Shown here piece by piece: positions 1-64,000 of a stretch of DNA of 64,000 nucleotides. The notes under the pieces are model-generated. The model did not search any database. It saw nothing but the letters and a program-made list of their open reading frames with translations, and was not told the origin of the DNA. Source of the stretch: Pedococcus aerophilus (GTDB lineage: Bacteria > Actinomycetota > Actinomycetes > Actinomycetales > Dermatophilaceae); the NCBI RefSeq assembly GCF_039532215.1, contig NZ_BAAARN010000003.1:388485-452484 (forward strand). The letters run 5' to 3'. Position 1 is the first letter of the stretch. Every line of letters starts with the position of its first letter. The translations under genes and the position numbers were made by a program.

Positions 1-596
1 TGCAGCCCGATGCCGTACTTGGCGCCGGCCTTGTCCTGCATGCCCTTGGCCATCGCCTTGAGCTCCTCCCAGGTCTTGGGGGCCTCGGTGAAGCCGGCCT
101 TCTCGGCCAGGTCGGTGCGGTAGTAGACGAGGCGGGTCTCGACGTACCACGGGATGCCGTAGGAGGTGTCGCCCACCTTGGTGGTGTTCTGGGCGCCCTC
201 GAAGAACTGCGTGGTGTCGATCGACTTCGGCGTCGGGTCGAGCGCGTCGAGCCCGGCGAACTCACCCATCCACGTGGTGCCGACCATGGCCGCGTCCGGC
301 GTCTTGCCGGCCGTGATCGCGGTGGTGAACTTGTCGTGCGCGGCGTCCCACGGGATCGCGGTGACGTTGACCTTGGCGCCCGGGTTGGCGGCCTCGAAGT
401 CCTTGGCGAGGGCGGGGAGCTTCTCGCCCTCGGCGCCCATCGCCCAGACCGTGATCGTGCCCGTGGCCTTGCCGGCGCTGATCTCCTTGCCGGTCTCGGC
501 GGCGGCGTCACCGCCACCGCTGTCACGTCCGCACGCGGTGAGCGTGAGGGCGGCGGCGGTCATGGTGGCGACCGCGATCGCAGAGGTGCGTCTCAT
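1..596 (-). CDS. Sugar ABC transporter substrate-binding lipoprotein (3' end cut by window)
   Basis: Reading the minus strand from ATG at 596 gives a 22-residue lipoprotein signal ending in L-T-A-C (Cys22). A mature region typical of family 1 sugar-binding proteins follows (ITVWAMG, KLPALAKDFEAANPG, then GIPWYVETRLVYYRTDL). About 198 residues are visible of the usual 420 or so, and the C-terminus lies outside the window. It would capture a sugar at the outer face of the membrane for an ABC importer whose permeases are probably further left. The LacI regulator upstream on the same strand is the likely controller. The sugar cannot be told from the sequence. A weak purine run (GAAAGAGAG) precedes the start. 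Confidence 0.85.
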   Translation of the reverse strand, partial: MRRTSAIAVATMTAAALTLTACGRDSGGGDAAAETGKEISAGKATGTITVWAMGAEGEKLPALAKDFEAANPGAKVNVTAIPWDAAHDKFTTAITAGKTPDAAMVGTTWMGEFAGLDALDPTPKSIDTTQFFEGAQNTTKVGDTSYGIPWYVETRLVYYRTDLAEKAGFTEAPKTWEELKAMAKGMQDKAGAKYGIGL

Positions 597-651
597 CGGG
601 GTGTCTCTCTTTCATCGGGGTGAGGGGAACGGACGGGTATGCAGTGGGGGT

Positions 652-694
652 GCGCCCTGCTCGGGCGGCACCGGGTGCCGCTAGGGCAGGGCGC
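652..694 (-). terminator. Nested hairpin over the lacI stop codon
   Basis: Outer arms GCGCCCTGC (652-660) and GCAGGGCGC (686-694) enclose inner arms GCGGCACC (665-672) and GGTGCCGC (674-681). There is no T run. The structure overlaps the stop codon of the LacI-family gene and may separate it from the binding-protein gene downstream. Terminator function is inferred. Confidence 0.4.
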
Positions 695-1733
695 GCACGG
701 CCACCGGCGGCGGCGGGCACCCGCAGGAGGAGCGGATGACGAGGTGCGTCGGGATCACCTGCGCGCCACGCGGGGCGGCCGAACCGGTGATGCGCTCGTG
801 CAGCAGGTCCGACGCCCGCGCCCCGAGCTCGCGGACGGGCTGACGGACCGTGGTGAGCCCTGGCTCGACGTAGCGGGCGGTCATGACGTCGTCCCAGCCG
901 ACGACGGCGACGTCCTCGGGGACGCGCAGGCCGCTGCCGCGCAGCCGCACCATGACGGCGAGGGCGAGCTCGTCGTTGGCGCAGACGAGGGCGTCGGCCT
1001 CGAGGTCGCCTCGCAGCAGCCGGTCGGCCAGCGCCGTGCCGTCGGCCTCGCGCAGCGACACCGTGACCGCCTCGGCGGCGACGATCCCGGCGGAGGCGTG
1101 GGCGGCCACGAAGCCGGCGTAGCGGTCGCGGATGTCTGGGCTGACCGTGGGGTCGCCGACGAACAGCAGGCGGGTCCGGCCGTGGCCCAGCACGTGCGCG
1201 GTGATCTCGCGGGCGCTCGAGGTGTTCTCCGAGCTCACGGTGTCGACGGTGGCCTTCTCGTCGCCGGCGATGAGGACGACGGGCTTGCTCCCCCCGAGGG
1301 CGGAGACCGTCTCGTCCGGGATGGCCGAGGAGCCGAGCATGGCCAGTCCGTCGACGCGGGTGGCGAGCTTGCGCACGGCCCGGGGCAGGTCGGCCTTGCC
1401 CTCGGCGAGCATGAGCACCACGCTCTGCCCCAGCTCGGCGGCGCGGTACTCGAAACCCATGAGGAGCTCGGAGTAGTAGGGACCCGAGAGCTCGGGGAGG
1501 ACGAGGCCGTGGGCCTCGTGGTGGCGGACGGCGAGGCTGCGGGCGGCGGCCAGGGGCACGTAGTGCAGCTCGTCGGCGGCCTCGAGAACGCGCTTGCGGG
1601 TCTTCTCGGAGACGGCCTGACTCCCCTGGAGGACGCGGGACACCGAGGCGATCGAGACGCCGGCACGCTCGGCGACGGAGTAGATCGTCGCCCCAGCGGG
1701 GTGTCTCGTCGGGTGTCCCGAACCGGTGGCCAT
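681..1733 (-). CDS. LacI-family transcriptional regulator
   Basis: A 350-residue protein with the LacI layout. The N-terminal helix-turn-helix and hinge (about residues 15-70) contain IYSVAERAGVSIASVSRVL and the hinge pattern LAAARSLAVRH. A periplasmic-binding-protein-like sensor domain (about 75-340) includes TVRQPVRELG near the end. It should bind a palindromic operator and respond to a sugar. It sits upstream of, and on the same strand as, the sugar-binding lipoprotein, so it probably controls that uptake system. A perfect cre-type operator 17 bases before its ATG suggests it regulates itself. GAGGAAG about 7 bases before the ATG is a good ribosome site. Confidence 0.9.
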   Translation of the reverse strand: MATGSGHPTRHPAGATIYSVAERAGVSIASVSRVLQGSQAVSEKTRKRVLEAADELHYVPLAAARSLAVRHHEAHGLVLPELSGPYYSELLMGFEYRAAELGQSVVLMLAEGKADLPRAVRKLATRVDGLAMLGSSAIPDETVSALGGSKPVVLIAGDEKATVDTVSSENTSSAREITAHVLGHGRTRLLFVGDPTVSPDIRDRYAGFVAAHASAGIVAAEAVTVSLREADGTALADRLLRGDLEADALVCANDELALAVMVRLRGSGLRVPEDVAVVGWDDVMTARYVEPGLTTVRQPVRELGARASDLLHERITGSAAPRGAQVIPTHLVIRSSCGCPPPPVAVRALP

Positions 1734-1749
1734 CAGGTGCCTTCCTCGT

Positions 1750-1763
1750 TGAAAGCGCTTACA
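1750..1763. promoter_or_regulatory. LacI/cre-type operator
   Basis: TGAAAGCGCTTACA matches the consensus TGWAARCGYTWNCA at every position and is centred on GCGC. It lies between the LacI-family gene (start 1733) and the end of the SorC gene (1844), just upstream of the lacI start, where autoregulation would be expected. Binding by the neighbouring LacI protein is inferred. Confidence 0.75.
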
Positions 1764-1843
1764 AAGCTGGTTCGACCATGCCAGAGGACCCCGGACCTGC
1801 GCAAGGGCCCGGGCGTGTCGCGCCGGCCGGGGAGAGGGTCGGC

Positions 1844-2791
1844 TCAGTCGGCGAGGAGCGCCTCGGCCAGCTCGTGGTCGACGACGAGACCCTGCACCAG
1901 ACGGCCCTCGAGAGCGGCCCGCACGGCCGACCCCTTCGCTGCGCCGGAGGCCACCGCGATGACCTCCGGTATGGCGTCGAGCGTGTCTGCGTCGATGGTG
2001 ATCAACCGCGCAGCGACCTTGGGGCGCAACGCTTTTCCGTTGCCGTCGAAGAACACCCCCGCGAGCTCGCCCACGACGCCGCGCCCTGCCAGCTCCCGTT
2101 GCTCGCGGGCGTCGAGGAGATCGTGGATGGTCGAGCCACCAGAGGTCCAGTGGCCGATCCCGACGACGGCGTGCGTCACCGCGGAGGCCCGCGACAGGCC
2201 CTCCGCCACCGCCGGCTGGCGGCGCAACGCATCGGCGCTCGCCTTGGTGTCCAGGACAAACGGCGCGTAGAAGACGCGGGCGCTTCCGCCCCCGAGACGG
2301 GCGGCACGCCTGACGACGTCCACGGCGCTGCTGTCGAAGTCGGGGAGGGCGATCGCGCCGGTCAGCTGCACCACCTCGACCCGGGGCAGCGAGGTCAGCG
2401 CGCCCACCATGGCGTGCACGTTCCGGGACCAGGGCAGTCCGAGGACGTCGTCCTCGACGAGCACCTCCGAGAGCAGGTCGGCCGCGGCGCGACCCAGCTG
2501 CTGCCGGACCGCGCCCGGGTCGGCGTCGGCCGTGTCGACGACCACGGCGTGCGTCAGGCCGAACCGTTCCTGCAGCCGCGCCGAGGCATCCACGTCGAGC
2601 GAGCCCTGGCGGACGATCTCGATGCGGACCAGGCCTCGTTCACGCGCCGACTCGAGCAGCCTGGCCACCTTGAAGCGGCTGATCCCGAGCTCGTCGGCGA
2701 TCTCCACCTTGGACTGGTGGTGCAGGTAGTGGCGGCGCGCCACGGCAGCGAGCAGCACCAGCTCCGCGGGTCCGTCGTCGGCCACGACCAC
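1844..2791 (-). CDS. SorC-family sugar-responsive transcriptional regulator
   Basis: A 315-residue protein. The N-terminal winged helix-turn-helix (about residues 10-60: HHQSKVEIADELGISRFKV then ARLLESARERGLV) is followed by a DeoR/SorC-type sugar-phosphate-sensing domain (about 65-312). The latter includes TGAIALPDFD and VVGIGHWTSGGSTI. SorC proteins commonly control polyol operons, and this one diverges from a polyol ABC transporter and dehydrogenase operon, so it is very likely its regulator. The start is GTG at 2791, with a second in-frame GTG at 2785 that is better spaced from GGAAGGG. The divergent region carries a 20-base perfect palindrome that would serve as operator. Confidence 0.88.
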   Translation of the reverse strand: MVVADDGPAELVLLAAVARRHYLHHQSKVEIADELGISRFKVARLLESARERGLVRIEIVRQGSLDVDASARLQERFGLTHAVVVDTADADPGAVRQQLGRAAADLLSEVLVEDDVLGLPWSRNVHAMVGALTSLPRVEVVQLTGAIALPDFDSSAVDVVRRAARLGGGSARVFYAPFVLDTKASADALRRQPAVAEGLSRASAVTHAVVGIGHWTSGGSTIHDLLDAREQRELAGRGVVGELAGVFFDGNGKALRPKVAARLITIDADTLDAIPEVIAVASGAAKGSAVRAALEGRLVQGLVVDHELAEALLAD

Positions 2792-2875
2792 CCCTTCCGT
2801 CGATTCGCGCCCACCCCGGTGCCGTTGACAGGCACCAGTTGCGTCGATTTACTCAAGATACTCGTTTGGGCATCA

Positions 2876-2895
2876 TCGCGCTCATATGAGCGCGA
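2876..2895. promoter_or_regulatory. 20-base palindrome in the sorC/polyol divergent promoter
   Basis: A perfect palindrome, TCGCGCTCAT followed by ATGAGCGCGA, lies between the SorC gene and the binding-protein gene. Partly overlapping outer arms CTCGTTTG (2861-2868) and CAAACGAG (2898-2905) form a second inverted repeat. A TTGACA at 2825-2830 followed 17 bases later by TTTACT could be the promoter. The likely ligand is the SorC regulator (inference). Confidence 0.65.
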
Positions 2896-2933
2896 GTCAA
2901 ACGAGAGCCGTCAAAGGCGACGGAGGAGGACGC

Positions 2934-4298
2934 GTGCGTAGTCGAAGCTCCCGGGCCGCGCTGGTCGCATCAGCGACCGGCCTGGCCCTCAGCCTCACGG
3001 CCTGTGCCGGGTGGGGCGGTGGCGGAGCAGGTGGCGGCGGGGCCGACAGCATCAACGTGCTGATGGTCAACAACCCGCAGATGGTCGACCTGCAGAAGCT
3101 CACCGCAGACAACTTCACCAAGAAGACGGGGATCCGGGTCAACTACACGGTGCTCCCCGAGAACGACGTCCGCGACAAGATCAGCCAGGAGTTCTCGAGC
3201 CAGGCCGGGCAGTACGACGTCGCCTCGCTCAGCAACTTCGAGATCCCGATCTACGCCAAGGCCAAGTGGATCGCCCCGCTGGACGACTACCTCGCCAAGG
3301 ACACGGCCTTCGACCAGGACGACATCCTGAAGCCGATGACGACCTCCCTGTCGAGCGAGGGCAAGGTCTACGGCGAACCGTTCTACGGCGAGTCCTCCTT
3401 CCTGATGTACCGCAAGGACGTCCTGGAGAAGAAGGGCGTCACCATGCCCGAGAAGCCGACCTGGCAGGAGGTCGCCGACATCGCGGCCAAGGTCGACGGC
3501 GCCGAGCCGGGGATGAAGGGCATCTGCCTGCGCGGCCAGCCCGGCTGGGGCCAGCTGTTCGCCCCCCTCACCACGGTCGTCAACACCTTCGGCGGGACGT
3601 GGTTCGAGAAGGACTGGACGCCTGGCGTGAACTCACCGGAGTTCAAGGAGGCCGTGCAGTTCTACGTCGACCTCGTCCGCGCCCACGGCGAGAACGGCGC
3701 ACCCCAGGCCGGCTTCACCGAGTGCCTCAACAACCTCGTCCAGGGCAACGTGGCCATGTGGTACGACGCCACCTCCGCCGCCGGTTCGCTCGAGGCGGAC
3801 GACTCCCCCACCAAGGGCAAGTTCGGGTACGCGCCTGCCCCGGTCGTCAAGACCGACAGCGCGGGCTGGCTCTACGCCTGGTCCTGGTCCATCCAGCAGG
3901 CCAGCACGAAGAAGGACAACGCCTGGAAGTTCATCTCCTGGGCCAGCAGCAAGGAGTACGAGGAGCTCGTGGGCACCCAGCTCGGCTGGACCAAGGTGCC
4001 GGCCGGCAAGCGGGCCTCCACCTACGAGAACGCCGACTACCTCAAGGTGGCCTCGGCCTTCGCGGAGCCGACGAAGTCCGCGATCGAGGCGGCCGACCCG
4101 GAGAACCCCGGCGTCCAGCCGCGACCCGCGATCGGCATCCAGTTCGTCGACATCCCGGAGTTCCCCGACCTCGGCACGCAGGTCAGCCAGGACGTGAGCT
4201 CGGCGATCGCCGGCAAGACCACCGTCAACGAGGCCCTCGACAAGGGCCAGAAGCTCGCCGAGGACGTCGCCGAGCGCTACCAGTCGAGGGGGCAGTGA
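2934..4298 (+). CDS. Polyol/sugar ABC transporter substrate-binding lipoprotein
   Basis: A family 1 solute-binding protein of 454 residues from GTG 2934. The lipoprotein signal MRSRSSRAALVASATGL ends at LSLTAC, and the mature domain has NFTKKTGIRVNYTVLPEND and WAWS-type ligand-lobe segments (LYAWSWSIQQAS). I chose GTG 2934 because GGAGGAGG precedes it by a few bases. The longer reading from ATG 2886 would begin inside the operator palindrome and put 16 extra residues before the signal peptide. It resembles the SmoE/MtlE polyol-binding group. It is the first gene of the polyol operon, and its stop overlaps the next start (TGATG). Confidence 0.88.
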   Translation: MRSRSSRAALVASATGLALSLTACAGWGGGGAGGGGADSINVLMVNNPQMVDLQKLTADNFTKKTGIRVNYTVLPENDVRDKISQEFSSQAGQYDVASLSNFEIPIYAKAKWIAPLDDYLAKDTAFDQDDILKPMTTSLSSEGKVYGEPFYGESSFLMYRKDVLEKKGVTMPEKPTWQEVADIAAKVDGAEPGMKGICLRGQPGWGQLFAPLTTVVNTFGGTWFEKDWTPGVNSPEFKEAVQFYVDLVRAHGENGAPQAGFTECLNNLVQGNVAMWYDATSAAGSLEADDSPTKGKFGYAPAPVVKTDSAGWLYAWSWSIQQASTKKDNAWKFISWASSKEYEELVGTQLGWTKVPAGKRASTYENADYLKVASAFAEPTKSAIEAADPENPGVQPRPAIGIQFVDIPEFPDLGTQVSQDVSSAIAGKTTVNEALDKGQKLAEDVAERYQSRGQ

Positions 4299-5242
4299 TG
4301 TCGTCGAGCACCGCGACGAAGCCACGGGCCGAGCAGGTCCGCGGACCCGAGCCCAGTGCGGCCCTGCGCCGCATGGGCGACTGGGCGAGGCGGGCACCGC
4401 TGCTGCCGGCGCTCATCTTCGTGATCGTCATGACCCAGCTGCCGTTCGTGGCGACGCTGGTCATCTCCTTCATGAACTGGAACGCCTACTACCCCGAGGA
4501 GCGGGGGTTCGCCGGCTTCGACAACTTCGCCCGGGTCTTCACCGACACCAACACCCGGCAGGCCGTCTTCGTGACGATCCTGCTCACCGTCTCGGTGGTG
4601 CTCGTCAGCCTGGTGCTGGGACTCGGCATCGCGCTCCTGCTGGACCGCAAGTTCCGGGGCCAGGGGATCGTCCGCACGATGATGATCACGCCGTTCCTCA
4701 TCGTCCCCGTGGCTGCCGCCCTGCTGTGGAAGCACGCGCTCTACAACCCGGAGTACGGCCTCTTCAACGGACTGCTCAAGGCCGTGTTCGGTGAGAACGC
4801 ACCCCAGCCGGACTGGATCACCAACAACCCGCTCATCGCCGTCATCGCCGCCCTGGTGTGGCAGTGGACGCCGTTCATGATGCTCATCCTGCTGGCCGGG
4901 CTCCAGAGCCGACCCCTCGACGTCGTCGAGGCCGCTCGCATCGACGGCGCCAGCTCGCTGCAGATCTTCCGGTCGATGACGCTGCCGCACCTGCGCCAGT
5001 ACATCGAGCTGTCCGGGCTGCTCGGCGCCATCTACGTGGTGCAGAACTTCGACCACGTCTTCACCATCACCAGCGGTGGTCTGGGCACGGCGAACCTGCC
5101 GTACTTCATCTACCAGACCTTCTACACCGCTCAGGACTACGGACGGGCCTCCGCGGCCGGTGTCGTGGTCGTCATCGGCACGATCCTCATCGCGACCGCA
5201 GCCCTGCGCACCGCGTTCAGCCTCTTCAAGGAGGACGCATGA
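4298..5242 (+). CDS. ABC transporter permease, MalF/SmoF type
   Basis: A 314-residue integral membrane protein with about six membrane spans, the first at about residues 36-58 (LLPALIFVIVMTQLPFVATLV). The coupling loop has the EAA-type motif EAARIDGASSLQIFRSMTLP near residues 210-230, which contacts the ATPase. It imports the polyol bound by the upstream lipoprotein together with the next permease. The ATG overlaps the previous stop by one base, and its own stop overlaps the next start (ATGA), so translation is coupled. Confidence 0.92.
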   Translation: MSSSTATKPRAEQVRGPEPSAALRRMGDWARRAPLLPALIFVIVMTQLPFVATLVISFMNWNAYYPEERGFAGFDNFARVFTDTNTRQAVFVTILLTVSVVLVSLVLGLGIALLLDRKFRGQGIVRTMMITPFLIVPVAAALLWKHALYNPEYGLFNGLLKAVFGENAPQPDWITNNPLIAVIAALVWQWTPFMMLILLAGLQSRPLDVVEAARIDGASSLQIFRSMTLPHLRQYIELSGLLGAIYVVQNFDHVFTITSGGLGTANLPYFIYQTFYTAQDYGRASAAGVVVVIGTILIATAALRTAFSLFKEDA

Positions 5243-6153
5243 GCACCACCGACACCACCGGCACGGGCACCACCGGGGCCGGGACCACCTCGGCGGACAC
5301 GACGTCCGGGACACCGCGCCATACCGAGGTGCGGCACGCCAAGCCACCACGCAGCGGCGTCCTGCTCTCGGCCGCGGCGTGGGTGATCGGGTTCCTCTTC
5401 GCGCTCCCCGTCCTGTGGATGGTCCTCACGTCGTTCCACAACGAGAACGACGCGGCCAAGAACCCGCCCGACGTCTTCGCGCCGCTGTCCCTGGACGGCT
5501 ACCGCTCCTTCTTCGACGCCGGTCCCTGGCCGCCGCTGCTCAACTCGCTGACGGCCAGCGTCCTGTCGACCGCCCTCGTGCTGCTGCTCGCCTTCCCGGC
5601 GGCCTACGCACTGTCGATCCGGCCGGTGAAGAAGTGGACGGACGTGCTGTTCTTCTTCCTCTCCACCAAGATGCTGCCGATCGTGGCGGGCATCCTGCCG
5701 CTCTACCTCTTCGCCCAGACGGTCGGGCTGCTCGACAACATCTGGTGGCTGATCCTGCTCTACACCTCGATGAACCTGCCGATCGCGATCTGGATGCTGC
5801 GCTCGTTCCTCGCCGAGGTGCCGGTCGAGATGCTCGAGGCCGCCTCGGTCGACGGGGCGTCGCTCACCCGGACCCTCAAGGACATCGTCGCGCCGGTCGT
5901 CATGCCCGGCATCGCGTCGGCAGCGTTGATCTGCTTCATCTTCAGCTGGAACGAGCTGCTGCTGGCCCGCGTGCTGACCAGCACGGTGGCGGGGACGGCC
6001 CCGGTGTTCTTGACTGGCTTCGTGACCAGCCAGGGCCTGTTCCTCGCCAAGGTGTGCGCGGCGTCGTTCGTCGTGTCGCTGCCGGTGCTCGCCGCCGGGT
6101 TCGCCGCCCAGGACAAGCTCGTCCAGGGCCTGTCGATGGGAGCCGTCAAGTAA
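5239..6153 (+). CDS. ABC transporter permease, MalG/SmoG type
   Basis: A 304-residue permease with about six membrane spans from residue 40 onward. The coupling motif EAASVDGASLTRTLKDIVAP lies at about residues 195-215. The N-terminal 30 residues are unusually rich in threonine and glycine (TTDTTGTGTTGAGTTSADTT) and probably unstructured. It pairs with the upstream MalF-type permease. No ATP-binding subunit is encoded in this operon, so the importer presumably borrows a shared MsiK/UgpC-type ATPase encoded elsewhere, which is common in actinobacteria. The start lies in an ATGA overlap and the stop (TAATG) overlaps the dehydrogenase start. Confidence 0.92.
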   Translation: MSTTDTTGTGTTGAGTTSADTTSGTPRHTEVRHAKPPRSGVLLSAAAWVIGFLFALPVLWMVLTSFHNENDAAKNPPDVFAPLSLDGYRSFFDAGPWPPLLNSLTASVLSTALVLLLAFPAAYALSIRPVKKWTDVLFFFLSTKMLPIVAGILPLYLFAQTVGLLDNIWWLILLYTSMNLPIAIWMLRSFLAEVPVEMLEAASVDGASLTRTLKDIVAPVVMPGIASAALICFIFSWNELLLARVLTSTVAGTAPVFLTGFVTSQGLFLAKVCAASFVVSLPVLAAGFAAQDKLVQGLSMGAVK

Positions 6154-7682
6154 TGGGGACGGACACCCACAGCACCACCGCACCCACCACGCCGGTCCGG
6201 CTCGCCGAGGCGCACCTCGGTGAGCTGGACGCGCGGGTGGCCCGGCCGTCGTACGACCGGTCGCAGGTCACCGCAGGCATCGTCCACTTCGGGGTCGGTG
6301 GCTTCCACCGCGCGCACCAGGCGATGTACCTCGACGCCCTGATGAACGAGGGCGCCGCCTTGGACTGGGGCCTGTGCGGGGTGGGGGCCCTCCCCCACGA
6401 CCGTCGGATCATCGACACCCTCAAGGCCCAGGACGGCCTCTACACCCTCGTCGTCAAGCACCCCGACGGCCGGCGCGAGCCCCGCGTCATCGGGAGCATC
6501 GTCGAGCTGCTGTTCGCCCCCGACGACCCGCAGGCGGTGGTCGACCGGCTCGTCGACGAGCGCACGCGCATCGTGTCGCTGACCATCACCGAGGGCGGAT
6601 ACCTCGTCAACCAGGTGACGGGCGAGTTCGATGCCGACGACCCGTCGATCCAGGCAGACCTCGTCGAGAACGCAGTCCCCTCGACGGTTTTCGGCTACAT
6701 CACGGCAGCGCTCGCCCGACGTCGAGCCGAGGGGCTCGAGCCGTTCACGGTGATGAGCTGCGACAACCTCCCCGACAACGGCGACGTCGCGAAGCAGATG
6801 ATCTGCGCCTTCGCCCGGCTCAAGGACCCCGCCCTGGCCGACTGGATGGAGTCGGAGGTCGCCTTCCCCAACTGCATGGTCGACCGGATCACCCCGGTCA
6901 CCGCGCCCGAGGACATCGAGCGGCTCGCCGACGAGTTCGGTGTCGAGGACGGCTGGCCCGTGGTCTGCGAGCCCTTCACCCAGTGGGCGCTCGAGGACCG
7001 GTTCGGCCAGGGGCGACCGCCGTTCGAGGACGCCGGTGTGCAGATGGTCGACGACGTCGTCCCCTACGAGCTGATGAAGCTGCGGCTGCTCAACGCCAGC
7101 CACCAGGCCCTGTGCTACCTCGGCCACCTCGCCGGGTACCGCTACGCCCACGAGGTCTGCCAGGACCCGCTGTTCGCGAACTTCCTGCTGGCCTACATGG
7201 AGCGCGAGGGCAGCCCGACGCTCCCGCCGGTGCCCGACGTCGACCTCGACGCCTACCGCCACGAGCTCGTCGCCCGGTTCGCCAACCCCGAGGTGCGCGA
7301 CACGTTGGCGCGCCTGTGCGCGGAGTCCTCCGACCGCATACCGAAGTGGCTGGGGCCGGTGATCCGCGCGAACCTGCGCGACGGCGGCGAGATCGAGCGG
7401 TCCGCGCTCGTGGTCGCCTCGTGGGCGAGGTATGCCGAGGGGCGCGACGAGCAGGGCGAGCCGATCGAGGTCGTGGACCGGCTCAAGGACCGGGTCATGG
7501 CGGCGGCGGCCAGGCAGGACGAGGACCCGCTGGCCTTCCTCCGCGACCGCGACCTCTTCGGCGACCTCGCCGACGACGAGCGGTTCGCTGCGGCCTACAC
7601 CGCTGCGCTCGAACGCTTGCACGGCATCGGCGCACGGGCGACGCTGGAGGCCCGCGCGGACGACGACGCCCGCCCCGCCTGA
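6153..7682 (+). CDS. Mannitol 2-dehydrogenase-type polyol dehydrogenase
   Basis: A 509-residue protein of the polyol-specific long-chain dehydrogenase family. It has the N-terminal nucleotide-binding region (IVHFGVGGFHRAHQAMY, about residues 46-62), the central VDRITPVT segment (about 247-254) and the C-terminal KLRLLNASHQALCYLG region carrying the catalytic lysine of the family (about 309-325). It should oxidise mannitol, D-arabitol or a related polyol to the ketose with NAD. The xylulokinase three genes on makes D-arabitol to D-xylulose a reasonable alternative to mannitol to fructose. ATG 6153 overlaps the previous stop codon. Confidence 0.9.
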   Translation: MGTDTHSTTAPTTPVRLAEAHLGELDARVARPSYDRSQVTAGIVHFGVGGFHRAHQAMYLDALMNEGAALDWGLCGVGALPHDRRIIDTLKAQDGLYTLVVKHPDGRREPRVIGSIVELLFAPDDPQAVVDRLVDERTRIVSLTITEGGYLVNQVTGEFDADDPSIQADLVENAVPSTVFGYITAALARRRAEGLEPFTVMSCDNLPDNGDVAKQMICAFARLKDPALADWMESEVAFPNCMVDRITPVTAPEDIERLADEFGVEDGWPVVCEPFTQWALEDRFGQGRPPFEDAGVQMVDDVVPYELMKLRLLNASHQALCYLGHLAGYRYAHEVCQDPLFANFLLAYMEREGSPTLPPVPDVDLDAYRHELVARFANPEVRDTLARLCAESSDRIPKWLGPVIRANLRDGGEIERSALVVASWARYAEGRDEQGEPIEVVDRLKDRVMAAAARQDEDPLAFLRDRDLFGDLADDERFAAAYTAALERLHGIGARATLEARADDDARPA

Positions 7683-7771
7683 TCCACCCGGCCCGATGCA
7701 CCTGGCCTGAGCCACCCCGCACGACCCGGCCCACCCGCACCGCCCGACCCACCACCGATGGAGACCACCTG

Positions 7772-8821
7772 ATGCGTGCTGCCGTCCTCAACCGTCCCGG
7801 CGAGGTCGAGGTGGTGCAGCGACCCGACCCGACACCTGCCGCCGACGAGGTCCTGGTGCGCGTCCACGCGGTCGGTGTCTGCGGGTCCGACACGCACTAC
7901 TTCGACCACGGGCGGATCGGTCGGTTCGTCGTGGAGTCGCCGCTCGTCCTCGGCCACGAGACCTCGGGGGTCGTCGAGGCCGTCGGCGCCGACGTCGACC
8001 CGGCGCGCGTCGGTCAGCGCGTCTCCCTCGAGCCGGGGGTCCCGTGCCGCGCGTGCGAGCAGTGCCTCGCCGGTCGCTACAACCTCTGCCCCGACATGGT
8101 CTTCCACGCGACCCCACCGGTGGACGGTTCCCTCGCAGAGCTCGTCGCGATCCACCACGCGTTCGCCCACCCGGTCCCGGACTCGGTGAGCGACGAGGCG
8201 GCAGCCCTCCTCGAGCCGCTGTCGGTCGGCGTCTGGGCCTGCCACAAGGGTGGTGTCGGCCCGGGTTCGCGGGTCCTCGTCACCGGGGCGGGACCGATCG
8301 GCCTCGTCTGCGTCATGGTGGCGCGCGCCGCCGGGGCGAGCGAGATCGTCGTCGCCGACCTCAACGCCGACCGCCTCGCCGTGGCCACCGAGCTCGGCGC
8401 GACCCGCACCATCACCTCCGGCGCGGAGACGATCGCCGACGGGTATGCCGCGGGGCCGGCTCCGCAGGTCCTCCTCGAGTGCTCGGGGCACGCCGGTGCC
8501 ACCGCGGACGGGATCCGCGCGCTCGCCCCCGCGGGCCGGGCCGTCCTCATCGGCATGGGCGGCGACGAGATCAGCCTGCCGCTGTCGACCATCCAGGAGC
8601 GCGAGCTCGTCGTCACCGGGACCTTCCGCTACGCCGGGACCTGGCCGACCGCCATCGCCCTGGCCGCCTCCGGACAGGTCGACCTCGAGCATCTCGTCAC
8701 CGGCCGGTTCACCCTCGAGGACACCGCTGCCGCCCTGACCGCCGCCCGCGACACGGCGGGCGCGATCAAGTCGGTCATCGACCCCCGACCGTCCGCTGCC
8801 ACCGGATCGACCCGTGGCTGA
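7772..8821 (+). CDS. Zinc-dependent polyol (sorbitol/xylitol-type) dehydrogenase
   Basis: A 349-residue medium-chain dehydrogenase. Catalytic zinc ligands are visible at about C37 (VGVCGSDTHYF), H63-E64 (LGHETSG) and the sorbitol-dehydrogenase-like EPLSVG at about 149-154. The structural zinc loop is CRACEQCLAGRYNLC, and the Rossmann glycines are VTGAGPIGL. It should oxidise sorbitol, xylitol or another polyol to the 2-ketose with NAD. GGAGA precedes the ATG. The 89-base gap before it holds no gene. It shares the operon with the mannitol dehydrogenase-type enzyme and overlaps xylB by 8 bases. Confidence 0.9.
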   Translation: MRAAVLNRPGEVEVVQRPDPTPAADEVLVRVHAVGVCGSDTHYFDHGRIGRFVVESPLVLGHETSGVVEAVGADVDPARVGQRVSLEPGVPCRACEQCLAGRYNLCPDMVFHATPPVDGSLAELVAIHHAFAHPVPDSVSDEAAALLEPLSVGVWACHKGGVGPGSRVLVTGAGPIGLVCVMVARAAGASEIVVADLNADRLAVATELGATRTITSGAETIADGYAAGPAPQVLLECSGHAGATADGIRALAPAGRAVLIGMGGDEISLPLSTIQERELVVTGTFRYAGTWPTAIALAASGQVDLEHLVTGRFTLEDTAAALTAARDTAGAIKSVIDPRPSAATGSTRG

Positions 8822-10232
8822 CGGCGCGCGCACCCTCGTCGCCGGGGTCGACTCCTCGACCCAGTCCACCAAGGTCGTCGTCTGCGACGCCGCGACGGGC
8901 GAGATCGTGCGCTCCGGCCGTGCACCGCACCCCGACGGGACTGCCGTCCACCCCGACCGGTGGTGGGAGGCGTACACGACCGCCACGGCCGACGGGCTGC
9001 TCGAGGACGTCTCGGCCATCGCCGTCGGGGGCCAGCAGCACGGCATGTGCGCGCTCGACGAGTCGGGCGAGGTCATCCGGGAGGCGTTGCTGTGGAACGA
9101 CACCCGCTCCGCCCAGGCTGCGCGTGACCTCACCGACGAGCTGGGGGGGCCGCAGGAGTGGGTGCGGCGCACGGGCATGGCCCTCGTGCCGAGCTTCACC
9201 GTCACCAAGGTCCGCTGGCTCGCCGACCACGAGCCCGAGAACGCGGCACGGGTCCACGACGTCGTGCTGCCGCACGACTGGCTGACCGCGCAGATCCTCA
9301 AGCAGGGCAACGGTTTCGAGCGCTACACGACCGACCGCGGCGATGCGTCGGGCACGGGCTACTTCTCGAGCACCTCGGACTCCTACCTGCCCGACCTCCA
9401 GGAGCTCGCCCTCGGACGGGTCTTCGGCGTCCCCCACGTGCTCGGCCCCCACGAGGTCGCGGGGCGCACAGACGGCGGGATGGTCGTCGGGCCGGGGACC
9501 GGGGATAACGCCGGGGCGGCCCTCGGACTGGGACTGCGTCCCGGTGACGTCGTCGTCTCCCTCGGGACCAGCGGTGCCGTGTTCGCCGACGCCGACCAGC
9601 CGGTGGCCGACCCCAACGGCCTGATCGCCTCCTTCGCCAGCGCCTCCGGTGGCCACCTGCCCCTCATGGCGACCCTCAACGCCGCCCGGGTGCTCACCGC
9701 GGCGGCGCAGCTCCTCGGCACCGACCTCGACGGCCTCGACCGGCTCGCCCTCGCTGCCGAGCCGGGAGCCGGCGGCCTGACGCTGCTGCCCTACCTCGAC
9801 GGCGAGCGCAGCCCGAGCCTGCCCGACGCCACGGGCACCCTGGGCGGGCTGACCCGGTCGAACGCCACCCCCGAGAACCTCGCCCGGGCTGCTGTCGAGG
9901 GGATGCTCGCCAACCTCGTGTCCGGGGTGTCGGACGTCCGCAGGCTCGGCCTGCCGGTCGAGCGGGTGCTCCTCATCGGAGGGGCCTCGGCCTCGCGGGC
10001 CGTGCGCGCGATCGCCCCGTCGCTGTTCGGCGTGCCCGTCGCGATCCCCGCGCCGGGTGAGTACGTCGGCCTCGGCGCGGCCCGCCAAGCGGCCTGGGTG
10101 CTGTCCGGCGACGACGCGCCCCCGGCATGGACGGTGACGGTCGAGGAGACCCTCGACCCGCCGTCGGATGACGACGGTGGATCCGTGCTCGAGCGCTACG
10201 CGACGCTGTTGGAGACCGTGCACGGCTCCTGA
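8814..10232 (+). CDS. xylB: Xylulokinase
   Basis: A 472-residue FGGY-family sugar kinase. The N-terminal phosphate-binding segment GVDSSTQSTKVVV, the xylulokinase signature IAVGGQQHGM followed by WNDTRS, and the C-terminal GGASAS nucleotide loop are all present. It phosphorylates D-xylulose with ATP and feeds the pentose phosphate pathway. As the last gene of the polyol operon it implies that at least one substrate is a pentitol such as D-arabitol or xylitol. The GTG start overlaps the preceding gene by 8 bases. Its last 37 bases overlap the end of the convergent MFS gene. Confidence 0.93.
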   Translation: MADGARTLVAGVDSSTQSTKVVVCDAATGEIVRSGRAPHPDGTAVHPDRWWEAYTTATADGLLEDVSAIAVGGQQHGMCALDESGEVIREALLWNDTRSAQAARDLTDELGGPQEWVRRTGMALVPSFTVTKVRWLADHEPENAARVHDVVLPHDWLTAQILKQGNGFERYTTDRGDASGTGYFSSTSDSYLPDLQELALGRVFGVPHVLGPHEVAGRTDGGMVVGPGTGDNAGAALGLGLRPGDVVVSLGTSGAVFADADQPVADPNGLIASFASASGGHLPLMATLNAARVLTAAAQLLGTDLDGLDRLALAAEPGAGGLTLLPYLDGERSPSLPDATGTLGGLTRSNATPENLARAAVEGMLANLVSGVSDVRRLGLPVERVLLIGGASASRAVRAIAPSLFGVPVAIPAPGEYVGLGAARQAAWVLSGDDAPPAWTVTVEETLDPPSDDDGGSVLERYATLLETVHGS

Positions 10233-11443
10233 GCGGCGGCAGGCTCGTGCGCCGTGGTGACCGCGCCATCGGCTTTCCGTGCGGCCGAGGCACGACGGGT
10301 CCGTCGGGCCAGCTGGTCGGCCACGACCAGGACCACGAGCGCGCCGAGGCTCAGGGCCGCGCCGTCCCACAGGGTCGAGGCGTAGCCCAGGCCGGCGCTG
10401 ATGGTCAGGCCGCCGAGCCATGCACCGGCGGCGTTGCCCACGTTGAAGGCCGCGATGTTGGCGCCGCTGGCCAGGGTCGGGGCCGACCCGGCATACGTCA
10501 TGATCCGCATCTGCAGGCCCGGCACGGTGGCGAACCCGAACGTCCCCATGAGCACCAGGCCGACCACGGCCATCACCGGCGAGTCGGCCGTGGCGGCGAA
10601 GACGGCCATGACGACCGTCAGTCCAGCCAGCACCACGGTGAGCGTGACGGGCACGGAGCGGTCGGCCGCACGACCCCCGGCCCAGTTGCCGGCGAAAAGC
10701 CCGAGCCCGAAGAGCACCAGCAGCCACGGGACGGTCGTGGACGCGAACCCGCTGACCTCGGTGAGCGTGTACGCGATGTAGGTGAAGGCACCGAACATCC
10801 CACCGAACCCGAGGACCGTCACGAGCAGCGACAGCCAGACCTGGCCCGAGCGGAAGGCCCCGAGCTCGTGCCGCAGGCCCGGCTCGTCCGCCGACACGGG
10901 CTGCGAGGGGACGAGGGTGGCCATGCCGACCAGGGCGACGACACCGATCACGGCGATCGCCCAGAACGTCGAGCGCCACCCGAGCTGCTGACCCAGCAGG
11001 GTGCCCAGCGGGACACCGAGGACGTTGGCGGTGGTCAGACCGGCGAACATCATCGCGATGGCCCCGGCCTTCTTCTCCGGGGCGACCAGGCCCGCGGCGA
11101 CGACGGCACCGATGCCGAAGAATGCGCCGTGGGTCAGCGCGGCGAGGACGCGACCGAGCAGCATCACCTCGTAGCTCCCGGCGAGCGCGGAGACGAGGTT
11201 GCCGGCGATGAACAGGACCATGAGCGCGGTGAGGACGTGCTTGCGGTTGAACCGGGTCACGGCCGCGGTGAGGCCGATCGCCCCGACCGCGACGGACAGG
11301 GCGTAGCCGGAGATCAGCCAGCCGGCGGTGGCCTCGTCGACGGCGAAGTCGGCGGCCACCTGCGGGAGCAGTCCGGCGATGACGAACTCGGTGAGTCCGA
11401 TCCCGAAGCCACCGAGGGCCAGGGCGAGCAGGGCGAGGGGCAT
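10196..11443 (-). CDS. MFS drug/sugar efflux transporter (AraJ/Cmx type)
   Basis: A 415-residue major facilitator protein with 12 apparent membrane spans. The first is LALLALALGGFGIGLTEFVIAG, and the group motif LGRVLAALTHGAFFGIG falls near residues 100-116. Members of this DHA1 branch export chloramphenicol-like drugs or sugars. The start at 11443 is supported by GAAGGA just upstream; a longer reading from 11521 would begin in the operator. It is divergent from a MarR regulator, a classical efflux/regulator pair. The C-terminal 12 codons overlap xylB on the other strand. Confidence 0.88.
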   Translation of the reverse strand: MPLALLALALGGFGIGLTEFVIAGLLPQVAADFAVDEATAGWLISGYALSVAVGAIGLTAAVTRFNRKHVLTALMVLFIAGNLVSALAGSYEVMLLGRVLAALTHGAFFGIGAVVAAGLVAPEKKAGAIAMMFAGLTTANVLGVPLGTLLGQQLGWRSTFWAIAVIGVVALVGMATLVPSQPVSADEPGLRHELGAFRSGQVWLSLLVTVLGFGGMFGAFTYIAYTLTEVSGFASTTVPWLLVLFGLGLFAGNWAGGRAADRSVPVTLTVVLAGLTVVMAVFAATADSPVMAVVGLVLMGTFGFATVPGLQMRIMTYAGSAPTLASGANIAAFNVGNAAGAWLGGLTISAGLGYASTLWDGAALSLGALVVLVVADQLARRTRRASAARKADGAVTTAHEPAAAQEPCTVSNSVA

Positions 11444-11492
11444 GGGTGTTCCTTCAGGCGTGGAGGGATGCTGTTTCCGGAGCCGGTATGCG

Positions 11493-11536
11493 GCGCGTGC
11501 AACTACCAGCGCACGCATCAAGTTAGTTGCACGCGC
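11493..11536. promoter_or_regulatory. Inverted repeat between MFS exporter and marR
   Basis: Perfect 13-base arms GCGCGTGCAACTA (11493-11505) and TAGTTGCACGCGC (11524-11536) are separated by 18 bases. They fill the divergent region and lie just upstream of the marR -10 box. This is the expected position for a MarR-family operator controlling both genes. Confidence 0.7.
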
Positions 11537-11556
11537 GGGTTATTGCAAAGGCGGGC

Positions 11557-11562
11557 TAGAAT
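11557..11562 (+). promoter_or_regulatory. -10 box of leaderless marR mRNA
   Basis: TAGAAT ends 6 bases before the ATG at 11569 and there is no ribosome site, so the transcript probably starts at or beside the ATG. Confidence 0.55.
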
Positions 11563-11568
11563 CGGGCT

Positions 11569-12024
11569 ATGGGAATCGCCGATGACGCCGTCGAGATCCG
11601 CGCCCAGGGCTGGCGCACCCTCGCCGCCCTGCACGGCCACATCGAGGGAGCCCTCGAGCGCGAGCTGACCTCGGGGCACGGGTTGTCGGTCGTCGAGTTC
11701 ACCGTCCTCGACGCCCTCTCCCGCCAGGACGGCTGGCACATGCGGATGTCGCAGCTCGCGCGTGCTGCCGCCCTGTCGAGCAGCGCCACGACCCGCCTGG
11801 TCAACCGGCTCGAGGACCGTGGCCTCATCACCCGGATCCTGTGCGCCGACGACCGGCGTGGCATCTACACCGAGCTCACGCCCTCGGGATCGGCGCTGCT
11901 GGACGAGGCCCGACCGACGCACCACCGGGTGCTCGAGGAGGCGCTGCAGTCGGCGGCCGACGTGCCCGAGCTGGCCCCGCTCGTCGATGCCCTGCACCGC
12001 CTGCCCAGTCCCGCGGCAGTCTGA
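11569..12024 (+). CDS. MarR-family transcriptional regulator
   Basis: A 151-residue winged helix-turn-helix protein. The DNA-binding part spans about residues 55-100 (MRMSQLARAAALSSSATTRL then VNRLEDRGLITR) and the beta-wing is DDRRGIYTELTPSG. MarR proteins form dimers that repress until a small molecule binds. It is divergent from the MFS exporter and most likely represses that gene and itself through the 13-base inverted repeat between them. The ATG is preceded by a TAGAAT box at leaderless spacing. Confidence 0.9.
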   Translation: MGIADDAVEIRAQGWRTLAALHGHIEGALERELTSGHGLSVVEFTVLDALSRQDGWHMRMSQLARAAALSSSATTRLVNRLEDRGLITRILCADDRRGIYTELTPSGSALLDEARPTHHRVLEEALQSAADVPELAPLVDALHRLPSPAAV

Positions 12025-12063
12025 TCCGGCGGTAGCCCACCGGCGCCCCCCGGGGGTGGCCGC

Positions 12064-12112
12064 GAGTGACCACGTCACTGACCGCACAGCGCGTTCAGTG
12101 ACCTGGTCACTC
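12064..12112. promoter_or_regulatory. Two tandem AGTGAC-N3-GTCACT operator-like palindromes
   Basis: AGTGAC-CAC-GTCACT (12065-12079) and AGTGAC-CTG-GTCACT (12097-12111) have centres 32 bases apart, about three helical turns. Together they also form a larger hairpin with 17 of 18 bases paired (12064-12081 with 12095-12112). They lie 37 bases before the cupin start and 40 after the marR stop. Two phased copies suggest cooperative binding by a TetR-like dimer, but a marR terminator is the alternative. Confidence 0.55.
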
Positions 12113-12148
12113 CCGCCCCCTTGCCGCTCCCTGCGGACCGTGGTGAAG

Positions 12149-12652
12149 ATGTCGGACATGAGCTACCCACCGCCGCTCTACGACGGCGAGCACGGAGAGG
12201 TGAGCGCCACGGTGCGCGCAGGCAGCGCCGGCCCGGAGCTGACCTACCCCAACGGGAACCGGGTGCACTACCTGTCGACGGGCGCGTCGACCGGCGGCTT
12301 GTTCGGGCTCTACCGCTGGGAGTTCGCCCCTGGTCGCAGTGGCCCCGACGCCCACTTCCACCGCACCCTCACCGAGTCGTTCTACATCCTCTCCGGCGAG
12401 GTGACGGTCTACGACGGGGCCGCCTGGCGCGTCACCCGGCCGGGCGACTACCTCCACGTGCCTGCCGGTGGGCTGCACGGCTTCCGGAACGACTCGGGGG
12501 CCGAGGCGTCGATGCTCCTGCACTTCGCGCCCGGGGCACCGCGCGAGGGCTACTTCGAAGGGCTGGCCAGGGTGGCGGCGGGCGAGACCATGACCGACGC
12601 CGAGCGCGAGGAGTTCATGAGGTACCACGACAACCACTGGGTCGACGGCTGA
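12149..12652 (+). CDS. Cupin-domain protein
   Basis: A 167-residue single-domain cupin. The first cupin motif HFHRTLTESFYILSGEVTVY and the second PGDYLHVPAGGLHGFRN supply the expected metal-binding histidines and glutamate (H-x-H-x-E and a later H). Cupins of this kind can be small-molecule dioxygenases, isomerases or binding proteins, and the function cannot be assigned further. The start is ATG 12149, with an in-frame ATG at 12158 as alternative; no clear ribosome site is seen. Paired palindromes upstream suggest tight regulation by a repressor not next to it. Confidence 0.8.
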   Translation: MSDMSYPPPLYDGEHGEVSATVRAGSAGPELTYPNGNRVHYLSTGASTGGLFGLYRWEFAPGRSGPDAHFHRTLTESFYILSGEVTVYDGAAWRVTRPGDYLHVPAGGLHGFRNDSGAEASMLLHFAPGAPREGYFEGLARVAAGETMTDAEREEFMRYHDNHWVDG

Positions 12653-12654
12653 GG

Positions 12655-13881
12655 TCAGGCGGTGCTGCCGGGCTCGAGCCTCGCGCCGGCGGCCACCTCG
12701 GCCCGTCGTGGCACGCGGCTGTCACGACCCACGAGGGTGATCTCGTCGTCGGTGGCCTTGCGGCGGGTCGACAGCGCACCGACCACGGCCCCCTGCCCCA
12801 CCACCACGCCGGAGTCGAGGACGCTCGTGGCGACGCTCGCCCCGCCCTCGACGACCACGCCGGCGAACAGCACGCTGTCCTCCACCCGGGCCCCCGCGGC
12901 GACCTTCACGCCCGGGCCCAGCACGCTGCGCACGACCTCACCGGCGACGTCGCACCCCGGCGACACGAGGCTGTCGACCACCTGGGCACCCTTGCGCACC
13001 AGCGCGGGAGGCAGCTCGGGGAACCGCGTCAGCACGGGCCGGTCGGCGTCGTCGAAGACATCGACCCGTCCGGCGAGCAGGTCGCGGTGCGCCTGGAGGA
13101 ACGACTCGGGTCGGCCCACGTCGCGCCAGTAGCCGCCGATCGGGGCCGCCCACACCTGCCCTCGCCCGACCAGTCGGGGCAGCAGGTGCTCACCGAAGTC
13201 ACCCAGGCCGTCCTCGTCGAGCTCACCGCTCGCAGCGAGGTCGGCCCGCAGGGCGTCGAGGCTCTCGAGGAGGACGACGGCGTCGTAGACGAACACCTCG
13301 GTCGCCACCACCCCGGACGCAGGACTCGTCGGCTTGTAGTCGAAGCCCGTGACGTGGCCGTCCGCACCGGCGGTGACGACCGCCTGGTGGGCGGCCTCCA
13401 CCTTGGTCATCTCGGCGGTGACGATGGTGCACTCGGCCTCCCGCTCCCGGTGCAGGGCGAGCACGGCGTCCAGGTCGCACCGGAAGACGTGGTCGGCGCT
13501 GATGACCACCACCTGGTCCGCGCCGAACGCCTCGATCTGGTCGCGCATGCGCAGCAGGGCATCGGCGTTGCCGAGGGAGAACCCGCTCTCGGAGCGCGAG
13601 CCGTCACCCTGCTCGGGCACGACGCGGCGGTAGCCACCGCGGGTCCGGTCGAGGTCCCAGGGCCGACCTCCTGCGAGGTGCGGGTCGAGGGAGCCGGCCT
13701 GGTACTGCACCGACACCCAGACGTCGCTGATCGTGCTGTGCGCCAACGACGACAGCGCGAAGTCGATGAGCTGGTAGGACCCGGCGAACGGCAGCGCGGG
13801 CTTGGCACGCTCCCTCGTCAGGACATCCATCCGGCTCCCCTGGCCGCCTGCCTGGACCAGACCGAGCACGCGGTTCGTCAT
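12655..13881 (-). CDS. GlgC-like sugar-phosphate nucleotidyltransferase
   Basis: A 408-residue protein with the nucleotidyltransferase fold. It has the P-loop-like LVQAGGQGSRM at about residues 8-18, RAKPALPFAGSYQLIDFALS at about 25-44, the DHVF metal site near residue 130, and a C-terminal left-handed beta-helix region (SVLDSGVVVGQGAVVG). It resembles glucose-1-phosphate adenylyltransferase, but several usually strict positions differ (VQAGGQGSRM for VLAGGEGKRL), so it may be a paralogue with a different sugar. It starts 9 bases after the pucR stop. The -10-like TAGGGT at 13888-13893 overlaps that stop. Confidence 0.8.
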   Translation of the reverse strand: MTNRVLGLVQAGGQGSRMDVLTRERAKPALPFAGSYQLIDFALSSLAHSTISDVWVSVQYQAGSLDPHLAGGRPWDLDRTRGGYRRVVPEQGDGSRSESGFSLGNADALLRMRDQIEAFGADQVVVISADHVFRCDLDAVLALHREREAECTIVTAEMTKVEAAHQAVVTAGADGHVTGFDYKPTSPASGVVATEVFVYDAVVLLESLDALRADLAASGELDEDGLGDFGEHLLPRLVGRGQVWAAPIGGYWRDVGRPESFLQAHRDLLAGRVDVFDDADRPVLTRFPELPPALVRKGAQVVDSLVSPGCDVAGEVVRSVLGPGVKVAAGARVEDSVLFAGVVVEGGASVATSVLDSGVVVGQGAVVGALSTRRKATDDEITLVGRDSRVPRRAEVAAGARLEPGSTA

Positions 13882-13890
13882 CGCCCCACC

Positions 13891-15450
13891 CTAGGCAGTG
13901 CTCTGCGCCGGCGCTGCGCCGGTGGTGTCGAGCAGGGCGGCGAGCTGCAGCCGCAGGGCGAGCCGCACCACCGGGTCGTCGAGGTCGAGCCCGGCGAGGT
14001 CGGCGATGCGGTTCATCCGGTAGCGCATGGTGTTGGGGTGCACGTGGATCGAGCGGGCCGCCCGGCCCGGCGCGCCAGGATGGTCCAGCCACGCGGCGAG
14101 CGTCTCCAGGTGGTCGCTGCTGTGCTCCCGGTCGTGCGCGACCAGGATGTCGAGCGGACCGAGCACGTCCGCCCCTCGCAGCGTCGCCGCCGCCCGCTCG
14201 ACCGTCACCTGCGCCCACACGTCCTCGTGCACCAGCGTGGCCGGCTCGGCGTCCGGACCGACGACGCGCTCCGCCTCGAGCGCCTCGGCCTTCGACCGTT
14301 CCAACTCGGCGACGGTGTGTGCCGTGCGCCCGGCGCGCGCGGTGAGCTCCAGGGACTCGCCCCGCGCCCGCTCCACCACGCCGGTGAGCCAGCCCCACGT
14401 CCCGGGCGAGGGGTCCTCGCTGTCGCGCACCACGGCATACGCCCGGTTGTCGAGGTCGGCGAGCAGGGGCTGGTTCCACGCGTGGCGCCGTGACACCGAC
14501 TCCCAGAGGTCGAGCAGCCGGGCGGCCCCACCCTCACCGCCGAGGCAGACCACCCGCCACGGACCCGGCGGGAGCCACCCGCCGGCCCCGGAGGTGCTGC
14601 CCGAGAGCACTCCGCGCAACCGGTCGGCGGCGACGCGACGGGACAGGTCGGCCTGGGCCCGCAGGCGCAGCAGGTGCAGTGCCACCACGGAGGAGGTCTG
14701 GACGAGCTCGGCGACGAGGTGCGCAGGGGGCCGGTCCTCGACGACGGCCCAGATCGACCCGAGCCACTCGCTGCCGGCGCGGACCGGCACGACCAGTCGG
14801 GGCAGCGTGCCGTTGGGGTCGGCGGGGACGAAGACGGGTTCGCTCGACCGGGCCAGCCGCCGGAAGACGCCTCGGGCACGCAGGCTGGCAAGCACCTCGT
14901 CCGGGACGCGGCGGCCGACGATCGTGGAGACGCGCGCCGGGTCGGTCACGTCCTGGCGCGAGGAGTAGGCCAGCACCCGGGACTGGGCGTCCTCGATGGT
15001 GACCGGGGCGTCGACGAGGGCGGCGGCGGCGTCGGCGAGCGCGAAGAGGTCGTCCTGGACGGGGACGTCGCCCCGGTGTCCCCCGGTCGTGGCCCCCGCC
15101 CGGTCGATGACCCCGCGGAGCAGCCAGACGACGTGCGCCCAGGAGGCCTGCTCGGCCAGTCCGACCAGGGCGAGCCCCTCCCGGCGGGCGCGGTCGCGCA
15201 CCTGGCGGCGGGTGGCCAGGCTCCGGCGCAGGACCAGCCCACCCGCGCCGGCCGCAGCCGCGGCCTCGACGAGGGCGACCGCCGCCTCGGTGGTCTCGAC
15301 CCCGACGCCGAGCACCAGGTCGGCCGGCTGGCCCACCACGCCATGACCCGGCTCGGCGATGGTCAGGTCGTCGACCTCGGCGCCGGCCGGGTCGACCCCG
15401 AGCGTCAGCAGCCCGGCGAGGGTGGCAGTGAGGTCGGCGACGCTGAGCAC
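13891..15450 (-). CDS. PucR-family transcriptional regulator
   Basis: A 519-residue regulator from GTG 15450. The N-terminal ligand-sensing domain (about 1-120) and GGDEF-like middle lead to the PucR C-terminal helix-turn-helix (about 450-510: ARSIHVHPNTMRYRMNRI then ADLAGLDL). PucR proteins regulate purine, amino acid and proline catabolism. It is divergent from a DadA-like enzyme, so it probably controls D-amino acid or related oxidation. I chose GTG 15450 because sequence upstream loses family character and a 17-base palindrome lies there. Confidence 0.87.
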   Translation of the reverse strand: MLSVADLTATLAGLLTLGVDPAGAEVDDLTIAEPGHGVVGQPADLVLGVGVETTEAAVALVEAAAAAGAGGLVLRRSLATRRQVRDRARREGLALVGLAEQASWAHVVWLLRGVIDRAGATTGGHRGDVPVQDDLFALADAAAALVDAPVTIEDAQSRVLAYSSRQDVTDPARVSTIVGRRVPDEVLASLRARGVFRRLARSSEPVFVPADPNGTLPRLVVPVRAGSEWLGSIWAVVEDRPPAHLVAELVQTSSVVALHLLRLRAQADLSRRVAADRLRGVLSGSTSGAGGWLPPGPWRVVCLGGEGGAARLLDLWESVSRRHAWNQPLLADLDNRAYAVVRDSEDPSPGTWGWLTGVVERARGESLELTARAGRTAHTVAELERSKAEALEAERVVGPDAEPATLVHEDVWAQVTVERAAATLRGADVLGPLDILVAHDREHSSDHLETLAAWLDHPGAPGRAARSIHVHPNTMRYRMNRIADLAGLDLDDPVVRLALRLQLAALLDTTGAAPAQSTA

Positions 15451-15470
15451 ACGCCTACTGTCCCACGGGT

Positions 15471-15487
15471 TTGTGCCGGTGGCACAA
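15471..15487. promoter_or_regulatory. Palindrome between pucR and dadA-like gene
   Basis: TTGTGCC-GGT-GGCACAA is a perfect 7-3-7 inverted repeat, 21 bases upstream of the PucR start and 66 bases before the DadA-like start. It is the candidate PucR operator. Confidence 0.6.
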
Positions 15488-15553
15488 CTGTGGCGTCTAC
15501 TTCTGTGCTCGTGGCCCGGTGCAGCCTCTATCAGCGAGCGCGAGCATCGACGC

Positions 15554-16831
15554 ATGGCTTCCTCCCGCACCGTCACCGCAGCCGGTCTCCCCGTCCCCCA
15601 GCGCGTCGCCGTCGTCGGCGCCGGCATGGTGGGTCTGTCCACCGCCTGGTTCCTCCAGGAGCACGGAGTGGAGGTGACCGTCCTCGACCGCGAGGGGGTC
15701 GCCGCCGGTTCCTCCTGGGGCAACGCCGGCTGGCTGACGCCGGGCATCGCGACGCCCCTCCCGGAGCCCGCCGTCCTCAAGTACGGCATCCGCGCCGTCC
15801 TGTCACCCTCGTCCCCGGTCTACGTGCCGCCGAGCGCCGACCCCAAGTTCCTCAAGTTCGTCACGGGCTTCACGAAGAACTCGACGATGAAGGCCTGGAA
15901 GAAGGCCATGGGGTCCCTCGTGCCCGTGAACGACCTGTCGCTGGAGAGCTTCGACCTCCTGCGCGACGGTGGCGTCAAGGCCGACACCCGTGAGGCGAAG
16001 TCGTTCCTCGCGTCGTACCGCACCGAGACCGAGCGGGTCACCCTGCTCGAGGAGATCGAGCACATCCACGCCGCCGGCCAGGCCATCGAGTTCGAGGCCC
16101 TCACCGGCGACCAGGCCCGCGCCATCGAGCCGAGCCTGTCCGACGAGATCGGCGCGGCGATCCTGCTCAAGGGCCAGCGCTTCATCGACCCGGGCTCCTA
16201 CGTCCACGCGCTCGCCGACTCCGTCCGCGAGCGCGGCGGCAAGATCATGGACGCCGCCACGGTGGCCGACATCCGCGACACCGGCGCCGGCGTGGTCGTC
16301 ACCACGGCGGAGGGATCGGTCGAGGAGTTCGACGCCGCCGTCCTCGCGACCGGTGCGTGGCTCGGCAAGCTCGCCCGCCAGTTCGGCGTGAAGAACGTCG
16401 TCCAGGCCGGCCGCGGCTACTCCTTCTCCGTCGAGATCGACCACGTGCCCAACGGCCCGGTCTACTTCCCCGCCCAGCGAGTCGCCTGCACGCCGATCGG
16501 CGACCGCCTCCGCGTTGCGGGGATGATGGAGTTCCGCAAGCCCGAGGCGGCTCTCGACCAGCGCCGCATCCAGGCCATCGCCGAGGCCGCCCGCCCGCTC
16601 CTGAAGGGCGCCAACCTCGATGACCGCCAGGACGAGTGGGTCGGCTCGCGCCCCTGCACCGTCGACGGCCTGCCTCTCATCGGTGCCACCAGGTCGCCGC
16701 GCGTCTTCGCCGCGGGTGGTCACGGCATGTGGGGCATCACCCTCGGCCCGGTCACCGGCCGCCTGCTCGCGCAGACGATGGTCACCGGCAAGCAGGTCGA
16801 CCAGCTGCGCCCGTTCGACCCGATGCGCTGA
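15554..16831 (+). CDS. D-amino acid dehydrogenase / FAD-dependent oxidoreductase (DadA-like)
   Basis: A 425-residue DAO-family flavoprotein. The FAD-binding VAVVGAGMVGLSTAWFLQEHG is near residues 17-37, followed by the family pattern GSSWGNAGWLTPG. C-terminal segments GSRPCTVDGLPLIG and GHGMWGITLGP complete the FAD site. It should oxidise D-amino acids to 2-oxo acids and pass electrons to the respiratory chain; glycine or opine oxidation are alternatives. It is divergent from a PucR regulator and followed by a strong hairpin. The ATG at 15554 lacks a strong ribosome site. Confidence 0.88.
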   Translation: MASSRTVTAAGLPVPQRVAVVGAGMVGLSTAWFLQEHGVEVTVLDREGVAAGSSWGNAGWLTPGIATPLPEPAVLKYGIRAVLSPSSPVYVPPSADPKFLKFVTGFTKNSTMKAWKKAMGSLVPVNDLSLESFDLLRDGGVKADTREAKSFLASYRTETERVTLLEEIEHIHAAGQAIEFEALTGDQARAIEPSLSDEIGAAILLKGQRFIDPGSYVHALADSVRERGGKIMDAATVADIRDTGAGVVVTTAEGSVEEFDAAVLATGAWLGKLARQFGVKNVVQAGRGYSFSVEIDHVPNGPVYFPAQRVACTPIGDRLRVAGMMEFRKPEAALDQRRIQAIAEAARPLLKGANLDDRQDEWVGSRPCTVDGLPLIGATRSPRVFAAGGHGMWGITLGPVTGRLLAQTMVTGKQVDQLRPFDPMR

Positions 16832-16844
16832 CCGATCACGTCGT

Positions 16845-16882
16845 CCGAAGAGCCGTCCCGTGCACGCGGGGCGGCTCTTCGG
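16845..16882 (+). terminator. Hairpin terminator after dadA-like gene
   Basis: Arms CCGAAGAGCCGTCCCG and CGGGGCGGCTCTTCGG pair at 15 of 16 positions around a 6-base loop, starting 13 bases after the stop codon. There is no T run, as is usual in high-GC actinobacteria. Confidence 0.75.
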
Positions 16883-16905
16883 CGTTCCGCCCACCCTGTG
16901 ACGGA

Positions 16906-16922
16906 ATACCATAGGGGGGTAT
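16906..16922. promoter_or_regulatory. CsoR copper operator
   Basis: ATACC-ATAGGGG-GGTAT has the TACC...GGTA dyad with a G-rich centre typical of CsoR operators. It overlaps the TATGGT box (16920-16925) that lies 7 bases before the csoR ATG at 16933, so bound CsoR would block the promoter directly. Confidence 0.75.
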
Positions 16923-16925
16923 GGT
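16920..16925 (+). promoter_or_regulatory. -10 box of csoR operon
   Basis: TATGGT lies 7 bases before ATG 16933 and shares bases with the CsoR operator. The spacing suits a leaderless transcript. Confidence 0.5.
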
Positions 16926-16932
16926 GTTGGGC

Positions 16933-17232
16933 ATGAGCATGAGCGATGCGCACCCGGGCTACCACTCCGAGAAGGCCAGCCACCTCAAGCGGCTGCGTCG
17001 CGTCGAAGGTCAGGTCCGCGGGTTGCAGCGGATGGTCGAGGAGGACCAGTACTGCATCGACATCCTCACCCAGGTGTCGGCGGCCACCAAGGCGCTGCAG
17101 TCGTTCTCGCTCGAGCTGCTCGAGGAGCACCTGTCGCACTGCGTCGTCGACGCCGCCCGCAAGGGCGGGCCCGAGGCGCAGGAGAAGGTGCGCGAAGCCT
17201 CGGACGCCATCGCCCGCCTCGTCCGTTCCTGA
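16933..17232 (+). CDS. csoR: Copper-sensing repressor CsoR
   Basis: A 99-residue all-helical repressor of the CsoR/RcnR family. The copper(I) ligands are visible as C41, H66 and C70 (the Cys...His-x3-Cys pattern). The conserved HLKRLRRVEGQVRGL is near residues 17-31. Apo-CsoR binds the operator upstream and releases it when copper binds, inducing the downstream copper genes. ATG 16933 is preferred over ATG 16921 because the latter lies inside the operator and -10 box. The chaperone gene follows 62 bases later. Confidence 0.93.
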   Translation: MSMSDAHPGYHSEKASHLKRLRRVEGQVRGLQRMVEEDQYCIDILTQVSAATKALQSFSLELLEEHLSHCVVDAARKGGPEAQEKVREASDAIARLVRS

Positions 17233-17294
17233 CGGCCCCACAGCGGCCCGCCCCGAACCCCACGTCCCAGCCAGCCCAACCACAGGAGCACCCC

Positions 17295-17513
17295 ATGAGC
17301 ACCCAGACCTTCGACGTCGTCGGCATGACCTGCGGCCACTGCGCCAGCGCCGTCACCGAGGAGCTCAAGGCCCTCGACGGCGTCAGCGACGTGCAGGTCG
17401 ACCTCGTCGCGGGCGGCACCTCTGCCGTCACCGTCGCGGCCGACCGCGAGCTCACCCCGGCTGAGGTGACGTCCGCGCTCGACGAGGCGGGCGACTACAG
17501 CCTGGCCACGTGA
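17295..17513 (+). CDS. copZ: Copper chaperone CopZ
   Basis: A 72-residue heavy-metal-associated domain with the copper site MTCGHC (Cys13 and Cys16). It carries copper(I) in the cytoplasm to the exporter CopA. The start is preceded by AGGAGC at good spacing. Its stop overlaps the GTG of the next gene (GTGA). Short length and single domain match the family. Confidence 0.93.
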   Translation: MSTQTFDVVGMTCGHCASAVTEELKALDGVSDVQVDLVAGGTSAVTVAADRELTPAEVTSALDEAGDYSLAT

Positions 17514-18460
17514 ACACCGCGACCCGCGTCGGCGCGTTCGGCGCGGGTCTGGTCGTCGCCTTCGGCGCAGCCCTGGGAGCGGGCCGGCTCGTCGGCCCGC
17601 TCGATACGGTGGCTGCCCCGGCACCCCACACGGAGATGTCCACGGACGGCCACCCCGCCGATCCGGGCGGCCACGCCTCTGAGGGCGACCAGCACACCGA
17701 CACCCACCAGGACCCCGGCGGCGGCACCTCGGCCACGCCCGCCGGGTTGAGCTCGACGGACCAGGGGTACCGGCTCGTCCCTGGCGCCACGACCCTCGCT
17801 GCGTCGAAGGCTGCCCGCGTCACCTTCCAGGTCCTCGGCCCGGATGGTCGCCCGGTCACGGGTTTCACCACCGCCCATGAGAAGAAGCTGCACCTCGTCG
17901 TCGTGCGCCGCGACCTGTCCGGCTTCCAGCACGTGCACCCCACCATGGCCGCCGACGGCACCTGGTCGGTCAGCCTCGACCTGGGCCGACCCGGGCAGTG
18001 GCGCATGTTCGCCGACTTCGACCCCGACGGCGACACGGAGGGCCTCGTGCTCGGCACCGACCTCGCCGTCCCCGGCGACTACTCTCCCGTCGCCCTCCCC
18101 GCACCTGCGCGCACCACCACGGCGGACCGGTATGCCGTGCAGCTCACCGGGTCGCTCGACCCGGCGACGGCCCAGCGGCTCGACCTCGCCGTCTCGGACG
18201 ACAGCGGTCGCCCCGTCGACCTCGAGCCCTACCTCGGCGCCGACGGTCACCTCGTGGTCCTGCGTGAGGGCGACCTCGCCTACGCGCACGCCCACCCCGT
18301 CCACGCGACGACCGTTGGGGACTCGGCATCCGGGGCCACGGTCGGTTTCCGGGTGGAGCCACCCGGCCCCGGCCGCTACCGGGCCTTCCTCGACTTCAAG
18401 GTCGCCGGAACCGTCCACACCGCGGCGTTCACCCTCGACGCCGCCGGAGGCACGCCATGA
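17510..18460 (+). CDS. His-rich exported/membrane-anchored protein of the copper operon
   Basis: A 316-residue protein of unassigned function. An N-terminal membrane anchor or signal lies at about residues 7-28. It is followed by a histidine- and acid-rich stretch (about 38-72) and beta-rich domains with repeated His pairs (FQHVHP near 143, [10 protein letters not shown] near 264). It sits between copZ and copA with overlaps at both ends (GTGA and ATGA), so it is made together with them. Outer-face copper binding is a reasonable inference; there are no Cys or Met clusters. Related proteins occur in actinobacterial copper operons as far as I recall. Confidence 0.75.
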
Positions 18461-20763
18461 CCCACACGACGAGCACGAGCACCACGGCCTCCACGACCCG
18501 CTCCGAGGACAGCGCCCCCACCAGCGCCGTCGAGCTGGTCATCGGCGGCATGACGTGCGCGTCCTGCGCGACGCGGATCGAGAAGAAGCTCAACAAGATC
18601 GACGGCGTCACGGCCACGGTCAACTACAGCACCGAGAAGGCAAAGGTCACCTTCCCCGACACGGTCACCGCCGCCGACCTCGTGGCGACCGTCGAGAAGA
18701 CGGGCTATACCGCCGAGCTCCCTCCTGAGCCGGACCCGGCCGGCGACGGTGACGGCGCGCCATACGTCGAGGTGGACCCCACCGCGGCACTGCGGCAGCG
18801 GCTCCTCGTGTCGGTACTGCTCGCGGTCCCGGTCGTCGCGATGGCGATGGTGCCGGCGTGGCAGTTCCGCTACTGGCAGTGGGCGTCCCTCGTCCTGGCC
18901 GCACCCGTCGTGGTGTGGGGCGGGCTGCCGTTCCACCGCGCGGCGTGGACCAACCTGCGCCACGGCCAGACCACGATGGACACCCTCGTGTCGGTCGGGA
19001 CCATCGCGGCATTCGGCTGGTCGCTCTACGCCCTGTTCCTCGGCACGGCCGGCGAGCCCGGCATGACGCACCCGTTCTCCTTCACCATCGAACGCACCGA
19101 CGGCGCGGGCAACATCTACCTCGAGGCCGCTGCGGGCGTGACGGCGTTCCTGCTCGCCGGACGGTATGCCGAGGCGCGCGCCAAGCGTCGCTCGGGTGCT
19201 GCGCTGCGGGCACTGCTCGAGATGGGCGCCAAGGAGGTCTCGGTGCTCCGCGGCGAGGGTGCGGCTGCCACCGAGGTGCGCGTGCCCGTGTCGGAGCTCG
19301 TGGTGGGGACGCGGTTCGTCGTGCGCCCCGGCGAGAAGATCGCCACCGACGGCGAGGTCGAGGACGGCACGTCAGCGGTCGACGCGTCGATGGTCACGGG
19401 CGAGTCCGTGCCCGTCGAGGTCGGTCCGGGCAGCCGCGTCGTCGGCGCCACCGTCAACGCAGGCGGCCGGCTCGTCGTCCGCGCCACGCGGGTCGGTGCC
19501 GACACCCAGCTCGCGCAGATGGCCCGGCTCGTCGAGGACGCCCAGAACGGCAAGGCCCAGGTGCAGCGGCTCGCGGACCGGGTGTCCGGGGTGTTCGTGC
19601 CCGTCGTCATCGCCCTGGCTGTCGCGACCCTCGGGTTCTGGGTCGGTGCCGGCGGTGGGTGGACCGCCGCCTTCACGGCCGCGGTGGCCGTCCTCATCAT
19701 CGCCTGCCCCTGTGCCCTCGGGCTGGCGACGCCGACCGCTCTCATGGTCGGCACGGGCCGCGGGGCCCAGCTCGGCATCCTCATCAAGGGACCCGAGGTG
19801 CTGGAGTCCACCCGTCGCGTCGACACCGTCGTGCTCGACAAGACGGGGACCGTGACCACCGGACGCATGACGCTCGACGAGGTCGTCCCCGCGGCCGGTG
19901 AGGACGCAGCCGAGGTGCTGCGCCTCGCCGGGGCGCTGGAGGACGCCTCCGAGCACCCGGTGGCCCGAGCGGTGGCTGCCGCGGCCCGCGAGGCCCTCGA
20001 CCAGGCTGGCACGCTGCCCGGCGTCGAGGACTTCGCCAACGAGCAGGGGCTCGGCGTCCGCGGTCAGGTCGAGGGGCGCGTCGTGCTGGTCGGGCGACCC
20101 CGGCTGCTGGCCGACTGGTCGGTGACGGTGCCGGACGAGCTCACCGCCGCCATGGCCTCGGCGCAGTCGCGTGGCGCCACGGCCGTGGTCGTCGCCTGGG
20201 ACGGGCGCGCCCGCGGAGTCGTCACCGTCGCCGACACGGTCAAGGACGGGTCGGCCGAGGCCGTGGCCGAGCTGCGTCGCCTGGGCCTCACCCCGGTGCT
20301 GCTCACCGGCGACAACGAGGGCGCTGCCCGTCACGTCGCCGGCCTGGTCGGCATCGACGACGTCCACGCCGAGGTGCTGCCGCAGGACAAGGTCGACGTC
20401 GTGAAGGCGTTGCAGGACAGGGGTCGAGTGGTGGCGATGGTCGGGGACGGCGTGAACGACGCCGCCGCGCTGGCGCAGGCCGACCTGGGTCTCGCCATGG
20501 GTACCGGCACCGACGTGGCGATCGAGGCCAGCGACCTGACCCTCGTGCGCGGCGACCTGCGGGTGGCCGCCGACGCGATCCGCCTGGCCCGACGGACGCT
20601 GTCGACGATCCGCGGCAACCTGTTCTGGGCGTTCGCCTACAACGTCGCCGCGATCCCGCTCGCTGCGGCGGGACTGCTCAGCCCGATGCTCGCGGGCGGC
20701 GCGATGGCTCTGTCGTCGGTGTTCGTCGTGACGAACAGCCTGCGGCTGCGCACCTTCCGCTGA
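18457..20763 (+). CDS. copA: Copper(I)-exporting P1B-type ATPase
   Basis: A 768-residue P-type ATPase. The N-terminal metal-binding domain has GMTCASC (Cys34, Cys37). The membrane metal site is CPC at 417-419, the phosphorylated Asp is in DKTGT (461-465), and the hinge GDGVND is at 663-668. About eight membrane spans are apparent. It pumps copper(I) out using ATP. The first 24 residues are Ser/Thr-rich and probably disordered. The ATG overlaps the preceding stop (ATGA). It is controlled by CsoR as the last gene of the operon. Confidence 0.95.
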
Positions 20764-20766
20764 CCA

Positions 20767-20784
20767 CCCCGCCGCTCAGCGGGG
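20767..20784. terminator. Hairpin between convergent copA and zinc-finger gene
   Basis: CCCCGC and GCGGGG pair around a 6-base loop. The hairpin lies in the 12-base gap and over the stop codon of the convergent gene, so it could serve both directions. Confidence 0.4.
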
Positions 20785-21138
20785 GCAGGCGGCGTGGGCG
20801 ACGCAGGTGCGCGCCGTCGGCCGCGCCTCCAACCGTCCGGCCGGTATGGCGTCGCCGCACCGCTCGCACACGCCGTACGTCCCGTCGTCGAGGCGGGCCT
20901 CCGCGGCAGTGATCTCCCGCAGGTGGGCCACCGCCGATGAGGCGAGCGCGCTGGTCTGGGCGCGCTCGAAGGCGATCGTGGCGCCCTCCGGGTCGTGCTC
21001 GTCGTCGGCGTTCGAGTCCTGCGACGCCTCGACGATGAGCGCGACATCTGCCTCGAGGTCGCCGAGCCGCGCCAGGGTGGTGGCCCGGTCGGCGGCGAGC
21101 AGCTCGCGGGCGCGGGCGGCCACGGGGTCGGAGGTCAT
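20776..21138 (-). CDS. DksA/TraR-type zinc-finger protein
   Basis: A 120-residue protein. A coiled-coil N-terminal two-thirds leads to the zinc finger CERCGDAIPAGRLEARP followed by TC about 20 residues on, with His or Cys completing the site (residues about 92-118). Proteins of this group bind RNA polymerase through the secondary channel; the actinobacterial short forms are mostly uncharacterised. The ATG is 6 bases after TAGGCT, so the mRNA is probably leaderless. It is convergent with copA. Confidence 0.8.
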   Translation of the reverse strand: MTSDPVAARARELLAADRATTLARLGDLEADVALIVEASQDSNADDEHDPEGATIAFERAQTSALASSAVAHLREITAAEARLDDGTYGVCERCGDAIPAGRLEARPTARTCVAHAACPR

Positions 21139-21144
21139 CGCCCC

Positions 21145-21150
21145 AGCCTA
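21145..21150 (-). promoter_or_regulatory. -10 box of leaderless zinc-finger gene
   Basis: On the minus strand TAGGCT is followed by 6 bases and the ATG at 21138. Confidence 0.5.
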
Positions 21151-21173
21151 GGAACGTGGTCCGACACCAGCTG

Positions 21174-22319
21174 TCAGGCGGTGAGGGCGGTGCGGCGGCT
21201 CAACGACCAGGCCAGCATCGACAGGCCACCGACCGGGATCTCCATCCCGAACGTGAACGCCCGGTAGAGCAGCACCCCGGCGGCCGACATCGTCGGATCC
21301 ACCCCGAGGGCCACGAGCACCCCTGCCATGCCGACCTCCACGAGACCGGTTGCGCCCGGCGTGATCACGACCATCGACAGGATCCGCTCGACCGCGAACG
21401 CCGCCAGCACCACGGCCGGGCTCACCCACGAGCCGAGCACCCGCAGCGAGAGCCAGAGGAGCACCGCCTGCAGCGCGGCATACGCGATCTTGCCCAAGGC
21501 CATCCGCCACCACCCCGAGGCGATCAGCGCCGCGCTGTCGCGGCGGAACGCCGCAGCTCGCGCCGCATACCCCTCGGCCGGGGGGCGCACGAAGCGCACC
21601 CGACTGGCGATGCGATCGGCAAGGCGGCCGAGGAAGGTCACCGTCCGGTCATCCCGCGCCAGGAACCAGAGGACGACCACGACCGCGGTGAGCAGGCCGA
21701 GCCCGACGTAGGCCGCGGTGCCCACTGCTCCGCCGGCCTCGACCCCGGCGGCGGCGAGCCAGAGGAGCGCGACCCCCGGGAGGGCCAGCTTGAGGGTGGT
21801 GTCGAAGAGGTTCGTCACGAGGGCCCAGCGGGCGAAGGCCGGCGAGGCGAAGCCCCAGGAGCGCGCCATCCGCCAGTTCGCGACGGTGCCGGCGGCGCCG
21901 CCGAGGGGCAGGAGGTTGGAGACGAAGCTCCCGGTGAGGTTGAGCAGCAGCGCCCGGCGGTGCGACAGGCCGGGCAGCGCGGCGGTGAGGGCCGGGGTGT
22001 GCGCCCAGAGTCCGGCGAGCCACACGAGCGTGAGCAGCAGCAGGTGGGCCACCGACAGCGAGGCGAGGGCGTGCGCGATGTCGTCCCACTGGGCACCGGC
22101 GACCCTCGGCAGGGCGAGCGCGAGGATGCCGGTCGCCAGGGCACCGGAGACGAGCAGCTTGGCGGCCCTCCTCCCGCCGCGACCGCCCCCCGGCGCGCGG
22201 CGGGCGGCCTGGTCCCGCGCGGTCGGACGCCGCAGTGGTGCGGTCGTCGCCGGCGGCGGGAGCAGTCCGAGGTGGAGGGCCATGGCTGGACTCTGGCGGC
22301 CGGGAGCGGGGTGACGCAT
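21174..22319 (-). CDS. Lysylphosphatidylglycerol-synthase-like integral membrane protein
   Basis: A 381-residue protein with about eight membrane spans. It matches the flippase-like LPG_synthase_TM family (once UPF0104), with family-like segments NLTGSFVSNLLPLGGAAGTV near residues 128-147 and ITPGATGLVEVGMAG near 320-334. It has no catalytic aminoacyl-transferase domain, so lipid translocation or a related membrane role is the best guess. Start 22319 is uncertain: M13 (22283) is an alternative, and the first 50 residues are Arg/Pro-rich and cytoplasmic. Confidence 0.78.
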   Translation of the reverse strand: MRHPAPGRQSPAMALHLGLLPPPATTAPLRRPTARDQAARRAPGGGRGGRRAAKLLVSGALATGILALALPRVAGAQWDDIAHALASLSVAHLLLLTLVWLAGLWAHTPALTAALPGLSHRRALLLNLTGSFVSNLLPLGGAAGTVANWRMARSWGFASPAFARWALVTNLFDTTLKLALPGVALLWLAAAGVEAGGAVGTAAYVGLGLLTAVVVVLWFLARDDRTVTFLGRLADRIASRVRFVRPPAEGYAARAAAFRRDSAALIASGWWRMALGKIAYAALQAVLLWLSLRVLGSWVSPAVVLAAFAVERILSMVVITPGATGLVEVGMAGVLVALGVDPTMSAAGVLLYRAFTFGMEIPVGGLSMLAWSLSRRTALTA

Positions 22320-22360
22320 CGGGGCTCGTACCCAGATCGACCCCCACTGTGACCAGTCAC

Positions 22361-22378
22361 CTCAGGGTCGACCCTGAG
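22361..22378. repeat. 18-base perfect palindrome upstream of the membrane-protein gene
   Basis: CTCAGGGTC-GACCCTGAG lies 42 bases upstream of the membrane-protein start. A near-palindrome GTGACCAGTCAC (22349-22360) is directly beside it. It could be an operator for that gene or a terminator for the UBP gene that ends at 22452 on the same strand. Confidence 0.5.
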
Positions 22379-22413
22379 CAGGCAGGGGGTGGGAGAGCTT
22401 CGGCGTCAACCGG

Positions 22414-22449
22414 GGTCGGCCGGGTCGGCCGGGTCGGCCGGGTCGGCCG
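22414..22449. repeat. Four perfect copies of a 9-base repeat
   Basis: GGTCGGCCG is repeated four times without a mismatch, ending two bases beyond the stop codon of the UBP zinc-finger gene (minus strand, stop at 22452-22454). Confidence 0.9.
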
Positions 22450-22451
22450 AA

Positions 22452-22817
22452 CTAGTGGACGTGGTCGGCCCAGTCCGCAGGCACCGCGCCGGCGGGACCC
22501 GGGACGGGCTGGTCGAGCGGGTGGTGCTGGGGGTCGGCGAGCGCGGGGCCGGTGAACCCCGAGCCGGAGCGGAAGTCCCAGAACCAGTCCTCGCCGGGCT
22601 CGAACGACCGGATCACGGGGTGGCCGGTGTCCTCGAAGTGGTGGCTCGCGTGCTGGCTGGGCGAGCTGTCGCAGCACCCGATGTGGCCGCAGGCTGCGCA
22701 CCGGCGCAGGTGCACCCACCAGCCACCAGAGGCCAGGCACTCGACGCAGCCGGTGCCGCTCGGCGTCGCGGCGGCGTCGATCCCGTCGGCGGACGACTCG
22801 TCGGGAGTGGGTGCCAT
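22452..22817 (-). CDS. UBP-type zinc-finger protein
   Basis: A 121-residue protein from ATG 22817, chosen because GGAGG precedes it by 6 bases. It carries a UBP-type zinc finger: C-x2-C at CVECL, then CAACGHIGCCDS, and HASHHFEDTGHPVIRSF with the histidine ligands. The eukaryotic version binds ubiquitin tails. Actinobacterial versions are short stand-alone proteins of unknown partner. A tandem repeat abuts its stop codon. Confidence 0.85.
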   Translation of the reverse strand: MAPTPDESSADGIDAAATPSGTGCVECLASGGWWVHLRRCAACGHIGCCDSSPSQHASHHFEDTGHPVIRSFEPGEDWFWDFRSGSGFTGPALADPQHHPLDQPVPGPAGAVPADWADHVH

Positions 22818-22917
22818 GGTCGACCTCCGGGCGGAGAGGGTGAGTCGCGCTCGCGACCCTCCGGTCACGCTACTGCGCCCGCGCGTCCCCGGCAGGGCGA
22901 TCGGGTCGCGGACGACC

Positions 22918-22923
22918 TAGCGT
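22918..22923 (+). promoter_or_regulatory. -10 box of leaderless DUF427 gene
   Basis: TAGCGT is followed by 6 bases and then the ATG at 22930. No ribosome site is seen. Confidence 0.55.
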
Positions 22924-22929
22924 GGGGAC

Positions 22930-23439
22930 ATGGCGATGTTCAGCGGTCACCCGAAGCCCGATCCGGTCGGCCCCGGGCAGGAGTCCGTCTGGTCCTACCC
23001 CCGGCCCCCGCGCGTCGAGCAGTCCTCCGACTCCGTCGAGGTGTGGGTCGGCGGCGAGCGCATCGCCCTGACGACGCGTTCCTGGCGGGTCCTGGAGACC
23101 AGCCACCCGCCGACCTACTACCTGCCGCGCGAGGCGTTCGTCGACGGCGCGCTGCGCCCTGCCGACGGTTCGTCGTACTGCGAGTGGAAGGGCATGGCCT
23201 CCTACCTCGACCTCGTCGGCGGTGGACGGGTCGCACCCCGCGCCGGCTGGTTCTACGCCGAGCCCACCCGTGGGTTCGAGGTGATCGCGGGTGCCGTCGC
23301 CGTGATGCCCGCCGCGGTCGACCGCTGCGTCGTGAACGACGAGGTGGTCCGACCGCAGGAGGGCGGCTTCTACGGCGGCTGGATCACCGACCGCGTCGTC
23401 GGCCCGTTCAAGGGGATCCCGGGCAGCTGGGGCTGGTGA
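22930..23439 (+). CDS. DUF427 domain protein
   Basis: A 169-residue protein matching the DUF427 fold. Family-like patterns are YLPREAF (about residues 64-70), SSYCEWKG (about 81-88) and AVAVMPAAVDRCVVNDEVV. The function is unknown; the family is a small beta-barrel. It stands alone, with opposite-strand genes on both sides, and its transcript looks leaderless. Confidence 0.85.
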   Translation: MAMFSGHPKPDPVGPGQESVWSYPRPPRVEQSSDSVEVWVGGERIALTTRSWRVLETSHPPTYYLPREAFVDGALRPADGSSYCEWKGMASYLDLVGGGRVAPRAGWFYAEPTRGFEVIAGAVAVMPAAVDRCVVNDEVVRPQEGGFYGGWITDRVVGPFKGIPGSWGW

Positions 23440-23469
23440 CCACCCGGGCGTGACCGCGGCCCGGTGACG

Positions 23470-24453
23470 TCAGTCCGTCGCCGCCCGCAGCCGGTCCAGC
23501 TCCGCCTGGGCCGTATGGCGCGCGGCCTCCGCGGCCTTGCGCGCCCGGACCGCGTCGGTCACCGCCTCAAGGGCCCGCTCGTCGGCCTCGCGGGCCTTGG
23601 CCAGCTGGCGCTCCACGACGGCGATGCGGTCACGGGTGTCGTCGGCGTGCTCCCTCGCCGAGGCGACGGCCTGTTCTGCCTTGGCGTGAGCCTTCGTCGC
23701 GGCCTCGAGCTCGGCCTCGGCATGAGCGAGCTGCTCCTGTGCGGTGGGCCCGGCGTCGTCAGCGGCGTCGGACTCGGTGGCGTCGTCCGTCGGGTCCGTG
23801 GCGTCGCCCCGGCGCGGCCCGTCGGCACCGGTGGTGCTGCTCGGGCCGGCGCCCGCTCCGGACGCGGGACCGCCGTCCCGGACCACCGAGAGGATGGAGC
23901 CCGACGACGTCCGCACGACCGCCTCAGAGAGGTCGACCTCGCCGAAACCGCTGTAGGACAACGCCCTCGTGAGCTGCCCGGACGTCACCGCGGCCGAGGC
24001 GTCCTCGTCCGCGAGCGCCGCGATGACCGTGCCGCGTACGTCGTCCTGCGCCGAGGGCGACAGAGCCCGACCTGCGTCGGCGACCACCGCGGTCGCTGCG
24101 GCGACGACCTCGGCCACGACCCGGTCACGTTCGGGGCGCAGCGACGTCAGGGTCGCGGTGTCGAGGCGGCCCTGGGCACCGCGCATCCGGACCCCCAGGG
24201 CGACGAGCTCCTCGACGAGGTCCGGCTCCTCACGGGCGAGCAGGTTCACCGCCCACGCAGCCATGCTCGGTTTGCGCAGGGCACCGATCGCCTTCGCCCC
24301 GGCGGCGTCGCCGTCGGCCTTCGCCCTGGCGACACGGTCCTTGCGGACCGCCATGAAGTCGGTGGGGCTGGCACCGTAGACCGCGCGCAGCGCCTCTGCG
24401 AGGTGGGCAGAGGCCGCCTCGCTGAGGTCGTCGGTCGGGGGCGGGTCGGGCAC
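23470..24453 (-). CDS. Predicted coiled-coil protein, function unknown
   Basis: A 327-residue acidic, alanine-rich protein. The first 190 residues form a helical domain (ALRAVYGASPTDFMAVRKDRV, KPSMAAWAVNLLAREEPDLVEE). A variable linker (about 195-225) and a heptad-rich coiled coil (about 230-320: QEQLAHAEAELEAATKAHA...) follow. It has no signal or membrane span. The conserved N-terminal half suggests a defined actinobacterial family, which I cannot name. GTG 24453 is supported by TAGCGT 6 bases upstream. Confidence 0.75.
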   Translation of the reverse strand: MPDPPPTDDLSEAASAHLAEALRAVYGASPTDFMAVRKDRVARAKADGDAAGAKAIGALRKPSMAAWAVNLLAREEPDLVEELVALGVRMRGAQGRLDTATLTSLRPERDRVVAEVVAAATAVVADAGRALSPSAQDDVRGTVIAALADEDASAAVTSGQLTRALSYSGFGEVDLSEAVVRTSSGSILSVVRDGGPASGAGAGPSSTTGADGPRRGDATDPTDDATESDAADDAGPTAQEQLAHAEAELEAATKAHAKAEQAVASAREHADDTRDRIAVVERQLAKAREADERALEAVTDAVRARKAAEAARHTAQAELDRLRAATD

Positions 24454-24459
24454 ACGGCG

Positions 24460-24465
24460 ACGCTA
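24460..24465 (-). promoter_or_regulatory. -10 box of leaderless coiled-coil gene
   Basis: On the minus strand TAGCGT is followed by 6 bases and GTG at 24453. Confidence 0.55.
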
Positions 24466-24570
24466 CGGCATACCCCTGCGCCCCGCGGTGACCGATGACT
24501 TCTGGTGGCGGCCCGGGTCAAATGGACAGGAGCGGGCACCCGGCCCGCCCACCGGAGCGAGGAGCCCGTC

Positions 24571-25041
24571 ATGCCCCGTACCTATCCGTGCCTGTGGTTC
24601 GACACCGATGCCCAGCCGGCGGCCGAGTTCTACACCTCGCTGTTCCCCAACTCGAGGATCGGCACCATCTCGCACTACCCGGCCGGCTCGGGTGACCGCG
24701 AGGGGCAGGTGCTGACGGTGGCGTTCGAGCTGGACGGAGCCCCATACCTCGCGCTGAACGGCGGTCCAGAGTTCACCTTCGACGAGGCCATCTCCATCAC
24801 GATCGACGTCAAGGACCAGGCCGAGCTCGACCACTACTGGGACGCACTCGTCGCAGACGGCGGCCAGGAGAGCATGTGCGGTTGGCTCAAGGACCGGTTC
24901 GGGTTGTCGTGGCAGGTCGTCCCGGAGAACTGGGACGAGATCGCCAGCGGCGACCCGGAGCGGGCCGCCAAGGTGTTCGGCGCCATGATGACGATGAAGC
25001 GCCTCGACATCGCCGCCCTCGAGGCGGCGGGCAACAGCTGA
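24571..25041 (+). CDS. VOC-family protein (PhnB/3-demethylubiquinone methyltransferase-like fold)
   Basis: A 156-residue protein beginning PRTYPCLWFDTDAQPAAEFY, the usual opening of this VOC branch. The conserved tail DRFGLSWQVVPEN is at about residues 108-120. GAGGAG precedes ATG 24571. Proteins of this group are annotated after a methyltransferase but mostly lack proven activity; metal-dependent isomerase or binding roles are alternatives. Confidence 0.85.
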   Translation: MPRTYPCLWFDTDAQPAAEFYTSLFPNSRIGTISHYPAGSGDREGQVLTVAFELDGAPYLALNGGPEFTFDEAISITIDVKDQAELDHYWDALVADGGQESMCGWLKDRFGLSWQVVPENWDEIASGDPERAAKVFGAMMTMKRLDIAALEAAGNS

Positions 25042-25082
25042 CCGCCGCCACCCGGCGGGCGGCGGCGGTCGGTGGGACAGGG

Positions 25083-25523
25083 CTAGGCGACCCGACCGCG
25101 GCCGAGCTCGCGGGTGATGCCCTCGACGGTCTCGTCGCCGAGCTTCTCGAAGACCCGCTGCATGAGCGGCTCGGCGAGCTTGGCGATGCCGTTGAAGACG
25201 ATGTGCGCGTGGTAGGTCACCTTCGACCCGGAGCCGTCCGGCTTCACCGTGATGTCGTCGGTGGAGGTCGCGGTCTTGTTGGTGCCCTTGAGGACCACGT
25301 GGTCGGGCTCGAGGGTGGTGAGCACGTAGTCGAGCTCGGTCTCGCGGCCGAGGACCTTGGACGTGTTCTTCCACGTCGACCCGACCTGGACCGGGCCGCT
25401 CCCGACGCGCTCGCACTTCACGGTGCCGGGATCCCAGGCGACGGCGTTGGAGAAGTCGCTGAGGTAGGCCACGACTTCCTGGGGAGGGCGGGGGACAGTG
25501 AACTCGCGGATGACGTCGACCAT
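25083..25523 (-). CDS. SRPBCC-family protein
   Basis: A 146-residue START/Bet v1-like fold protein. The opening VIREFTVPRPPQEVVAYLSDF and the last long helix (LAEPLMQRVFEKLGDETVEG) enclose a hydrophobic pocket in this family. It may bind lipids or aromatic ligands; the ligand is unknown. TAGCGT 6 bases before its ATG marks a leaderless start, back to back with the phosphotransferase gene. Confidence 0.85.
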   Translation of the reverse strand: MVDVIREFTVPRPPQEVVAYLSDFSNAVAWDPGTVKCERVGSGPVQVGSTWKNTSKVLGRETELDYVLTTLEPDHVVLKGTNKTATSTDDITVKPDGSGSKVTYHAHIVFNGIAKLAEPLMQRVFEKLGDETVEGITRELGRGRVA

Positions 25524-25529
25524 GCCTCG

Positions 25530-25535
25530 ACGCTA
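25530..25535 (-). promoter_or_regulatory. -10 box of leaderless SRPBCC gene
   Basis: On the minus strand TAGCGT is followed by 6 bases and ATG at 25523. Confidence 0.55.
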
Positions 25536-25575
25536 ACCCGGATGAAACCCCGGTGCCCTGTCGAAGCCTCGCGGC

Positions 25576-25581
25576 TAGCGT
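25576..25581 (+). promoter_or_regulatory. -10 box of leaderless phosphotransferase gene
   Basis: TAGCGT is followed by 7 bases and GTG at 25589. With the box at 25530-25535 it forms a compact divergent promoter. Confidence 0.5.
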
Positions 25582-25588
25582 GGCGCAG

Positions 25589-26605
25589 GTGGACCCGGTG
25601 TCGCTGAGCTCGTGGATCGGGTGCGACTTCGGGCTGGACGTGGCCCGGGTCGAGCCCGTCGGGCTCGGGGCCGATGCCCGCGCCGACCTCGCGCGGGTCG
25701 TGACGGTCGACGGCCGGGAGCATGCCGCCAAGACCAGCTCCGGCCCCCAGCCCGGTCTCGCCGTGGCCGACCTGCTGGCCTCGCGTGGCGTGGTCGGCGT
25801 GCCGGGGCCGTTGCGGACCCGCGACGGCGCGCTCACCGCGTCCTGCGGCCCACCCGGTGGTGGCTTGCGGCTCAGCGTCGTGCCTTGGGTCCGGGGCCAC
25901 CGGGTGCTCGACACCGGTATGGCGCCGCCGGAGTGGGCGCGGCTCGGTGAGCTCCTCGGCAGGCTGCACACCACCCCCTTGACCGAACCGGGGCTGGCGA
26001 CCGTCCCGCGGGAGGACCACGACCCCACGGCGGTCGTGGCGCAGGCGCGGGCGTTCGCCGACGCCCTTCTCCGGGCCGACCGCGACCACCCCGCCGACCC
26101 GGCCGTGGCCGCGGTGTCGGTGCTGTGGGCACAGGAGGGGCCGCGACTGCTCGCAGTGGCCGACCGGGCCCTGCACCTGTCCGACTCCCGGAGGTGGGCG
26201 CAGGTGTCGCCGGTGCTGTGCCACGGCGACCCCCACCACGGCAACCTGCTCGTCGACGGTTCCGGCGGGGTCCACCTCATCGACTGGGACGACGCGGTCG
26301 TGGCACCACGCGAGGCCGACCTGATGTTCGTGGTCGGAGGCGTCTTCTCCCACGCCACCATCACCGAGGAGCAGGTGCGGTGGTTCTTCGAGGGCTACGC
26401 ACCGGTCACCGGCGTCACGCTCGAGGACCTCGACGCGGAGGTGCTGGCCTACCTGCGCTGCGTCCGGGCGCTCGTCGACGTGCTGGACCTGGCCGAGACG
26501 GCGCTGGCGGCCTCGGACCACGCCCTCGCCGACCGGTGGGAGGCGCTCCGGTACGCGAGCGGCACGCTCGGCTCGGGCGGCCTCGTCGAGCTCGCCCTGT
26601 CCTGA
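25589..26605 (+). CDS. Aminoglycoside phosphotransferase-family kinase-like protein
   Basis: About 338 residues with the APH fold. The catalytic loop is LCHGDPHHGNLLVD (Asp and His-Gly-Asn) and the metal-binding IDWDDAVVAPREADLMFV follows 15 residues later. The N-terminal lobe carries AAKTSSG as probable nucleotide lysine. Such proteins phosphorylate small molecules including antibiotics, homoserine or thiamine; the substrate here is unknown. GTG 25589 is chosen for its leaderless spacing; earlier in-frame starts at 25553 and 25580 are possible. Confidence 0.82.
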   Translation: MDPVSLSSWIGCDFGLDVARVEPVGLGADARADLARVVTVDGREHAAKTSSGPQPGLAVADLLASRGVVGVPGPLRTRDGALTASCGPPGGGLRLSVVPWVRGHRVLDTGMAPPEWARLGELLGRLHTTPLTEPGLATVPREDHDPTAVVAQARAFADALLRADRDHPADPAVAAVSVLWAQEGPRLLAVADRALHLSDSRRWAQVSPVLCHGDPHHGNLLVDGSGGVHLIDWDDAVVAPREADLMFVVGGVFSHATITEEQVRWFFEGYAPVTGVTLEDLDAEVLAYLRCVRALVDVLDLAETALAASDHALADRWEALRYASGTLGSGGLVELALS

Positions 26606-26634
26606 GGCGTTGTCGGCTCTGGGAGGATGGGCCG

Positions 26635-27681
26635 GTGAACCCCGTGGACCCGCTCGCCGACCTCCCTGCCGACTGGTCGACGCGGGTCCCTTCCAGCCAG
26701 GACGTCCCGGCGCTGGTGCGCCTCGTCGCCCGGCACCACGAGGCCACCCGGGGCTCGAGCTCGGTCGACGACACCACCGTCGCCCTCGAGGTCGCCGGCC
26801 ACGCCTCGTGGACGCGCCGGCAGCTGCTCGTGACCGACGGCGGCGGGGAGGCCCGCGCCTGGGTCCGCGTCCACGACCGTGCCGCCGGCCGCACCGTCGT
26901 CGACCTCACCGTGGACCCTCAGGTCCCCGAGCGGCACGACGTCGCCGCGGCGCTGTTCGCCTGGTCGGAGGCCACCGCCCTCGACATCGCCGGTCAGCGC
27001 GGACTGCCCGGCACGCAGCTCGACTCCGGCCGCCACGTGGGTGACGAGGACCAGGCCCGCTGGCTGGCCGCGGCGGCATACACGAAGGTGCGAACCTGGC
27101 TGCAGATGTCACGCCCCGTCGCCGCCGCCGAGGCGGGTGAAGGCGTCTTGTCCGGGCCCAAGCCCGGGGTGACCGTGCGACGCGTGGCGACCCACGAGAA
27201 CGGCCTCCCCGTCGCCGGCGACCTCCAGACGGTGCACCAGATGCTCGAAGAGTCGTTCGCCGACCACTTCAACTCCTACCGCGAGAGCTTCCCGGAGTTC
27301 GTCCAGCGGCTGCGGGAGGACCCCGGCCACCGGTGGGACCACTGGTGGATCGCCGAGGTGGAGACCGACGGGGAGGTGCTTCCCGGCGGGGCGATCGTCA
27401 GCTCGGTGCTCGCGCCCGACGGCGACGGCGTGGAGGGCAGCTACATCGACTACATCGGGGTGCACCGCCGCGCGCGTGGCCGTGGTGTCGCGAAGGCGTT
27501 GCTGCACACCGTGATCCGCGACGCCGCCGAACGCGGGCGCAACCGCGTCAACCTCGAGGTCGACGCAGACTCCCCCACCGGCGCAGACGGGTTGTACGTG
27601 TCCATGGGCTGGGCGACGAGGTACCGGACCGAGTCCTGGCACCGCGACGTGACGCTCGGCTCGGGCGGCGTCAGCCGCTGA
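26635..27681 (+). CDS. Double-GNAT-domain N-acetyltransferase
   Basis: About 348 residues from GTG 26635. Two GNAT repeats are apparent. The C-terminal one is complete, with the acetyl-CoA loop HRRARGRGVAKALLH near residue 280 and YVSMGWATRYRTESWH at the end. The N-terminal one (about 15-160) is degenerate. The two-domain plan resembles mycothiol synthase, but the sequence does not look like MshD, so the substrate is open. A GAGGAT box 6 bases before the GTG fits leaderless spacing loosely. The gene ends 11 bases inside the convergent amidohydrolase gene. Confidence 0.8.
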   Translation: MNPVDPLADLPADWSTRVPSSQDVPALVRLVARHHEATRGSSSVDDTTVALEVAGHASWTRRQLLVTDGGGEARAWVRVHDRAAGRTVVDLTVDPQVPERHDVAAALFAWSEATALDIAGQRGLPGTQLDSGRHVGDEDQARWLAAAAYTKVRTWLQMSRPVAAAEAGEGVLSGPKPGVTVRRVATHENGLPVAGDLQTVHQMLEESFADHFNSYRESFPEFVQRLREDPGHRWDHWWIAEVETDGEVLPGGAIVSSVLAPDGDGVEGSYIDYIGVHRRARGRGVAKALLHTVIRDAAERGRNRVNLEVDADSPTGADGLYVSMGWATRYRTESWHRDVTLGSGGVSR

Positions 27682-28570
27682 GGCCCATCAGCCGCGCACC
27701 GTTGTGCCACAACACCTTGCGCAGCCAGTCCTCACCGAGGTCGAGGCGGTGCAAGGCCTCCAGCTGGTGGGCGTAGGGGTACGGGATCTGCGGGAAGTCC
27801 GAGCCCAGGACCACCTTGTCTGCCAACCCTGCCAGCCGGGGCAGGTAGTCGTCCGGCAGGGGTGCGAACTGGTTGGTGAAGTCGGTGCCGACCATGGTGG
27901 TGTCGAGGTGCACCCGGTCGTGGGCCTCCGCGAGGTCGGCGAACGCGTGGTACTCCGACATCCCCAAATGCGCGATGACGAGCGCCAGGTCGGGGTGGCG
28001 CCGCAGCACCTCTGCGACGGCCCCGGGGCCAGTGAACTCCCCTGCCAGTGGGGCAGATCCGGCGTGGAGCACCACGGGCACGCCCGCCTCTGCCAGCACC
28101 GCCCAGGCCTCGTCGAGCAGGGGGTCCAGCGGGCTGAACCGACCGACCTGGACGTGCAGCTTGAACAGTCTCGCGCCCGAGCGAAGCGCTGCCCGCACCA
28201 CGTCGGCCGACCCGGGCTCGGGGAAGAACGTGGCGCTGTGCACGGCATCGGGGATGCGCGCCGCGAACTCGGTGCCCCACTCGTTGAGCCACTGCGCCAT
28301 CCCAGGCTTGTGGGCGTAGTTCAGCGCCGGGATGCCCCGCAGTCCCAGGGACCGTACCTCGTCGAGGCGGCCGGCCTCGTCCTTGCGGTAGGTGATCGGC
28401 CACGCCATGCCGTAGTGCTCCTCGGCGTGGTCGAAGTAGTCCCAGACCTTGCGCAGCATGGGTTCCGGCATGAAGTGCACGTGGATGTCGGCCAGCCCCG
28501 GCAGGCCGAGTGCGCGCCAGTAGGCGGGCACGTCCTCGTCACGAGTGGGTGCGATCGGTGTCTCGCTCAC
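27671..28570 (-). CDS. Amidohydrolase-2 family metal-dependent hydrolase
   Basis: A 299-residue TIM-barrel hydrolase. Metal-ligand motifs seen are ADIHVHFMP (about residues 27-35), KLHVQVG (lysine/His region), VLHAGS, IAHLGMSEY and the late GSDFPQIPYPY. The family hydrolyses or decarboxylates cyclic substrates. It is co-transcribed after idi (GTGA overlap), so it may act in the neighbouring isoprenoid/polyketide pathway, but it could be unrelated. A TACGGT box at leaderless spacing lies within idi coding sequence and may be chance. Confidence 0.82.
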   Translation of the reverse strand: MSETPIAPTRDEDVPAYWRALGLPGLADIHVHFMPEPMLRKVWDYFDHAEEHYGMAWPITYRKDEAGRLDEVRSLGLRGIPALNYAHKPGMAQWLNEWGTEFAARIPDAVHSATFFPEPGSADVVRAALRSGARLFKLHVQVGRFSPLDPLLDEAWAVLAEAGVPVVLHAGSAPLAGEFTGPGAVAEVLRRHPDLALVIAHLGMSEYHAFADLAEAHDRVHLDTTMVGTDFTNQFAPLPDDYLPRLAGLADKVVLGSDFPQIPYPYAHQLEALHRLDLGEDWLRKVLWHNGARLMGLSG

Positions 28571-29199
28571 GCACCCACCGTACGAGCCGCGGGCGGCAGC
28601 AGCGCGGCGTCACCCTCGGACCAGCGACGCGGGTCCGGCCCCCGGGCCTCCAGGAGCCGCAGCTGTCGGGCGCACCACGGCGACACCGCGCGCAGCCCGA
28701 ACCGCACCTCCTCGCAGACCTCGTTCCACCCGACCCAGGTCGCCTCGTGCACCTCGCTGGGGTCGAGCCGCAGCCGTTCCCCGGGTGCCAGCCACGCGGC
28801 ATACACGGGGCACAGCTCGTTCTCCACCACGCCATGCATCTCCGCGCGGTAGCGGAAGTCGGGAAGGAGGAGGCGCACGCCCGTGACCTCGACACCGAGC
28901 TCGAGCCGCGCGCGGCGGTGCACCGCGTCGGCGAGGTCCTCCCCGGGTGCGGGGTGGCCGCAGACCGAGTTCGTCCAGATGCCGGGGAAGGTCGCCTTGT
29001 CGAGGGCGCGACGGGTGAGCAGAAGATGGCCGTCGCTGCCGAAGACGTAGGCGGAGAACGCGAGGTGCAGCGGGGTCCGGTCGGTGTGCACCGTCGCCTT
29101 GGGGGCGGTGCCGACGGCCGAGCCGTCCTCGTCGAGCAGCACCACCACCTCTGCGCCGTCCTTCGTGGTGGTGGACGCGGCAGTCGGGTCGAGGCTCAT
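28567..29199 (-). CDS. idi: Isopentenyl-diphosphate delta-isomerase (type I)
   Basis: A 210-residue Nudix-fold isomerase. The catalytic Cys80 is in TNSVCGHP and the catalytic Glu in ENELCPVY (about residue 128). The metal-binding histidines fit the family. It interconverts IPP and DMAPP, supplying the prenyl starter. The start at 29199 overlaps the reductase stop (ATGA). Its placement in an operon with a type III polyketide synthase and opposite a UbiA prenyltransferase suggests it boosts prenyl donor supply for that pathway. Confidence 0.92.
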   Translation of the reverse strand: MSLDPTAASTTTKDGAEVVVLLDEDGSAVGTAPKATVHTDRTPLHLAFSAYVFGSDGHLLLTRRALDKATFPGIWTNSVCGHPAPGEDLADAVHRRARLELGVEVTGVRLLLPDFRYRAEMHGVVENELCPVYAAWLAPGERLRLDPSEVHEATWVGWNEVCEEVRFGLRAVSPWCARQLRLLEARGPDPRRWSEGDAALLPPAARTVGA

Positions 29200-30269
29200 C
29201 GCACCCTGCCCAGCTCGTGCACCGCTCCGGCGAAGACCGGGCGCAGCACCTCGGCGGCCGGGACGATCGCCCGGCGCACCCACGCGGGCCGCGTGGCCTG
29301 GACGAGCCCCTGGGTGAGCACCGTGTAGCGCCACGTGGCCTGGCGCCAACCTCGTTCGTACGCCTGGGGACGCCCTTCACCGACTGCCGCGACGGCCGCC
29401 GTCGCCTGCGCGAGGCCGAGGGCGATCCCTTCACCGGTAAGGGCGTCGACGTAGCCGCTCGCGTCGCCGACCAGCAGGACGCGCCCCGCCACCCGGCGGC
29501 GCGTGCGCTGCCGGAGCGGACCGGCGCCGCGCAGGGCACCACCGACTCCGGACGCGCCGTCGAGCCTGGCCATCAGCTCAGGGAACTGCGCGAGCAGCGC
29601 GTCGTAGCCGGCGCGGCTGCGGGTGAGGACGGCGACCCCGACGAGGTCGGGGGCCACCGGCGTGACGTACGCCTCGGCCGTCGGGCCCCAGTGGACCTCC
29701 ACGTGGTCCGACCACGGCGCGATGACGTGGTGGAGCCGCAACCCGTAGCGGGCGTGGCCGCGCGTCGGCGCCTCCAGACCGAGGGCGCGGCGCACCGGGG
29801 AGTGCAGCCCGTCGGCGGCGATGACGTATCGCGCCCGCACCGGCGGGCCCGGACGGCGCCCCTGCTCGTGGGTGGCGACCGTGACGCCCTGGTCGTCCTG
29901 GGCGAGGTCGGCTGCGGACAGGGGAAGCACCTCGACCCCCGTGGACCCGGCCACCCCGGTGAGTGCGGCGTGCAGGGTCGTGCGACGCACCCCTCTGCCC
30001 ACCCCGTCGCGGAACTCCGCTCGCGCGCTCCGGCTACCTGCGAGGTAGCAGATTCCCTTGAGCGGCACACCTTCCGGCTCGACGCCGAGGCGGGCCAGGG
30101 CAGCGACCGCACCGGGCATCAGCCCTTCGCCGCAGGCCTTGTCGATGGCACCCTCGCGGGGTTCCAGCACGACCGTCGACAGCCCCTGGCGGGCAGCCGT
30201 GAGGGCGGTGGCCAGTCCGACCGGCCCGCCGCCGATGACGGCGACGTCGACCACGGTCTGGGCGCTCAT
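29196..30269 (-). CDS. Geranylgeranyl-reductase-family FAD oxidoreductase
   Basis: A 357-residue flavoprotein. The FAD site VAVIGGGPVGLATAL is at about residues 9-23, then DKACGEGLMPGAV, typical of geranylgeranyl reductases and p-hydroxybenzoate-hydroxylase-like enzymes. The second FAD motif VLLVGDASGYVDALTGEGI lies near residue 275. It may hydroxylate an aromatic polyketide, as the flavoprotein of the Streptomyces srs operon does, or reduce a prenyl chain. It overlaps idi and the methyltransferase (ATGA at each end). Confidence 0.86.
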   Translation of the reverse strand: MSAQTVVDVAVIGGGPVGLATALTAARQGLSTVVLEPREGAIDKACGEGLMPGAVAALARLGVEPEGVPLKGICYLAGSRSARAEFRDGVGRGVRRTTLHAALTGVAGSTGVEVLPLSAADLAQDDQGVTVATHEQGRRPGPPVRARYVIAADGLHSPVRRALGLEAPTRGHARYGLRLHHVIAPWSDHVEVHWGPTAEAYVTPVAPDLVGVAVLTRSRAGYDALLAQFPELMARLDGASGVGGALRGAGPLRQRTRRRVAGRVLLVGDASGYVDALTGEGIALGLAQATAAVAAVGEGRPQAYERGWRQATWRYTVLTQGLVQATRPAWVRRAIVPAAEVLRPVFAGAVHELGRVR

Positions 30270-30799
30270 GACGACGGCACCGCTGCGTCGAGGTCGGCGA
30301 GGGCTCGCTCCTCGGCACGCAGCCGGACGGTGAGCAGCGCCGCGTTGGCGACGGTGAAGACGAGTGCGGTCGCCCAGGCCGTGTGCACCAGCGGCAGGGC
30401 GACCCCCTCGAGGACCACGGCCACATAGTTGGGGTGGGAGAAGAACCGGTACGGTCCACCCGTCACGCGACCGGCTCCGGGGACGACGATGACGCGGGTG
30501 TTCCACTGGTGCCCGAGCGTGCGGATGCACCACCACCGCAACGCCTGGCAGCCGAGGACGACCACCAGCATCGGCCACCCGAGGGCGGCGTGGAACGGCC
30601 GGTCGGCGAGGAGCACCTCGACGACGGCGCCGACGAGCAGCGCGGTGTGCAGCACCACCATGAACGGGTAGTGGCCGAACCCCGTCTCACGACCACCGCG
30701 CGCGAACGCCCACGCCGTGTTGCGCTTGGACACCACGAGCTCGGCGAGCCGCTCGAGGCCGACGGCGAGGACGAGGACGACGAAGAGTGCGACGGACAC
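30266..30799 (-). CDS. Isoprenylcysteine carboxyl methyltransferase-family protein
   Basis: A 177-residue membrane methyltransferase with four or five spans. The SAM-binding C-terminal motif is RVTGGPYRFFSHPNYVAVVLE near residues 115-135. Bacterial members beside type III polyketide synthases methylate phenolic or pyrone lipids. GTG 30799 is two bases after the polyketide synthase stop. It overlaps the FAD enzyme gene (ATGA). The true substrate is inferred from neighbours. Confidence 0.85.
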   Translation of the reverse strand: MSVALFVVLVLAVGLERLAELVVSKRNTAWAFARGGRETGFGHYPFMVVLHTALLVGAVVEVLLADRPFHAALGWPMLVVVLGCQALRWWCIRTLGHQWNTRVIVVPGAGRVTGGPYRFFSHPNYVAVVLEGVALPLVHTAWATALVFTVANAALLTVRLRAEERALADLDAAVPSS

Positions 30800-30801
30800 G
30801 G

Positions 30802-31896
30802 TCAGGCCCCCGGCGCGTTCAGCAGGACCATCTCGAGGCAGAACCCCGGACCCATCGCCAGCAGCATCCCGTGGGTGCCGGGGGCCGGCGGCCGGTCGCT
30901 GAGGGTGTCGGCCAGGACGTGCAGGACCGACGCGGACGACAGGTTGCCGATCCGGGCCAGGCTGTCCCAGGTCATGCCCAGCGCGTGCCGGTCGACCTCG
31001 AGCGCGTCCTGCATGGCTTCGAGCACCTTGGGGCCACCGGGGTGGGCGACCCACCAGCCGATGTCGTCGCGGGTCAGTCCGTGGTCGGCCAGGAACCCGT
31101 CCACGTCACCCCGCAGGTTGTCGCGCACCAGGTCGGGGACCTCGACGCCGAGGACGATGCGCAGTCCGCTCGCGCCCACGTCCCACCCCATGGCCCGCTC
31201 CGTGTCGGCATACATCCGGCTGCGGGTGGCGAGGACCCGCGGTGGCGCGGGTTGGTCAGGGTCATCACGCCGCTGCCCGAGCGACGGGTGGTCGGCCCCG
31301 ACCATCACGACGGCGGCGGCTCCGTCGCCGAACAGGCCGCTCGCGACGAGGTTGGCCATCGAGGTGTCGTCACGCTGGACGGTGAGGCTGCACAGCTCGG
31401 TCGACACGAGGACGGCGACCTCACCCGGGTGGCCGAGCAGGTAGTCGTGGACCCGCGCGACCCCCGCCGCGCCTGCGACGCAACCGAGCCCGACGAGCGG
31501 CACCCGCTTCACGTCGTCACGCAGCCCGATCCGGGCGGCGATGCGCGCCTCGACCGAGGGGACGGCGAGCCCGGTGATCGTCGCGGACACGATGAGGTCG
31601 ACGTCGCGGACGGTCAGGCCGGCCGCGGCCAGGGCCTCCTCGACCGCCTGCACGCCGAGGTCCACGGCGACGCGGATGAACTCGTCGTTCGAGGCGCCGA
31701 AGTCCTTGAGCTCGGGGTACCGGTCCAGCGGCAGGGCAAGGTGCCGGAACTCGACCCCCGCGTTGCCGTGGACCCGTTGCAGCAGAGGCAGATTCGGCTT
31801 GTGGGGAGCGAGCACGTCGGCGAAGACCTCGGTGACCTCGCTCTGGGCGTAGCGGTGCTCGGGGAGCGTGCCGCGGACGGAGAGGAGGTGGCTCAC
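30802..31896 (-). CDS. Type III polyketide synthase
   Basis: A 364-residue chalcone-synthase-like enzyme. The catalytic triad is visible: Cys139 in GLGCVAGAAG, His285 in VAHPGGPKV and Asn318 in IGNLSSAS. It would condense an acyl-CoA with malonyl-CoA into an alkylresorcinol, resorcylic acid or pyrone. It leads an operon of methyltransferase, FAD enzyme, idi and amidohydrolase. GTG 31896 is chosen because TAGGCT lies 6 bases upstream; GTG 31902 would add two residues. Confidence 0.93.
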   Translation of the reverse strand: MSHLLSVRGTLPEHRYAQSEVTEVFADVLAPHKPNLPLLQRVHGNAGVEFRHLALPLDRYPELKDFGASNDEFIRVAVDLGVQAVEEALAAAGLTVRDVDLIVSATITGLAVPSVEARIAARIGLRDDVKRVPLVGLGCVAGAAGVARVHDYLLGHPGEVAVLVSTELCSLTVQRDDTSMANLVASGLFGDGAAAVVMVGADHPSLGQRRDDPDQPAPPRVLATRSRMYADTERAMGWDVGASGLRIVLGVEVPDLVRDNLRGDVDGFLADHGLTRDDIGWWVAHPGGPKVLEAMQDALEVDRHALGMTWDSLARIGNLSSASVLHVLADTLSDRPPAPGTHGMLLAMGPGFCLEMVLLNAPGA

Positions 31897-31902
31897 CTCC
31901 AC

Positions 31903-31908
31903 AGCCTA
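31903..31908 (-). promoter_or_regulatory. -10 box of the polyketide operon
   Basis: On the minus strand TAGGCT is followed by 6 bases and GTG 31896. It is part of a divergent pair with the UbiA gene promoter. Confidence 0.55.
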
Positions 31909-31962
31909 GGCACGCCGGGCCCCTGCGCGCCTCACTCATGCGCCGGTGGTGGCCGGGCCACC

Positions 31963-31968
31963 TACGCT
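31963..31968 (+). promoter_or_regulatory. -10 box of leaderless UbiA gene
   Basis: TACGCT is followed by 6 bases and ATG 31975. Confidence 0.5.
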
Positions 31969-31974
31969 GCGGGT

Positions 31975-32799
31975 ATGGGGGACGGGAGGAACCGGGCAGC
32001 CGCGGCCGTGGGGCTGCTCGCCGCAGCCCACCCCGCACCGGCGGTCGCCGTCACGGTCCTCACCGCCCTGCTCGCCCTCGCCGCCGGGCACTCGCCGGGG
32101 TCGGGCGCCCTGGTCGTGGCCGCCGTAGCCGCCGGGCAGCTCGGGATCGGCTGGTCCAACGACCTCGTCGACGCCGACCGGGACCGCCGGGTCGGGCGTG
32201 CCGACAAGCCCGTCGCCACGGGGGCTGTACCCGAGCGCATGGTGCGCCTCGCCACGGCGGTGTCCCTCGCTGCGTGCGTCGCCCTGTCCCTCGCCTGCGG
32301 CTGGCGCTCGGCCCTCGTTCACCTCGCGCTGGGGGTGGCGTCCGGGTGGGCCTACAACCTCGGCCTCAAGCGGACTCCCCTGTCCGCGGTCCCGTATGCC
32401 GTGGCGTTCGGTGCGCTCCCGGCGGTCGTCAGCTTGGCCCTGCCCTCGCCGTCGTGGCCACCCGCGTGGATGGTCGCCACCGGTGCGGTCCTCGGGGTGG
32501 GAGCCCACCTGCTCAACGCCCTGCCCGACCTCACCGACGACGAGGCGACGGGGGTGCGCGGCCTGCCCCAACGGCTCGGTGCGGGCACGGTCCGGGTCGT
32601 GGCTCCCCTGGTCCTGCTCGCCGGGTCTGCCGTCGCCGTGCTCGGTCCACCCGGCCCGGTGCCGCTGTCGGCGGCCGTCGCCGGGGGCCTGTGCGTCGCC
32701 CTCGCCGCGGTCGCCGTGGGTGGGCGTGGCCGGGTGCCGTTCCTCGCCTCGATCGCCATCGCGCTCGTCGACGTGGTCAGCCTCGTCCTGCGCGCTTGA
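31975..32799 (+). CDS. UbiA-family aromatic prenyltransferase
   Basis: A 274-residue membrane protein with about eight spans. The diphosphate-binding motif NDLVDADRD starts at Asn62 (N-D-x2-D-x3-D). The second acidic motif LPDLTDDE is near residues 183-190. It transfers a prenyl chain to an aromatic acceptor. Its position opposite the type III polyketide synthase/idi operon, sharing a 78-base promoter region, suggests the acceptor is that polyketide; a menaquinone or heme role is less likely from context. Confidence 0.88.
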   Translation: MGDGRNRAAAAVGLLAAAHPAPAVAVTVLTALLALAAGHSPGSGALVVAAVAAGQLGIGWSNDLVDADRDRRVGRADKPVATGAVPERMVRLATAVSLAACVALSLACGWRSALVHLALGVASGWAYNLGLKRTPLSAVPYAVAFGALPAVVSLALPSPSWPPAWMVATGAVLGVGAHLLNALPDLTDDEATGVRGLPQRLGAGTVRVVAPLVLLAGSAVAVLGPPGPVPLSAAVAGGLCVALAAVAVGGRGRVPFLASIAIALVDVVSLVLRA

Positions 32800-32865
32800 G
32801 GTCGGCGCGCGCCGCAGCGCGAACCCACCCGCGTCGGGCTTTGGCCCGAGACCGGGGCCGACCGG

Positions 32866-33708
32866 TCAGATCGGTTCGAGCAACCGCTGGAGGAAGGTCT
32901 GGGTCCGCGGGTGCTGGGGGTTGGCGATGACGTCCTGGGGCCGTCCCCGTTCGACGATGAGGCCGCCGTCGATGAAGAGCACCTGGTCGGCCACCTGCTG
33001 GGCGAACCGCAGCTCGTGGGTCACCACGACCATCGTCCAGCCCTCGGCCGCCAGCGCCTTCATCACGCCGAGCACGTCGCCGACGAGCTCGGGGTCGAGG
33101 GCGGAGGTGGGTTCGTCGAAGAGCACGAGGTCGGGGCGCAGGGCGAGCGCGCGGGCGATGCCGACGCGCTGCTGCTGGCCACCCGAGAGCTGGAACGGGA
33201 ACTTGTCGGCGTGCTCGGACAGGCCCACCTTGTCCAGGAGCTGGCGAGCGCGCTCCGTCGCCTCGGCCTCCGGCTCGTGCTGCACGACGACCGGTCCCTC
33301 GGTGACGTTCTCCAGGGCGGTCTTGTGGGGGAACAGGTGGTGCGCCTGGAACACCATGCCGCTGTGCCGGCGCAGCGTCATCAGCTCGGTGCGCTGGGCC
33401 TTGGGCAGCCGGCCACGGGCCCCGGGGTTGATGCCGGCGAAGTCGACCGTCGTGTCCCCGATGCGGACGACGCCGCTGTCGGGGACCTCGAGGGCGTTGA
33501 GGGCCCGCAGGAGGGTGGTCTTGCCCGAGCCGGACGGACCGATGACGCAGGTCACCGTCCCGGGATCGACGGTGAACGACACGTCCTCGAGGACGACGTG
33601 GTCACCGAACGACTTGCGGAGGTTGGTGACCACGACGAGGTGCTCCCCGCTGGAGGGCGCGGGGCGGGAGGGCTCAGGGCTGGAGGGCGCGGGGCTGGGA
33701 GTGCTCAT
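32866..33708 (-). CDS. Polar amino-acid ABC transporter ATP-binding protein
   Basis: A 280-residue ATPase of the GlnQ/HisP type. It has Walker A GPSGSGKTT (about residues 54-62), the signature LSGGQQQR (about 165-172) and Walker B LVLFDEPTSALDP. The first 22 residues are Pro/Ser-rich with a duplicated 16-base DNA segment and are probably dispensable. It powers the fused binding protein/permease encoded just upstream; the start codons overlap (ATGA). Confidence 0.92.
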   Translation of the reverse strand: MSTPSPAPSSPEPSRPAPSSGEHLVVVTNLRKSFGDHVVLEDVSFTVDPGTVTCVIGPSGSGKTTLLRALNALEVPDSGVVRIGDTTVDFAGINPGARGRLPKAQRTELMTLRRHSGMVFQAHHLFPHKTALENVTEGPVVVQHEPEAEATERARQLLDKVGLSEHADKFPFQLSGGQQQRVGIARALALRPDLVLFDEPTSALDPELVGDVLGVMKALAAEGWTMVVVTHELRFAQQVADQVLFIDGGLIVERGRPQDVIANPQHPRTQTFLQRLLEPI

Positions 33709-35234
33709 GCGGCGACGAACCTGTTCAGTCGGGTCTCGGTGCGGGACTGGACGAAGGACAGCACGAGGCAGATCACCCAGTAGTAGACGGCTGCCATCCC
33801 GAACAGCGCGAGGAACTCGAAGCTCGGGGCGGCCGCTGTCCTCGCGGCCTGGAAGAGCTCGTTGACGAGGATGACCGCGGCCAGCGAGGTGTCCTTGACG
33901 AGCGAGATCAAGGTGTTGGACAACGGCGGGACGGCGGTGCGGGCCGCCTGCGGCAGGATCACCCGCCGCAGCGTCGTGGTGTAGTCCATGCCGATCGTGG
34001 AGGCGGCCTCCCACTGCCCCTTGGGCAGGCTCTCGACGGACGAGCGGACGATCTCGGCGGCATACCCTCCGACGTTGACGCTGAAGGCGATGACCGCCGC
34101 GAGGAAGGGCTCGATCTTCACCCCCACCTGGGGCAGGGCGTAGAAGATGAGGAAGAGCTGCACCAGCAGCGGGGTCCCACGGATGAAGGAGATGTAGAGG
34201 CGCGCGGCCCCGGAGACCACGGGCTGTCGGGACATCCGCATCAGGCCCACCACGAGCGCGATGACCATGCCGATGGCGAAGCTGATCGCGGTCAGCGGGA
34301 TCGTGGTGGTGATGGCGGCCCGGGCCATCGGCCACGCGTTGTCCTTCATGATCTGCCAGGTGCTGGTCTGCTTCACCTCGGCGCCGAAGTACTTGGCGTA
34401 GATGGTGTCGAGGGTGCCGTCGGCGCGCAGCTCGTCGATGGCCCGGTTGAGCTGCGGGAGGTACCCCGAGTCCTTCTTCGCGGCCAGCACCGACCGGCTG
34501 ACGTCGTCGGTCTCGGCCACGACCTTGACGCCGGCGTCGGGCTTGGTGGCCAGGTAGTTGCGGATCGCGAGCTTGTCGTTGACGAGGGCGTCGACGCGGC
34601 CCTGCTCGAGGTTGTCGATGGCGAGCGCCATGTCGTCGACCGGCACGACCGTCGCACCGGCCCCCTTGGCGACCTCGGCCCAGTTGCTCGTGATGTTCTG
34701 CGCCGACCGCTTGCCCTTGAGGTCGGCGATGGTCTTGATCTGCGTCTCGTCCTTGCGGACGACGAGGACACCGGTCGTCTCGACGTACGGGTCGCTGAGG
34801 TCGTAGCGGGCGTTGCGTTCGTCGTTGAAGGTGATCTGGTTGGCGACCACGTCGAAGCGCCCGGACTCCAGCGCGGCGAACATCGAGTCGAACGGCGTCT
34901 CGACGTACTCCACCTTCACGCCGAGGTTCTCGCCGATCGCGTTCATGACGTCGATGTCGAAGCCGGTCAGGTCGTTCCCCGCGCCACCGTGGTAGCTGAA
35001 CGGCGGGTACACCCCCTCCGTCCCCACCTTGATCGTCGGTGGCAGCTCAGCGGCCCGGACCTCGCCCAAGGGATCGACCTCCCCACCGGAGCTCGTGCTG
35101 TCGGCCGGCACCCCGGCCGATGCACCGGCAGGGGCCGCCGAGGTCGTTGCGCCAGCCGGGGCTGCGGAGGCCGACATCGCCACGACGAGGAGCCCGAGGA
35201 GGACCACGAACAGGGCGGAGGCGGCGCGTTTCAC
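33705..35234 (-). CDS. Amino-acid ABC transporter: binding protein fused to permease
   Basis: A 509-residue fusion. A signal peptide (about 1-28) and low-complexity stretch are followed by a family 3 solute-binding domain (about 50-275: GVYPPFSYHGG, GFDIDVMNAIGENLG, DSMFAALESGRFD). A permease of the GlnP/HisM type fills about 290-505 (IRGTPLLVQLFLIFYALPQ, then EIVRSSVESLPKGQWEAA). The fusion resembles GlnP-type importers of some Gram-positives. The substrate is probably glutamine, glutamate or another polar amino acid. GTG 35234 has TACCGT 6 bases upstream. Confidence 0.9.
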   Translation of the reverse strand: MKRAASALFVVLLGLLVVAMSASAAPAGATTSAAPAGASAGVPADSTSSGGEVDPLGEVRAAELPPTIKVGTEGVYPPFSYHGGAGNDLTGFDIDVMNAIGENLGVKVEYVETPFDSMFAALESGRFDVVANQITFNDERNARYDLSDPYVETTGVLVVRKDETQIKTIADLKGKRSAQNITSNWAEVAKGAGATVVPVDDMALAIDNLEQGRVDALVNDKLAIRNYLATKPDAGVKVVAETDDVSRSVLAAKKDSGYLPQLNRAIDELRADGTLDTIYAKYFGAEVKQTSTWQIMKDNAWPMARAAITTTIPLTAISFAIGMVIALVVGLMRMSRQPVVSGAARLYISFIRGTPLLVQLFLIFYALPQVGVKIEPFLAAVIAFSVNVGGYAAEIVRSSVESLPKGQWEAASTIGMDYTTTLRRVILPQAARTAVPPLSNTLISLVKDTSLAAVILVNELFQAARTAAAPSFEFLALFGMAAVYYWVICLVLSFVQSRTETRLNRFVAA

Positions 35235-35240
35235 CCTGTC

Positions 35241-35246
35241 ACGGTA
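35241..35246 (-). promoter_or_regulatory. -10 box of amino-acid transporter operon
   Basis: On the minus strand TACCGT is followed by 6 bases and GTG 35234. The divergent start codons are only 38 bases apart, so both promoters overlap. Confidence 0.5.
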
Positions 35247-35260
35247 GCCACACGCAGGAG

Positions 35261-35266
35261 TAGCGT
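35261..35266 (+). promoter_or_regulatory. -10 box of leaderless DUF1801 gene
   Basis: TAGCGT is followed by 6 bases and ATG 35273. Confidence 0.55.
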
Positions 35267-35272
35267 CGCGCC

Positions 35273-35641
35273 ATGGCGCCCTTCGAGACGGTCGAGGCCT
35301 ACCTCGCGTCCCTGTCCGACCCGAGCCGCGAGGCCGTGGAGCGGCTGCGGGAGACGGTGCTCGCCGAGCTGCCGGGCGCCGAGCAGCGGATCAGCTACGG
35401 CATCCCGGCGTTCTTCGTCGACGGCCGCGTCGCGATGTACGTCGCCGGCTGGAAGAAGCACGTCAGCGTCTACCCCGTCCCCGAGGGCGACGAGGCGTAT
35501 GCCGCCGCCACCGCCCCCTTCGTCGCCGGCCCGGGCACGCTGAAGTTCCCGCTGTCCGCTCCCCTGCCGCTCGACCTGGTGGCGCGGACGGCCCGCCTGC
35601 ACCTCAGCCGGATCCGGGGGACGTCACCGTCCAGCGCGTGA
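35273..35641 (+). CDS. DUF1801 family protein
   Basis: A 122-residue protein of the DUF1801/YdhG fold. Typical segments are VEAYLASLSDPSREAVERLR, QRISYGIPAFFVDGRV and VSVYPVPEG. Some relatives are called iron chaperones, but the role is not settled. Its last 38 bases overlap the convergent membrane-protein gene. Confidence 0.85.
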   Translation: MAPFETVEAYLASLSDPSREAVERLRETVLAELPGAEQRISYGIPAFFVDGRVAMYVAGWKKHVSVYPVPEGDEAYAAATAPFVAGPGTLKFPLSAPLPLDLVARTARLHLSRIRGTSPSSA

Positions 35642-37037
35642 CCGTCACCTCTGCTCCCTCGACCACGTCCAGCAGGTACGGCGCGGCGAGACCGAGCTCC
35701 ACGGGTGCGTCTCCGGGGAGGTCGACGGTCAGGGTCTGCGGCGTCTGCTGGTCGGCGGCGTTGCGGTAGCCCCTCCACCAGAGGTCGAACGAGGCCTGCC
35801 CGCCGCGGGCCGCCAGCCCGATCCGCCGGTCCGGGACGACGGCGCCGTTGCCCCACCGCTGCGTGGGCGATGAGGTGACTGCCAGGTCGAGGTCGGCGAG
35901 GCCCTGAGTGAGGCGGAGGGTGGGGTGACCGCGCACCCAGCACGGGGTCGTCGAGGTATTGGTCGCCACGACCGAGACGGCGGTGCTGCCCATGGCGGAG
36001 TCCCAGCCCTGCGCAGCCAGGGACAGGTCGTCGGCCACGCACGCCCGTGACGCCACGACGGTGGGCGTGGGGGTCGAGGTGGGGTCGGGCGGTTCGGTGA
36101 ACGAGAGGTCGGGGCGCGGGTCGGGGAGGACCGGCGGGACCGCAGCCGCCGCGGAGGGGACGAGGTCGGGGTAGAGGTCGCTGCGTGTCCCTGCGACGAG
36201 GTCGCGACCCACCGGCGTCCCGGCGACCAGTCCCGTCGCCAGGATCGCGACCGCCGCGGTCACGACGGCCGGCGCCGCCAGGGCCGAGGACCTGCCGCGC
36301 CACCCGTGGGCCAGCAGGTGCTCCGAGGCGACGACCACGGCCGAGCCGACCCCGGCGCCCAGGGCCAGCGCGACAGGCACGAGGACGAACAGGCTGGCGC
36401 CGAGGGCGGGTCCGGCCACGGGCGCCAGGGCCACGGCTGCGACGACACCGCCGAGGAGGCCTGTCGCCGCAGCGCTCGCCGAGACCAGCAACGACCCGAG
36501 CTCGCCGTCCGGCAGGGGCCGGCGACGTCGCGAGCGGTCGAGCCCCCAGGCGAGCAGGACGAACCAGGTCGTGGCGACGGCGAGGTACACCGCAGTCCCC
36601 CCGAACAGCCAGAACAGGGTGGTGAGGACCACCGGGACCACCGAGGCCACACCGGTGCCGAACGCGGTCAGTGCAGAAACGACCAGCGTGGGCCGGGCCT
36701 GCGGCGGTCGCACGGGCGTCGGACCGGTGGGCGTCGAGCCGGCCGGAGTGCGATCGGTCGACGTCAGTGCGTCGTGGGTCGGCCGCTGGGCCAGCGCCCG
36801 ACGCACCCCCGTGGCGACGAGCCCGGCGAGGAGCACGAGGCCGGCTGCGAGGAACCAGCGCCCCAGCTCGCGCTGCGCCAGCAGGTTGGCCCGGTCGTCG
36901 CACCGAGCCGGGTCGCGTTCGCACGGGCCGTCGCCGAAGACGGTGACGTACGACCCGTAGCGGTAGGCGACCACGACGAGGCCGACCAGTCCACCGACGA
37001 CGAGTCCACGGCTGAGCCATCGCCCCCACGACTGCAT
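35604..37037 (-). CDS. Membrane protein with C-terminal extracellular DUF4232 domain
   Basis: A 477-residue protein. One span lies near residues 10-30, and two Cys (DGPCERDPARCDD) sit in the first outer loop. A second span (about 58-76), a Pro/Thr-rich linker and four to five more spans (about 118-275) follow. A Pro-rich stalk then leads to an immunoglobulin-like DUF4232 domain (about 325-475: TAVSVVATNTSTTPCWVRGHP). The function is unknown; outer-surface display is inferred. TAGAGT 6 bases before the ATG supports the start. Confidence 0.78.
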   Translation of the reverse strand: MQSWGRWLSRGLVVGGLVGLVVVAYRYGSYVTVFGDGPCERDPARCDDRANLLAQRELGRWFLAAGLVLLAGLVATGVRRALAQRPTHDALTSTDRTPAGSTPTGPTPVRPPQARPTLVVSALTAFGTGVASVVPVVLTTLFWLFGGTAVYLAVATTWFVLLAWGLDRSRRRRPLPDGELGSLLVSASAAATGLLGGVVAAVALAPVAGPALGASLFVLVPVALALGAGVGSAVVVASEHLLAHGWRGRSSALAAPAVVTAAVAILATGLVAGTPVGRDLVAGTRSDLYPDLVPSAAAAVPPVLPDPRPDLSFTEPPDPTSTPTPTVVASRACVADDLSLAAQGWDSAMGSTAVSVVATNTSTTPCWVRGHPTLRLTQGLADLDLAVTSSPTQRWGNGAVVPDRRIGLAARGGQASFDLWWRGYRNAADQQTPQTLTVDLPGDAPVELGLAAPYLLDVVEGAEVTVTRWTVTSPGSG

Positions 37038-37043
37038 ACGGCG

Positions 37044-37049
37044 ACTCTA
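37044..37049 (-). promoter_or_regulatory. -10 box of leaderless membrane-protein gene
   Basis: On the minus strand TAGAGT is followed by 6 bases and ATG 37037. Confidence 0.5.
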
Positions 37050-37064
37050 ACCGGGACGAACCGG

Positions 37065-37496
37065 TCAGTCGGTGGATCCCTCCCCCTCGCCGGAGCCGGC
37101 GATGTTGACCATCCACGGGGTGCCGAAGCGGTCGGTCACCATGCCGAACTCGTCTCCCCACATCTGCTTCTCCAACGGCATCGTCACCGTGCCTCCGTCG
37201 GCGAGCTTGTCGAAGTAGCCCCTCAGCTCGGCGTCGTCGTCACCGCTCAGGCTGATCGTGATCGAGGAGCCTGCGGAGTGCTCCATGCCCTCGGGCGCAT
37301 CGCTGGCCATGAGCGTGAAGCCGGACTCGGTCTCGAGCTGGGCGTGCATGATCTTGTCGGTGTCGGGGCCGGGCGGAGCGCCGAACTCACCGAAGGTGTT
37401 CATCGTCAGAGTGCCGCCGAACACGTCCTTGTAGAACTCCATCGCGGGCTTGGCCTGGTCGGCGAAGCCGAGGTACGGGTTGAGCGTCGAAGCCAT
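37065..37496 (-). CDS. VOC-family protein (PhnB type)
   Basis: A 143-residue protein opening STLNPYLGFADQAKPAMEFYKDVFGG. The family ending MWGDEFGMVTDRFGTPWMVN is at about residues 108-127. GGGAGAC precedes ATG 37496. It is related in fold to the VOC gene at 24571. The substrate is unknown; such proteins are common, often uncharacterised, metal-dependent or binding proteins. Confidence 0.86.
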   Translation of the reverse strand: MASTLNPYLGFADQAKPAMEFYKDVFGGTLTMNTFGEFGAPPGPDTDKIMHAQLETESGFTLMASDAPEGMEHSAGSSITISLSGDDDAELRGYFDKLADGGTVTMPLEKQMWGDEFGMVTDRFGTPWMVNIAGSGEGEGSTD

Positions 37497-37590
37497 CTCT
37501 GTCTCCCGGGGCTGGGGCGGCGGCCGGCTCTGCGCGACCTGCCGCGGCGGATGATGCCTCGGACGATAGACCCGGCCCCCGACAGCGTCA

Positions 37591-38622
37591 TCAGCCTTTC
37601 TGCGCGGCCTCCGGCGGCGCGGCGCGCAGCTTCTCGAGCCGGGCGCGCAGGGAGGCCTCGCGGTGCGCGTTGCCGTGCAGGCCCAGGTAGCGGGTCCCGA
37701 ACACCGCGAGCAGGGCGTCATCGAGGCGTCGGACGGCACCGGCGGGGTAGCGGTAGCCCATCCGGGCGTTGATCGCCGGGGCGTCGATCGACTGGAGCAG
37801 CCCCGCCAGCTCTTCCAGCGAGGTGATGCCCAGCTCGAGCAGCAGACCAGAGATCCAGGCGTAGTGGTCGGTGCGCGACCAGCCCGCATCGGTGAACTGC
37901 CCTGCCAGGAAGGCGGTCAGGTCGGCCGCGCTGATCCGGGGGTCGCTGTCGTCGGCGGGCGGTGCGTGGCCCCCTCCCATCGTCGCCTGGAGGCGGTGCC
38001 GGATCTCGGAGAACTCCCGGTCGGCGAGCTCGAGCAACCCGGCGGCGAGGGTGAACCGCCGGTCGAGGTCGCTGACGTGCTCCTCGGGGATGGTCCCCTT
38101 GTAGCGGATGTCGTGCTCGAACTCGGCCCACGCGTGCTGGAGGATCGTCCGCACCTGCACCGAGGCGCTGTGCCCCTTGAGCGAGTCGTACTGCGCCGGG
38201 GCACCCTTGATCCGGTCGATCGCCACGAGGAGGTGCCGACTCGCATACCCGAACCGGCCCTGCCGGGCGGTCTCCTGGCCGAGGTCGCGGTCGTCGAGGA
38301 CGCTCAGCTGGTCCGACAGCAGGTCGGCGACGGCGGTCACGTCGTCGCGCAGGTAGGTGACGACCCGGACGCCGAGCTGGTCGGTGATCTGCTCGAAGGG
38401 GTCGGCGTAGAGCGGCGAGCCGTCAGGGGCGGTGCGGGCAGCCTTGCCCGCGAAGGACGAGACGCTCTTGGCGCGGCCGGTCACCGACACGTAGTTGATG
38501 CCCGCGTCGTCGAGCAGCGCGGTGATCATGGCCACGAACCCGTCCGCGGCCTCCTGCACCTCGGCGTGCGCCGCGGCATACCGCTGCACGGCGTCGCGGA
38601 TGCGCTCCTGGTCCTCGCTCAC
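37591..38622 (-). CDS. RelA/SpoT-domain (p)ppGpp synthetase-like protein
   Basis: A 343-residue protein with a synthetase domain in the first 180 residues. TGRAKSVSSFAGK gives the ATP/GTP-site Arg50, Lys52 and Lys60. DQLGVRVV, FGYASRHLL and VQVRTILQHAWAEFEHDIRYKG follow, so the key residues look intact. No hydrolase (HD) domain is present. A C-terminal part of about 140 residues is unassigned and may regulate it. It should make (p)ppGpp or pGpp. GTG 38622 fits a CAGGGT box 7 bases upstream better than the ATG-like start at 38631. Confidence 0.85.
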   Translation of the reverse strand: MSEDQERIRDAVQRYAAAHAEVQEAADGFVAMITALLDDAGINYVSVTGRAKSVSSFAGKAARTAPDGSPLYADPFEQITDQLGVRVVTYLRDDVTAVADLLSDQLSVLDDRDLGQETARQGRFGYASRHLLVAIDRIKGAPAQYDSLKGHSASVQVRTILQHAWAEFEHDIRYKGTIPEEHVSDLDRRFTLAAGLLELADREFSEIRHRLQATMGGGHAPPADDSDPRISAADLTAFLAGQFTDAGWSRTDHYAWISGLLLELGITSLEELAGLLQSIDAPAINARMGYRYPAGAVRRLDDALLAVFGTRYLGLHGNAHREASLRARLEKLRAAPPEAAQKG

Positions 38623-38683
38623 GGACCCCACCCTGCCGTATGGCGCCCTGCCGCGGGTCGTGCGCCCGCCTCCACTCCCCTCT

Positions 38684-39205
38684 TCACTCGCCCGTGGCGC
38701 CGTCGATCCGCTCGCGGATCAGGTCGGCGTGGCCGCAGTGGCGGGCGTACTCCTCGACGAGGTGCACGAGCAGCTCCCGCAACGAGATCGGCTGCCGCGT
38801 CGGGTGGGTGCTCATCACCCCGAGGTCCGGTGCGGCGTCGACGAACGAGCGGGCATGGGCGACCTCACAACGCCAGGCCTCCCACGCCTCGGCGACCACG
38901 TCGGCGTCGGGGACCGCACCGTCGAAGTCCGCATCCCGGGCGTCGGCGTCGTACAGGCGCGGGATCTCGTTGCCCTCCATGGTGATCCGGAACCAGATGT
39001 GCTCGACCTTCGCCAGGTGGCGCAGGAGACCGAGGAGTGAAAGCGTCGACGGCTCGACCGACCGGGCGGCGAGCTGCTCCGGGGTCAGCCCCTCGCACTT
39101 GCGCTCGAAGACTCCCCGGAAATGGTCGAGGTACTCGACGAGGACCTCCCGCTCGGTCGGGGCGGTGGGGGCAGTAGGTGCGGCGGTGTCCGGCTCGGTG
39201 GGCAT
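38684..39205 (-). CDS. DinB-family protein
   Basis: A 173-residue four-helix protein of the DinB/DUF664 type. The helix with LLRHLAKVEHIWF and the late VEEYARHCGHADLIRERIDG carry the three histidines expected to bind metal (His near residue 66, and two near 153-156). Relatives include thiol transferases such as bacillithiol or mycothiol S-transferases. The start at 39205 leaves a 60-base divergent region with the reductase gene. Confidence 0.87.
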   Translation of the reverse strand: MPTEPDTAAPTAPTAPTEREVLVEYLDHFRGVFERKCEGLTPEQLAARSVEPSTLSLLGLLRHLAKVEHIWFRITMEGNEIPRLYDADARDADFDGAVPDADVVAEAWEAWRCEVAHARSFVDAAPDLGVMSTHPTRQPISLRELLVHLVEEYARHCGHADLIRERIDGATGE

Positions 39206-39265
39206 GACGGGGATCTTGTCGTGCCGGGCAGGAATCTGCGAACGGGTTCTGTGGTTGACGCAGCC

Positions 39266-39955
39266 ATGACGACCATCGGATTCATCGGTAGTGGCAACAT
39301 CGGCAGCACCGTGGCACGACTGGCCCTCGCGGCCGGCCACGAGGTCGTGATGAGCAACAGCCGCGGACCGGAGACGCTCGCCGACCTGGTCACCGAGCTC
39401 GGTCCCGGCGCCCGCGCGGCCACCGCAGCGGAGGCAGCTGCGGCCGGCGACCTGGTCGTCGTGACCATCCCCCTCAAGAACTACCGCGACGTCCCCGTCG
39501 AGGAGCTGGCGGGCAAGGTCGTGATCGACACCCTCAACTACTACCCGCAGCGCGACGGCGACATCGCCGAGCTGGACGACGAGTCGACCACCACGTCCGA
39601 GCTCGTGCAGTCCCATCTCTCGACGTCGAAGGTGGTCAAGGGCTTCAACAACATCTACTTCGAGCACCTGCGAGAGCTGGCGCGCCCGGCCGGTTCGCCC
39701 GAGCGGAGTGCGCTGGCGATCGCCGGCGACGACGCGTCCGCGAAGGCGACCGTCACCCGCTTCCTCGACGAGATCGGCTACGACACCCTCGACCTCGGCC
39801 CGCTCGCCGAGGGCTGGCGAACCCAGCGCGACACGGCCGCCTACGCCGTGATGTATGCCGCCGACCCGAGCGACTGGTCGAAGGGCCCTGCCCCCGTGGA
39901 CGCCTCCGCGCTCGCCGACCGTGCCGCGGCGGCGAAGCGGTACCGCGACAGCTGA
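39266..39955 (+). CDS. F420/NADPH oxidoreductase-type reductase
   Basis: A 229-residue Rossmann protein. TIGFIGSGNIGSTVARLA (about residues 3-20) and the NADP-type MSNSRGPETL (about 31-40) match the F420-NADP reductase/NAD-binding family. VVKGFNNIYFEHL is the family mid-region. It may move hydride between NADPH and F420, but several relatives act on other small substrates, so F420 specificity is not certain. No strong ribosome site precedes ATG 39266. Confidence 0.82.
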   Translation: MTTIGFIGSGNIGSTVARLALAAGHEVVMSNSRGPETLADLVTELGPGARAATAAEAAAAGDLVVVTIPLKNYRDVPVEELAGKVVIDTLNYYPQRDGDIAELDDESTTTSELVQSHLSTSKVVKGFNNIYFEHLRELARPAGSPERSALAIAGDDASAKATVTRFLDEIGYDTLDLGPLAEGWRTQRDTAAYAVMYAADPSDWSKGPAPVDASALADRAAAAKRYRDS

Positions 39956-39989
39956 GCCCCCTGCTGCCGGCCGGCGGCGGCTACCCTCG

Positions 39990-40949
39990 ATGAGCGTGCG
40001 CCCCACACTCGTCCTCGCCGCCGCCCTGGCGGCAGCCACCCTCGTGGTCGCCGCCTGCTCGTCGCCGGCCCCGGAACGGGCAGCCCGACCGTCGACCACG
40101 TCCGCGACGACGACCCCGTCAACCACCTCGCGACCGCCGACCACCATGTCGACCACCACGTCGGCCACCACTCAGACAGCGAAGCCCAAGCCGTCCACGC
40201 CGACGCGGACCGCTGCCCCGACCACCCCGAAGCCGAGCACGCCGACGCGATCGCCCTCCCCGGCTCCGCGGCCGGCGGGGCTCAAGGGAGACACCCGGAA
40301 CGCCTTGGCGTTCGCGCCGCTGTCGAACCCGGGCGACGTCACCGTCGAGGGCTCGGTCTCGAGCTGGAAGGCGTGGTCGACGTCCAAGGTCCTGGTCGTC
40401 GCGGCCTTCCTCGACACCGTCTGCGACGGCGACCCCGGGCAGGCCACGGCCCAGCAGAAGCGCTGGATCACTGCTGCCCTCACCGCGTCCGACGGCGATG
40501 CCGTCGTGGCCCTGCGCAACGAGATCCCCGGCAGCCCCGGCGCAGCCATCGACCGGGTGCTGCGCTCCATCGGCGACACCCGCACCGTCGCCCCGGACAC
40601 CTCCCAGGGCGGGATGCGGTGGACCATCCGCGAGCAGGTGCGCTTCATGGCGGCCCTCGCCAACGGCCGCGTGGTCTCGAAGGCCTCGAGCAGCTACCTG
40701 CTGTCGGCGATGCGTCCGATCAGCGCCCACCGCTGGGGGCTGGGCACGATCGGGGCGGGGGCGTTCAAGGGCGGCTGGCTCCGCTCCGACACCGTCACCC
40801 GCCAGATGGGGATCTACGACGGGTATGCCGTCGCGATCATCACCGACCACGTCGGTCCCGCGGTGGTCCAGACCGACGGCGACTCCGCCCACGTGCAGCA
40901 GATGAACCGTCTCGCCACGATCCTCAAGGCCCGCCTCGCCCGCGGGTAG
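39990..40949 (+). CDS. Lipoprotein with beta-lactamase-like serine hydrolase domain
   Basis: A 319-residue exported lipoprotein. The signal ends LVVAAC (Cys23), and a Thr/Pro/Ser-rich linker runs to about residue 97. The domain that follows has the three active-site marks of class A beta-lactamases and penicillin-binding proteins: S-x-x-K at S130-K133 (STSK), SDG at 167-169 in place of SDN, and KGG at 260-262 in place of KTG. The usual Glu166 region is not obvious, so a peptidase-like or inactive role is as likely as beta-lactam hydrolysis. Confidence 0.8.
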   Translation: MSVRPTLVLAAALAAATLVVAACSSPAPERAARPSTTSATTTPSTTSRPPTTMSTTTSATTQTAKPKPSTPTRTAAPTTPKPSTPTRSPSPAPRPAGLKGDTRNALAFAPLSNPGDVTVEGSVSSWKAWSTSKVLVVAAFLDTVCDGDPGQATAQQKRWITAALTASDGDAVVALRNEIPGSPGAAIDRVLRSIGDTRTVAPDTSQGGMRWTIREQVRFMAALANGRVVSKASSSYLLSAMRPISAHRWGLGTIGAGAFKGGWLRSDTVTRQMGIYDGYAVAIITDHVGPAVVQTDGDSAHVQQMNRLATILKARLARG

Positions 40950-41000
40950 CGCCGCCGACCGAGGTTTGACCCGCCTCGCCGACCGCGCCTCCCGCGTGGG

Positions 41001-42260
41001 TCAGGCTTGGGCGAACCAGGCGTCCAGGCCGCCGAGGAGCCGGTCGACGTCGTCGTCGTTCGTGTACGACGCCAACCCGATCCGCAGCGCCCCGCCGTCC
41101 CCGAGGCCGAGCGTCCGGGACGCCTCGAGCGCGTAGAAGTTGCTCGCGGGGACGTTGACCCCGCGACCTGCGAGGTACCGGTAGATCGCGGAGCTGTCGT
41201 GCCCCTCGAAGTCGACGAGCAGGGTCGGGGTGCGATGGGCTGCGCGGGAGTAGAGCGTCGCACCGGGGAGCTCCACCAGCGCCACCTCGATGCGGGTGCG
41301 CAGCTCGAGCTCATGCGCCTCGACCGCAGCCAGCGAGCGCACCAGCCGCTCGCGCCGCGACAGGGCACCTCCGGTGTCGCCGCCACCCTCGGCGGGGACC
41401 AGGTCGGCCATGAAGTCGATGGCCGCGGCCGTGCCGGCCATCAGCTCGTAGGGCAGGGTCCCCAGCTCGAACCGCTCGGGCACGGCGTCCGACGACGGCG
41501 CCAGCTTGTCGGGGTGCAGCGTCTCGAGGAACGCCGGATCGGCCGCGAGCGCTCCGCAGTGCGGGCCGAAGAACTTGTAGGGCGAGCAGGCCACGACATC
41601 GGCGCCCGAGCCGACGAGGTCCACGGTCGCGTGGGCGGCGAGGTGGACGGCGTCGACGAAGAACAGGGCTCCCTGGTCGTGGGCGATGCGGCTGATGGCC
41701 GGGAGATCGGGGCGCGTCCCGATGAGGTTGGAGGCCCCCGTCACCGCGACGAGCCGCGTCCGGTCGGTCACGACGTCGGCGAAGGCCTGCGCGTCGAGCT
41801 CACCGGTCACCGGGTCGAACTCCGCCCAGCGCACCGTCGCACCGACGGCCTCGGCGGCCAGCACCCACGGCCGGATGTTGGCGTCGTGGTCGAGCCGGCT
41901 CACGACGACCTCGTCGCCAGGACCCCAGTCCTTGGCCAGCGTCCGCGACAGGTCGAACGTCAGCGCGGTCATGCTCCGCCCGAACACCACCCCGCCCGGT
42001 TCGGCACCCAGGAGATCGGCGAGCGCCGCGCGTCCGGCGAGGACGTTCGCGTCGGAGTTCTGCTCGGCGCGCGTCACGCTCCCGCGGGTGGACATGGGCG
42101 CGGTCATCGTCGCCGCCACGGCCTGCGCCACGACGGTCGGGATCTGCGACCCACCGGGCCCGTCGAAGTGCGCCGCGCCACCGTCCAGAGCCGGGAATTG
42201 GGCCCGGAGGGCGGCGACGTCGAGGGTGGCGGTGGCAGCTGAAGGTGCGGTCGGCGGCAT
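41001..42260 (-). CDS. Cysteine desulfurase-like PLP enzyme
   Basis: A 419-residue class V aminotransferase of the cysteine-desulfurase-like group. FDGPGGSQIPTVVAQA is near the start, DAVHLAAHATVD is the PLP Asp region and SPYKFFGPHCG contains the Schiff-base lysine (about residue 229). It may release sulfur from cysteine or act as another PLP lyase. The start MPPTAP at 42260 is the first plausible ATG; a GTG three codons upstream has a GGGGAT at leaderless spacing. Confidence 0.85.
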   Translation of the reverse strand: MPPTAPSAATATLDVAALRAQFPALDGGAAHFDGPGGSQIPTVVAQAVAATMTAPMSTRGSVTRAEQNSDANVLAGRAALADLLGAEPGGVVFGRSMTALTFDLSRTLAKDWGPGDEVVVSRLDHDANIRPWVLAAEAVGATVRWAEFDPVTGELDAQAFADVVTDRTRLVAVTGASNLIGTRPDLPAISRIAHDQGALFFVDAVHLAAHATVDLVGSGADVVACSPYKFFGPHCGALAADPAFLETLHPDKLAPSSDAVPERFELGTLPYELMAGTAAAIDFMADLVPAEGGGDTGGALSRRERLVRSLAAVEAHELELRTRIEVALVELPGATLYSRAAHRTPTLLVDFEGHDSSAIYRYLAGRGVNVPASNFYALEASRTLGLGDGGALRIGLASYTNDDDVDRLLGGLDAWFAQA

Positions 42261-42298
42261 ACCCAGCACTGTGCCATCCCCACCGGGTCGGGACCCGC

Positions 42299-42817
42299 TC
42301 AGACCTCCCACGCGCGCCGGGCGACGGGATCCCACCGCCGCAGGGCGGTGGCCTCCCCCACGAGCTCCGGCACACCACTGCGCTCAGGACCGAGGGCGTC
42401 CAGCGCGGCCGCCACCCCGTCGGCCCGTATGCCGCGGGCGAGCGTCACGTGCGGCACCCACCTCCCCGGGACGGTGTGGGGCGAGGGGCCGGTGGCCCCG
42501 GCGAGCGCGGCGACGACTCCTGCGTGCAGGTCGAGGAGTGCACGGTCGAGCACGACCAGGCGGGCTAGCACCAGCCGTCGTCCGCCGAACAAGACGGGTG
42601 GGCCGAGGCGCACGGGCAGCGGCACGGCCCGGGCGGCGTCTGGCAGCGAACCCTCGTCCTCGGGGAAGCCCTCGGCGGCCAGCACCGAGACGTGCGGGGC
42701 GTTCGTCTCGCCGCGGTGGTCGGCCTGGCTGGGCAGTCCGGCGGCCGACAGGGCAGCCCACTCGGCCCGGACCGCGGCATCGGTGGCCGGGTCGAGGAGG
42801 AGCTCGACGGACTGCAC
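42299..42817 (-). CDS. 2'-5' RNA ligase/phosphodiesterase-family protein
   Basis: A 172-residue protein with the two H-x-S/T-x motifs of the 2H phosphoesterase family: HVSVLA (about residue 42) and HVTLAR (about 123). It hydrolyses 2',3'-cyclic phosphates or ligates RNA; the natural substrate is unknown. GTG 42817 is preferred because CAGGAT lies 6 bases upstream. A longer reading to 42880 adds 21 residues with no family similarity. Confidence 0.83.
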   Translation of the reverse strand: MQSVELLLDPATDAAVRAEWAALSAAGLPSQADHRGETNAPHVSVLAAEGFPEDEGSLPDAARAVPLPVRLGPPVLFGGRRLVLARLVVLDRALLDLHAGVVAALAGATGPSPHTVPGRWVPHVTLARGIRADGVAAALDALGPERSGVPELVGEATALRRWDPVARRAWEV

Positions 42818-42970
42818 CCCACCATCCTGTCCGCCCACGTGATCTGCGGCACGCCCACCGCACGGACGACGCCCTGTCACCGGGAGTTCACCCCACTCCG
42901 GGAATCACGGGCCACCGGACCGGGTTGGCGTCATTGTTGAACTTTTGACGATCGACTTCGAGGAGATTGC

Positions 42971-44038
42971 ATGTCCAAGGCATTCGAGAACGCCCAGGTC
43001 GGCCCGTGGACGCTGCCGCAGCGTTTCGTGATGGCCCCGCTCACCCGCAACCGCGCCGGTGAGGGTGGCGTTCCCACCGACCTCAACGTCGAGTACTACC
43101 GCCAGCGCGCCAGCGCCGGCCTCATCGTCACCGAGGGCACCCAGCCGTCCGCTGTCGGCCAGGGCTACCTCGACACCCCCGGCATCCACAGCGACGAGCA
43201 GGTCGCCGGCTGGTCCAAGGTGACCGAGGCCGTGCACGCCGAGGGTGGCCGCATCTTCATCCAGCTCATGCACGCCGGTCGCATCGCGCACCCGGACAAC
43301 AAGAACGGCCTCGAGTCCGTGGCCCCCAGCGCCATCGCCGCCCCCGGGAAGATGGTCACCGCGAACGGCCAGGTCGACCAGCCGGAGCCGCGTGCCCTCG
43401 AGACCGACGAGGTCCCCGGGATCGTTGCCGAGTTCGTCCACGCCGCCAAGCAGGCCGTGGCCGCCGGCGCCGACGGTGTCGAGGTCCACTCGGCCAACGG
43501 CTACCTGCTGCACCAGTTCCTCGCGCCGAGCAGCAACACCCGCACCGACGGGTACGGCGGCTCCCCCGAGAACCGTGCGCGCCTCTCCATCGAGGTCACC
43601 CGCGCCGTCGCCGAGGCCATCGGTGCCGAGCGCGTGGGCATCCGCATCTCCCCCGCCCACAACATCCAAGGCGTTCTCGAGGAGGATGCAGCCGACACCG
43701 CGGCGACGTACGACGCGCTCGTCTCGGGCATCGCCGACCTGGGCCTCGCCTACCTGAGCATCCTCGCCGCGCCCGACTCGGACCTCCTCCGCGACCTGCG
43801 CAAGCGGTTCGACGGGCCGGTCATGATCAACACCGGGTTCGGCGACGTCACGACGCTGGACTCCGTCGAGGGCCTGCTCGAGCGCGACCTCGGTGACCTC
43901 GTCGCCGTGGGCCGCCCGTTCCTGGCCAACCCCGACCTGCCCAAGCGCTGGCGCGAGGGCATCGAGCTCAACGAGCCGAACCCCGACACCTTCTACGGCG
44001 GCGGCGCCGAGGGCTACACCGACTACCCGGCCGCCTGA
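42971..44038 (+). CDS. Old Yellow Enzyme-family alkene reductase
   Basis: A 355-residue FMN enzyme close to N-ethylmaleimide reductase. It has FVMAPLTRNRA at the start and the active-site HSANGYLLHQFLAPSSNTRTD near residues 178-198. The FMN-phosphate end is VAVGRPFLANPDLP. It reduces activated C=C bonds with NADPH. GAGGAG precedes the ATG by 5 bases. TTGGCG (42925-42930) and GACGAT about 16 bases later may be the promoter. The 36-base palindrome downstream probably ends the transcript. Confidence 0.92.
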   Translation: MSKAFENAQVGPWTLPQRFVMAPLTRNRAGEGGVPTDLNVEYYRQRASAGLIVTEGTQPSAVGQGYLDTPGIHSDEQVAGWSKVTEAVHAEGGRIFIQLMHAGRIAHPDNKNGLESVAPSAIAAPGKMVTANGQVDQPEPRALETDEVPGIVAEFVHAAKQAVAAGADGVEVHSANGYLLHQFLAPSSNTRTDGYGGSPENRARLSIEVTRAVAEAIGAERVGIRISPAHNIQGVLEEDAADTAATYDALVSGIADLGLAYLSILAAPDSDLLRDLRKRFDGPVMINTGFGDVTTLDSVEGLLERDLGDLVAVGRPFLANPDLPKRWREGIELNEPNPDTFYGGGAEGYTDYPAA

Positions 44039-44142
44039 CGCAACCGATCCACCTGCCTGACCCCACCGCCTGACCTCCGGCGCCACCGACCCGGCGCCGG
44101 ACAGGGCCTGCTCTGCCGTCCAGCGAGCTGTGCCCACCGGAG

Positions 44143-44178
44143 TGCGCCCTGCCCATGAAGCTTCATGGGCAGGGCGCA
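44143..44178 (+). terminator. 36-base perfect palindrome after the alkene reductase gene
   Basis: TGCGCCCTGCCCATGAAG and its exact complement CTTCATGGGCAGGGCGCA form an 18-base-pair stem with no unpaired loop bases, followed by TTT. It lies 105 bases after the reductase stop. The rest of the 211-base gap (44039-44249) shows no gene. Confidence 0.75.
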
Positions 44179-44237
44179 TTTCCATGGGCAGAGCCGGGAG
44201 ATGAGGCGGCAGGGGTGTGCGGCGCAGTGCCGCTCCC

Positions 44238-44243
44238 TAGGGT
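44238..44243 (+). promoter_or_regulatory. -10 box of leaderless glyoxalase-like gene
   Basis: TAGGGT is followed by 6 bases and ATG 44250. Confidence 0.5.
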
Positions 44244-44249
44244 GTCCGG

Positions 44250-44972
44250 ATGGCTCTCGCCCGATTTCAGGACCTCTGCCTCGACGTCTGCGACGAGGAC
44301 ACCCAAGCGGAGTTCTGGGCTGCCGCACTCGGCCTGAGGCGGCGGCCAGGCCCCGGTGACCCCGGGGTGCTGGACGGCCCCACCCCGCGCCACGCGCTGT
44401 GGCTCAACACCGTGCCCGAGCCGAGGACGGTCAAGCACCGGGTCCACCTCGACGTCGACACCGAGTCGGTGGAGGCCCTCGAGGCCCTGGGGGCCACCGT
44501 CCTGGCACCCGCCACCGACGAGCAGCGCTGGACGGTCATGGTCGATCCCGAGGGCGGCGAGTTCTGCGCCTTCGTCCGTCCGCCGGACCGGCTTCGGGCC
44601 TACCGCCTCTACGAGCTCGTGGTGGACTGCGCCGACCCCGGGCCCCTCTGTCGCTGGTGGGGGGACGTCCTCGGCCTGCCCGTCGGTCACGACGTCGAGC
44701 ACGACTGGTGGTGGATCGAGGCAGGCCCTGAGCAGGCCCTGCCGTTCGAGAGCATGGTGTTCGTCGCGGTCCCCGAACCGAAGACGGCCAAGAACCGCCT
44801 GCACTGGGACGTGCAGACCGCTTCCGTGGCCGCGCTCGTCGCGGCCGGGGCCACGGTCATGGGCGAGCAGCCACGGTGGACCGTGCTCGCCGATCCGGAG
44901 GGCAACGAGTTCTGCGCCTTCGTCGTCGATGCGTCCGACCAGCCGGTCGCGGACCAGCAGGTCGCGGACTAG
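44250..44972 (+). CDS. Two-domain VOC/glyoxalase-like protein
   Basis: A 240-residue protein made of two similar halves of about 115 residues. Each has the patterns AEFWAAALGL / CRWWGDVLGL, RVHLDVDT / RLHWDVQT, and WTVMVDPEGGEFCAFV / WTVLADPEGNEFCAFV. This is the glyoxalase-like fold (PF18029 type). The substrate is unknown. The last 12 residues (DQPVADQQVAD) come from a 15-base tandem repeat that continues past the stop, and the TAG itself lies in the third repeat unit. Confidence 0.85.
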   Translation: MALARFQDLCLDVCDEDTQAEFWAAALGLRRRPGPGDPGVLDGPTPRHALWLNTVPEPRTVKHRVHLDVDTESVEALEALGATVLAPATDEQRWTVMVDPEGGEFCAFVRPPDRLRAYRLYELVVDCADPGPLCRWWGDVLGLPVGHDVEHDWWWIEAGPEQALPFESMVFVAVPEPKTAKNRLHWDVQTASVAALVAAGATVMGEQPRWTVLADPEGNEFCAFVVDASDQPVADQQVAD

Positions 44973-45011
44973 CGGGTCGCGGACCAGCGGTTCACGGGCC
45001 AGCGGGCGCAG
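44937..45011. repeat. Five imperfect copies of a 15-base repeat across a stop codon
   Basis: Units of the form GACCAGCGGGTCGCG start at 44937, 44952, 44967, 44982 and 44997. In the third unit GACCAG reads GACTAG, which supplies the stop of the glyoxalase-like gene (44970-44972). Without that change the frame would stay open through the remaining repeats. Confidence 0.9.
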
Positions 45012-45067
45012 CCGACCACCCCGTGGGCGGGGCGGCCCCACGGGTGTCGGTCGCGAGGAGCCGGACG

Positions 45068-45073
45068 TAGCGT
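45068..45073 (+). promoter_or_regulatory. -10 box of MoxR/VWA operon
   Basis: TAGCGT is followed by GGAGGA and ATG 45080. The same bases could serve as a ribosome site, so leaderless and leadered readings cannot be separated here. Confidence 0.4.
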
Positions 45074-45079
45074 GGAGGA

Positions 45080-46471
45080 ATGACCCAGACCGAACGCCCC
45101 GGCACCCTCGGCGAGCTCGTCGCCACCGGCTACACCCACCGCAGCGTCAAGGCTGAGCTCCGCGAGAACCTGCTGGAGCGGCTGCGGTCCGGTGAGCCGG
45201 CTTTCCCGGGAATCGTCGGGTTCGACGACACCGTCCTGCCCGAGCTCGAGAGCGCCCTGCTCGCCGGCCACGACCTGGTCCTGCTCGGCGAGCGCGGCCA
45301 GGGCAAGACCCGCCTCATGCGAACCCTCGGCCAGCTCCTCGACGAGTGGGCCCCCGAGGTCGCGGGCTGCGAGATCCACGACGACCCGACCGTCCCGGTC
45401 TGCACCCGCTGCCTGAACCTCAAGGCCGACCTCGGCGACGACCTGCCCGTCGTCTGGCGCCACCGCGACGAGCGCTACACCGAGAAGCTGGCCACGCCCG
45501 ACACCAGCGTCGGCGACCTCGTCGGCGACGTCGACCCGGTCAAGGTCGCCCAGGGACGCACCCTCGGCGACCCCGAGACCGTCCACTACGGCCTCGTCCC
45601 CCGCGCCAACCGCGGCATCTTTGGCCTCAACGAGCTCCCCGACCTCGCCGAGCGCATCCAGGTGGCGATGTTCAACGTGCTCGAGGAGCGCGACATCCAG
45701 ATCCGCGGGTACTCCCTGCGCCTGCCGCTCGACCTGCTCCTCGTCGCGACGGCCAACCCCGAGGACTACACCAACCGCGGCCGCATCATCACCCCACTCA
45801 AGGACCGCTTCGGCGCCGAGATCCGCACGCACTACCAGGAGGAGGTCTCCGACGAGGTCCGCCTGATCCAGCAGGAGGCCGAGACGGTGGCCGACGTGCC
45901 GGAGCACCTGGTCGAGGTGCTGGCGCGGTTCACCCGGGGCCTGCGCGAGTCCTCCGCCGTGGACCAGCGCTCCGGCGTCTCGGCGCGCTTCTCGATCGCG
46001 GCTGCCGAGAGCGTGAGCGCCTCGGCCCTGCGCCGGGCCGCCCGCGCCGGTGAGGCCGACGCCGTGGCCCGCATCTGCGACGTCCCCACCGTCGTCCCGA
46101 CGCTGCTCGGCAAGGTGGAGTTCGAGATGGGCGAGGAGGGCCGTGAGCGTGACGTCCTCGACCACCTGCTGCGCCTCGCGACCGCCGAGACCTTCCGCGC
46201 ACGACTGCAGGGCCTGGACCTGTCCGGCTTCACCGAGCGGTTCGCCGAGGGTGAGGTCGTCGAGACCGGCGAGCTCGTCCCCGCCGCCGACCTGCTCGCC
46301 CAGATCGGCACCACCCCCGGCCTGTCCAAGGTGCTCGACCGACTGGGCCACGGTGACGACGCCGGCCCGGGCCAGGTGGCTGCGGCCGTCGAGTTCGTCC
46401 TCGAGGGCCTGCACCTCACCCGTCGCCTCGACAAGGACACCGTGGCCGGCCGCACGGTCTACGGAGCCTGA
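45080..46471 (+). CDS. MoxR/Mg-chelatase-like AAA+ ATPase
   Basis: A 463-residue AAA+ protein. Walker A is GERGQGKT (70-77), Walker B-like GIFGLNELPDL is near residue 180, and LLVATANPEDYTNRG is the sensor region. It resembles the I subunit of magnesium or cobalt chelatases. Three cysteines (C97, C108, C111 in VPVCTRCLN) form a possible metal knuckle. It is followed after two bases by a VWA-domain gene, the standard chaperone pairing of MoxR ATPases, so it probably remodels or loads metal into a protein complex. Confidence 0.87.
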   Translation: MTQTERPGTLGELVATGYTHRSVKAELRENLLERLRSGEPAFPGIVGFDDTVLPELESALLAGHDLVLLGERGQGKTRLMRTLGQLLDEWAPEVAGCEIHDDPTVPVCTRCLNLKADLGDDLPVVWRHRDERYTEKLATPDTSVGDLVGDVDPVKVAQGRTLGDPETVHYGLVPRANRGIFGLNELPDLAERIQVAMFNVLEERDIQIRGYSLRLPLDLLLVATANPEDYTNRGRIITPLKDRFGAEIRTHYQEEVSDEVRLIQQEAETVADVPEHLVEVLARFTRGLRESSAVDQRSGVSARFSIAAAESVSASALRRAARAGEADAVARICDVPTVVPTLLGKVEFEMGEEGRERDVLDHLLRLATAETFRARLQGLDLSGFTERFAEGEVVETGELVPAADLLAQIGTTPGLSKVLDRLGHGDDAGPGQVAAAVEFVLEGLHLTRRLDKDTVAGRTVYGA

Positions 46472-46473
46472 CC

Positions 46474-48510
46474 GTGCCCTCCTCCGGTGGACACCGACGC
46501 GGGGACGGCGGTCGTATGGGGCGAGGCCCCGGCTCCGGAGCCGGTCACCACGGCGACCGGTTCCGCTACGGCCCGTGGCAGGGGGGCGCCGATCCGCTGG
46601 CCCCGCCGTTCGACGTGCGGGAGGCGCTCGACGAGATCGGTCGGGACGTCCTCGCGGGCGGCTCGGCCCGGGAGGCTCTGCGCGACCTGCTGAGGCGGGG
46701 GATGGACGGGCGACGCGGGCTCGACGAGCTCGCCGACCGCATACGACGTGCTCGGGACGCGGCCCGGCGCAAGGGTGACCTCTCGGGCACCCTCGACCAG
46801 GTGCGGGCGGCCCTCGACCAGGCCCTCGCCGCCGAGCGGGACACGCTCGCCGGGGAGGACACCGACGACGCACGCCTCGCGGAGATGGACCTCGCCACCC
46901 TGCCCGACGACGCCGCCGGACAGGTGCGGGCGCTGGCCTCCCACGAGTGGCACTCCCCCGAGGCCAAGGCGATCTACGACTCCATCGCGCAGATGCTCCA
47001 GCGCGAGGTGATGGACGCGCAGTTCGCCGGGATGGCGCAGGCCCTGTCGAACCCCGACCCCGAGGCGATGGCCGCCGTCCGCGACATGCTCGCCGACCTC
47101 AACCGGCTGCTCGCCTCGCACGCCCAGGGCGAGGACACGACCGATGCCTTCCGGGCCTTCATGGACAAGCACGGGGGGCTGTTCCCCGAGGACCCGCAGG
47201 ACGTCGACGAGCTGATCGACGCCCTCGCCCGGCGGCAGGCCGCGGCGGCCCGGATGATGGCGTCCCTGTCGCCCGAGCAGCGCGAACAGCTCGGCCAGCT
47301 CATGAGCGACGCCCTCGCGGATGCCGACCTGGCGTCGGAGATGGCCCAGCTGAACGACAACCTCCGGGCCCTGCGACCCGGACTCGACCGGGGCAGCCCC
47401 GTCGGGATGCGGCCCGGTGGTGAGCCGATGGGCTACAGCGCGGCGGTCGAGGCCGTCGCCGAGCTGGCCGACCTCGAGTCGCTGATGGAGCAGGTCGGCC
47501 AGAGCTACGGCGGGTCGAGCCTCGACGACATCGACGTCGAACGCCTCGAGCAGCACCTGGGCGCCGACGCCGCCCGCGACCTGGAGGCGTTGCGCCAGCT
47601 GGAGCGCGAGCTCGAGCGCCAGGGCTACGTCAGCCAGGGCGACGACGGACTGCGCCTCACCCCACGCGCGGTCCGGCGCCTCGGCGAGACGGCGCTGAAG
47701 AAGGTGTTCGAGGGCCTGTCCGCCGATGGTCACGGCGACCACGACGACCGCCGGACGGGTCACGCCGACGAGCCGACCGGCCTGACACGGCCGTGGGATT
47801 TCGGTGACGAGCAGCCCCTCGACGTGCCCCGCACCGTGTCGAACGCCCTGCGCCGCACCGGTATCCAGCCCGGTCAGGTGAGCCTGGACGTGGCCGACTT
47901 CGAGGTGGTGGAGACCGAGCGGCGCACCACCGCGGCGGTCGCGCTGTGCGTCGACATGTCCTTCTCCATGGTCAACGAGGGCCGCTGGGGACCGATGAAG
48001 CAGACGGCGCTCGCCCTGTCGCACCTCGTGCAGACGCGGTTCCGGCAGGACGCGCTGCAGATCATCGGGTTCAACATCGCCGCCAAGCGGCTCACCCCGG
48101 TGCAGCTCGCCGACGCCGAGCCCGAGTGGGTGCAGGGGACCAACCTCCAGCACGCGCTCATGCTGGCCTCCCGCCACCTGCGCCGCCACCCCCAGGCGCA
48201 GCCGGTGGTCCTGGTCGTCACCGACGGTGAGCCGACGGCGCACCTCGGGGACGGCGGCATACCGGAGTTCCAGTGGCCGACGACGAACGCGACCCTGCGG
48301 GCGACGGTCGCCCAGGTCGACGAGCTGCGGAGGTCCGGGGCCGCGCTCAACGTGTTCATGCTCGGCGAGGACCCGGGGCTGGCGAGGTTCGTCGACGCGA
48401 TCGCGAGGCGGGCCGGCGGTCGGGTGTTCACCCCGAGCGTCGACCGGCTCGGCGAGTACGTCGTGAGCGACTACCTCCAGGCCCGCAAGGGTCGCCGCGC
48501 CGCCGGCTGA
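46474..48510 (+). CDS. VWA-domain protein partnered with MoxR ATPase
   Basis: A 678-residue protein. A Gly/Arg-rich start and long helical, acidic middle (about 60-460, with MSDALADADLASEMAQLND-type repeats) precede a C-terminal von Willebrand A domain. Its metal site is DMSFSM (D-x-S-x-S, about residues 494-499), followed by VTDGEPTAHLG. Such proteins act with the adjacent MoxR ATPase, like chelatase D subunits. The GTG start follows the ATPase stop by two bases. There is no signal peptide, so it is cytoplasmic. Confidence 0.85.
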   Translation: MPSSGGHRRGDGGRMGRGPGSGAGHHGDRFRYGPWQGGADPLAPPFDVREALDEIGRDVLAGGSAREALRDLLRRGMDGRRGLDELADRIRRARDAARRKGDLSGTLDQVRAALDQALAAERDTLAGEDTDDARLAEMDLATLPDDAAGQVRALASHEWHSPEAKAIYDSIAQMLQREVMDAQFAGMAQALSNPDPEAMAAVRDMLADLNRLLASHAQGEDTTDAFRAFMDKHGGLFPEDPQDVDELIDALARRQAAAARMMASLSPEQREQLGQLMSDALADADLASEMAQLNDNLRALRPGLDRGSPVGMRPGGEPMGYSAAVEAVAELADLESLMEQVGQSYGGSSLDDIDVERLEQHLGADAARDLEALRQLERELERQGYVSQGDDGLRLTPRAVRRLGETALKKVFEGLSADGHGDHDDRRTGHADEPTGLTRPWDFGDEQPLDVPRTVSNALRRTGIQPGQVSLDVADFEVVETERRTTAAVALCVDMSFSMVNEGRWGPMKQTALALSHLVQTRFRQDALQIIGFNIAAKRLTPVQLADAEPEWVQGTNLQHALMLASRHLRRHPQAQPVVLVVTDGEPTAHLGDGGIPEFQWPTTNATLRATVAQVDELRRSGAALNVFMLGEDPGLARFVDAIARRAGGRVFTPSVDRLGEYVVSDYLQARKGRRAAG

Positions 48511-48566
48511 CGCGACCGGAGTGCGGCGACCGCGTGACGCCGCGGGGCGCGGCGGGACCGAACCGG

Positions 48567-49184
48567 TCAGTCGCCGACGAGGACGACGTGCAGGCGGCGC
48601 GGGCCGTGGACGCCCTCGACCCGGGACAGCTCGATGTCGCTGGTCGCCGAGGGACCACTGACCCAGGTCTGCGGCCGACGGGGGTCGAGGCGGGCCAGGG
48701 CGTCACCGACGTCGGACACGACCTGGCGTTCGTCGACGATGCACACGTGCAGGTCGGGCAGGAGCGTGACGGATCGTCGCCCCTGGCCGCGGCCGTGGTC
48801 GAGCACGACGGTGCCGGTGACGGCGATCCCGATGCTGGCGCGGGTCACCACGGCCTCGATGCCGTCGAGCTGGGCCGCGGTGAGGTCGTCGTCCAATGTG
48901 GCGCCGGGGAGCTCGAGGTCCAGACCGGGCGGCACGACGACCCCGTGTGCGTCCGCGACGATGGACGACACCACCTCGGCGAGCTCGGCCGCGCCGCAGC
49001 GGGTCACCTCGGCGCGGTAGTCCGCCACCCGTCCGGCGAACAGCGCGACGACCTCCTCGCCGGGGGCCTGATCGGGGCCCGGGACGGACGGGACGGGCGG
49101 CGGCGACGCCACGGGTGCCGGGGAGGACGCGGCCGGGTGCAGGGCGGACCGGACGGCGGCCAGCACCTCCTCGCGGGCGCTCAC
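48567..49184 (-). CDS. lutC: Lactate utilization protein C (LUD domain)
   Basis: A 205-residue LUD-domain protein of the LutC/YkgG family. A Pro-rich variable stretch (about 18-42) separates the first helix from the domain. ATGTVVLDHGRGQGRRSVTLLP-like and VSGPSATSDIELSRVEGVHGP are diagnostic. It is part of the LutABC complex that oxidises L-lactate to pyruvate. The GTG overlaps the lutB stop (GTGA). It is the last gene of the long minus-strand set. Confidence 0.92.
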   Translation of the reverse strand: MSAREEVLAAVRSALHPAASSPAPVASPPPVPSVPGPDQAPGEEVVALFAGRVADYRAEVTRCGAAELAEVVSSIVADAHGVVVPPGLDLELPGATLDDDLTAAQLDGIEAVVTRASIGIAVTGTVVLDHGRGQGRRSVTLLPDLHVCIVDERQVVSDVGDALARLDPRRPQTWVSGPSATSDIELSRVEGVHGPRRLHVVLVGD

Positions 49185-50674
49185 GAGGCACCGCCGTCGC
49201 GACCGGTCCGACGCCACCACGCCCGGAACGACTCCCGCGGGGGGACGGGGAGGTCCCTGGCGCGGGTCCAGTGGGAGCCCGGCCAGGGCAGGCGGGTGAT
49301 GACCGGTCGCGTCGTGCCCGCACGGGACCCGCGCCACAGACCCGCCGCGGCACCGAGCAGCCTTTCGCCGAGACCCAGCCGAGCCGCGCTGCCCAGGCCC
49401 CAGGCTGCTGCCTTCATCGCCACCGCCTCGGCCTTCGGAAGACCGTCGCCCCGGTGGGCGTCGACGACCTTGCCCCGCAGGTGGACCAAGATGCCGGGGA
49501 TGTCGATGGCGACCGGGCACACGTCCCCGCAGGCACCACAGAGCGTCGACGCGTAGGGCAGCGCATCCGTCGCCGGGTCCTGCCCGACCCCCTTGAGCAG
49601 CGGGTTGAGGATGGCCCCGATCGGGCCCGGGTAGACCGAGCCGTAGGTGTGGCCGCCGACGCGTTCGTAGACGGGGCAGACGTTGAGGCAGGCCGAGCAG
49701 CGGATGCAGCGCAGCGCCTGGCGCGCGAAGTCGTCGGCCAACGCCTTGGTGCGACCGTTGTCGAGCAGGACGACGTGCACCTCCTGCGGTCCGTCGCCGG
49801 GTGCGACGCCCGACCAGGTGGAGGTGTACGGGTTCATCCGCTCCCCGGTCGAGGACCGTGGCAGCAGGGTGAGGAACGACTCGAGGTCGGACCAGGTCGG
49901 CACGACCTTCTCGATCCCGACGACCGACACCAGCACCTCGGGCAGGGTCAGGCACATCCGGCCGTTGCCCTCGGACTCGACCACGACCAGGGTCCCGGTG
50001 TCGGCGACGGCGAAGTTCGCCCCCGACACGGCCATGCGGGTCGAGAGGAACTTCTCGCGCAGGTGCAGCCGGGCCGCCCCTGCCAGCACCGCGGGGTCGT
50101 CGGTCAGCCCGTCGGGCGCGGCGCGTCCAACGGCCCCCATCCGGTCCCGGAAGATGTCGCGGATCTCGGTGCGGTTGCGGTGGATCGCAGGGACGAGGAT
50201 GTGGCTGGGCAGGTCGTCACCGAGCTGCACGATGAGCTCGGCGAGGTCGGTCTCCCACGCCGAGATCCCTTGTTCGGCAAGGGTTTCGTTCAGCTGGATC
50301 TCCTGGGTGGCCATCGACTTCACCTTGACGACATCCCGGATGCCGTGGGCTCGGGCCACATCGGCCACGACCCGGCAGGCGTCGGCGGCGTCCCGGGCCC
50401 AGTGCACCGTCGCCCCCCGTGCGGTCAGTGACGCCTCGAGGGTGAGCAGGTGCTCGTCGAGGTGGGCCAGCGTCTCGTCCTTGGTGCGAGCAGCCCGCTG
50501 ACGCAGGCCTTCCCAGTCCTCGAGCTCGTCGATGACGGCGGCGCGCTTGGCCCTGATGGTGCCTGTCGCGTGGGCGAGGTTGCGGCGCAGCTGCGCGTCG
50601 CCCAGGGCGGCACGCGCCGCCGTCGGGAACGGCGGCATACCGAGGAACGTCGTGGGGCCCGTCACCGCGCTCAC
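49181..50674 (-). CDS. lutB: Lactate utilization iron-sulfur protein B
   Basis: A 497-residue LutB protein. The N-terminal LUD-type domain is followed by two ferredoxin-like cluster sites: C323-x2-C326-x2-C329-x3-C333 (CIRCSACLNVCPVY) and C379-x2-C382-x3-C386 (CGACGDVCPV). It passes electrons from lactate oxidation. It overlaps lutA and lutC by four bases each. Full length and intact cysteines indicate a working complex. Confidence 0.95.
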   Translation of the reverse strand: MSAVTGPTTFLGMPPFPTAARAALGDAQLRRNLAHATGTIRAKRAAVIDELEDWEGLRQRAARTKDETLAHLDEHLLTLEASLTARGATVHWARDAADACRVVADVARAHGIRDVVKVKSMATQEIQLNETLAEQGISAWETDLAELIVQLGDDLPSHILVPAIHRNRTEIRDIFRDRMGAVGRAAPDGLTDDPAVLAGAARLHLREKFLSTRMAVSGANFAVADTGTLVVVESEGNGRMCLTLPEVLVSVVGIEKVVPTWSDLESFLTLLPRSSTGERMNPYTSTWSGVAPGDGPQEVHVVLLDNGRTKALADDFARQALRCIRCSACLNVCPVYERVGGHTYGSVYPGPIGAILNPLLKGVGQDPATDALPYASTLCGACGDVCPVAIDIPGILVHLRGKVVDAHRGDGLPKAEAVAMKAAAWGLGSAARLGLGERLLGAAAGLWRGSRAGTTRPVITRLPWPGSHWTRARDLPVPPRESFRAWWRRTGRDGGAS

Positions 50675-51453
50675 CGGGCCACCGAGGTTGTGCCATCGGC
50701 GGCGTCGAGGCCATCAGCGCCCTCGTCCGGGGTGTGCGCGAGCACCTCCGCGAGGTGCATCGTGCGGATTCCGGCGTGCCCGCGTGAGAGCAGCCCCCCG
50801 ACGTGCATGAGGCACGAGCTGTCGCTCGTGACGAGGACCTCGGCACCGGTGGACCTCACGTGGGCCGCCTTGTCGGCGCCCATCGCCACGGACGTGTCGG
50901 CGTTCTTGACCGCGAAGGTCCCCCCGAAGCCGCAGCACTCCTCGGCCCTCGGCAGCGGCACGAGGTCGATCCCGCCCACGGCAGAGAGCAACCGGGTCGG
51001 GCGGTCACCCACCCGGAGCATGCGCAGGGAGTGGCACGTCGGGTGGTAGGTCACCCGGTGCGGGAACCACGCACCGACGTCGACGACGCCGAGCACGTCG
51101 ACGAGGAACTCGCTCAGCTCCAGCACCCTCGGCGAGGTCTGCCGGACGGCATCGGCCAGCGCGGCATCACCGGACCGGGCCGCCACCAGCCCGTGCTGGT
51201 GGCGGACCGACCCCGCACACGACCCCGACGGGACGACCACGTGGTCGAACCCCTCGAAGGCAGAGACGAAGGTGCGCACCAGGGGGACGGCCTCGTCGAG
51301 GTACCCCGTGTTGACCATGGGTTGGCCGCAGCAGGTCTGCGCCTGCGGCACCTCGACGGTGACCCCCAGCCGACGCAGCAGCCGAACCGTGGCCTTGACC
51401 GCCTCGGGGAACATCGCGTCGCCGATGCACGTCGACATGACCGCTACACGCAT
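50671..51453 (-). CDS. lutA: Lactate utilization protein A (CCG-domain)
   Basis: A 260-residue protein with two CCG domains: QTCCGQPMVNTGY (about residue 42) and RAEECCGFGGTFAVKN (about 177), plus CHSLRML between them. These bind iron-sulfur or heterodisulfide-type cofactors in lactate oxidation. ATG 51453 (MRVAVMSTC) is the family-typical start; upstream residues in the longer reading derive from a 15-base repeat. It lies 64 bases after the fuconate dehydratase stop, so lactate oxidation is probably co-expressed with fucose breakdown. Confidence 0.94.
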   Translation of the reverse strand: MRVAVMSTCIGDAMFPEAVKATVRLLRRLGVTVEVPQAQTCCGQPMVNTGYLDEAVPLVRTFVSAFEGFDHVVVPSGSCAGSVRHQHGLVAARSGDAALADAVRQTSPRVLELSEFLVDVLGVVDVGAWFPHRVTYHPTCHSLRMLRVGDRPTRLLSAVGGIDLVPLPRAEECCGFGGTFAVKNADTSVAMGADKAAHVRSTGAEVLVTSDSSCLMHVGGLLSRGHAGIRTMHLAEVLAHTPDEGADGLDAADGTTSVAR

Positions 51454-51470
51454 GGCGCCACCACCGGGTC

Positions 51471-51530
51471 GCTCGGTTCCACGCAGCTCGGACCCACAGG
51501 GCTCGGACCCACGCGGCTCAGGCCCACGCG
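51471..51530. repeat. Four imperfect copies of a 15-base repeat at the 3' end of the fuconate dehydratase gene
   Basis: Units of the form GCTCGGACCCACGCG start at 51471, 51486, 51501 and 51516. The dehydratase stop codon (TCA at 51518-51520, TGA on the minus strand) lies in the fourth unit where CGA has become TGA. Reading through would give repeats of A-W-V-R-A. Confidence 0.88.
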
Positions 51531-52804
51531 GCGCCGCCGGGGTAGGCAAACCGCTCGCGGGAGGCGTCGTGCATCCGCGCGGAGAACCCCGGTGCCGTCG
51601 GCGTGACGTACCGGCCGGCGCGGACCACGGCAGGCTCCACGAAGTGCTCGTGCAGGTGGTCGACGAACTCGACGACGCGGTCGTCCATCGACCCGCTCAC
51701 CGAGACGTAGTCGAACATCGACAGGTGCTGCACGAGCTCGCACAGGCCCACGCCACCGGCGTGCGGGCACACGGGCACGCCGAACTGCTTGGCCAGCAAC
51801 AAGATCGCGATGTTCTCGTTGACACCGGCCACGCGCGCGGAGTCGAGCTGCAGGACATCGATCGCACCTGCCTGGAGCAGCTGCTTGAAGATCACCCGGT
51901 TCTGCGCGTGCTCGCCCGTCGCGACCTTGACCGGCGAAACCCGGCGGCGGATGGCGGCGTGGGCCAGGACGTCGTCCGGGCTGGTCGGCTCCTCGATCCA
52001 GTAGGGGTCGTAGGGGGCGAGCATCTTCACGGCACCGACGGCGTCCTCGACGTCCCAGCGCTGGTTGGCATCGATGGCGATCCGGATGTCGGGGCCGACT
52101 GCTTCACGGGCGAGCTTCATCCGCCGGGCGTCGTCCTCGGCGTCGGCGCCGACCTTGAGCTTGATCTGGGTGTAGCCGTCGGCCACCGCCTCACGGGCGA
52201 GCCGGACCATCTTCTCGTCGCTGTAGCCCAGCCACCCGGGCGAGGTCGTGTACGCCGGGTAGCCGGCCGTTCGCAGGTGGTCTGCGCGCTCGCGCCGGGT
52301 CGGCTCGGCCGCGCGCAGGATGTCCAGCGCCTGTTCGCGGTCGAGGGCGTCGGTGAGGTAGCGGAAGTCCACCTGGTCGACCAGCTCCTCCGGGCTGAGG
52401 AACGCGAGGTACTCCCACAGCGGAAGCCCGGCCACCCGGGACTGACGGTCCCAGAGGGCGTTCAGGACAGCCCCGATCGCCATGTGCATGACGCCCTTCT
52501 CCGGCCCGAGCCAGCGCAGCTGGCTGTCGTGCAGGAGCGCCCGGGCGGTCTCGGCCAGGTCGTGCGGCGTCCCGACGTTGCGACCGACGAGCAGCTGCTC
52601 GACGGCCTGCAGGGCCGTCACGACGACCTCGTTGCCGCGGCCGATGGTGAAGACGAAGCCGTCGCCCTCCGAGTCGTCGTCGCAGCTGAGGCGCACGTAG
52701 GCGGCCGAGTAGTCGGGATCGGGGTTCATGGCGTCGGAGCCGTCCAGCTCGCGCGAGGTGGGGAACCGGATGTCACTGACGGTGATCGAGCTGACGATGC
52801 TCAC
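51518..52804 (-). CDS. L-fuconate dehydratase (enolase superfamily)
   Basis: A 428-residue enolase-superfamily enzyme very close to the known L-fuconate dehydratase of Xanthomonas. [20 protein letters not shown] is at the start, [24 protein letters not shown] is near 100, and the catalytic KLKVG pair is near residue 219. Metal ligands are DANQRW and EEPTSPDD, then GEHAQNRV and [11 protein letters not shown]. It removes water from L-fuconate to give 2-keto-3-deoxy-L-fuconate. GTG 52804 follows GAAGGAG and overlaps the preceding stop. The stop codon lies within a tandem repeat. Confidence 0.95.
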
Positions 52805-53832
52805 AGCACTCCTTCGACGATCTTTTCTGCCTCTGGCCACACGGCCTCGGGGACGGGGGTGGACAGCCACCGGGCCGAGGAGCGCACGTGCTCCGGCTTC
52901 GCCTGCCCGGTGACGACCGCCGCGACGGCGGGGTGCTGCAGGGGGAACGTGAGGGCGAGGTGCGGCAGGACGGTGCCGTGGTCGCGGGCCAGGTCGGCGA
53001 GCTCGCGGGCCGCGGCCAGCAGCCGGGGATCGGGCGCCTCGTAGTTGAAGTGGGTGTCGGCTGCGGGGTCCGGCCGCGACAGCAGCCCGGAGTTGAACGG
53101 TGCGGCGGCCAGCACGGACACGCCGCGTCGCTCGCACTCGGCGAGCAACGGCTCCCCGGTGCGGTCCAGCAGGGTCCAGCGCCCGGCGAGCATGACGACG
53201 TCGAGGTCGCTCTCCCGGACGAAGCGCAGCGGCGCCTCCCACTGGTTCATCCCGACACCGATCGCGCCCACGACGCCTTCGTCGCGCAGGCGCACCAGCT
53301 CGGGCAGGGCCTCGGCGAGCACCTGCTCCACGTGGTCGTCCGGGTCGTGGACCAGGGCGATGTCGATGCGGTCGGTGCCGAGCCGCTCCAAGCTCTCCTC
53401 GATGCTGCGGCGGACGCCGTCGGCCGAGTAGTCCAGCAGGCGGGTCAGGTCGTCGGGGGTGTCGAAGCCCCACGCGAGGTCGTTGCCGACCGGGTTCTCG
53501 TTGGGGACCAGCAGGCGCCCCACCTTGGTCGAGAGCACGAGCTCGTCCCGCGGGCGGTCGGCCAGTGCCGCACCCAGGCGACGCTCCGACAGGCCGACGC
53601 CGTAGTGCGGAGCCGTGTCGAAGTAGCGGACCCCCTCCTCCCATGCGGTGTCGACGGTCGCCCGCGCCGTGGACTCCTCGACGGGCCGGTAGAGGTTGCC
53701 GATGCTCGCCGCCCCGAACCCCATGGTCGTGACGTGCAGGTCCGTGCGACCGACACGACGGGCAGGTATGGCGCCGTGCTCCGCCTCGGGCCCGGTCACC
53801 GTGGTGCCGGGCCGGGTCTGGCCGTCAGTCAT
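52801..53832 (-). CDS. Aldo/keto reductase, probable L-fucose 1-dehydrogenase
   Basis: A 343-residue aldo/keto reductase. [11 protein letters not shown] gives the catalytic Asp and Tyr, STKVGR the Lys and [10 protein letters not shown] the His region. It is of the D-threo-aldose dehydrogenase type ([13 protein letters not shown] at the start). In this operon it should oxidise L-fucose to L-fucono-lactone. It overlaps the mutarotase gene by 8 bases and fuconate dehydratase by 4. An SDR at the right edge (63373) is the competing candidate for the same step. Confidence 0.9.
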
Positions 53833-54145
53833 GGTGGAAGACCTCCTCCATCGGGGCCCACTGGCTCTCGGGACAGGTGTCCCACCGCTGCTGGCACGGG
53901 TCGGTCAGCGCCCACCACTCCTGCGTCCGCGGGTCCGCGGCGATGGCAGCGACATCGGCGTCGTGGTCCTCCCCCTCGTGCTCGTAGTACGAGAAGAGCA
54001 GCCCGTCGCGCAGGAAGATCGAGAAGTTGTGGATGTTGCTGCGCGAGAGGCGGTCGAGCACCTCGGGCCACGCCGCCGCGTGCAGGCGGCGGTACTCGGC
54101 CTCCTTCTCGGGTCGCAGCCGGACCACGGAGCCGTAGCGCTTCAC
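53825..54145 (-). CDS. L-rhamnose/L-fucose mutarotase family protein
   Basis: A 106-residue protein of the RhaM type (once DUF718). RLRPEKEAEYRRLHAAAWPEVLDRL is near the start, then NIHNFSIFLRDGLLFSYYEHEGED and the ending [11 protein letters not shown]. The active-site His (HAAAWPEV) and Tyr residues are present. It interconverts sugar anomers and would feed the L-fucose dehydrogenase. GTG 54145 overlaps the SDR stop (GTGA). Confidence 0.92.
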   Translation of the reverse strand: MKRYGSVVRLRPEKEAEYRRLHAAAWPEVLDRLSRSNIHNFSIFLRDGLLFSYYEHEGEDHDADVAAIAADPRTQEWWALTDPCQQRWDTCPESQWAPMEEVFHHD

Positions 54146-54912
54146 GACGACGGGGTCTCGCGCGGACGCAGGCGCAGGCGGTCCATCCCGCCGTCGACGG
54201 CCAGGTGGGTGCCCGTCGTGGAGGCGGACAACGGCGACGCGAGGTGGGCGACCGCGTGCGCGACCTCGTCGGCCGAGACGAGTCGGCCGTGCGGCTGACG
54301 GGCCTCGAGCGCTGCCCGCTCGGCGGCGGGGTCGTCGGCCTGGGCGAGCAGCCGCTGGACCCAAGGGGTGTCCGCGGTCCCGGGGGTCACGGCCGTGACC
54401 CGGATGCCCTCGTGCAGGTGGTCCGCCGCCATCGCCATCGTGAGCGCGAGCAGCGCCCCCTTGCTCGCGGAGTACACCGCGCGGGCCGGCAGCCCGGCCG
54501 TCGAGGCGATGGAGCAGGTGTTGACGATCGCGGCGTGCTCGGACTCGCGCAGGGCGGGCAGCGCGGCGCGGCTCACCCGGGCCGGCCCGACGACGTTGAC
54601 GTCGAGCACCCGGTGCCACTCCTCGTCGGTCGCGTCGGCCACCGTCCCGACGGCACCGGCACCCGCGTTGTTGACCAGCACGTCGAGGCCGCCGAACTGC
54701 GCGACCGCCGACTCGACGGCCGAGCGCACGGAGGCGTCGTCGGTGACGTCCGCGACGACGCAGACGAAGTCGTCGGCCAGGTCCGCCTCGACCCGGTCGA
54801 GGATGGCGACCCTCGCGCCGCGCGCGGCGAGCGTCCGAGCCACCGCCAGGCCGATGCCCGAGGCCCCGCCGGTCACGAGCGCCTTGATCCCGTCGAACTC
54901 CTGCATGGTCAT
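54142..54912 (-). CDS. SDR oxidoreductase, probable 2-keto-3-deoxy-L-fuconate dehydrogenase
   Basis: A 256-residue short-chain dehydrogenase. The cofactor motif TGGASGIG is at 14-21, NNAG at 81-84, and the catalytic Tyr147 and Lys151 in YSASK. The C-terminal AVDGGMDRLRLRP is typical. By context it oxidises 2-keto-3-deoxy-L-fuconate to the 2,4-diketo acid. ATG 54912 overlaps the hydrolase stop (ATGA); an inner ATG at 54906 is possible. Confidence 0.9.
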   Translation of the reverse strand: MTMQEFDGIKALVTGGASGIGLAVARTLAARGARVAILDRVEADLADDFVCVVADVTDDASVRSAVESAVAQFGGLDVLVNNAGAGAVGTVADATDEEWHRVLDVNVVGPARVSRAALPALRESEHAAIVNTCSIASTAGLPARAVYSASKGALLALTMAMAADHLHEGIRVTAVTPGTADTPWVQRLLAQADDPAAERAALEARQPHGRLVSADEVAHAVAHLASPLSASTTGTHLAVDGGMDRLRLRPRETPSS

Positions 54913-55754
54913 GCCTTCCCGAAGGTCTGTCGTTGGCGCCCGAGTCCGTCGACCTCGACCTCGACGACGTCGCCGGGCGCGAGGTAGGGGGTGCCCGGGA
55001 CGCCGAGGGCGACGCCCGCCGGGGTGCCGGTGTTGATGACGTCCCCGGGGTACAGGGTCATGAACTGCGAGAGGTAGTGGACGACCTCGAGCACCGGGAA
55101 GACCATGTTCGCGGTGTTGCCGTCCTGCTTGAGCTCGCCGTTGACCCAGAGCCTCAGTCCGAGGTCCTGCACGTCCGGCACGTCGTCGGCCGTGACGACC
55201 CACGGGCCGAACGGGTTGAAGGTCGCGCAGTTCTTGCCCTTGTCCCACTGGCCGCCGCGCTCGAGCTGGAACTCCCGCTCGGACACGTCGTGGCTGATCG
55301 CGTACCCCGCGATGTGCGCGGCGGCGTCCTGCGGGGAGGAGAGGTACGCCGCCTCGGTCCCGATGACGACCGCGAGCTCGACCTCCCAGTCAGTGCGGGT
55401 GCTCCCCCGGGGGACGAGGACCTCGTCGTCGGGTCCCACGACCGTGTCGGGGGCCTTCATGAACAGCACCGGCTCGGTGGGCACGGTGGCACCGGTCTCC
55501 GCCGCGTGGTCGCGGTAGTTCAGCCCGATGCACACGATCTTGCCGATGCGTCCCAGCGGTGGGCCGAACCGGCCCGCCTCGACCTGCGGGAGGTCTCCTG
55601 CCGCAAGGGCAGCCGCGACCTCCTCCAGGGGGCCGGGTCCGATGGTGGTCCCGTCGAGGTCGTCCACCACCCCCGACAGGTCACGCCAGGAGCCGTCGGC
55701 GGCCTGGACGGCGGGCCGTTCGGCCCCGACGGGGCCGATGCGGGCGAGTCTCAT
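54909..55754 (-). CDS. Fumarylacetoacetate hydrolase-family protein, probable 2,4-diketo-3-deoxy-L-fuconate hydrolase
   Basis: A 281-residue FAH-fold enzyme. Metal and active-site segments are KIVCIGLNYRDHAAETG (about residues 72-88), EPVLFMKAPDT, and DWEVELAVVIG with the acidic ligands. LERGGQWDKGKNCATFNPFGPW then TGTPAGVALG follow. By context it cleaves 2,4-diketo-3-deoxy-L-fuconate to pyruvate and L-lactate. GAGAGGACC precedes ATG 55754. It follows the ATPase gene by 16 bases. Confidence 0.92.
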   Translation of the reverse strand: MRLARIGPVGAERPAVQAADGSWRDLSGVVDDLDGTTIGPGPLEEVAAALAAGDLPQVEAGRFGPPLGRIGKIVCIGLNYRDHAAETGATVPTEPVLFMKAPDTVVGPDDEVLVPRGSTRTDWEVELAVVIGTEAAYLSSPQDAAAHIAGYAISHDVSEREFQLERGGQWDKGKNCATFNPFGPWVVTADDVPDVQDLGLRLWVNGELKQDGNTANMVFPVLEVVHYLSQFMTLYPGDVINTGTPAGVALGVPGTPYLAPGDVVEVEVDGLGRQRQTFGKA

Positions 55755-55770
55755 GTTGGGTCCTCTCGGG

Positions 55771-57312
55771 TCAGGCGGCCGGGGGCTCGCCGTGATCGGG
55801 CTCGCCATGGACCAGCCGGATGATGCGGCTGCTCATGGCGGAGTAGTGGTGGGTGTTGTCGATCTCGCCGACGACGTGGTGCTCGTGCATGACGAGCACC
55901 CGGTCGGCGAGCGCGACCATCTCGGGCAGGTCGGAGCTGATGAGCAGGATCGCCAGCCCCCGCTCGGCCAGCTCGGCGATGAGCTCGTGGAAGGCGGCCT
56001 TGGTGCGCACGTCGATGCCCACGGTCGGCTCGTCGATCACCAGGACCGAGCAGTCGGCGGCCAGCCACTTGGCGAGGCTGATCTTCTGCTGGTTGCCGCC
56101 GGACAGCTGGCCGGCGAGCTGGCGCGGGCCCGACAGCCGGATCCCGAGCCGCTCGACGTAGGTGTCGAGGACCGAGTCCTCGCTGCGGTCCCTGACCACC
56201 CCGAACCGGGCGAGCCGGTCCCAGACGGTCACGGCGACGTTGCGGCTCAGCGTCTGCTCGAGGAAGACGCCCTCCTCCTTGCGGTTCTCGGTGACGTAGC
56301 CGATCCGGTGGCGGCGCAGCGCCTCTCCGACCGAGGTGATCGTCACCGGGCGGCCGTCGACGAGGACGGTGCCGCCGGTCACGGTGGCCAGTCCGAGCAG
56401 CGCCCGCACCAGCTCGCTGCGCCCGGCGCCGACGAGCCCGTACAGGCCGACGATCTCCCCGGGGTGGACCGCGAGCGAGATGTCGCGGTGGCCGATGTCC
56501 GTCGAGACCCCCTGCAGCTCCAGCGCCGGGGTCACCGTGCGGTCGACCGTGCGGGACGCCAGCTCGAGCTCGGCGTGGGCGCGGCCGACCATGAGGTCGA
56601 CGACCTCGCTGCGGGTCAGCCCGGCCATCGGCACCGACTCGGCGACGCTGCGCCCGTCGCGCAGGACGGTGACGGTGTCTGCGACCGCGAAGACCTCCTC
56701 GAGCTTGTGGCTCACCAGGACCACGGTCCGGCCCTGGTCCCGGAGGCGACGCACGACGGCATACAGGCGATCGGCCTCGTCCCCGGTGAGCGAGGCGGTC
56801 GGCTCGTCGAGGAGCAGCAGCCGGCTGTCGGTGGCGAGGGCCTTGGCGATCTCGACGAGCTGCATGTGCGCGACGGACAGCTCCGCGACGGGGCGGTCGA
56901 GCTCGAGGTCGATGTCGAGCTGTTCGAGGCACCGTCGGGCCAGCGTGCGCACCGCCCCCCGGTCGACCACGCCGAACCGGGACGGGATGGCCTGCAGCGC
57001 GATGTTCTCCGCGACGGAGAACGCCGGGACGAGGTTGCGCTCCTGGTGCACCACACCGATCCCCGCGGCCTGGGCCTCCGACGGGCCGGAGAAGTCGACC
57101 TCGTGCGTGGGCTCGGCGTCGCCGTCATCGAGCAGGATCCGGCCGCCGTCGGCACGGTGCACCCCGGTGAGGACCTTGATGAGGGTGCTCTTGCCCGCGC
57201 CGTTCTCCCCGAGCAGGGCGTGCACCGTCCCCGGCCGCAGGTCGAGGTTGACGCCGTCGAGGGCACGGACCCCCGGGAAGACCTTGGCCAGGTTGCTGCA
57301 GACGAGCCTCAT
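55771..57312 (-). CDS. Sugar ABC transporter ATP-binding protein (RbsA/XylG type)
   Basis: A 513-residue double-ATPase. The first half has LLGENGAGKSTL and the LVEIAKALATDSRLLLLDEPTAS region. The second half has GLVGAGRSEL in place of a full Walker A, LSGGNQQKISLAKWL and VLVIDEPTVGIDV, as usual for this family. The first signature reads LSVAHMQ rather than LSVAQ. It powers import by the two permeases upstream and shares ATGA overlap with one of them. Confidence 0.94.
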   Translation of the reverse strand: MRLVCSNLAKVFPGVRALDGVNLDLRPGTVHALLGENGAGKSTLIKVLTGVHRADGGRILLDDGDAEPTHEVDFSGPSEAQAAGIGVVHQERNLVPAFSVAENIALQAIPSRFGVVDRGAVRTLARRCLEQLDIDLELDRPVAELSVAHMQLVEIAKALATDSRLLLLDEPTASLTGDEADRLYAVVRRLRDQGRTVVLVSHKLEEVFAVADTVTVLRDGRSVAESVPMAGLTRSEVVDLMVGRAHAELELASRTVDRTVTPALELQGVSTDIGHRDISLAVHPGEIVGLYGLVGAGRSELVRALLGLATVTGGTVLVDGRPVTITSVGEALRRHRIGYVTENRKEEGVFLEQTLSRNVAVTVWDRLARFGVVRDRSEDSVLDTYVERLGIRLSGPRQLAGQLSGGNQQKISLAKWLAADCSVLVIDEPTVGIDVRTKAAFHELIAELAERGLAILLISSDLPEMVALADRVLVMHEHHVVGEIDNTHHYSAMSSRIIRLVHGEPDHGEPPAA

Positions 57313-58289
57313 GACGTCTCCTTCCCACGCTTCTGGCTGACCAGGACGGCCCCGAGCACGACGGCACCGACGACGAGGTCCACCCACCGCGGGTTGATGT
57401 TGTACTGCGCCTGGGCGACGTCCACGAGGCGCACGATGAAGGCGGCGAGGCAGGTGCCCACGACGCTGACGACACCACCGGTCAGGGCGACACCACCGAT
57501 GATCGGTGCCGCGAAGCTGGGGAGCAGCAGGTCGTCGCCGATGCTGGCGTTGACGCTCCCGGACAGGGCCACGACCAGGAGGGCCGCGACACCGGCGAGC
57601 AGCCCGGAGAGGGTGTGCGCGATGACGACGCTGCGGTCGTTGGAGATGCCGGAGAGCCGCGTGGCCAACGGGTTCCCGCCGCTGGCGAGCAGCTGGCGGC
57701 CCCACACCGTCCGGGCGAAGAAGAACCAGGTGGCCACCGCGGTGGCGACGGCGGCGAGGAAGACCACGGGCAGCCCGAGGACGTTCGCACGACCGAAGCG
57801 GACGAGCCCGTCCGAGTAGTCCTGGTAGGTCCCGGTGCCGTGGATGCCGTAGCGCAGTCCGGCGACGATCGTCATGGTCGCCAAGGTGACGATGAACCCG
57901 TTGATGCGGGTGGCCACGACGAGCACACCGTTGGCCAGGCCGACGACCGCGCCCACGACCAGGGCTGCCGGCAGCGCCAGCCACGGGGACAGGCCGGCGT
58001 CCGCCATGAGGCCGGCACCGACCATGGCGCACAACCCGGTCAGGACACCGACGGACAGGTTCATCTGACCGACCGCGAGGACGACCATCTGCGAGAGGCC
58101 GATGACGATGGGCACGGCGAGGTACTGCAGGACGGCCTGGAGGGTGCCGGCCTCGAGAAGGTTGCCGCCGGTGGTGGCCGCCAGGACCACGAAGGCCAGG
58201 ACCGACAGCCCGGCGAGGACGATCTCGGTGCGGTGCAACGAGGTCCGCACCTTGGCCTGCGGACGGGTGGCGCTGGTGAGGGTGGTCAT
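57309..58289 (-). CDS. Sugar ABC transporter permease (RbsC type)
   Basis: A 326-residue permease with about nine spans. GLSQMVVLAVGQMNLSVGVLTGL near residues 65-85 and TGGVVSVVGTCLAAF near the end are diagnostic. It pairs with the following permease-type neighbour and the RbsA-type ATPase to import the operon's sugar, probably L-fucose. It overlaps both neighbours by ATGA. Confidence 0.93.
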   Translation of the reverse strand: MTTLTSATRPQAKVRTSLHRTEIVLAGLSVLAFVVLAATTGGNLLEAGTLQAVLQYLAVPIVIGLSQMVVLAVGQMNLSVGVLTGLCAMVGAGLMADAGLSPWLALPAALVVGAVVGLANGVLVVATRINGFIVTLATMTIVAGLRYGIHGTGTYQDYSDGLVRFGRANVLGLPVVFLAAVATAVATWFFFARTVWGRQLLASGGNPLATRLSGISNDRSVVIAHTLSGLLAGVAALLVVALSGSVNASIGDDLLLPSFAAPIIGGVALTGGVVSVVGTCLAAFIVRLVDVAQAQYNINPRWVDLVVGAVVLGAVLVSQKRGKETS

Positions 58290-59365
58290 GCGCGGATCCC
58301 CTTGCGTTCGGCGAGGACGTGGCGGACCCGGTCGAGCGACAGGGCCACGAGGAGCACCACCCCGATGAAGATCTGGAGCTTGTCCGCCTCGAACTGCAAG
58401 AGGTTCAGCCCCTTCTGGATCACCGAGGTGAGCGTGGCGCCGAGGGCGGTGCCGATGACGCTCACCGCACCACCGGCCAGCAGCGTCCCGCCGAGGACCG
58501 GGGCCAGGAACGACGGGAGGAGGAAGGACTCGCCGATGTTGGCCGAGAACGCCCCGTTGTTGATCGCGAGGAGGAAACCGGCCAGTCCGGCGAGCAGGCC
58601 GGACAGGGCGTGGGCCGAGATGACCCGGCGGGTGACCGGGATCCCACTCAGGCGGGCGGCGCGCAGGCTGGACCCGGTCATGAGGACCTCGCGGCCCTGC
58701 CGCGTGAAGCGGAAGAGGAACCCGACCACCACGACCGCAGCGACCGCGATGGGCACGATGAGCGGCACCGGAGGGCCGCAGACGGGGCCGACGCAGTAGT
58801 CGTAGAACGTGTCCGACCTCAACGCGTCCATGCCCGCGGGGTGCACGGCAAACGCGACCCCTCCGGCGAACCGGTCGTAGAGGATCGCGACCAGGCCGAG
58901 GAGCCCGAAGTCGAGGGCGAGGGTCACGACGAAGGAGTTGACGCCCGTCGACGTGATGATCGCGCCGGCTGCGGCTCCCACGGCAGCCCCGACCACGAGC
59001 GCCACGAGCAGGCCGACGACGAGGGGTACGCCGAACCGGTCGTACGCGAACCCGGCGGCGAACGCCGCCACGGCCGCCATCCGACCGACCGCGAGGTTCA
59101 TGTGCCCCAGCGACAGGACGGACAGCTGGGCCAGGCCGACGACGACGAAGACACTGATGTCGCTCTGCATCGGCACGAGGGTCAGGTCGATGTCCAGGAA
59201 CGCCGGTCGCAGCGCCGAGAACAGCGCCACGAGGGCGGCGATGACGACCAGCAGGCCGATGCGGGGGTTCGCCCACCAGGGCAACCGGGGTGCGGCAGCT
59301 CTCTCGGGGGCGGAGTCGGGGGCGGGGCCGCTGGTGGCAGGCGCCTGTTCGGTGGACGTGCTCAT
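58286..59365 (-). CDS. Sugar ABC transporter permease (RbsC type), second subunit
   Basis: A 359-residue permease. A Pro/Ala-rich cytoplasmic start (about 1-30) precedes about nine spans. GLAQLSVLSLGHMNLAVGRMAA near 95-116 and GGAVSVIGTALGATL near 300 parallel the other permease. The two form a heterodimeric channel. It overlaps the enolase-family gene by ATGA. Confidence 0.93.
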   Translation of the reverse strand: MSTSTEQAPATSGPAPDSAPERAAAPRLPWWANPRIGLLVVIAALVALFSALRPAFLDIDLTLVPMQSDISVFVVVGLAQLSVLSLGHMNLAVGRMAAVAAFAAGFAYDRFGVPLVVGLLVALVVGAAVGAAAGAIITSTGVNSFVVTLALDFGLLGLVAILYDRFAGGVAFAVHPAGMDALRSDTFYDYCVGPVCGPPVPLIVPIAVAAVVVVGFLFRFTRQGREVLMTGSSLRAARLSGIPVTRRVISAHALSGLLAGLAGFLLAINNGAFSANIGESFLLPSFLAPVLGGTLLAGGAVSVIGTALGATLTSVIQKGLNLLQFEADKLQIFIGVVLLVALSLDRVRHVLAERKGIRA

Positions 59366-60453
59366 GACACTCGCAACCTCTCCATCGCGTCACGGTCCCA
59401 CTCGATGCCCAGTCCTGGCGTGGACGGCATGTGGGCCACCCCTGCCTCGACGTGCAGCTCCGACCGCGTGATCGCCCGGAGCTGGGGGATGTGCTCGAGG
59501 TACCGGGAGTTGGGCACGGCGCCGCACAGGCTCACGTGCAGCTCCATCAGGAAGTGGGGGCACACCGGTACGTTGTGCGCCTCGGCGGCATGGGCCACCT
59601 TGAGCCACGGGGTGATCCCCCCGACGCGGGCCACGTCGGGCTGGACGACCGCCGCGGCACCTCGAGCGAGGTACTCGCCGAACTGGCCCACGGAGTACAT
59701 CGACTCCCCGACCGCCACCGGGACGGAGGTGGAGCGTGCCAGGAGCTCGTGCCCGCGCACGTCGTCGGCCGGGAGCGGCTCCTCGAACCAGGCGGCGCCG
59801 ACGGCCTCGAGGTCCTTGGCGCGCCGCACCGCCTCACCGGCGGTGAACGACTGGTTGGCGTCGACCATGAGGTCGGCGTGCGACCCGATGGCCTCGCGGA
59901 CGGCATGCAGTCGCTCGGCGTCCTCCGCCGGCGACGGCTTGCCGATCTTGATCTTCACGCCGTTGGCCCCTCTACCCATGACCTCGCGGGCACCGTCGAC
60001 GAGCTCGTCGAGGGAGAGGTGCAGCCAGCCGATCTCGGTGTCGTACACCGGGATCCTGTCCTTGGCACCCCCCGCCAGGACCCAGAGCGGCTGCCCTGCG
60101 ACCTTGCACCTGCGGTCCCAGAGAGCGGTGTCCACCGCCGCCAGCGCCAGCGAGGTGATGGCGCCGACGGCGGTCGCCCGGGTGGCGGCGTGGAGGTCGG
60201 TCCACGCCGCCTCGACCCGGTCCGCGTCCCGGCCCAGGAGGGACGGGAGCAGGTAGTCGCGCAGCAGGGCCAGCACCGCCGTACCACCCGTGCCGATGGT
60301 GTAGGAGTAGCCGAGTCCGGTCGCACCGTCCGCGGTCTCCACCTCGACGAAGATCGTCTCCTGCTTGAGGAAGGCCTGGACCGCGTCGGTCCTCGGCGTC
60401 TCGACGGGCAGGTCGACGAGGAACGCCTCGGCGCGGGTGATCGCGGCGGTCAC
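59362..60453 (-). CDS. Mandelate racemase/enolase-superfamily sugar-acid enzyme, substrate unknown
   Basis: A 363-residue enolase-superfamily protein distinct from the fuconate dehydratase. It has an N-terminal capping domain, a catalytic K-x-K (KIKIGKP, about residue 167), DANQSF, then EEPLPADD and GESMYS as metal ligands, and CPHFLMELHVSL late. It should abstract a proton next to a carboxylate in a sugar acid or lactone. Its place between binding protein and permeases suggests a second substrate of the same transporter. The GTG start overlaps the binding-protein stop. Confidence 0.85.
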   Translation of the reverse strand: MTAAITRAEAFLVDLPVETPRTDAVQAFLKQETIFVEVETADGATGLGYSYTIGTGGTAVLALLRDYLLPSLLGRDADRVEAAWTDLHAATRATAVGAITSLALAAVDTALWDRRCKVAGQPLWVLAGGAKDRIPVYDTEIGWLHLSLDELVDGAREVMGRGANGVKIKIGKPSPAEDAERLHAVREAIGSHADLMVDANQSFTAGEAVRRAKDLEAVGAAWFEEPLPADDVRGHELLARSTSVPVAVGESMYSVGQFGEYLARGAAAVVQPDVARVGGITPWLKVAHAAEAHNVPVCPHFLMELHVSLCGAVPNSRYLEHIPQLRAITRSELHVEAGVAHMPSTPGLGIEWDRDAMERLRVS

Positions 60454-61502
60454 TTGCAGGAGAGGTACTGCGCGTCGAAGGCCTTGAGCAGCTCGGCCGT
60501 CTTGGCCTGGCGCTCGGTGTCGTAGGCGCCCACGTTGTCCTTGGTGACCACGAAGGAGCCCGAGTCGATGATGACGCCCGGCTCCTTCATCGTGCAGCCC
60601 TCGAGGAGCTTGCTCAGGGCGTAGGTGCCGGCGGTGGCCTGGCCGACCGGGTTCTGCGTGACCGTGGCGGCCACGGCGCCGTCCTCGATGCCCTTGATGA
60701 TGGACGAGTCGTCGTCGATGGCGACGACCTTGATCGGCAGCTTCGCCGAGGCGACTCCCGCAGCAGCGGCCACGGCGGGGTTGTAGGCCGTGGTGACGAT
60801 GCCGTTGACGTCCTTGCCCTTGGCGGCGAGGAGGTCGGCGACGGCCCGCTGGGCCGACTGCAGGTCCACGTCGATGTCGGTGATGGTCTGGATGAGCTTG
60901 ACCTTCCCACCCGTCTCGTCGACTGCCTTCTGGACGCCCTTGATGCGGCGCTGGGTGTTGGAGTCGACCTTGTTGCCGGTGAGGTGCACGAGGTTGCCCT
61001 GGCCACCCATCGAGTCGATCGCCGCCTTGGCCGCCTTGTAGGCGGCGAGCTCGACGTCGGTGGAGAGGCAGAAGGCCGCCTCGTTGGTGTCACCGGCGGG
61101 GCAGGAGGCGAGCGAGGCGACCTGGAAGCCCTGCTTCTCGAGGTCCGAGAAGGTGGAGTTGATGTTGTCGGGGGACACCCCGAAGATCCCGAAGGCGTTG
61201 TAGCCCTGGGCGGCCAGCGACTTGAGGACGTCGTTCTGCTTCGTCTGGTCCCAGCCGGCGGTCTCGTTGAACGTGACGTCGGCGAGCCCGAGCTTCTTGC
61301 CCTCGTCCGCCCCGGCGGACTTCCACGGCTGGAAGTAGGGGTGGGGACCACCGGGGACGAGCGCGACCTTGATGTCCTTGGCCGCCTTCCCCGACGGGGC
61401 CGCCGACCCGGAGGTGGTCTCGGCGTCCCGCTTGGCGCAGCCCGCGGTGGACAGGGCGAGGCACAGGGCCGTCGCCAGGATGGTCGTGCGTCGAATGCTC
61501 AT
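60450..61502 (-). CDS. Sugar ABC transporter substrate-binding lipoprotein (RbsB type)
   Basis: A 350-residue binding protein. The signal ends LSTAGC (Cys22), and the mature protein has the family 2 fold (KVALVPGGPHPYFQPWKSAG, FGIFGVSPDNINS, KVVAIDDDSS). AAGGAG precedes ATG 61502; the longer reading to 61553 adds non-signal residues. First gene of the minus-strand fucose operon, opposite the GntR regulator. The ligand is probably L-fucose or a related deoxy sugar (inferred). Confidence 0.92.
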   Translation of the reverse strand: MSIRRTTILATALCLALSTAGCAKRDAETTSGSAAPSGKAAKDIKVALVPGGPHPYFQPWKSAGADEGKKLGLADVTFNETAGWDQTKQNDVLKSLAAQGYNAFGIFGVSPDNINSTFSDLEKQGFQVASLASCPAGDTNEAAFCLSTDVELAAYKAAKAAIDSMGGQGNLVHLTGNKVDSNTQRRIKGVQKAVDETGGKVKLIQTITDIDVDLQSAQRAVADLLAAKGKDVNGIVTTAYNPAVAAAAGVASAKLPIKVVAIDDDSSIIKGIEDGAVAATVTQNPVGQATAGTYALSKLLEGCTMKEPGVIIDSGSFVVTKDNVGAYDTERQAKTAELLKAFDAQYLSCK

Positions 61503-61560
61503 GCGTGCTCCTTTGGACGGCCCCACCGTTGGGGCGTGCTCCGACAGCCGCAATCATCAT

Positions 61561-61571
61561 TCGTCATACGT
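61561..61571. promoter_or_regulatory. Candidate GntR operator, site 1
   Basis: TCGTCATACGT lies between the binding-protein gene and gntR, 25 bases before the gntR -10 box. It matches the two sites at 63355 and 63382 in 9 of 11 bases. Confidence 0.6.
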
Positions 61572-61595
61572 ATCCTGTCAAGAGTGATTCCGCAC

Positions 61596-61601
61596 TATGC
61601 T
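61596..61601 (+). promoter_or_regulatory. -10 box of leaderless gntR
   Basis: TATGCT is followed by 6 bases and ATG 61608. Confidence 0.6.
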
Positions 61602-61607
61602 TCGGCC

Positions 61608-62357
61608 ATGACGGAGGACAGGTCCCACGAGGACGAGGTGGCCACGGTGAGCACGCCCTGGCCGCGCCGGCCGCGCCGCCTCGCCACGGTGGTCATCGAC
61701 GAGCTGGTGGACCGCCTGGTGGGTGGCGAGCTGCCGGTGGGGGCGAGCCTGCCCACCGAGCCGGTGCTGTGCGAGACCTTCGGCGTCTCGCGCACGGTCG
61801 TACGCGAGGCGGTCAAGGCCTTGGAGACGATGCGCCTGGTGACCGCCCAGCAGGGCCAGGGCACGCGCATCCGACCCCTCGCGGACTGGGACCTGTTCAA
61901 CCCGACCGTGCTGTCGGCCGTGGTCCGCCACGACGCCGACAACGCCATCCTCGAGGACCTCGTCGACGTGCGGCGCACGCTCGAGGCGCGGATGGCAGGG
62001 CAGGCCGCGGCCAACGCCACCCCCGCGGAGCGCGCCGCGATCACCGAGCGGATGCGCGAGCTCGACGCGAGCATGGACGACGCCATGACCTACCTCAAGG
62101 CCGACGTGGCGTTCCACGACGCGATCATGATCGCCTCCCGCAACCGCCTCGGCCGGGCGATGATCCACAACCTCACGGTGGAGGCGTACCGGTCCCTGCG
62201 CTACGTCGGCGACCCGTCCCCCGAACACATCCGGCTCACGAACCAGGCCCACCAGGAGGTGCACGACGCCGTGCTCTCCGGCGACGCGGAGAAGGCGTCG
62301 AAGGCCATGGACGAGCACATCATCGAGTCCTGGCAACGGCGGCGGCGCACCCGCTGA
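61608..62357 (+). CDS. GntR-family (FadR/FCD subgroup) regulator
   Basis: A 249-residue regulator. The winged helix is at about residues 28-85 (LPTEPVLCETFGVSRTVVRE then AVKALETMRLV), and the helical FCD sensing domain at about 110-240 has its metal-type histidines (FHDAIMIAS and HQEVHDAVL). Members respond to sugar acids and similar ligands. Divergent from the fucose operon and next to the lactonase/SDR pair, it is the obvious regulator of both. A 14-base tandem repeat follows its stop. Confidence 0.92.
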   Translation: MTEDRSHEDEVATVSTPWPRRPRRLATVVIDELVDRLVGGELPVGASLPTEPVLCETFGVSRTVVREAVKALETMRLVTAQQGQGTRIRPLADWDLFNPTVLSAVVRHDADNAILEDLVDVRRTLEARMAGQAAANATPAERAAITERMRELDASMDDAMTYLKADVAFHDAIMIASRNRLGRAMIHNLTVEAYRSLRYVGDPSPEHIRLTNQAHQEVHDAVLSGDAEKASKAMDEHIIESWQRRRRTR

Positions 62358-62369
62358 GCATTCGGCCCG

Positions 62370-62425
62370 TTGAGCACCCGCCCTTGAGCACCCGCCCTTG
62401 AGCACCCGCCCTCGAGCACCCGCCC
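62370..62425. repeat. Four copies of a 14-base repeat downstream of gntR
   Basis: TTGAGCACCCGCCC is repeated at 62370, 62384 and 62398 without mismatch, then at 62412 with one change (TCGAGC...). A partial copy follows. The array fills most of the 102-base gap between gntR and the convergent lactonase gene. Confidence 0.9.
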
Positions 62426-62459
62426 TCGAACATGCCGAGAGCCCCGTCGGCGGCGGGAC

Positions 62460-63344
62460 TCAGTCGGCCAGCCGGTACCAGCGCTGGGCCGTCCCGCCCC
62501 ACACCGCCCGCTCGTCCTGCTCGCTGACGCCGGGCACGGCGGCCAGGGCCTCGTCGACGGCATCCACGACCTCGGCGTACGTCATCGACATCGACGAGAC
62601 CGGCCAGTCGCTGCCGAACATCACCCGGTCGCTGCCGAACGCGTCGAGGGCGGCCTCGACAAACCCGGGGAGCTGGCGGCGCACGGCGGCCGGGGAGTCC
62701 GCCCGGGCGGCGACGGCCGACAGCTTGAGGGCGATGTTGGGGGCGGCGGCGAACCCGGCCAGGTCGGACTGCCACCGTGCCGGCGTCGAGGTCCTGAAGT
62801 CGACGTTGCCGAGGTGGTCGAGCACGAACCGCGTCCCGGGGTGGCGGGCCACGGCCGCGGCGGCAGCCGGCCACTGGTCCGGACGCAGCAAGAGGTCGAC
62901 GACCAGGCCGGCCTCACCGCACGCGGCGAAGAGCGCGTCGGCCGCCTCACCCGCCGCCCAGTCCGACTCGGGCCGGTCGGCACTCTGGTCGCGCAGGCCA
63001 ACCAGCCGCTCGGCACCCGCGAGCCGGGTCACCGCCTCGACCTGGCGGGCCACCCGCTGCGGCCCGAGGTCCAGGTCGACCCAGCCGACGACGCCTCGGA
63101 CGAGGGGGGTGGCTGCTGCCAGCTCGAGGAACTCCCCCGTCTCGGCCGGGTCGCGCACCGTCTGCACGAGCACCGAACCCACGATGCCGCTCCCCATGGC
63201 CGCCTCGACGTAGTCGCCGACGAGCTGGTCGTGGCCGATGAGCGCGTCCTGCTCCGGCGTCATCCACAGCTGGGGGTGCCGCGCGACCTCCCACACGTGG
63301 TGGTGGGCGTCGATGCGGACCATCTCTCGGAAGGCTCTCGTCAT
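62460..63344 (-). CDS. Amidohydrolase-2 family lactonase, probable L-fuconolactonase
   Basis: A 294-residue TIM-barrel hydrolase. RIDAHHHVWEVARHPQLW at the start, the later DLLLRPDQW, DHLGNVDF and FGSDWPVSS match the L-fuconolactone/4-sulfomuconolactone hydrolase group. It should open L-fucono-lactone to L-fuconate. ATG 63344 is used; the inner ATG 63323 (MVRIDAHHH) is directly preceded by GAGAG and is nearer the family start. A minus-strand TATGAT (63359-63364) inside the operator is its probable -10 box. Confidence 0.88.
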   Translation of the reverse strand: MTRAFREMVRIDAHHHVWEVARHPQLWMTPEQDALIGHDQLVGDYVEAAMGSGIVGSVLVQTVRDPAETGEFLELAAATPLVRGVVGWVDLDLGPQRVARQVEAVTRLAGAERLVGLRDQSADRPESDWAAGEAADALFAACGEAGLVVDLLLRPDQWPAAAAAVARHPGTRFVLDHLGNVDFRTSTPARWQSDLAGFAAAPNIALKLSAVAARADSPAAVRRQLPGFVEAALDAFGSDRVMFGSDWPVSSMSMTYAEVVDAVDEALAAVPGVSEQDERAVWGGTAQRWYRLAD

Positions 63345-63354
63345 GGCGCCAAAT

Positions 63355-63365
63355 TCATCATACGA
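63355..63365. promoter_or_regulatory. Candidate GntR operator, site 2
   Basis: TCATCATACGA lies in the divergent region of the lactonase and SDR genes. It contains the complement of TATGAT (-10 of the lactonase) and overlaps TACGAT (63361-63366), the -10 box 6 bases before the SDR ATG. A bound regulator would block both promoters. Confidence 0.65.
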
Positions 63366-63366
63366 T
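63361..63366 (+). promoter_or_regulatory. -10 box of leaderless SDR gene
   Basis: TACGAT is followed by 6 bases and ATG 63373; it shares bases with operator site 2. Confidence 0.55.
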
Positions 63367-63372
63367 TCCCCC

Positions 63373-64000
63373 ATGGGTCAATCATCATACGAATTTTCCT
63401 CCTCGGTGGCAGCGCCTGACGGTGCCGCGGCGGCGCTCGGCGCCCTGCTCCAGCCGGCCCCCGGCCTGCGCGTCCTGGTCACGGGAGGCACGTCGGGCAT
63501 CGGGCTGGCCGTGGTCACCGCCCTCGAGTCCTTCGGTGCCCGCGTGCACGTCTGCGGCACGGACGCCGACCGGCTCGCCGCCCACCTCGACGCGGTCCCC
63601 GGACGCACCGGCAGCCGCTGCGACGTCTCCTCCCCCGACGAGGTCGCCGCGATGGTCGCCGACGTCGAGCGCGACCTCGGTGGGCTCGACGTGCTGGTCA
63701 ACAACGCGGGGATCGCCGGCCCCACGGCGCGCGTCGAGGACATCACGACCGAGGAGTGGCGCCGCACCATCGACATCGACCTCAACGGTGCCTTCTTCTG
63801 CGCCCAGGCCACCGCACCCATGCTCAAGGCGAGCAACGGCTCCATCGTCAACATCTCCTCCGTCGCCGGGAGGCTGGGCTACGCGCTGCGCTCGCCCTAC
63901 AACGCGGCCAAGTTCGGGCTGGCGGGCCTCACCGAGTCACTGGCCCGCGAGCTCGGGCCCGACGGCGTCCGGGTCAACGCGGTGCTTCCCGGCTTCGTCG
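63373..64000 (+). CDS. SDR oxidoreductase (3' end cut by window)
   Basis: The first 209 residues of a short-chain dehydrogenase. TGGTSGIG is at 37-44, NNAG at 110-113, Ser162/163, Tyr176 and Lys180 form the catalytic set. The first 30 residues precede the usual fold start. In context it is either a second L-fucose dehydrogenase or a 2-keto-3-deoxy sugar-acid dehydrogenase. ATG 63373 fits the TACGAT box; codons 4-7 are made of operator site 3. The C-terminus is outside the window. Confidence 0.88.
   Translation, partial: MGQSSYEFSSSVAAPDGAAAALGALLQPAPGLRVLVTGGTSGIGLAVVTALESFGARVHVCGTDADRLAAHLDAVPGRTGSRCDVSSPDEVAAMVADVERDLGGLDVLVNNAGIAGPTARVEDITTEEWRRTIDIDLNGAFFCAQATAPMLKASNGSIVNISSVAGRLGYALRSPYNAAKFGLAGLTESLARELGPDGVRVNAVLPGFV
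63382..63392. promoter_or_regulatory. Candidate GntR operator, site 3
   Basis: A second exact TCATCATACGA, 27 bases after site 2 and inside the first codons of the SDR gene. Two copies in direct orientation flank the start codon. Confidence 0.6.

Follow-up and report, generated by a model that had tools for sequence, protein, structure and literature searches.

The window, a 64,000-nucleotide stretch of the Pedococcus aerophilus genome, probably carries an agq-type phenolic-lipid cluster, whose likely product is a membrane lipid combining an aromatic ring with a fatty chain and an isoprenoid tail. Our own analysis supplies the gene content, the operon structure, the intact motifs and the co-conservation, and each reaction and the product would follow those of described relatives. 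Open reading frames and family searches placed five genes (idi, an FAD enzyme, an ICMT-type methyltransferase, a type III polyketide synthase (PKS) and UbiA) where the original prediction had put them, together with a sixth that it had overlooked, an amidohydrolase:

27671..28570, minus strand, Amidohydro_2-family protein (Pfam 115 bits)
28567..29199, minus strand, isopentenyl-diphosphate isomerase type I, Idi (NF002995 231 bits, IPP_isom_1 138 bits)
29196..30269, minus strand, FAD-dependent monooxygenase-like protein, SrsC kind (FAD_binding_3 74 bits)
30266..30799, minus strand, ICMT-family integral-membrane methyltransferase, SrsB kind, GTG start (Pfam ICMT 95 bits)
30802..31902, minus strand, type III PKS, SrsA/PkqA/AgqA kind (Chal_sti_synt_N/C)
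31897..31974, divergent intergenic region, 78 nt with the PKS start at 31896
31975..32799, plus strand, UbiA-family membrane prenyltransferase, 274 aa (Pfam UbiA 96.5 bits)

The PKS, methyltransferase, FAD protein and Idi are encoded in a single tight operon on the minus strand, the junctions in that order being a 2-nt gap, ATGA and ATGA, and the UbiA gene is intact and divergent from it. The 78-base divergent gap of the original prediction stands if the PKS begins at GTG 31896, which is the start in most aligned relatives, and shrinks to 72 if it begins at GTG 31902. By eye, TAnnnT-like boxes lie directly upstream of both the UbiA and PKS genes, and are missing from some rows of a 9-region intergenic alignment; it is possible that transcripts from this region are leaderless. 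The PKS retains the catalytic residues Cys141-His287-Asn320, invariant in 18/18 aligned rows, with Trp284 preceding the catalytic His, and its closest PDB entry is M. tuberculosis Pks11 (376 bits). It is therefore, judged by its sequence, of the alkylresorcinol kind, the triad being compatible with either resorcinol or pyrone output, and is clustered with the methyltransferase (no PHROGs match) and FAD monooxygenase genes expected of an agq-type set. Idi exceeds the IPP_isom_1 cut-off of 105.8 and also scores 64 bits to NUDIX; it is the sole type I isomerase in the genome (one match in a search covering type I), which also encodes IspH and two polyprenyl synthases.

Both Asp motifs of the UbiA protein are intact (N62-D63-x-x-D66-x-x-x-D70 and D185-x-x-x-D189), their residues being invariant in 17/17 and in 25/25 rows of two alignments, so that a membrane prenyltransferase with intact motifs is clustered with the PKS. 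Its predicted structure (pLDDT 95.5) gave Z 20.4-21.4 against the UbiA homologues 4tq3, 4tq4, 4od5 and 4tq5; a single-sequence PDB search returned nothing at 1, and a profile search of the PDB found chlorophyll a synthase at 7.9e-5. It is extremely unlikely that this protein serves as a house-keeping enzyme (MenA or heme O synthase) or as the carotenoid lycopene elongase CrtEb and lies here by accident. The Rathayibacter toxicus carotenoid cluster described in PMC5552033 does combine a type I isomerase with a UbiA-like crtEb, but across the genome of the window there were 0 matches to PF00494 (phytoene synthase), and the locus UbiA falls below every NCBIfam cut-off (heme o synthase 23.5 bits versus 210.3 required), with no MenA model among the 9 NCBIfam families listed for it at 0.001. 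The same genome has a dedicated gene for MenA (L005, 304 bits to NF004751) and another for heme O synthase (L003, 368 bits to NF003349); because both are encoded elsewhere, the locus UbiA is neither, and on the own-genome searches we reject the MenA, CtaB and carotenoid elongase roles. The original prediction had allowed for UbiA proving to be the menaquinone or heme enzyme, with PKS genes not co-conserved; instead, MenA and CtaB are separate and the PKS genes are co-conserved with UbiA.

The cluster belongs to an already described kind, because a compound of this type is known from Actinoplanes, where we take AgqB-D to be a methyltransferase, a monooxygenase and a UbiA-like prenyltransferase. 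The agqA-D genes of Actinoplanes missouriensis 431T are reported to yield 6-alkyl-4-O-dihydrogeranyl-2-methoxyhydroquinones (PMC3569393, PMC7692728, citing Awakawa 2011), a described product for a gene set for which the original prediction knew of none. As in the window, a type III PKS stands with partner genes in agq, three in number there, and published accounts have this PKS making an alkylresorcinol that is methylated, hydroxylated and prenylated (PMC3569393, PMC7692728, PMC10896814); the window adds idi in the operon and the amidohydrolase, and the likeness is one of gene content and published descriptions rather than of AgqA-D sequences. The predicted prenylated, methylated, oxidised polyketide is thereby upheld as the best explanation, by inference, although "quinone-like", as first proposed, may or may not apply, the agq product being an O-prenylated hydroquinone and not a free quinone. 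Against the agq-type reading, four Phytohabitans strains with agqA-D are reported to have yielded none of the agq product in the conditions used (PMC7692728).

Other described loci resemble the window in part. The T3PKS region of Gephyromycinifex aptenodytis also brings UbiA, T3PKS, ICMT and FAD oxygenase together; the source treats it under angucycline biosynthesis, and its section 2.4 leaves idi unmentioned (PMC8779670). UbiA, methyltransferase and type III PKS also adjoin in the losA locus of Micromonospora endolithica, but there an acyl-CoA-dehydrogenase-like flavoprotein replaces the SrsC kind and the loseolamycin product is described as an unprenylated alkylresorcinol; UbiA appears in the BAC gene table, so this too speaks against a prenylated product, but losA alone was activated (PMC7587189). 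The earlier comparison with the Streptomyces srs operon holds for the PKS, methyltransferase and FAD families, as srsABC of Streptomyces griseus and pkqABC of Mycobacterium smegmatis share the PKS, ICMT-type methyltransferase and FAD monooxygenase operon (PMC9927152, PMC6669644), with two genes downstream of the PKS as depicted in PMC9927152. Unlike the window, both are described in those papers as operons of three genes that yield unprenylated quinones, and both are published without UbiA; Marisediminicola antarctica likewise has an srsABC cluster described without UbiA (PMC6669644), and the words "prenyl", "ubia" and "isopren" are all absent from the MNU77 paper. In the papers cited here, the srs/pkq and agq systems are given as separate examples, with PMC10896814 mentioning both in one paragraph.

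We determined which partners accompany the PKS across genomes, counting those named loci whose PKS was flanked by 3.5 kb or more on either side (64 of 80) and partners within 4.5 kb, centre to centre. The methyltransferase was present in 63, the FAD gene in 62 and UbiA in 57, with all four genes in 57 and UbiA not nearby in 7. Idi occurred in 22 (21 of them with UbiA, missing in 42) and a geranylgeranyl (GG) reductase homologue in 21 (20 with UbiA, missing in 43), and the window cassette has Idi and lacks the GG reductase; two scanned copies of this homologue scored 169.7 and 187.9 bits to TIGR02032 (cut-off 158.8). Conservation of the five-gene set thus extends to PKS, methyltransferase, FAD gene and UbiA and in part to Idi. 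In a class sample of 394 genomes, 152 had a PKS match at 1e-40, of which 117 were kept with one best PKS place each (E 9.3e-85 or better), the other 35 being more distant PKSs. Among the 117, UbiA lay <5 kb away in 63 (opposite strand in 43, median gap 159 nt), elsewhere in 19 (on a different contig in 16, so that draft assembly may mask linkage), was present with its place unlisted in 9 (places being listed only to 1.9e-40), and was absent at 1e-15 in 26, of which 19 belong to one family (f22). UbiA was found in 199/394 genomes of the sample, so it is not exclusive to the cassette, and in 9/32 further loci, hand-picked and non-random for UbiA away from a cassette-type PKS, its relatives have a second, distantly related type III PKS ~2-3 kb away. 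Beyond PKS, FAD, ICMT, UbiA, Idi and the GG-reductase homologue, every gene family was in at most 9 of 103 regions (102 loci plus the window, including duplicates L035/L060 and L040/L062 and several entries from the genus of the window), a comparison whose GC3-based gene caller under-calls UbiA and missed the window's own. A single origin of PKS-linked UbiA was not upheld: on the tree (76/116 rows, quick method) the cassette label requires 8 changes, and owing to long outgroup branches the tree serves as evidence of clustering only. The gene association is beyond chance, and because UbiA is co-conserved with the PKS operon we consider the two functionally linked, as originally predicted.

These counts also bear on whether the operon makes an unprenylated alkyl-methoxybenzoquinone of the srs/pkq type, with the adjoining UbiA using another substrate or acting under other conditions, which we consider rather unlikely. 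The PKS-methyltransferase-FAD core is that of srsABC/pkqABC, for which PMC9927152 reports unprenylated quinones from mycobacteria and a Streptomyces; Mycobacterium asiaticum, although it has the PKS, gave no UbiA match at 1e-5, all 19/19 PKS genomes of family f22 are without UbiA at 1e-15, and many genomes have UbiA but not a cassette-type PKS. The agq-type reading is also weakened by the 7 named loci and 26 sampled genomes lacking UbiA, by the patchy occurrence of Idi and the GG-reductase homologue, and by the four griseus-group Streptomyces with UbiA next to a core whose described products are unprenylated. UbiA nevertheless lies within 4.5 kb in 57/64 named loci, the same cassettes also take in Idi and GG-reductase homologues, and the reported agq cluster shows that such gene sets can yield a prenylated product, all of which argue for the agq-type reading.

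The FAD enzyme carries the motif GDAxGYVDALTGEG, which we take to resemble that of GG reductases, and its best NCBIfam match is GG-red-SF. It could accordingly be a reductase of the geranylgeranyl type, saturating the prenyl group instead of hydroxylating the ring, but this is distinctly improbable: its 107.5 bits to GG-red-SF fall under the cut-off of 158.8, and its model scored Z 37.3 against the halogenase PltA and 32.1 against p-hydroxybenzoate hydroxylase compared with 31.0 against a GG reductase-like protein, the last two being near-tied and thus compatible with hydroxylase and reductase alike. In addition, almost all of the 21 named cassettes that have a further gene of the GG-reductase family retain the FAD gene as well, and published accounts of the srs operon make its third gene a hydroxylase (PMC9927152, PMC6669644).

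In the proposed agq-type pathway, the PKS would extend a fatty acyl-CoA and cyclise it to an alkylresorcinol, which the ICMT-type enzyme would O-methylate and the FAD enzyme hydroxylate on the ring to a methoxyhydroquinone, oxidisable to a quinone. UbiA, at the membrane, would then add a short isoprenoid, which in the agq product is dihydrogeranyl, to the ring or a ring oxygen, with Idi providing DMAPP, needed in large proportion for a short prenyl donor, and in about one third of the relatives examined the GG-reductase-family cassette enzyme may saturate the prenyl group. Idi and, in relatives, the GG reductase are notable additions to the described kind, and this cassette-linked homologue is a specific enzyme candidate for the reducing step that a dihydrogeranyl group needs.

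The cluster connects the three-gene srs/pkq operon, investigated as a source of respiratory quinones, with the agq prenylated-hydroquinone cluster. Four griseus-group Streptomyces genomes carry UbiA adjoining the PKS-methyltransferase-FAD core; if UbiA acts there and in the lineage of the window, the unprenylated polyketide quinones of these organisms would be intermediates or one branch, and mass spectrometry aimed at known masses could overlook prenylated products. A wider and speculative view, which we hold to be unlikely, is that outside mycobacteria the actinobacterial "polyketide quinone" operon is a four-to-six-gene pathway to a hydroquinone prenyl ether, in which O-prenylation would convert a redox carrier into a tocopherol-like para-alkoxyphenol, UbiA could divert the pool from electron transport towards a role as membrane antioxidant or structural lipid, and the cassette GG reductase would make the "dihydro" of dihydrogeranyl.

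The amidohydrolase overlaps idi through GTGA and is therefore a member of the same operon, where it is probably a passenger; it had no PDB matches at 0.001. It was found in 7/11 genomes of the genus (own included) and is placed away from the cassette in five of them, and was rejected as a conserved core step, the window genome and Phycicoccus sp. Root101 (G007) being the only two in which it adjoins the cassette.

The type III polyketide synthase (PKS) gene of the window opens a run of five minus-strand genes which, from junctions that are in order a 2-nt gap, ATGA, ATGA and GTGA, are very likely read as one transcript, and a UbiA gene diverges from this operon. The features are as follows:

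30802-31902, minus strand, type III PKS
30266-30799, minus strand, ICMT-family methyltransferase
29196-30269, minus strand, FAD protein
28567-29199, minus strand, type I IPP isomerase (idi)
27671-28570, minus strand, amidohydrolase (Amidohydro_2), coupled to idi by GTGA
31975-32799, plus strand, UbiA protein, divergent from the PKS operon

The original prediction had named five of these genes with correct coordinates, but had overlooked the amidohydrolase. Seven of the 11 genomes of the genus hold a match to the latter, which adjoins the cassette in two alone, that of the window and G007 (the loci examined include L175 and L176). Tail to tail with UbiA lies an ABC transporter (32869-35111, minus strand) in which a single protein combines the solute-binding and permease domains; an ATPase accompanies it.

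To measure co-conservation we scanned one genome per species, took the best 80 matches as named loci, and counted the 64 in which 3.5 kb or more flanks the PKS on each side, accepting partners within 4.5 kb centre to centre. The nearest of the best 80 is from Phycicoccus sp. Root101 (L060, PKS 92%). Among the 64 counted, the methyltransferase accompanied the PKS in 63, the FAD protein in 62 and UbiA in 57 (27 upstream and pointing away from the PKS, 27 upstream and pointing the same way as it, 3 downstream), followed by Idi (22), a second FAD protein homologous to geranylgeranyl (GG) reductases (21) and the amidohydrolase (1). Beyond PKS, ICMT, FAD, UbiA, Idi and the second FAD protein, no gene family recurred in more than 9 of 103 regions, a set that includes the window and two duplicates: L060 has the same sequence as L035 (G007, of the window's genus), and L040 (G006, same genus) is the same record as L062, Pedococcus bigeumensis. 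These matches place the window in this group; P. bigeumensis is assigned to Intrasporangiaceae. In L048 the FAD gene beside the PKS matched in three separate pieces, as if broken (2227-3045), though on a draft contig this may be a sequencing error.

The features expected of an active prenyltransferase are present in the window UbiA, as judged by its Pfam UbiA score (96.5 bits), by aspartate motifs N62-D63-x-x-D66-x-x-x-D70 and D185-x-x-x-D189 that are invariant in two alignments (17/17 and 25/25 rows), and by the predicted fold: the AlphaFold model (mean pLDDT 95.5) matches a GPP-bound homologue (Z 21.4, rmsd 3.3, 246 aligned) and a DMAPP-bound one (Z 21.3, rmsd 3.6, 258 aligned). It reached no NCBIfam family cut-off. 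Searches of its own genome found MenA and heme O synthase encoded by separate genes, IspH, two polyprenyl synthases and no match to phytoene synthase; the operon idi is the sole isomerase found in a search for type I only.

The second FAD protein exceeded the GG-reductase superfamily cut-off of 158.8 bits in both copies scanned (169.7 and 187.9 bits), and the operon FAD protein fell below it in the window (107.5) and L072 (102.9). Genes of this superfamily in the PKS cassettes, among them L072:8757-9995 and L116:12589-13716, often lie between UbiA and the PKS, for example in Nocardioides; the window cassette has none, and one such protein is encoded elsewhere in its genome, ca. 20 kb from menA (260.6 bits). 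That relatives join Idi, UbiA and a prenyl-reductase-like enzyme to the PKS operon is most simply accounted for by the attachment of an isoprenoid to the polyketide. As half the carbons of geranyl diphosphate derive from DMAPP, Idi would make most sense with a short prenyl donor of this kind.

Compared by description with the agq cluster of Actinoplanes missouriensis, the window locus is likely an agq-type cluster from a different lineage that carries an Idi of its own. The original account of agq is that of Awakawa et al. (2011). In the Actinoplanes cluster the methyltransferase is AgqB, the monooxygenase AgqC and the UbiA-like protein AgqD. In the excerpts of the literature searched, A. missouriensis 431T makes 6-alkyl-4-O-dihydrogeranyl-2-methoxyhydroquinones (PMC3569393), the cluster for alkyl-O-dihydrogeranyl-methoxyhydroquinones is agqA-D (PMC7692728), and AgqA alkylresorcinols are "prenylated and hydroxylated" (PMC10896814). 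Gephyromycinifex is described with UbiA, T3PKS, ICMT and FAD oxygenase together, like the window core (PMC8779670), and for a type III PKS cluster from a cyanobacterium the authors took the prenyltransferase to indicate a prenylated product (PMC8086630); the literature listings and excerpts covered held no account of Idi or GG-reductase additions to such clusters.

Against the agq-type reading, 7 of the 64 loci counted among the best 80 have no UbiA near the PKS (L078, L085, L104, L109, L129, L138 and L139). Of the four among these whose genomes were searched, L104 and L109 have UbiA relatives at another place, L078 has two that are weaker or partial, and L139, Mycobacterium asiaticum, gave no match at 1e-5. 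A sample of 394 genomes from across the class held 117 with the PKS at orthologue level: UbiA lay less than 5 kb away in 63 of them and elsewhere in 19, was present without a known place in 9 and was absent at 1e-15 in 26. Nineteen of these 26 belong to one family, in which 0/19 PKS genomes have UbiA (1e-15); this is probably Mycobacteriaceae, given the UbiA-less M. asiaticum and the family's multiple PKS copies. UbiA, present in 199/394 genomes at 1e-15, is not exclusive to the cassette.

The described products of the same PKS-methyltransferase-FAD core also count against an agq-type cluster. In four Streptomyces of the griseus group, S. fimicarius, S. globisporus, S. microflavus and S. anulatus (loci L118, L122, L123 and L134 in all), the one UbiA match per genome adjoins the PKS and diverges from the srsABC-like operon. 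In the parts of the sources seen, srsABC and pkqABC give alkyl-methoxybenzoquinones, and the quinones reported from Streptomyces sp. MNU77 are unprenylated (PMC9927152); the words "prenyl", "ubia" and "isopren" are absent from that paper's text. The MNU77 16S gene is identical to that of one S. pratensis strain (PMC9927152), and a published S. pratensis type III PKS cluster holds a "lycopene cyclase" and a UbiA (PMC4239341). The srsA product is linked to beta-lactam tolerance in S. griseus (PMC10896814), and the polyketide quinone of M. smegmatis is an electron carrier (PMC9927152). Also against the agq-type reading, one srsABC cluster is published, in the excerpt, without UbiA (PMC6669644), and four Phytohabitans strains carry agqA-D orthologues yet, according to the passages on them, their cultures did not yield the product (PMC7692728). 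The UbiA-less cassettes and the published srsABC cluster slightly lower our confidence in an agq-type cluster, which we still favour.

Away from this PKS, members of the UbiA branch occur close to type III PKSs that have differing tailoring enzymes, as shown by neighbours in nine of 32 hand-chosen loci, where a distant type III PKS (26-33% identity) lies ca. 2-3 kb from the UbiA relative. In L141, L142, L143 and L171 it is accompanied by families C11 and C12, in the scanned L141 a FAD monooxygenase-like protein and a methyltransferase; among the others (L144, L153, L156, L163 and L166) there is a losA-like arrangement, with an acyl-CoA-dehydrogenase-like and a UbiG-like protein in the scanned L156. 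In both loci scanned the methyltransferase and flavoprotein are unlike those of the cassette. Six other loci (L148, L149, L157, L158, L162 and L168) have recurrent families near the UbiA relative, among them CarD and IspF in L148, which also occur in the loseolamycin locus as published in the excerpt (PMC7587189).
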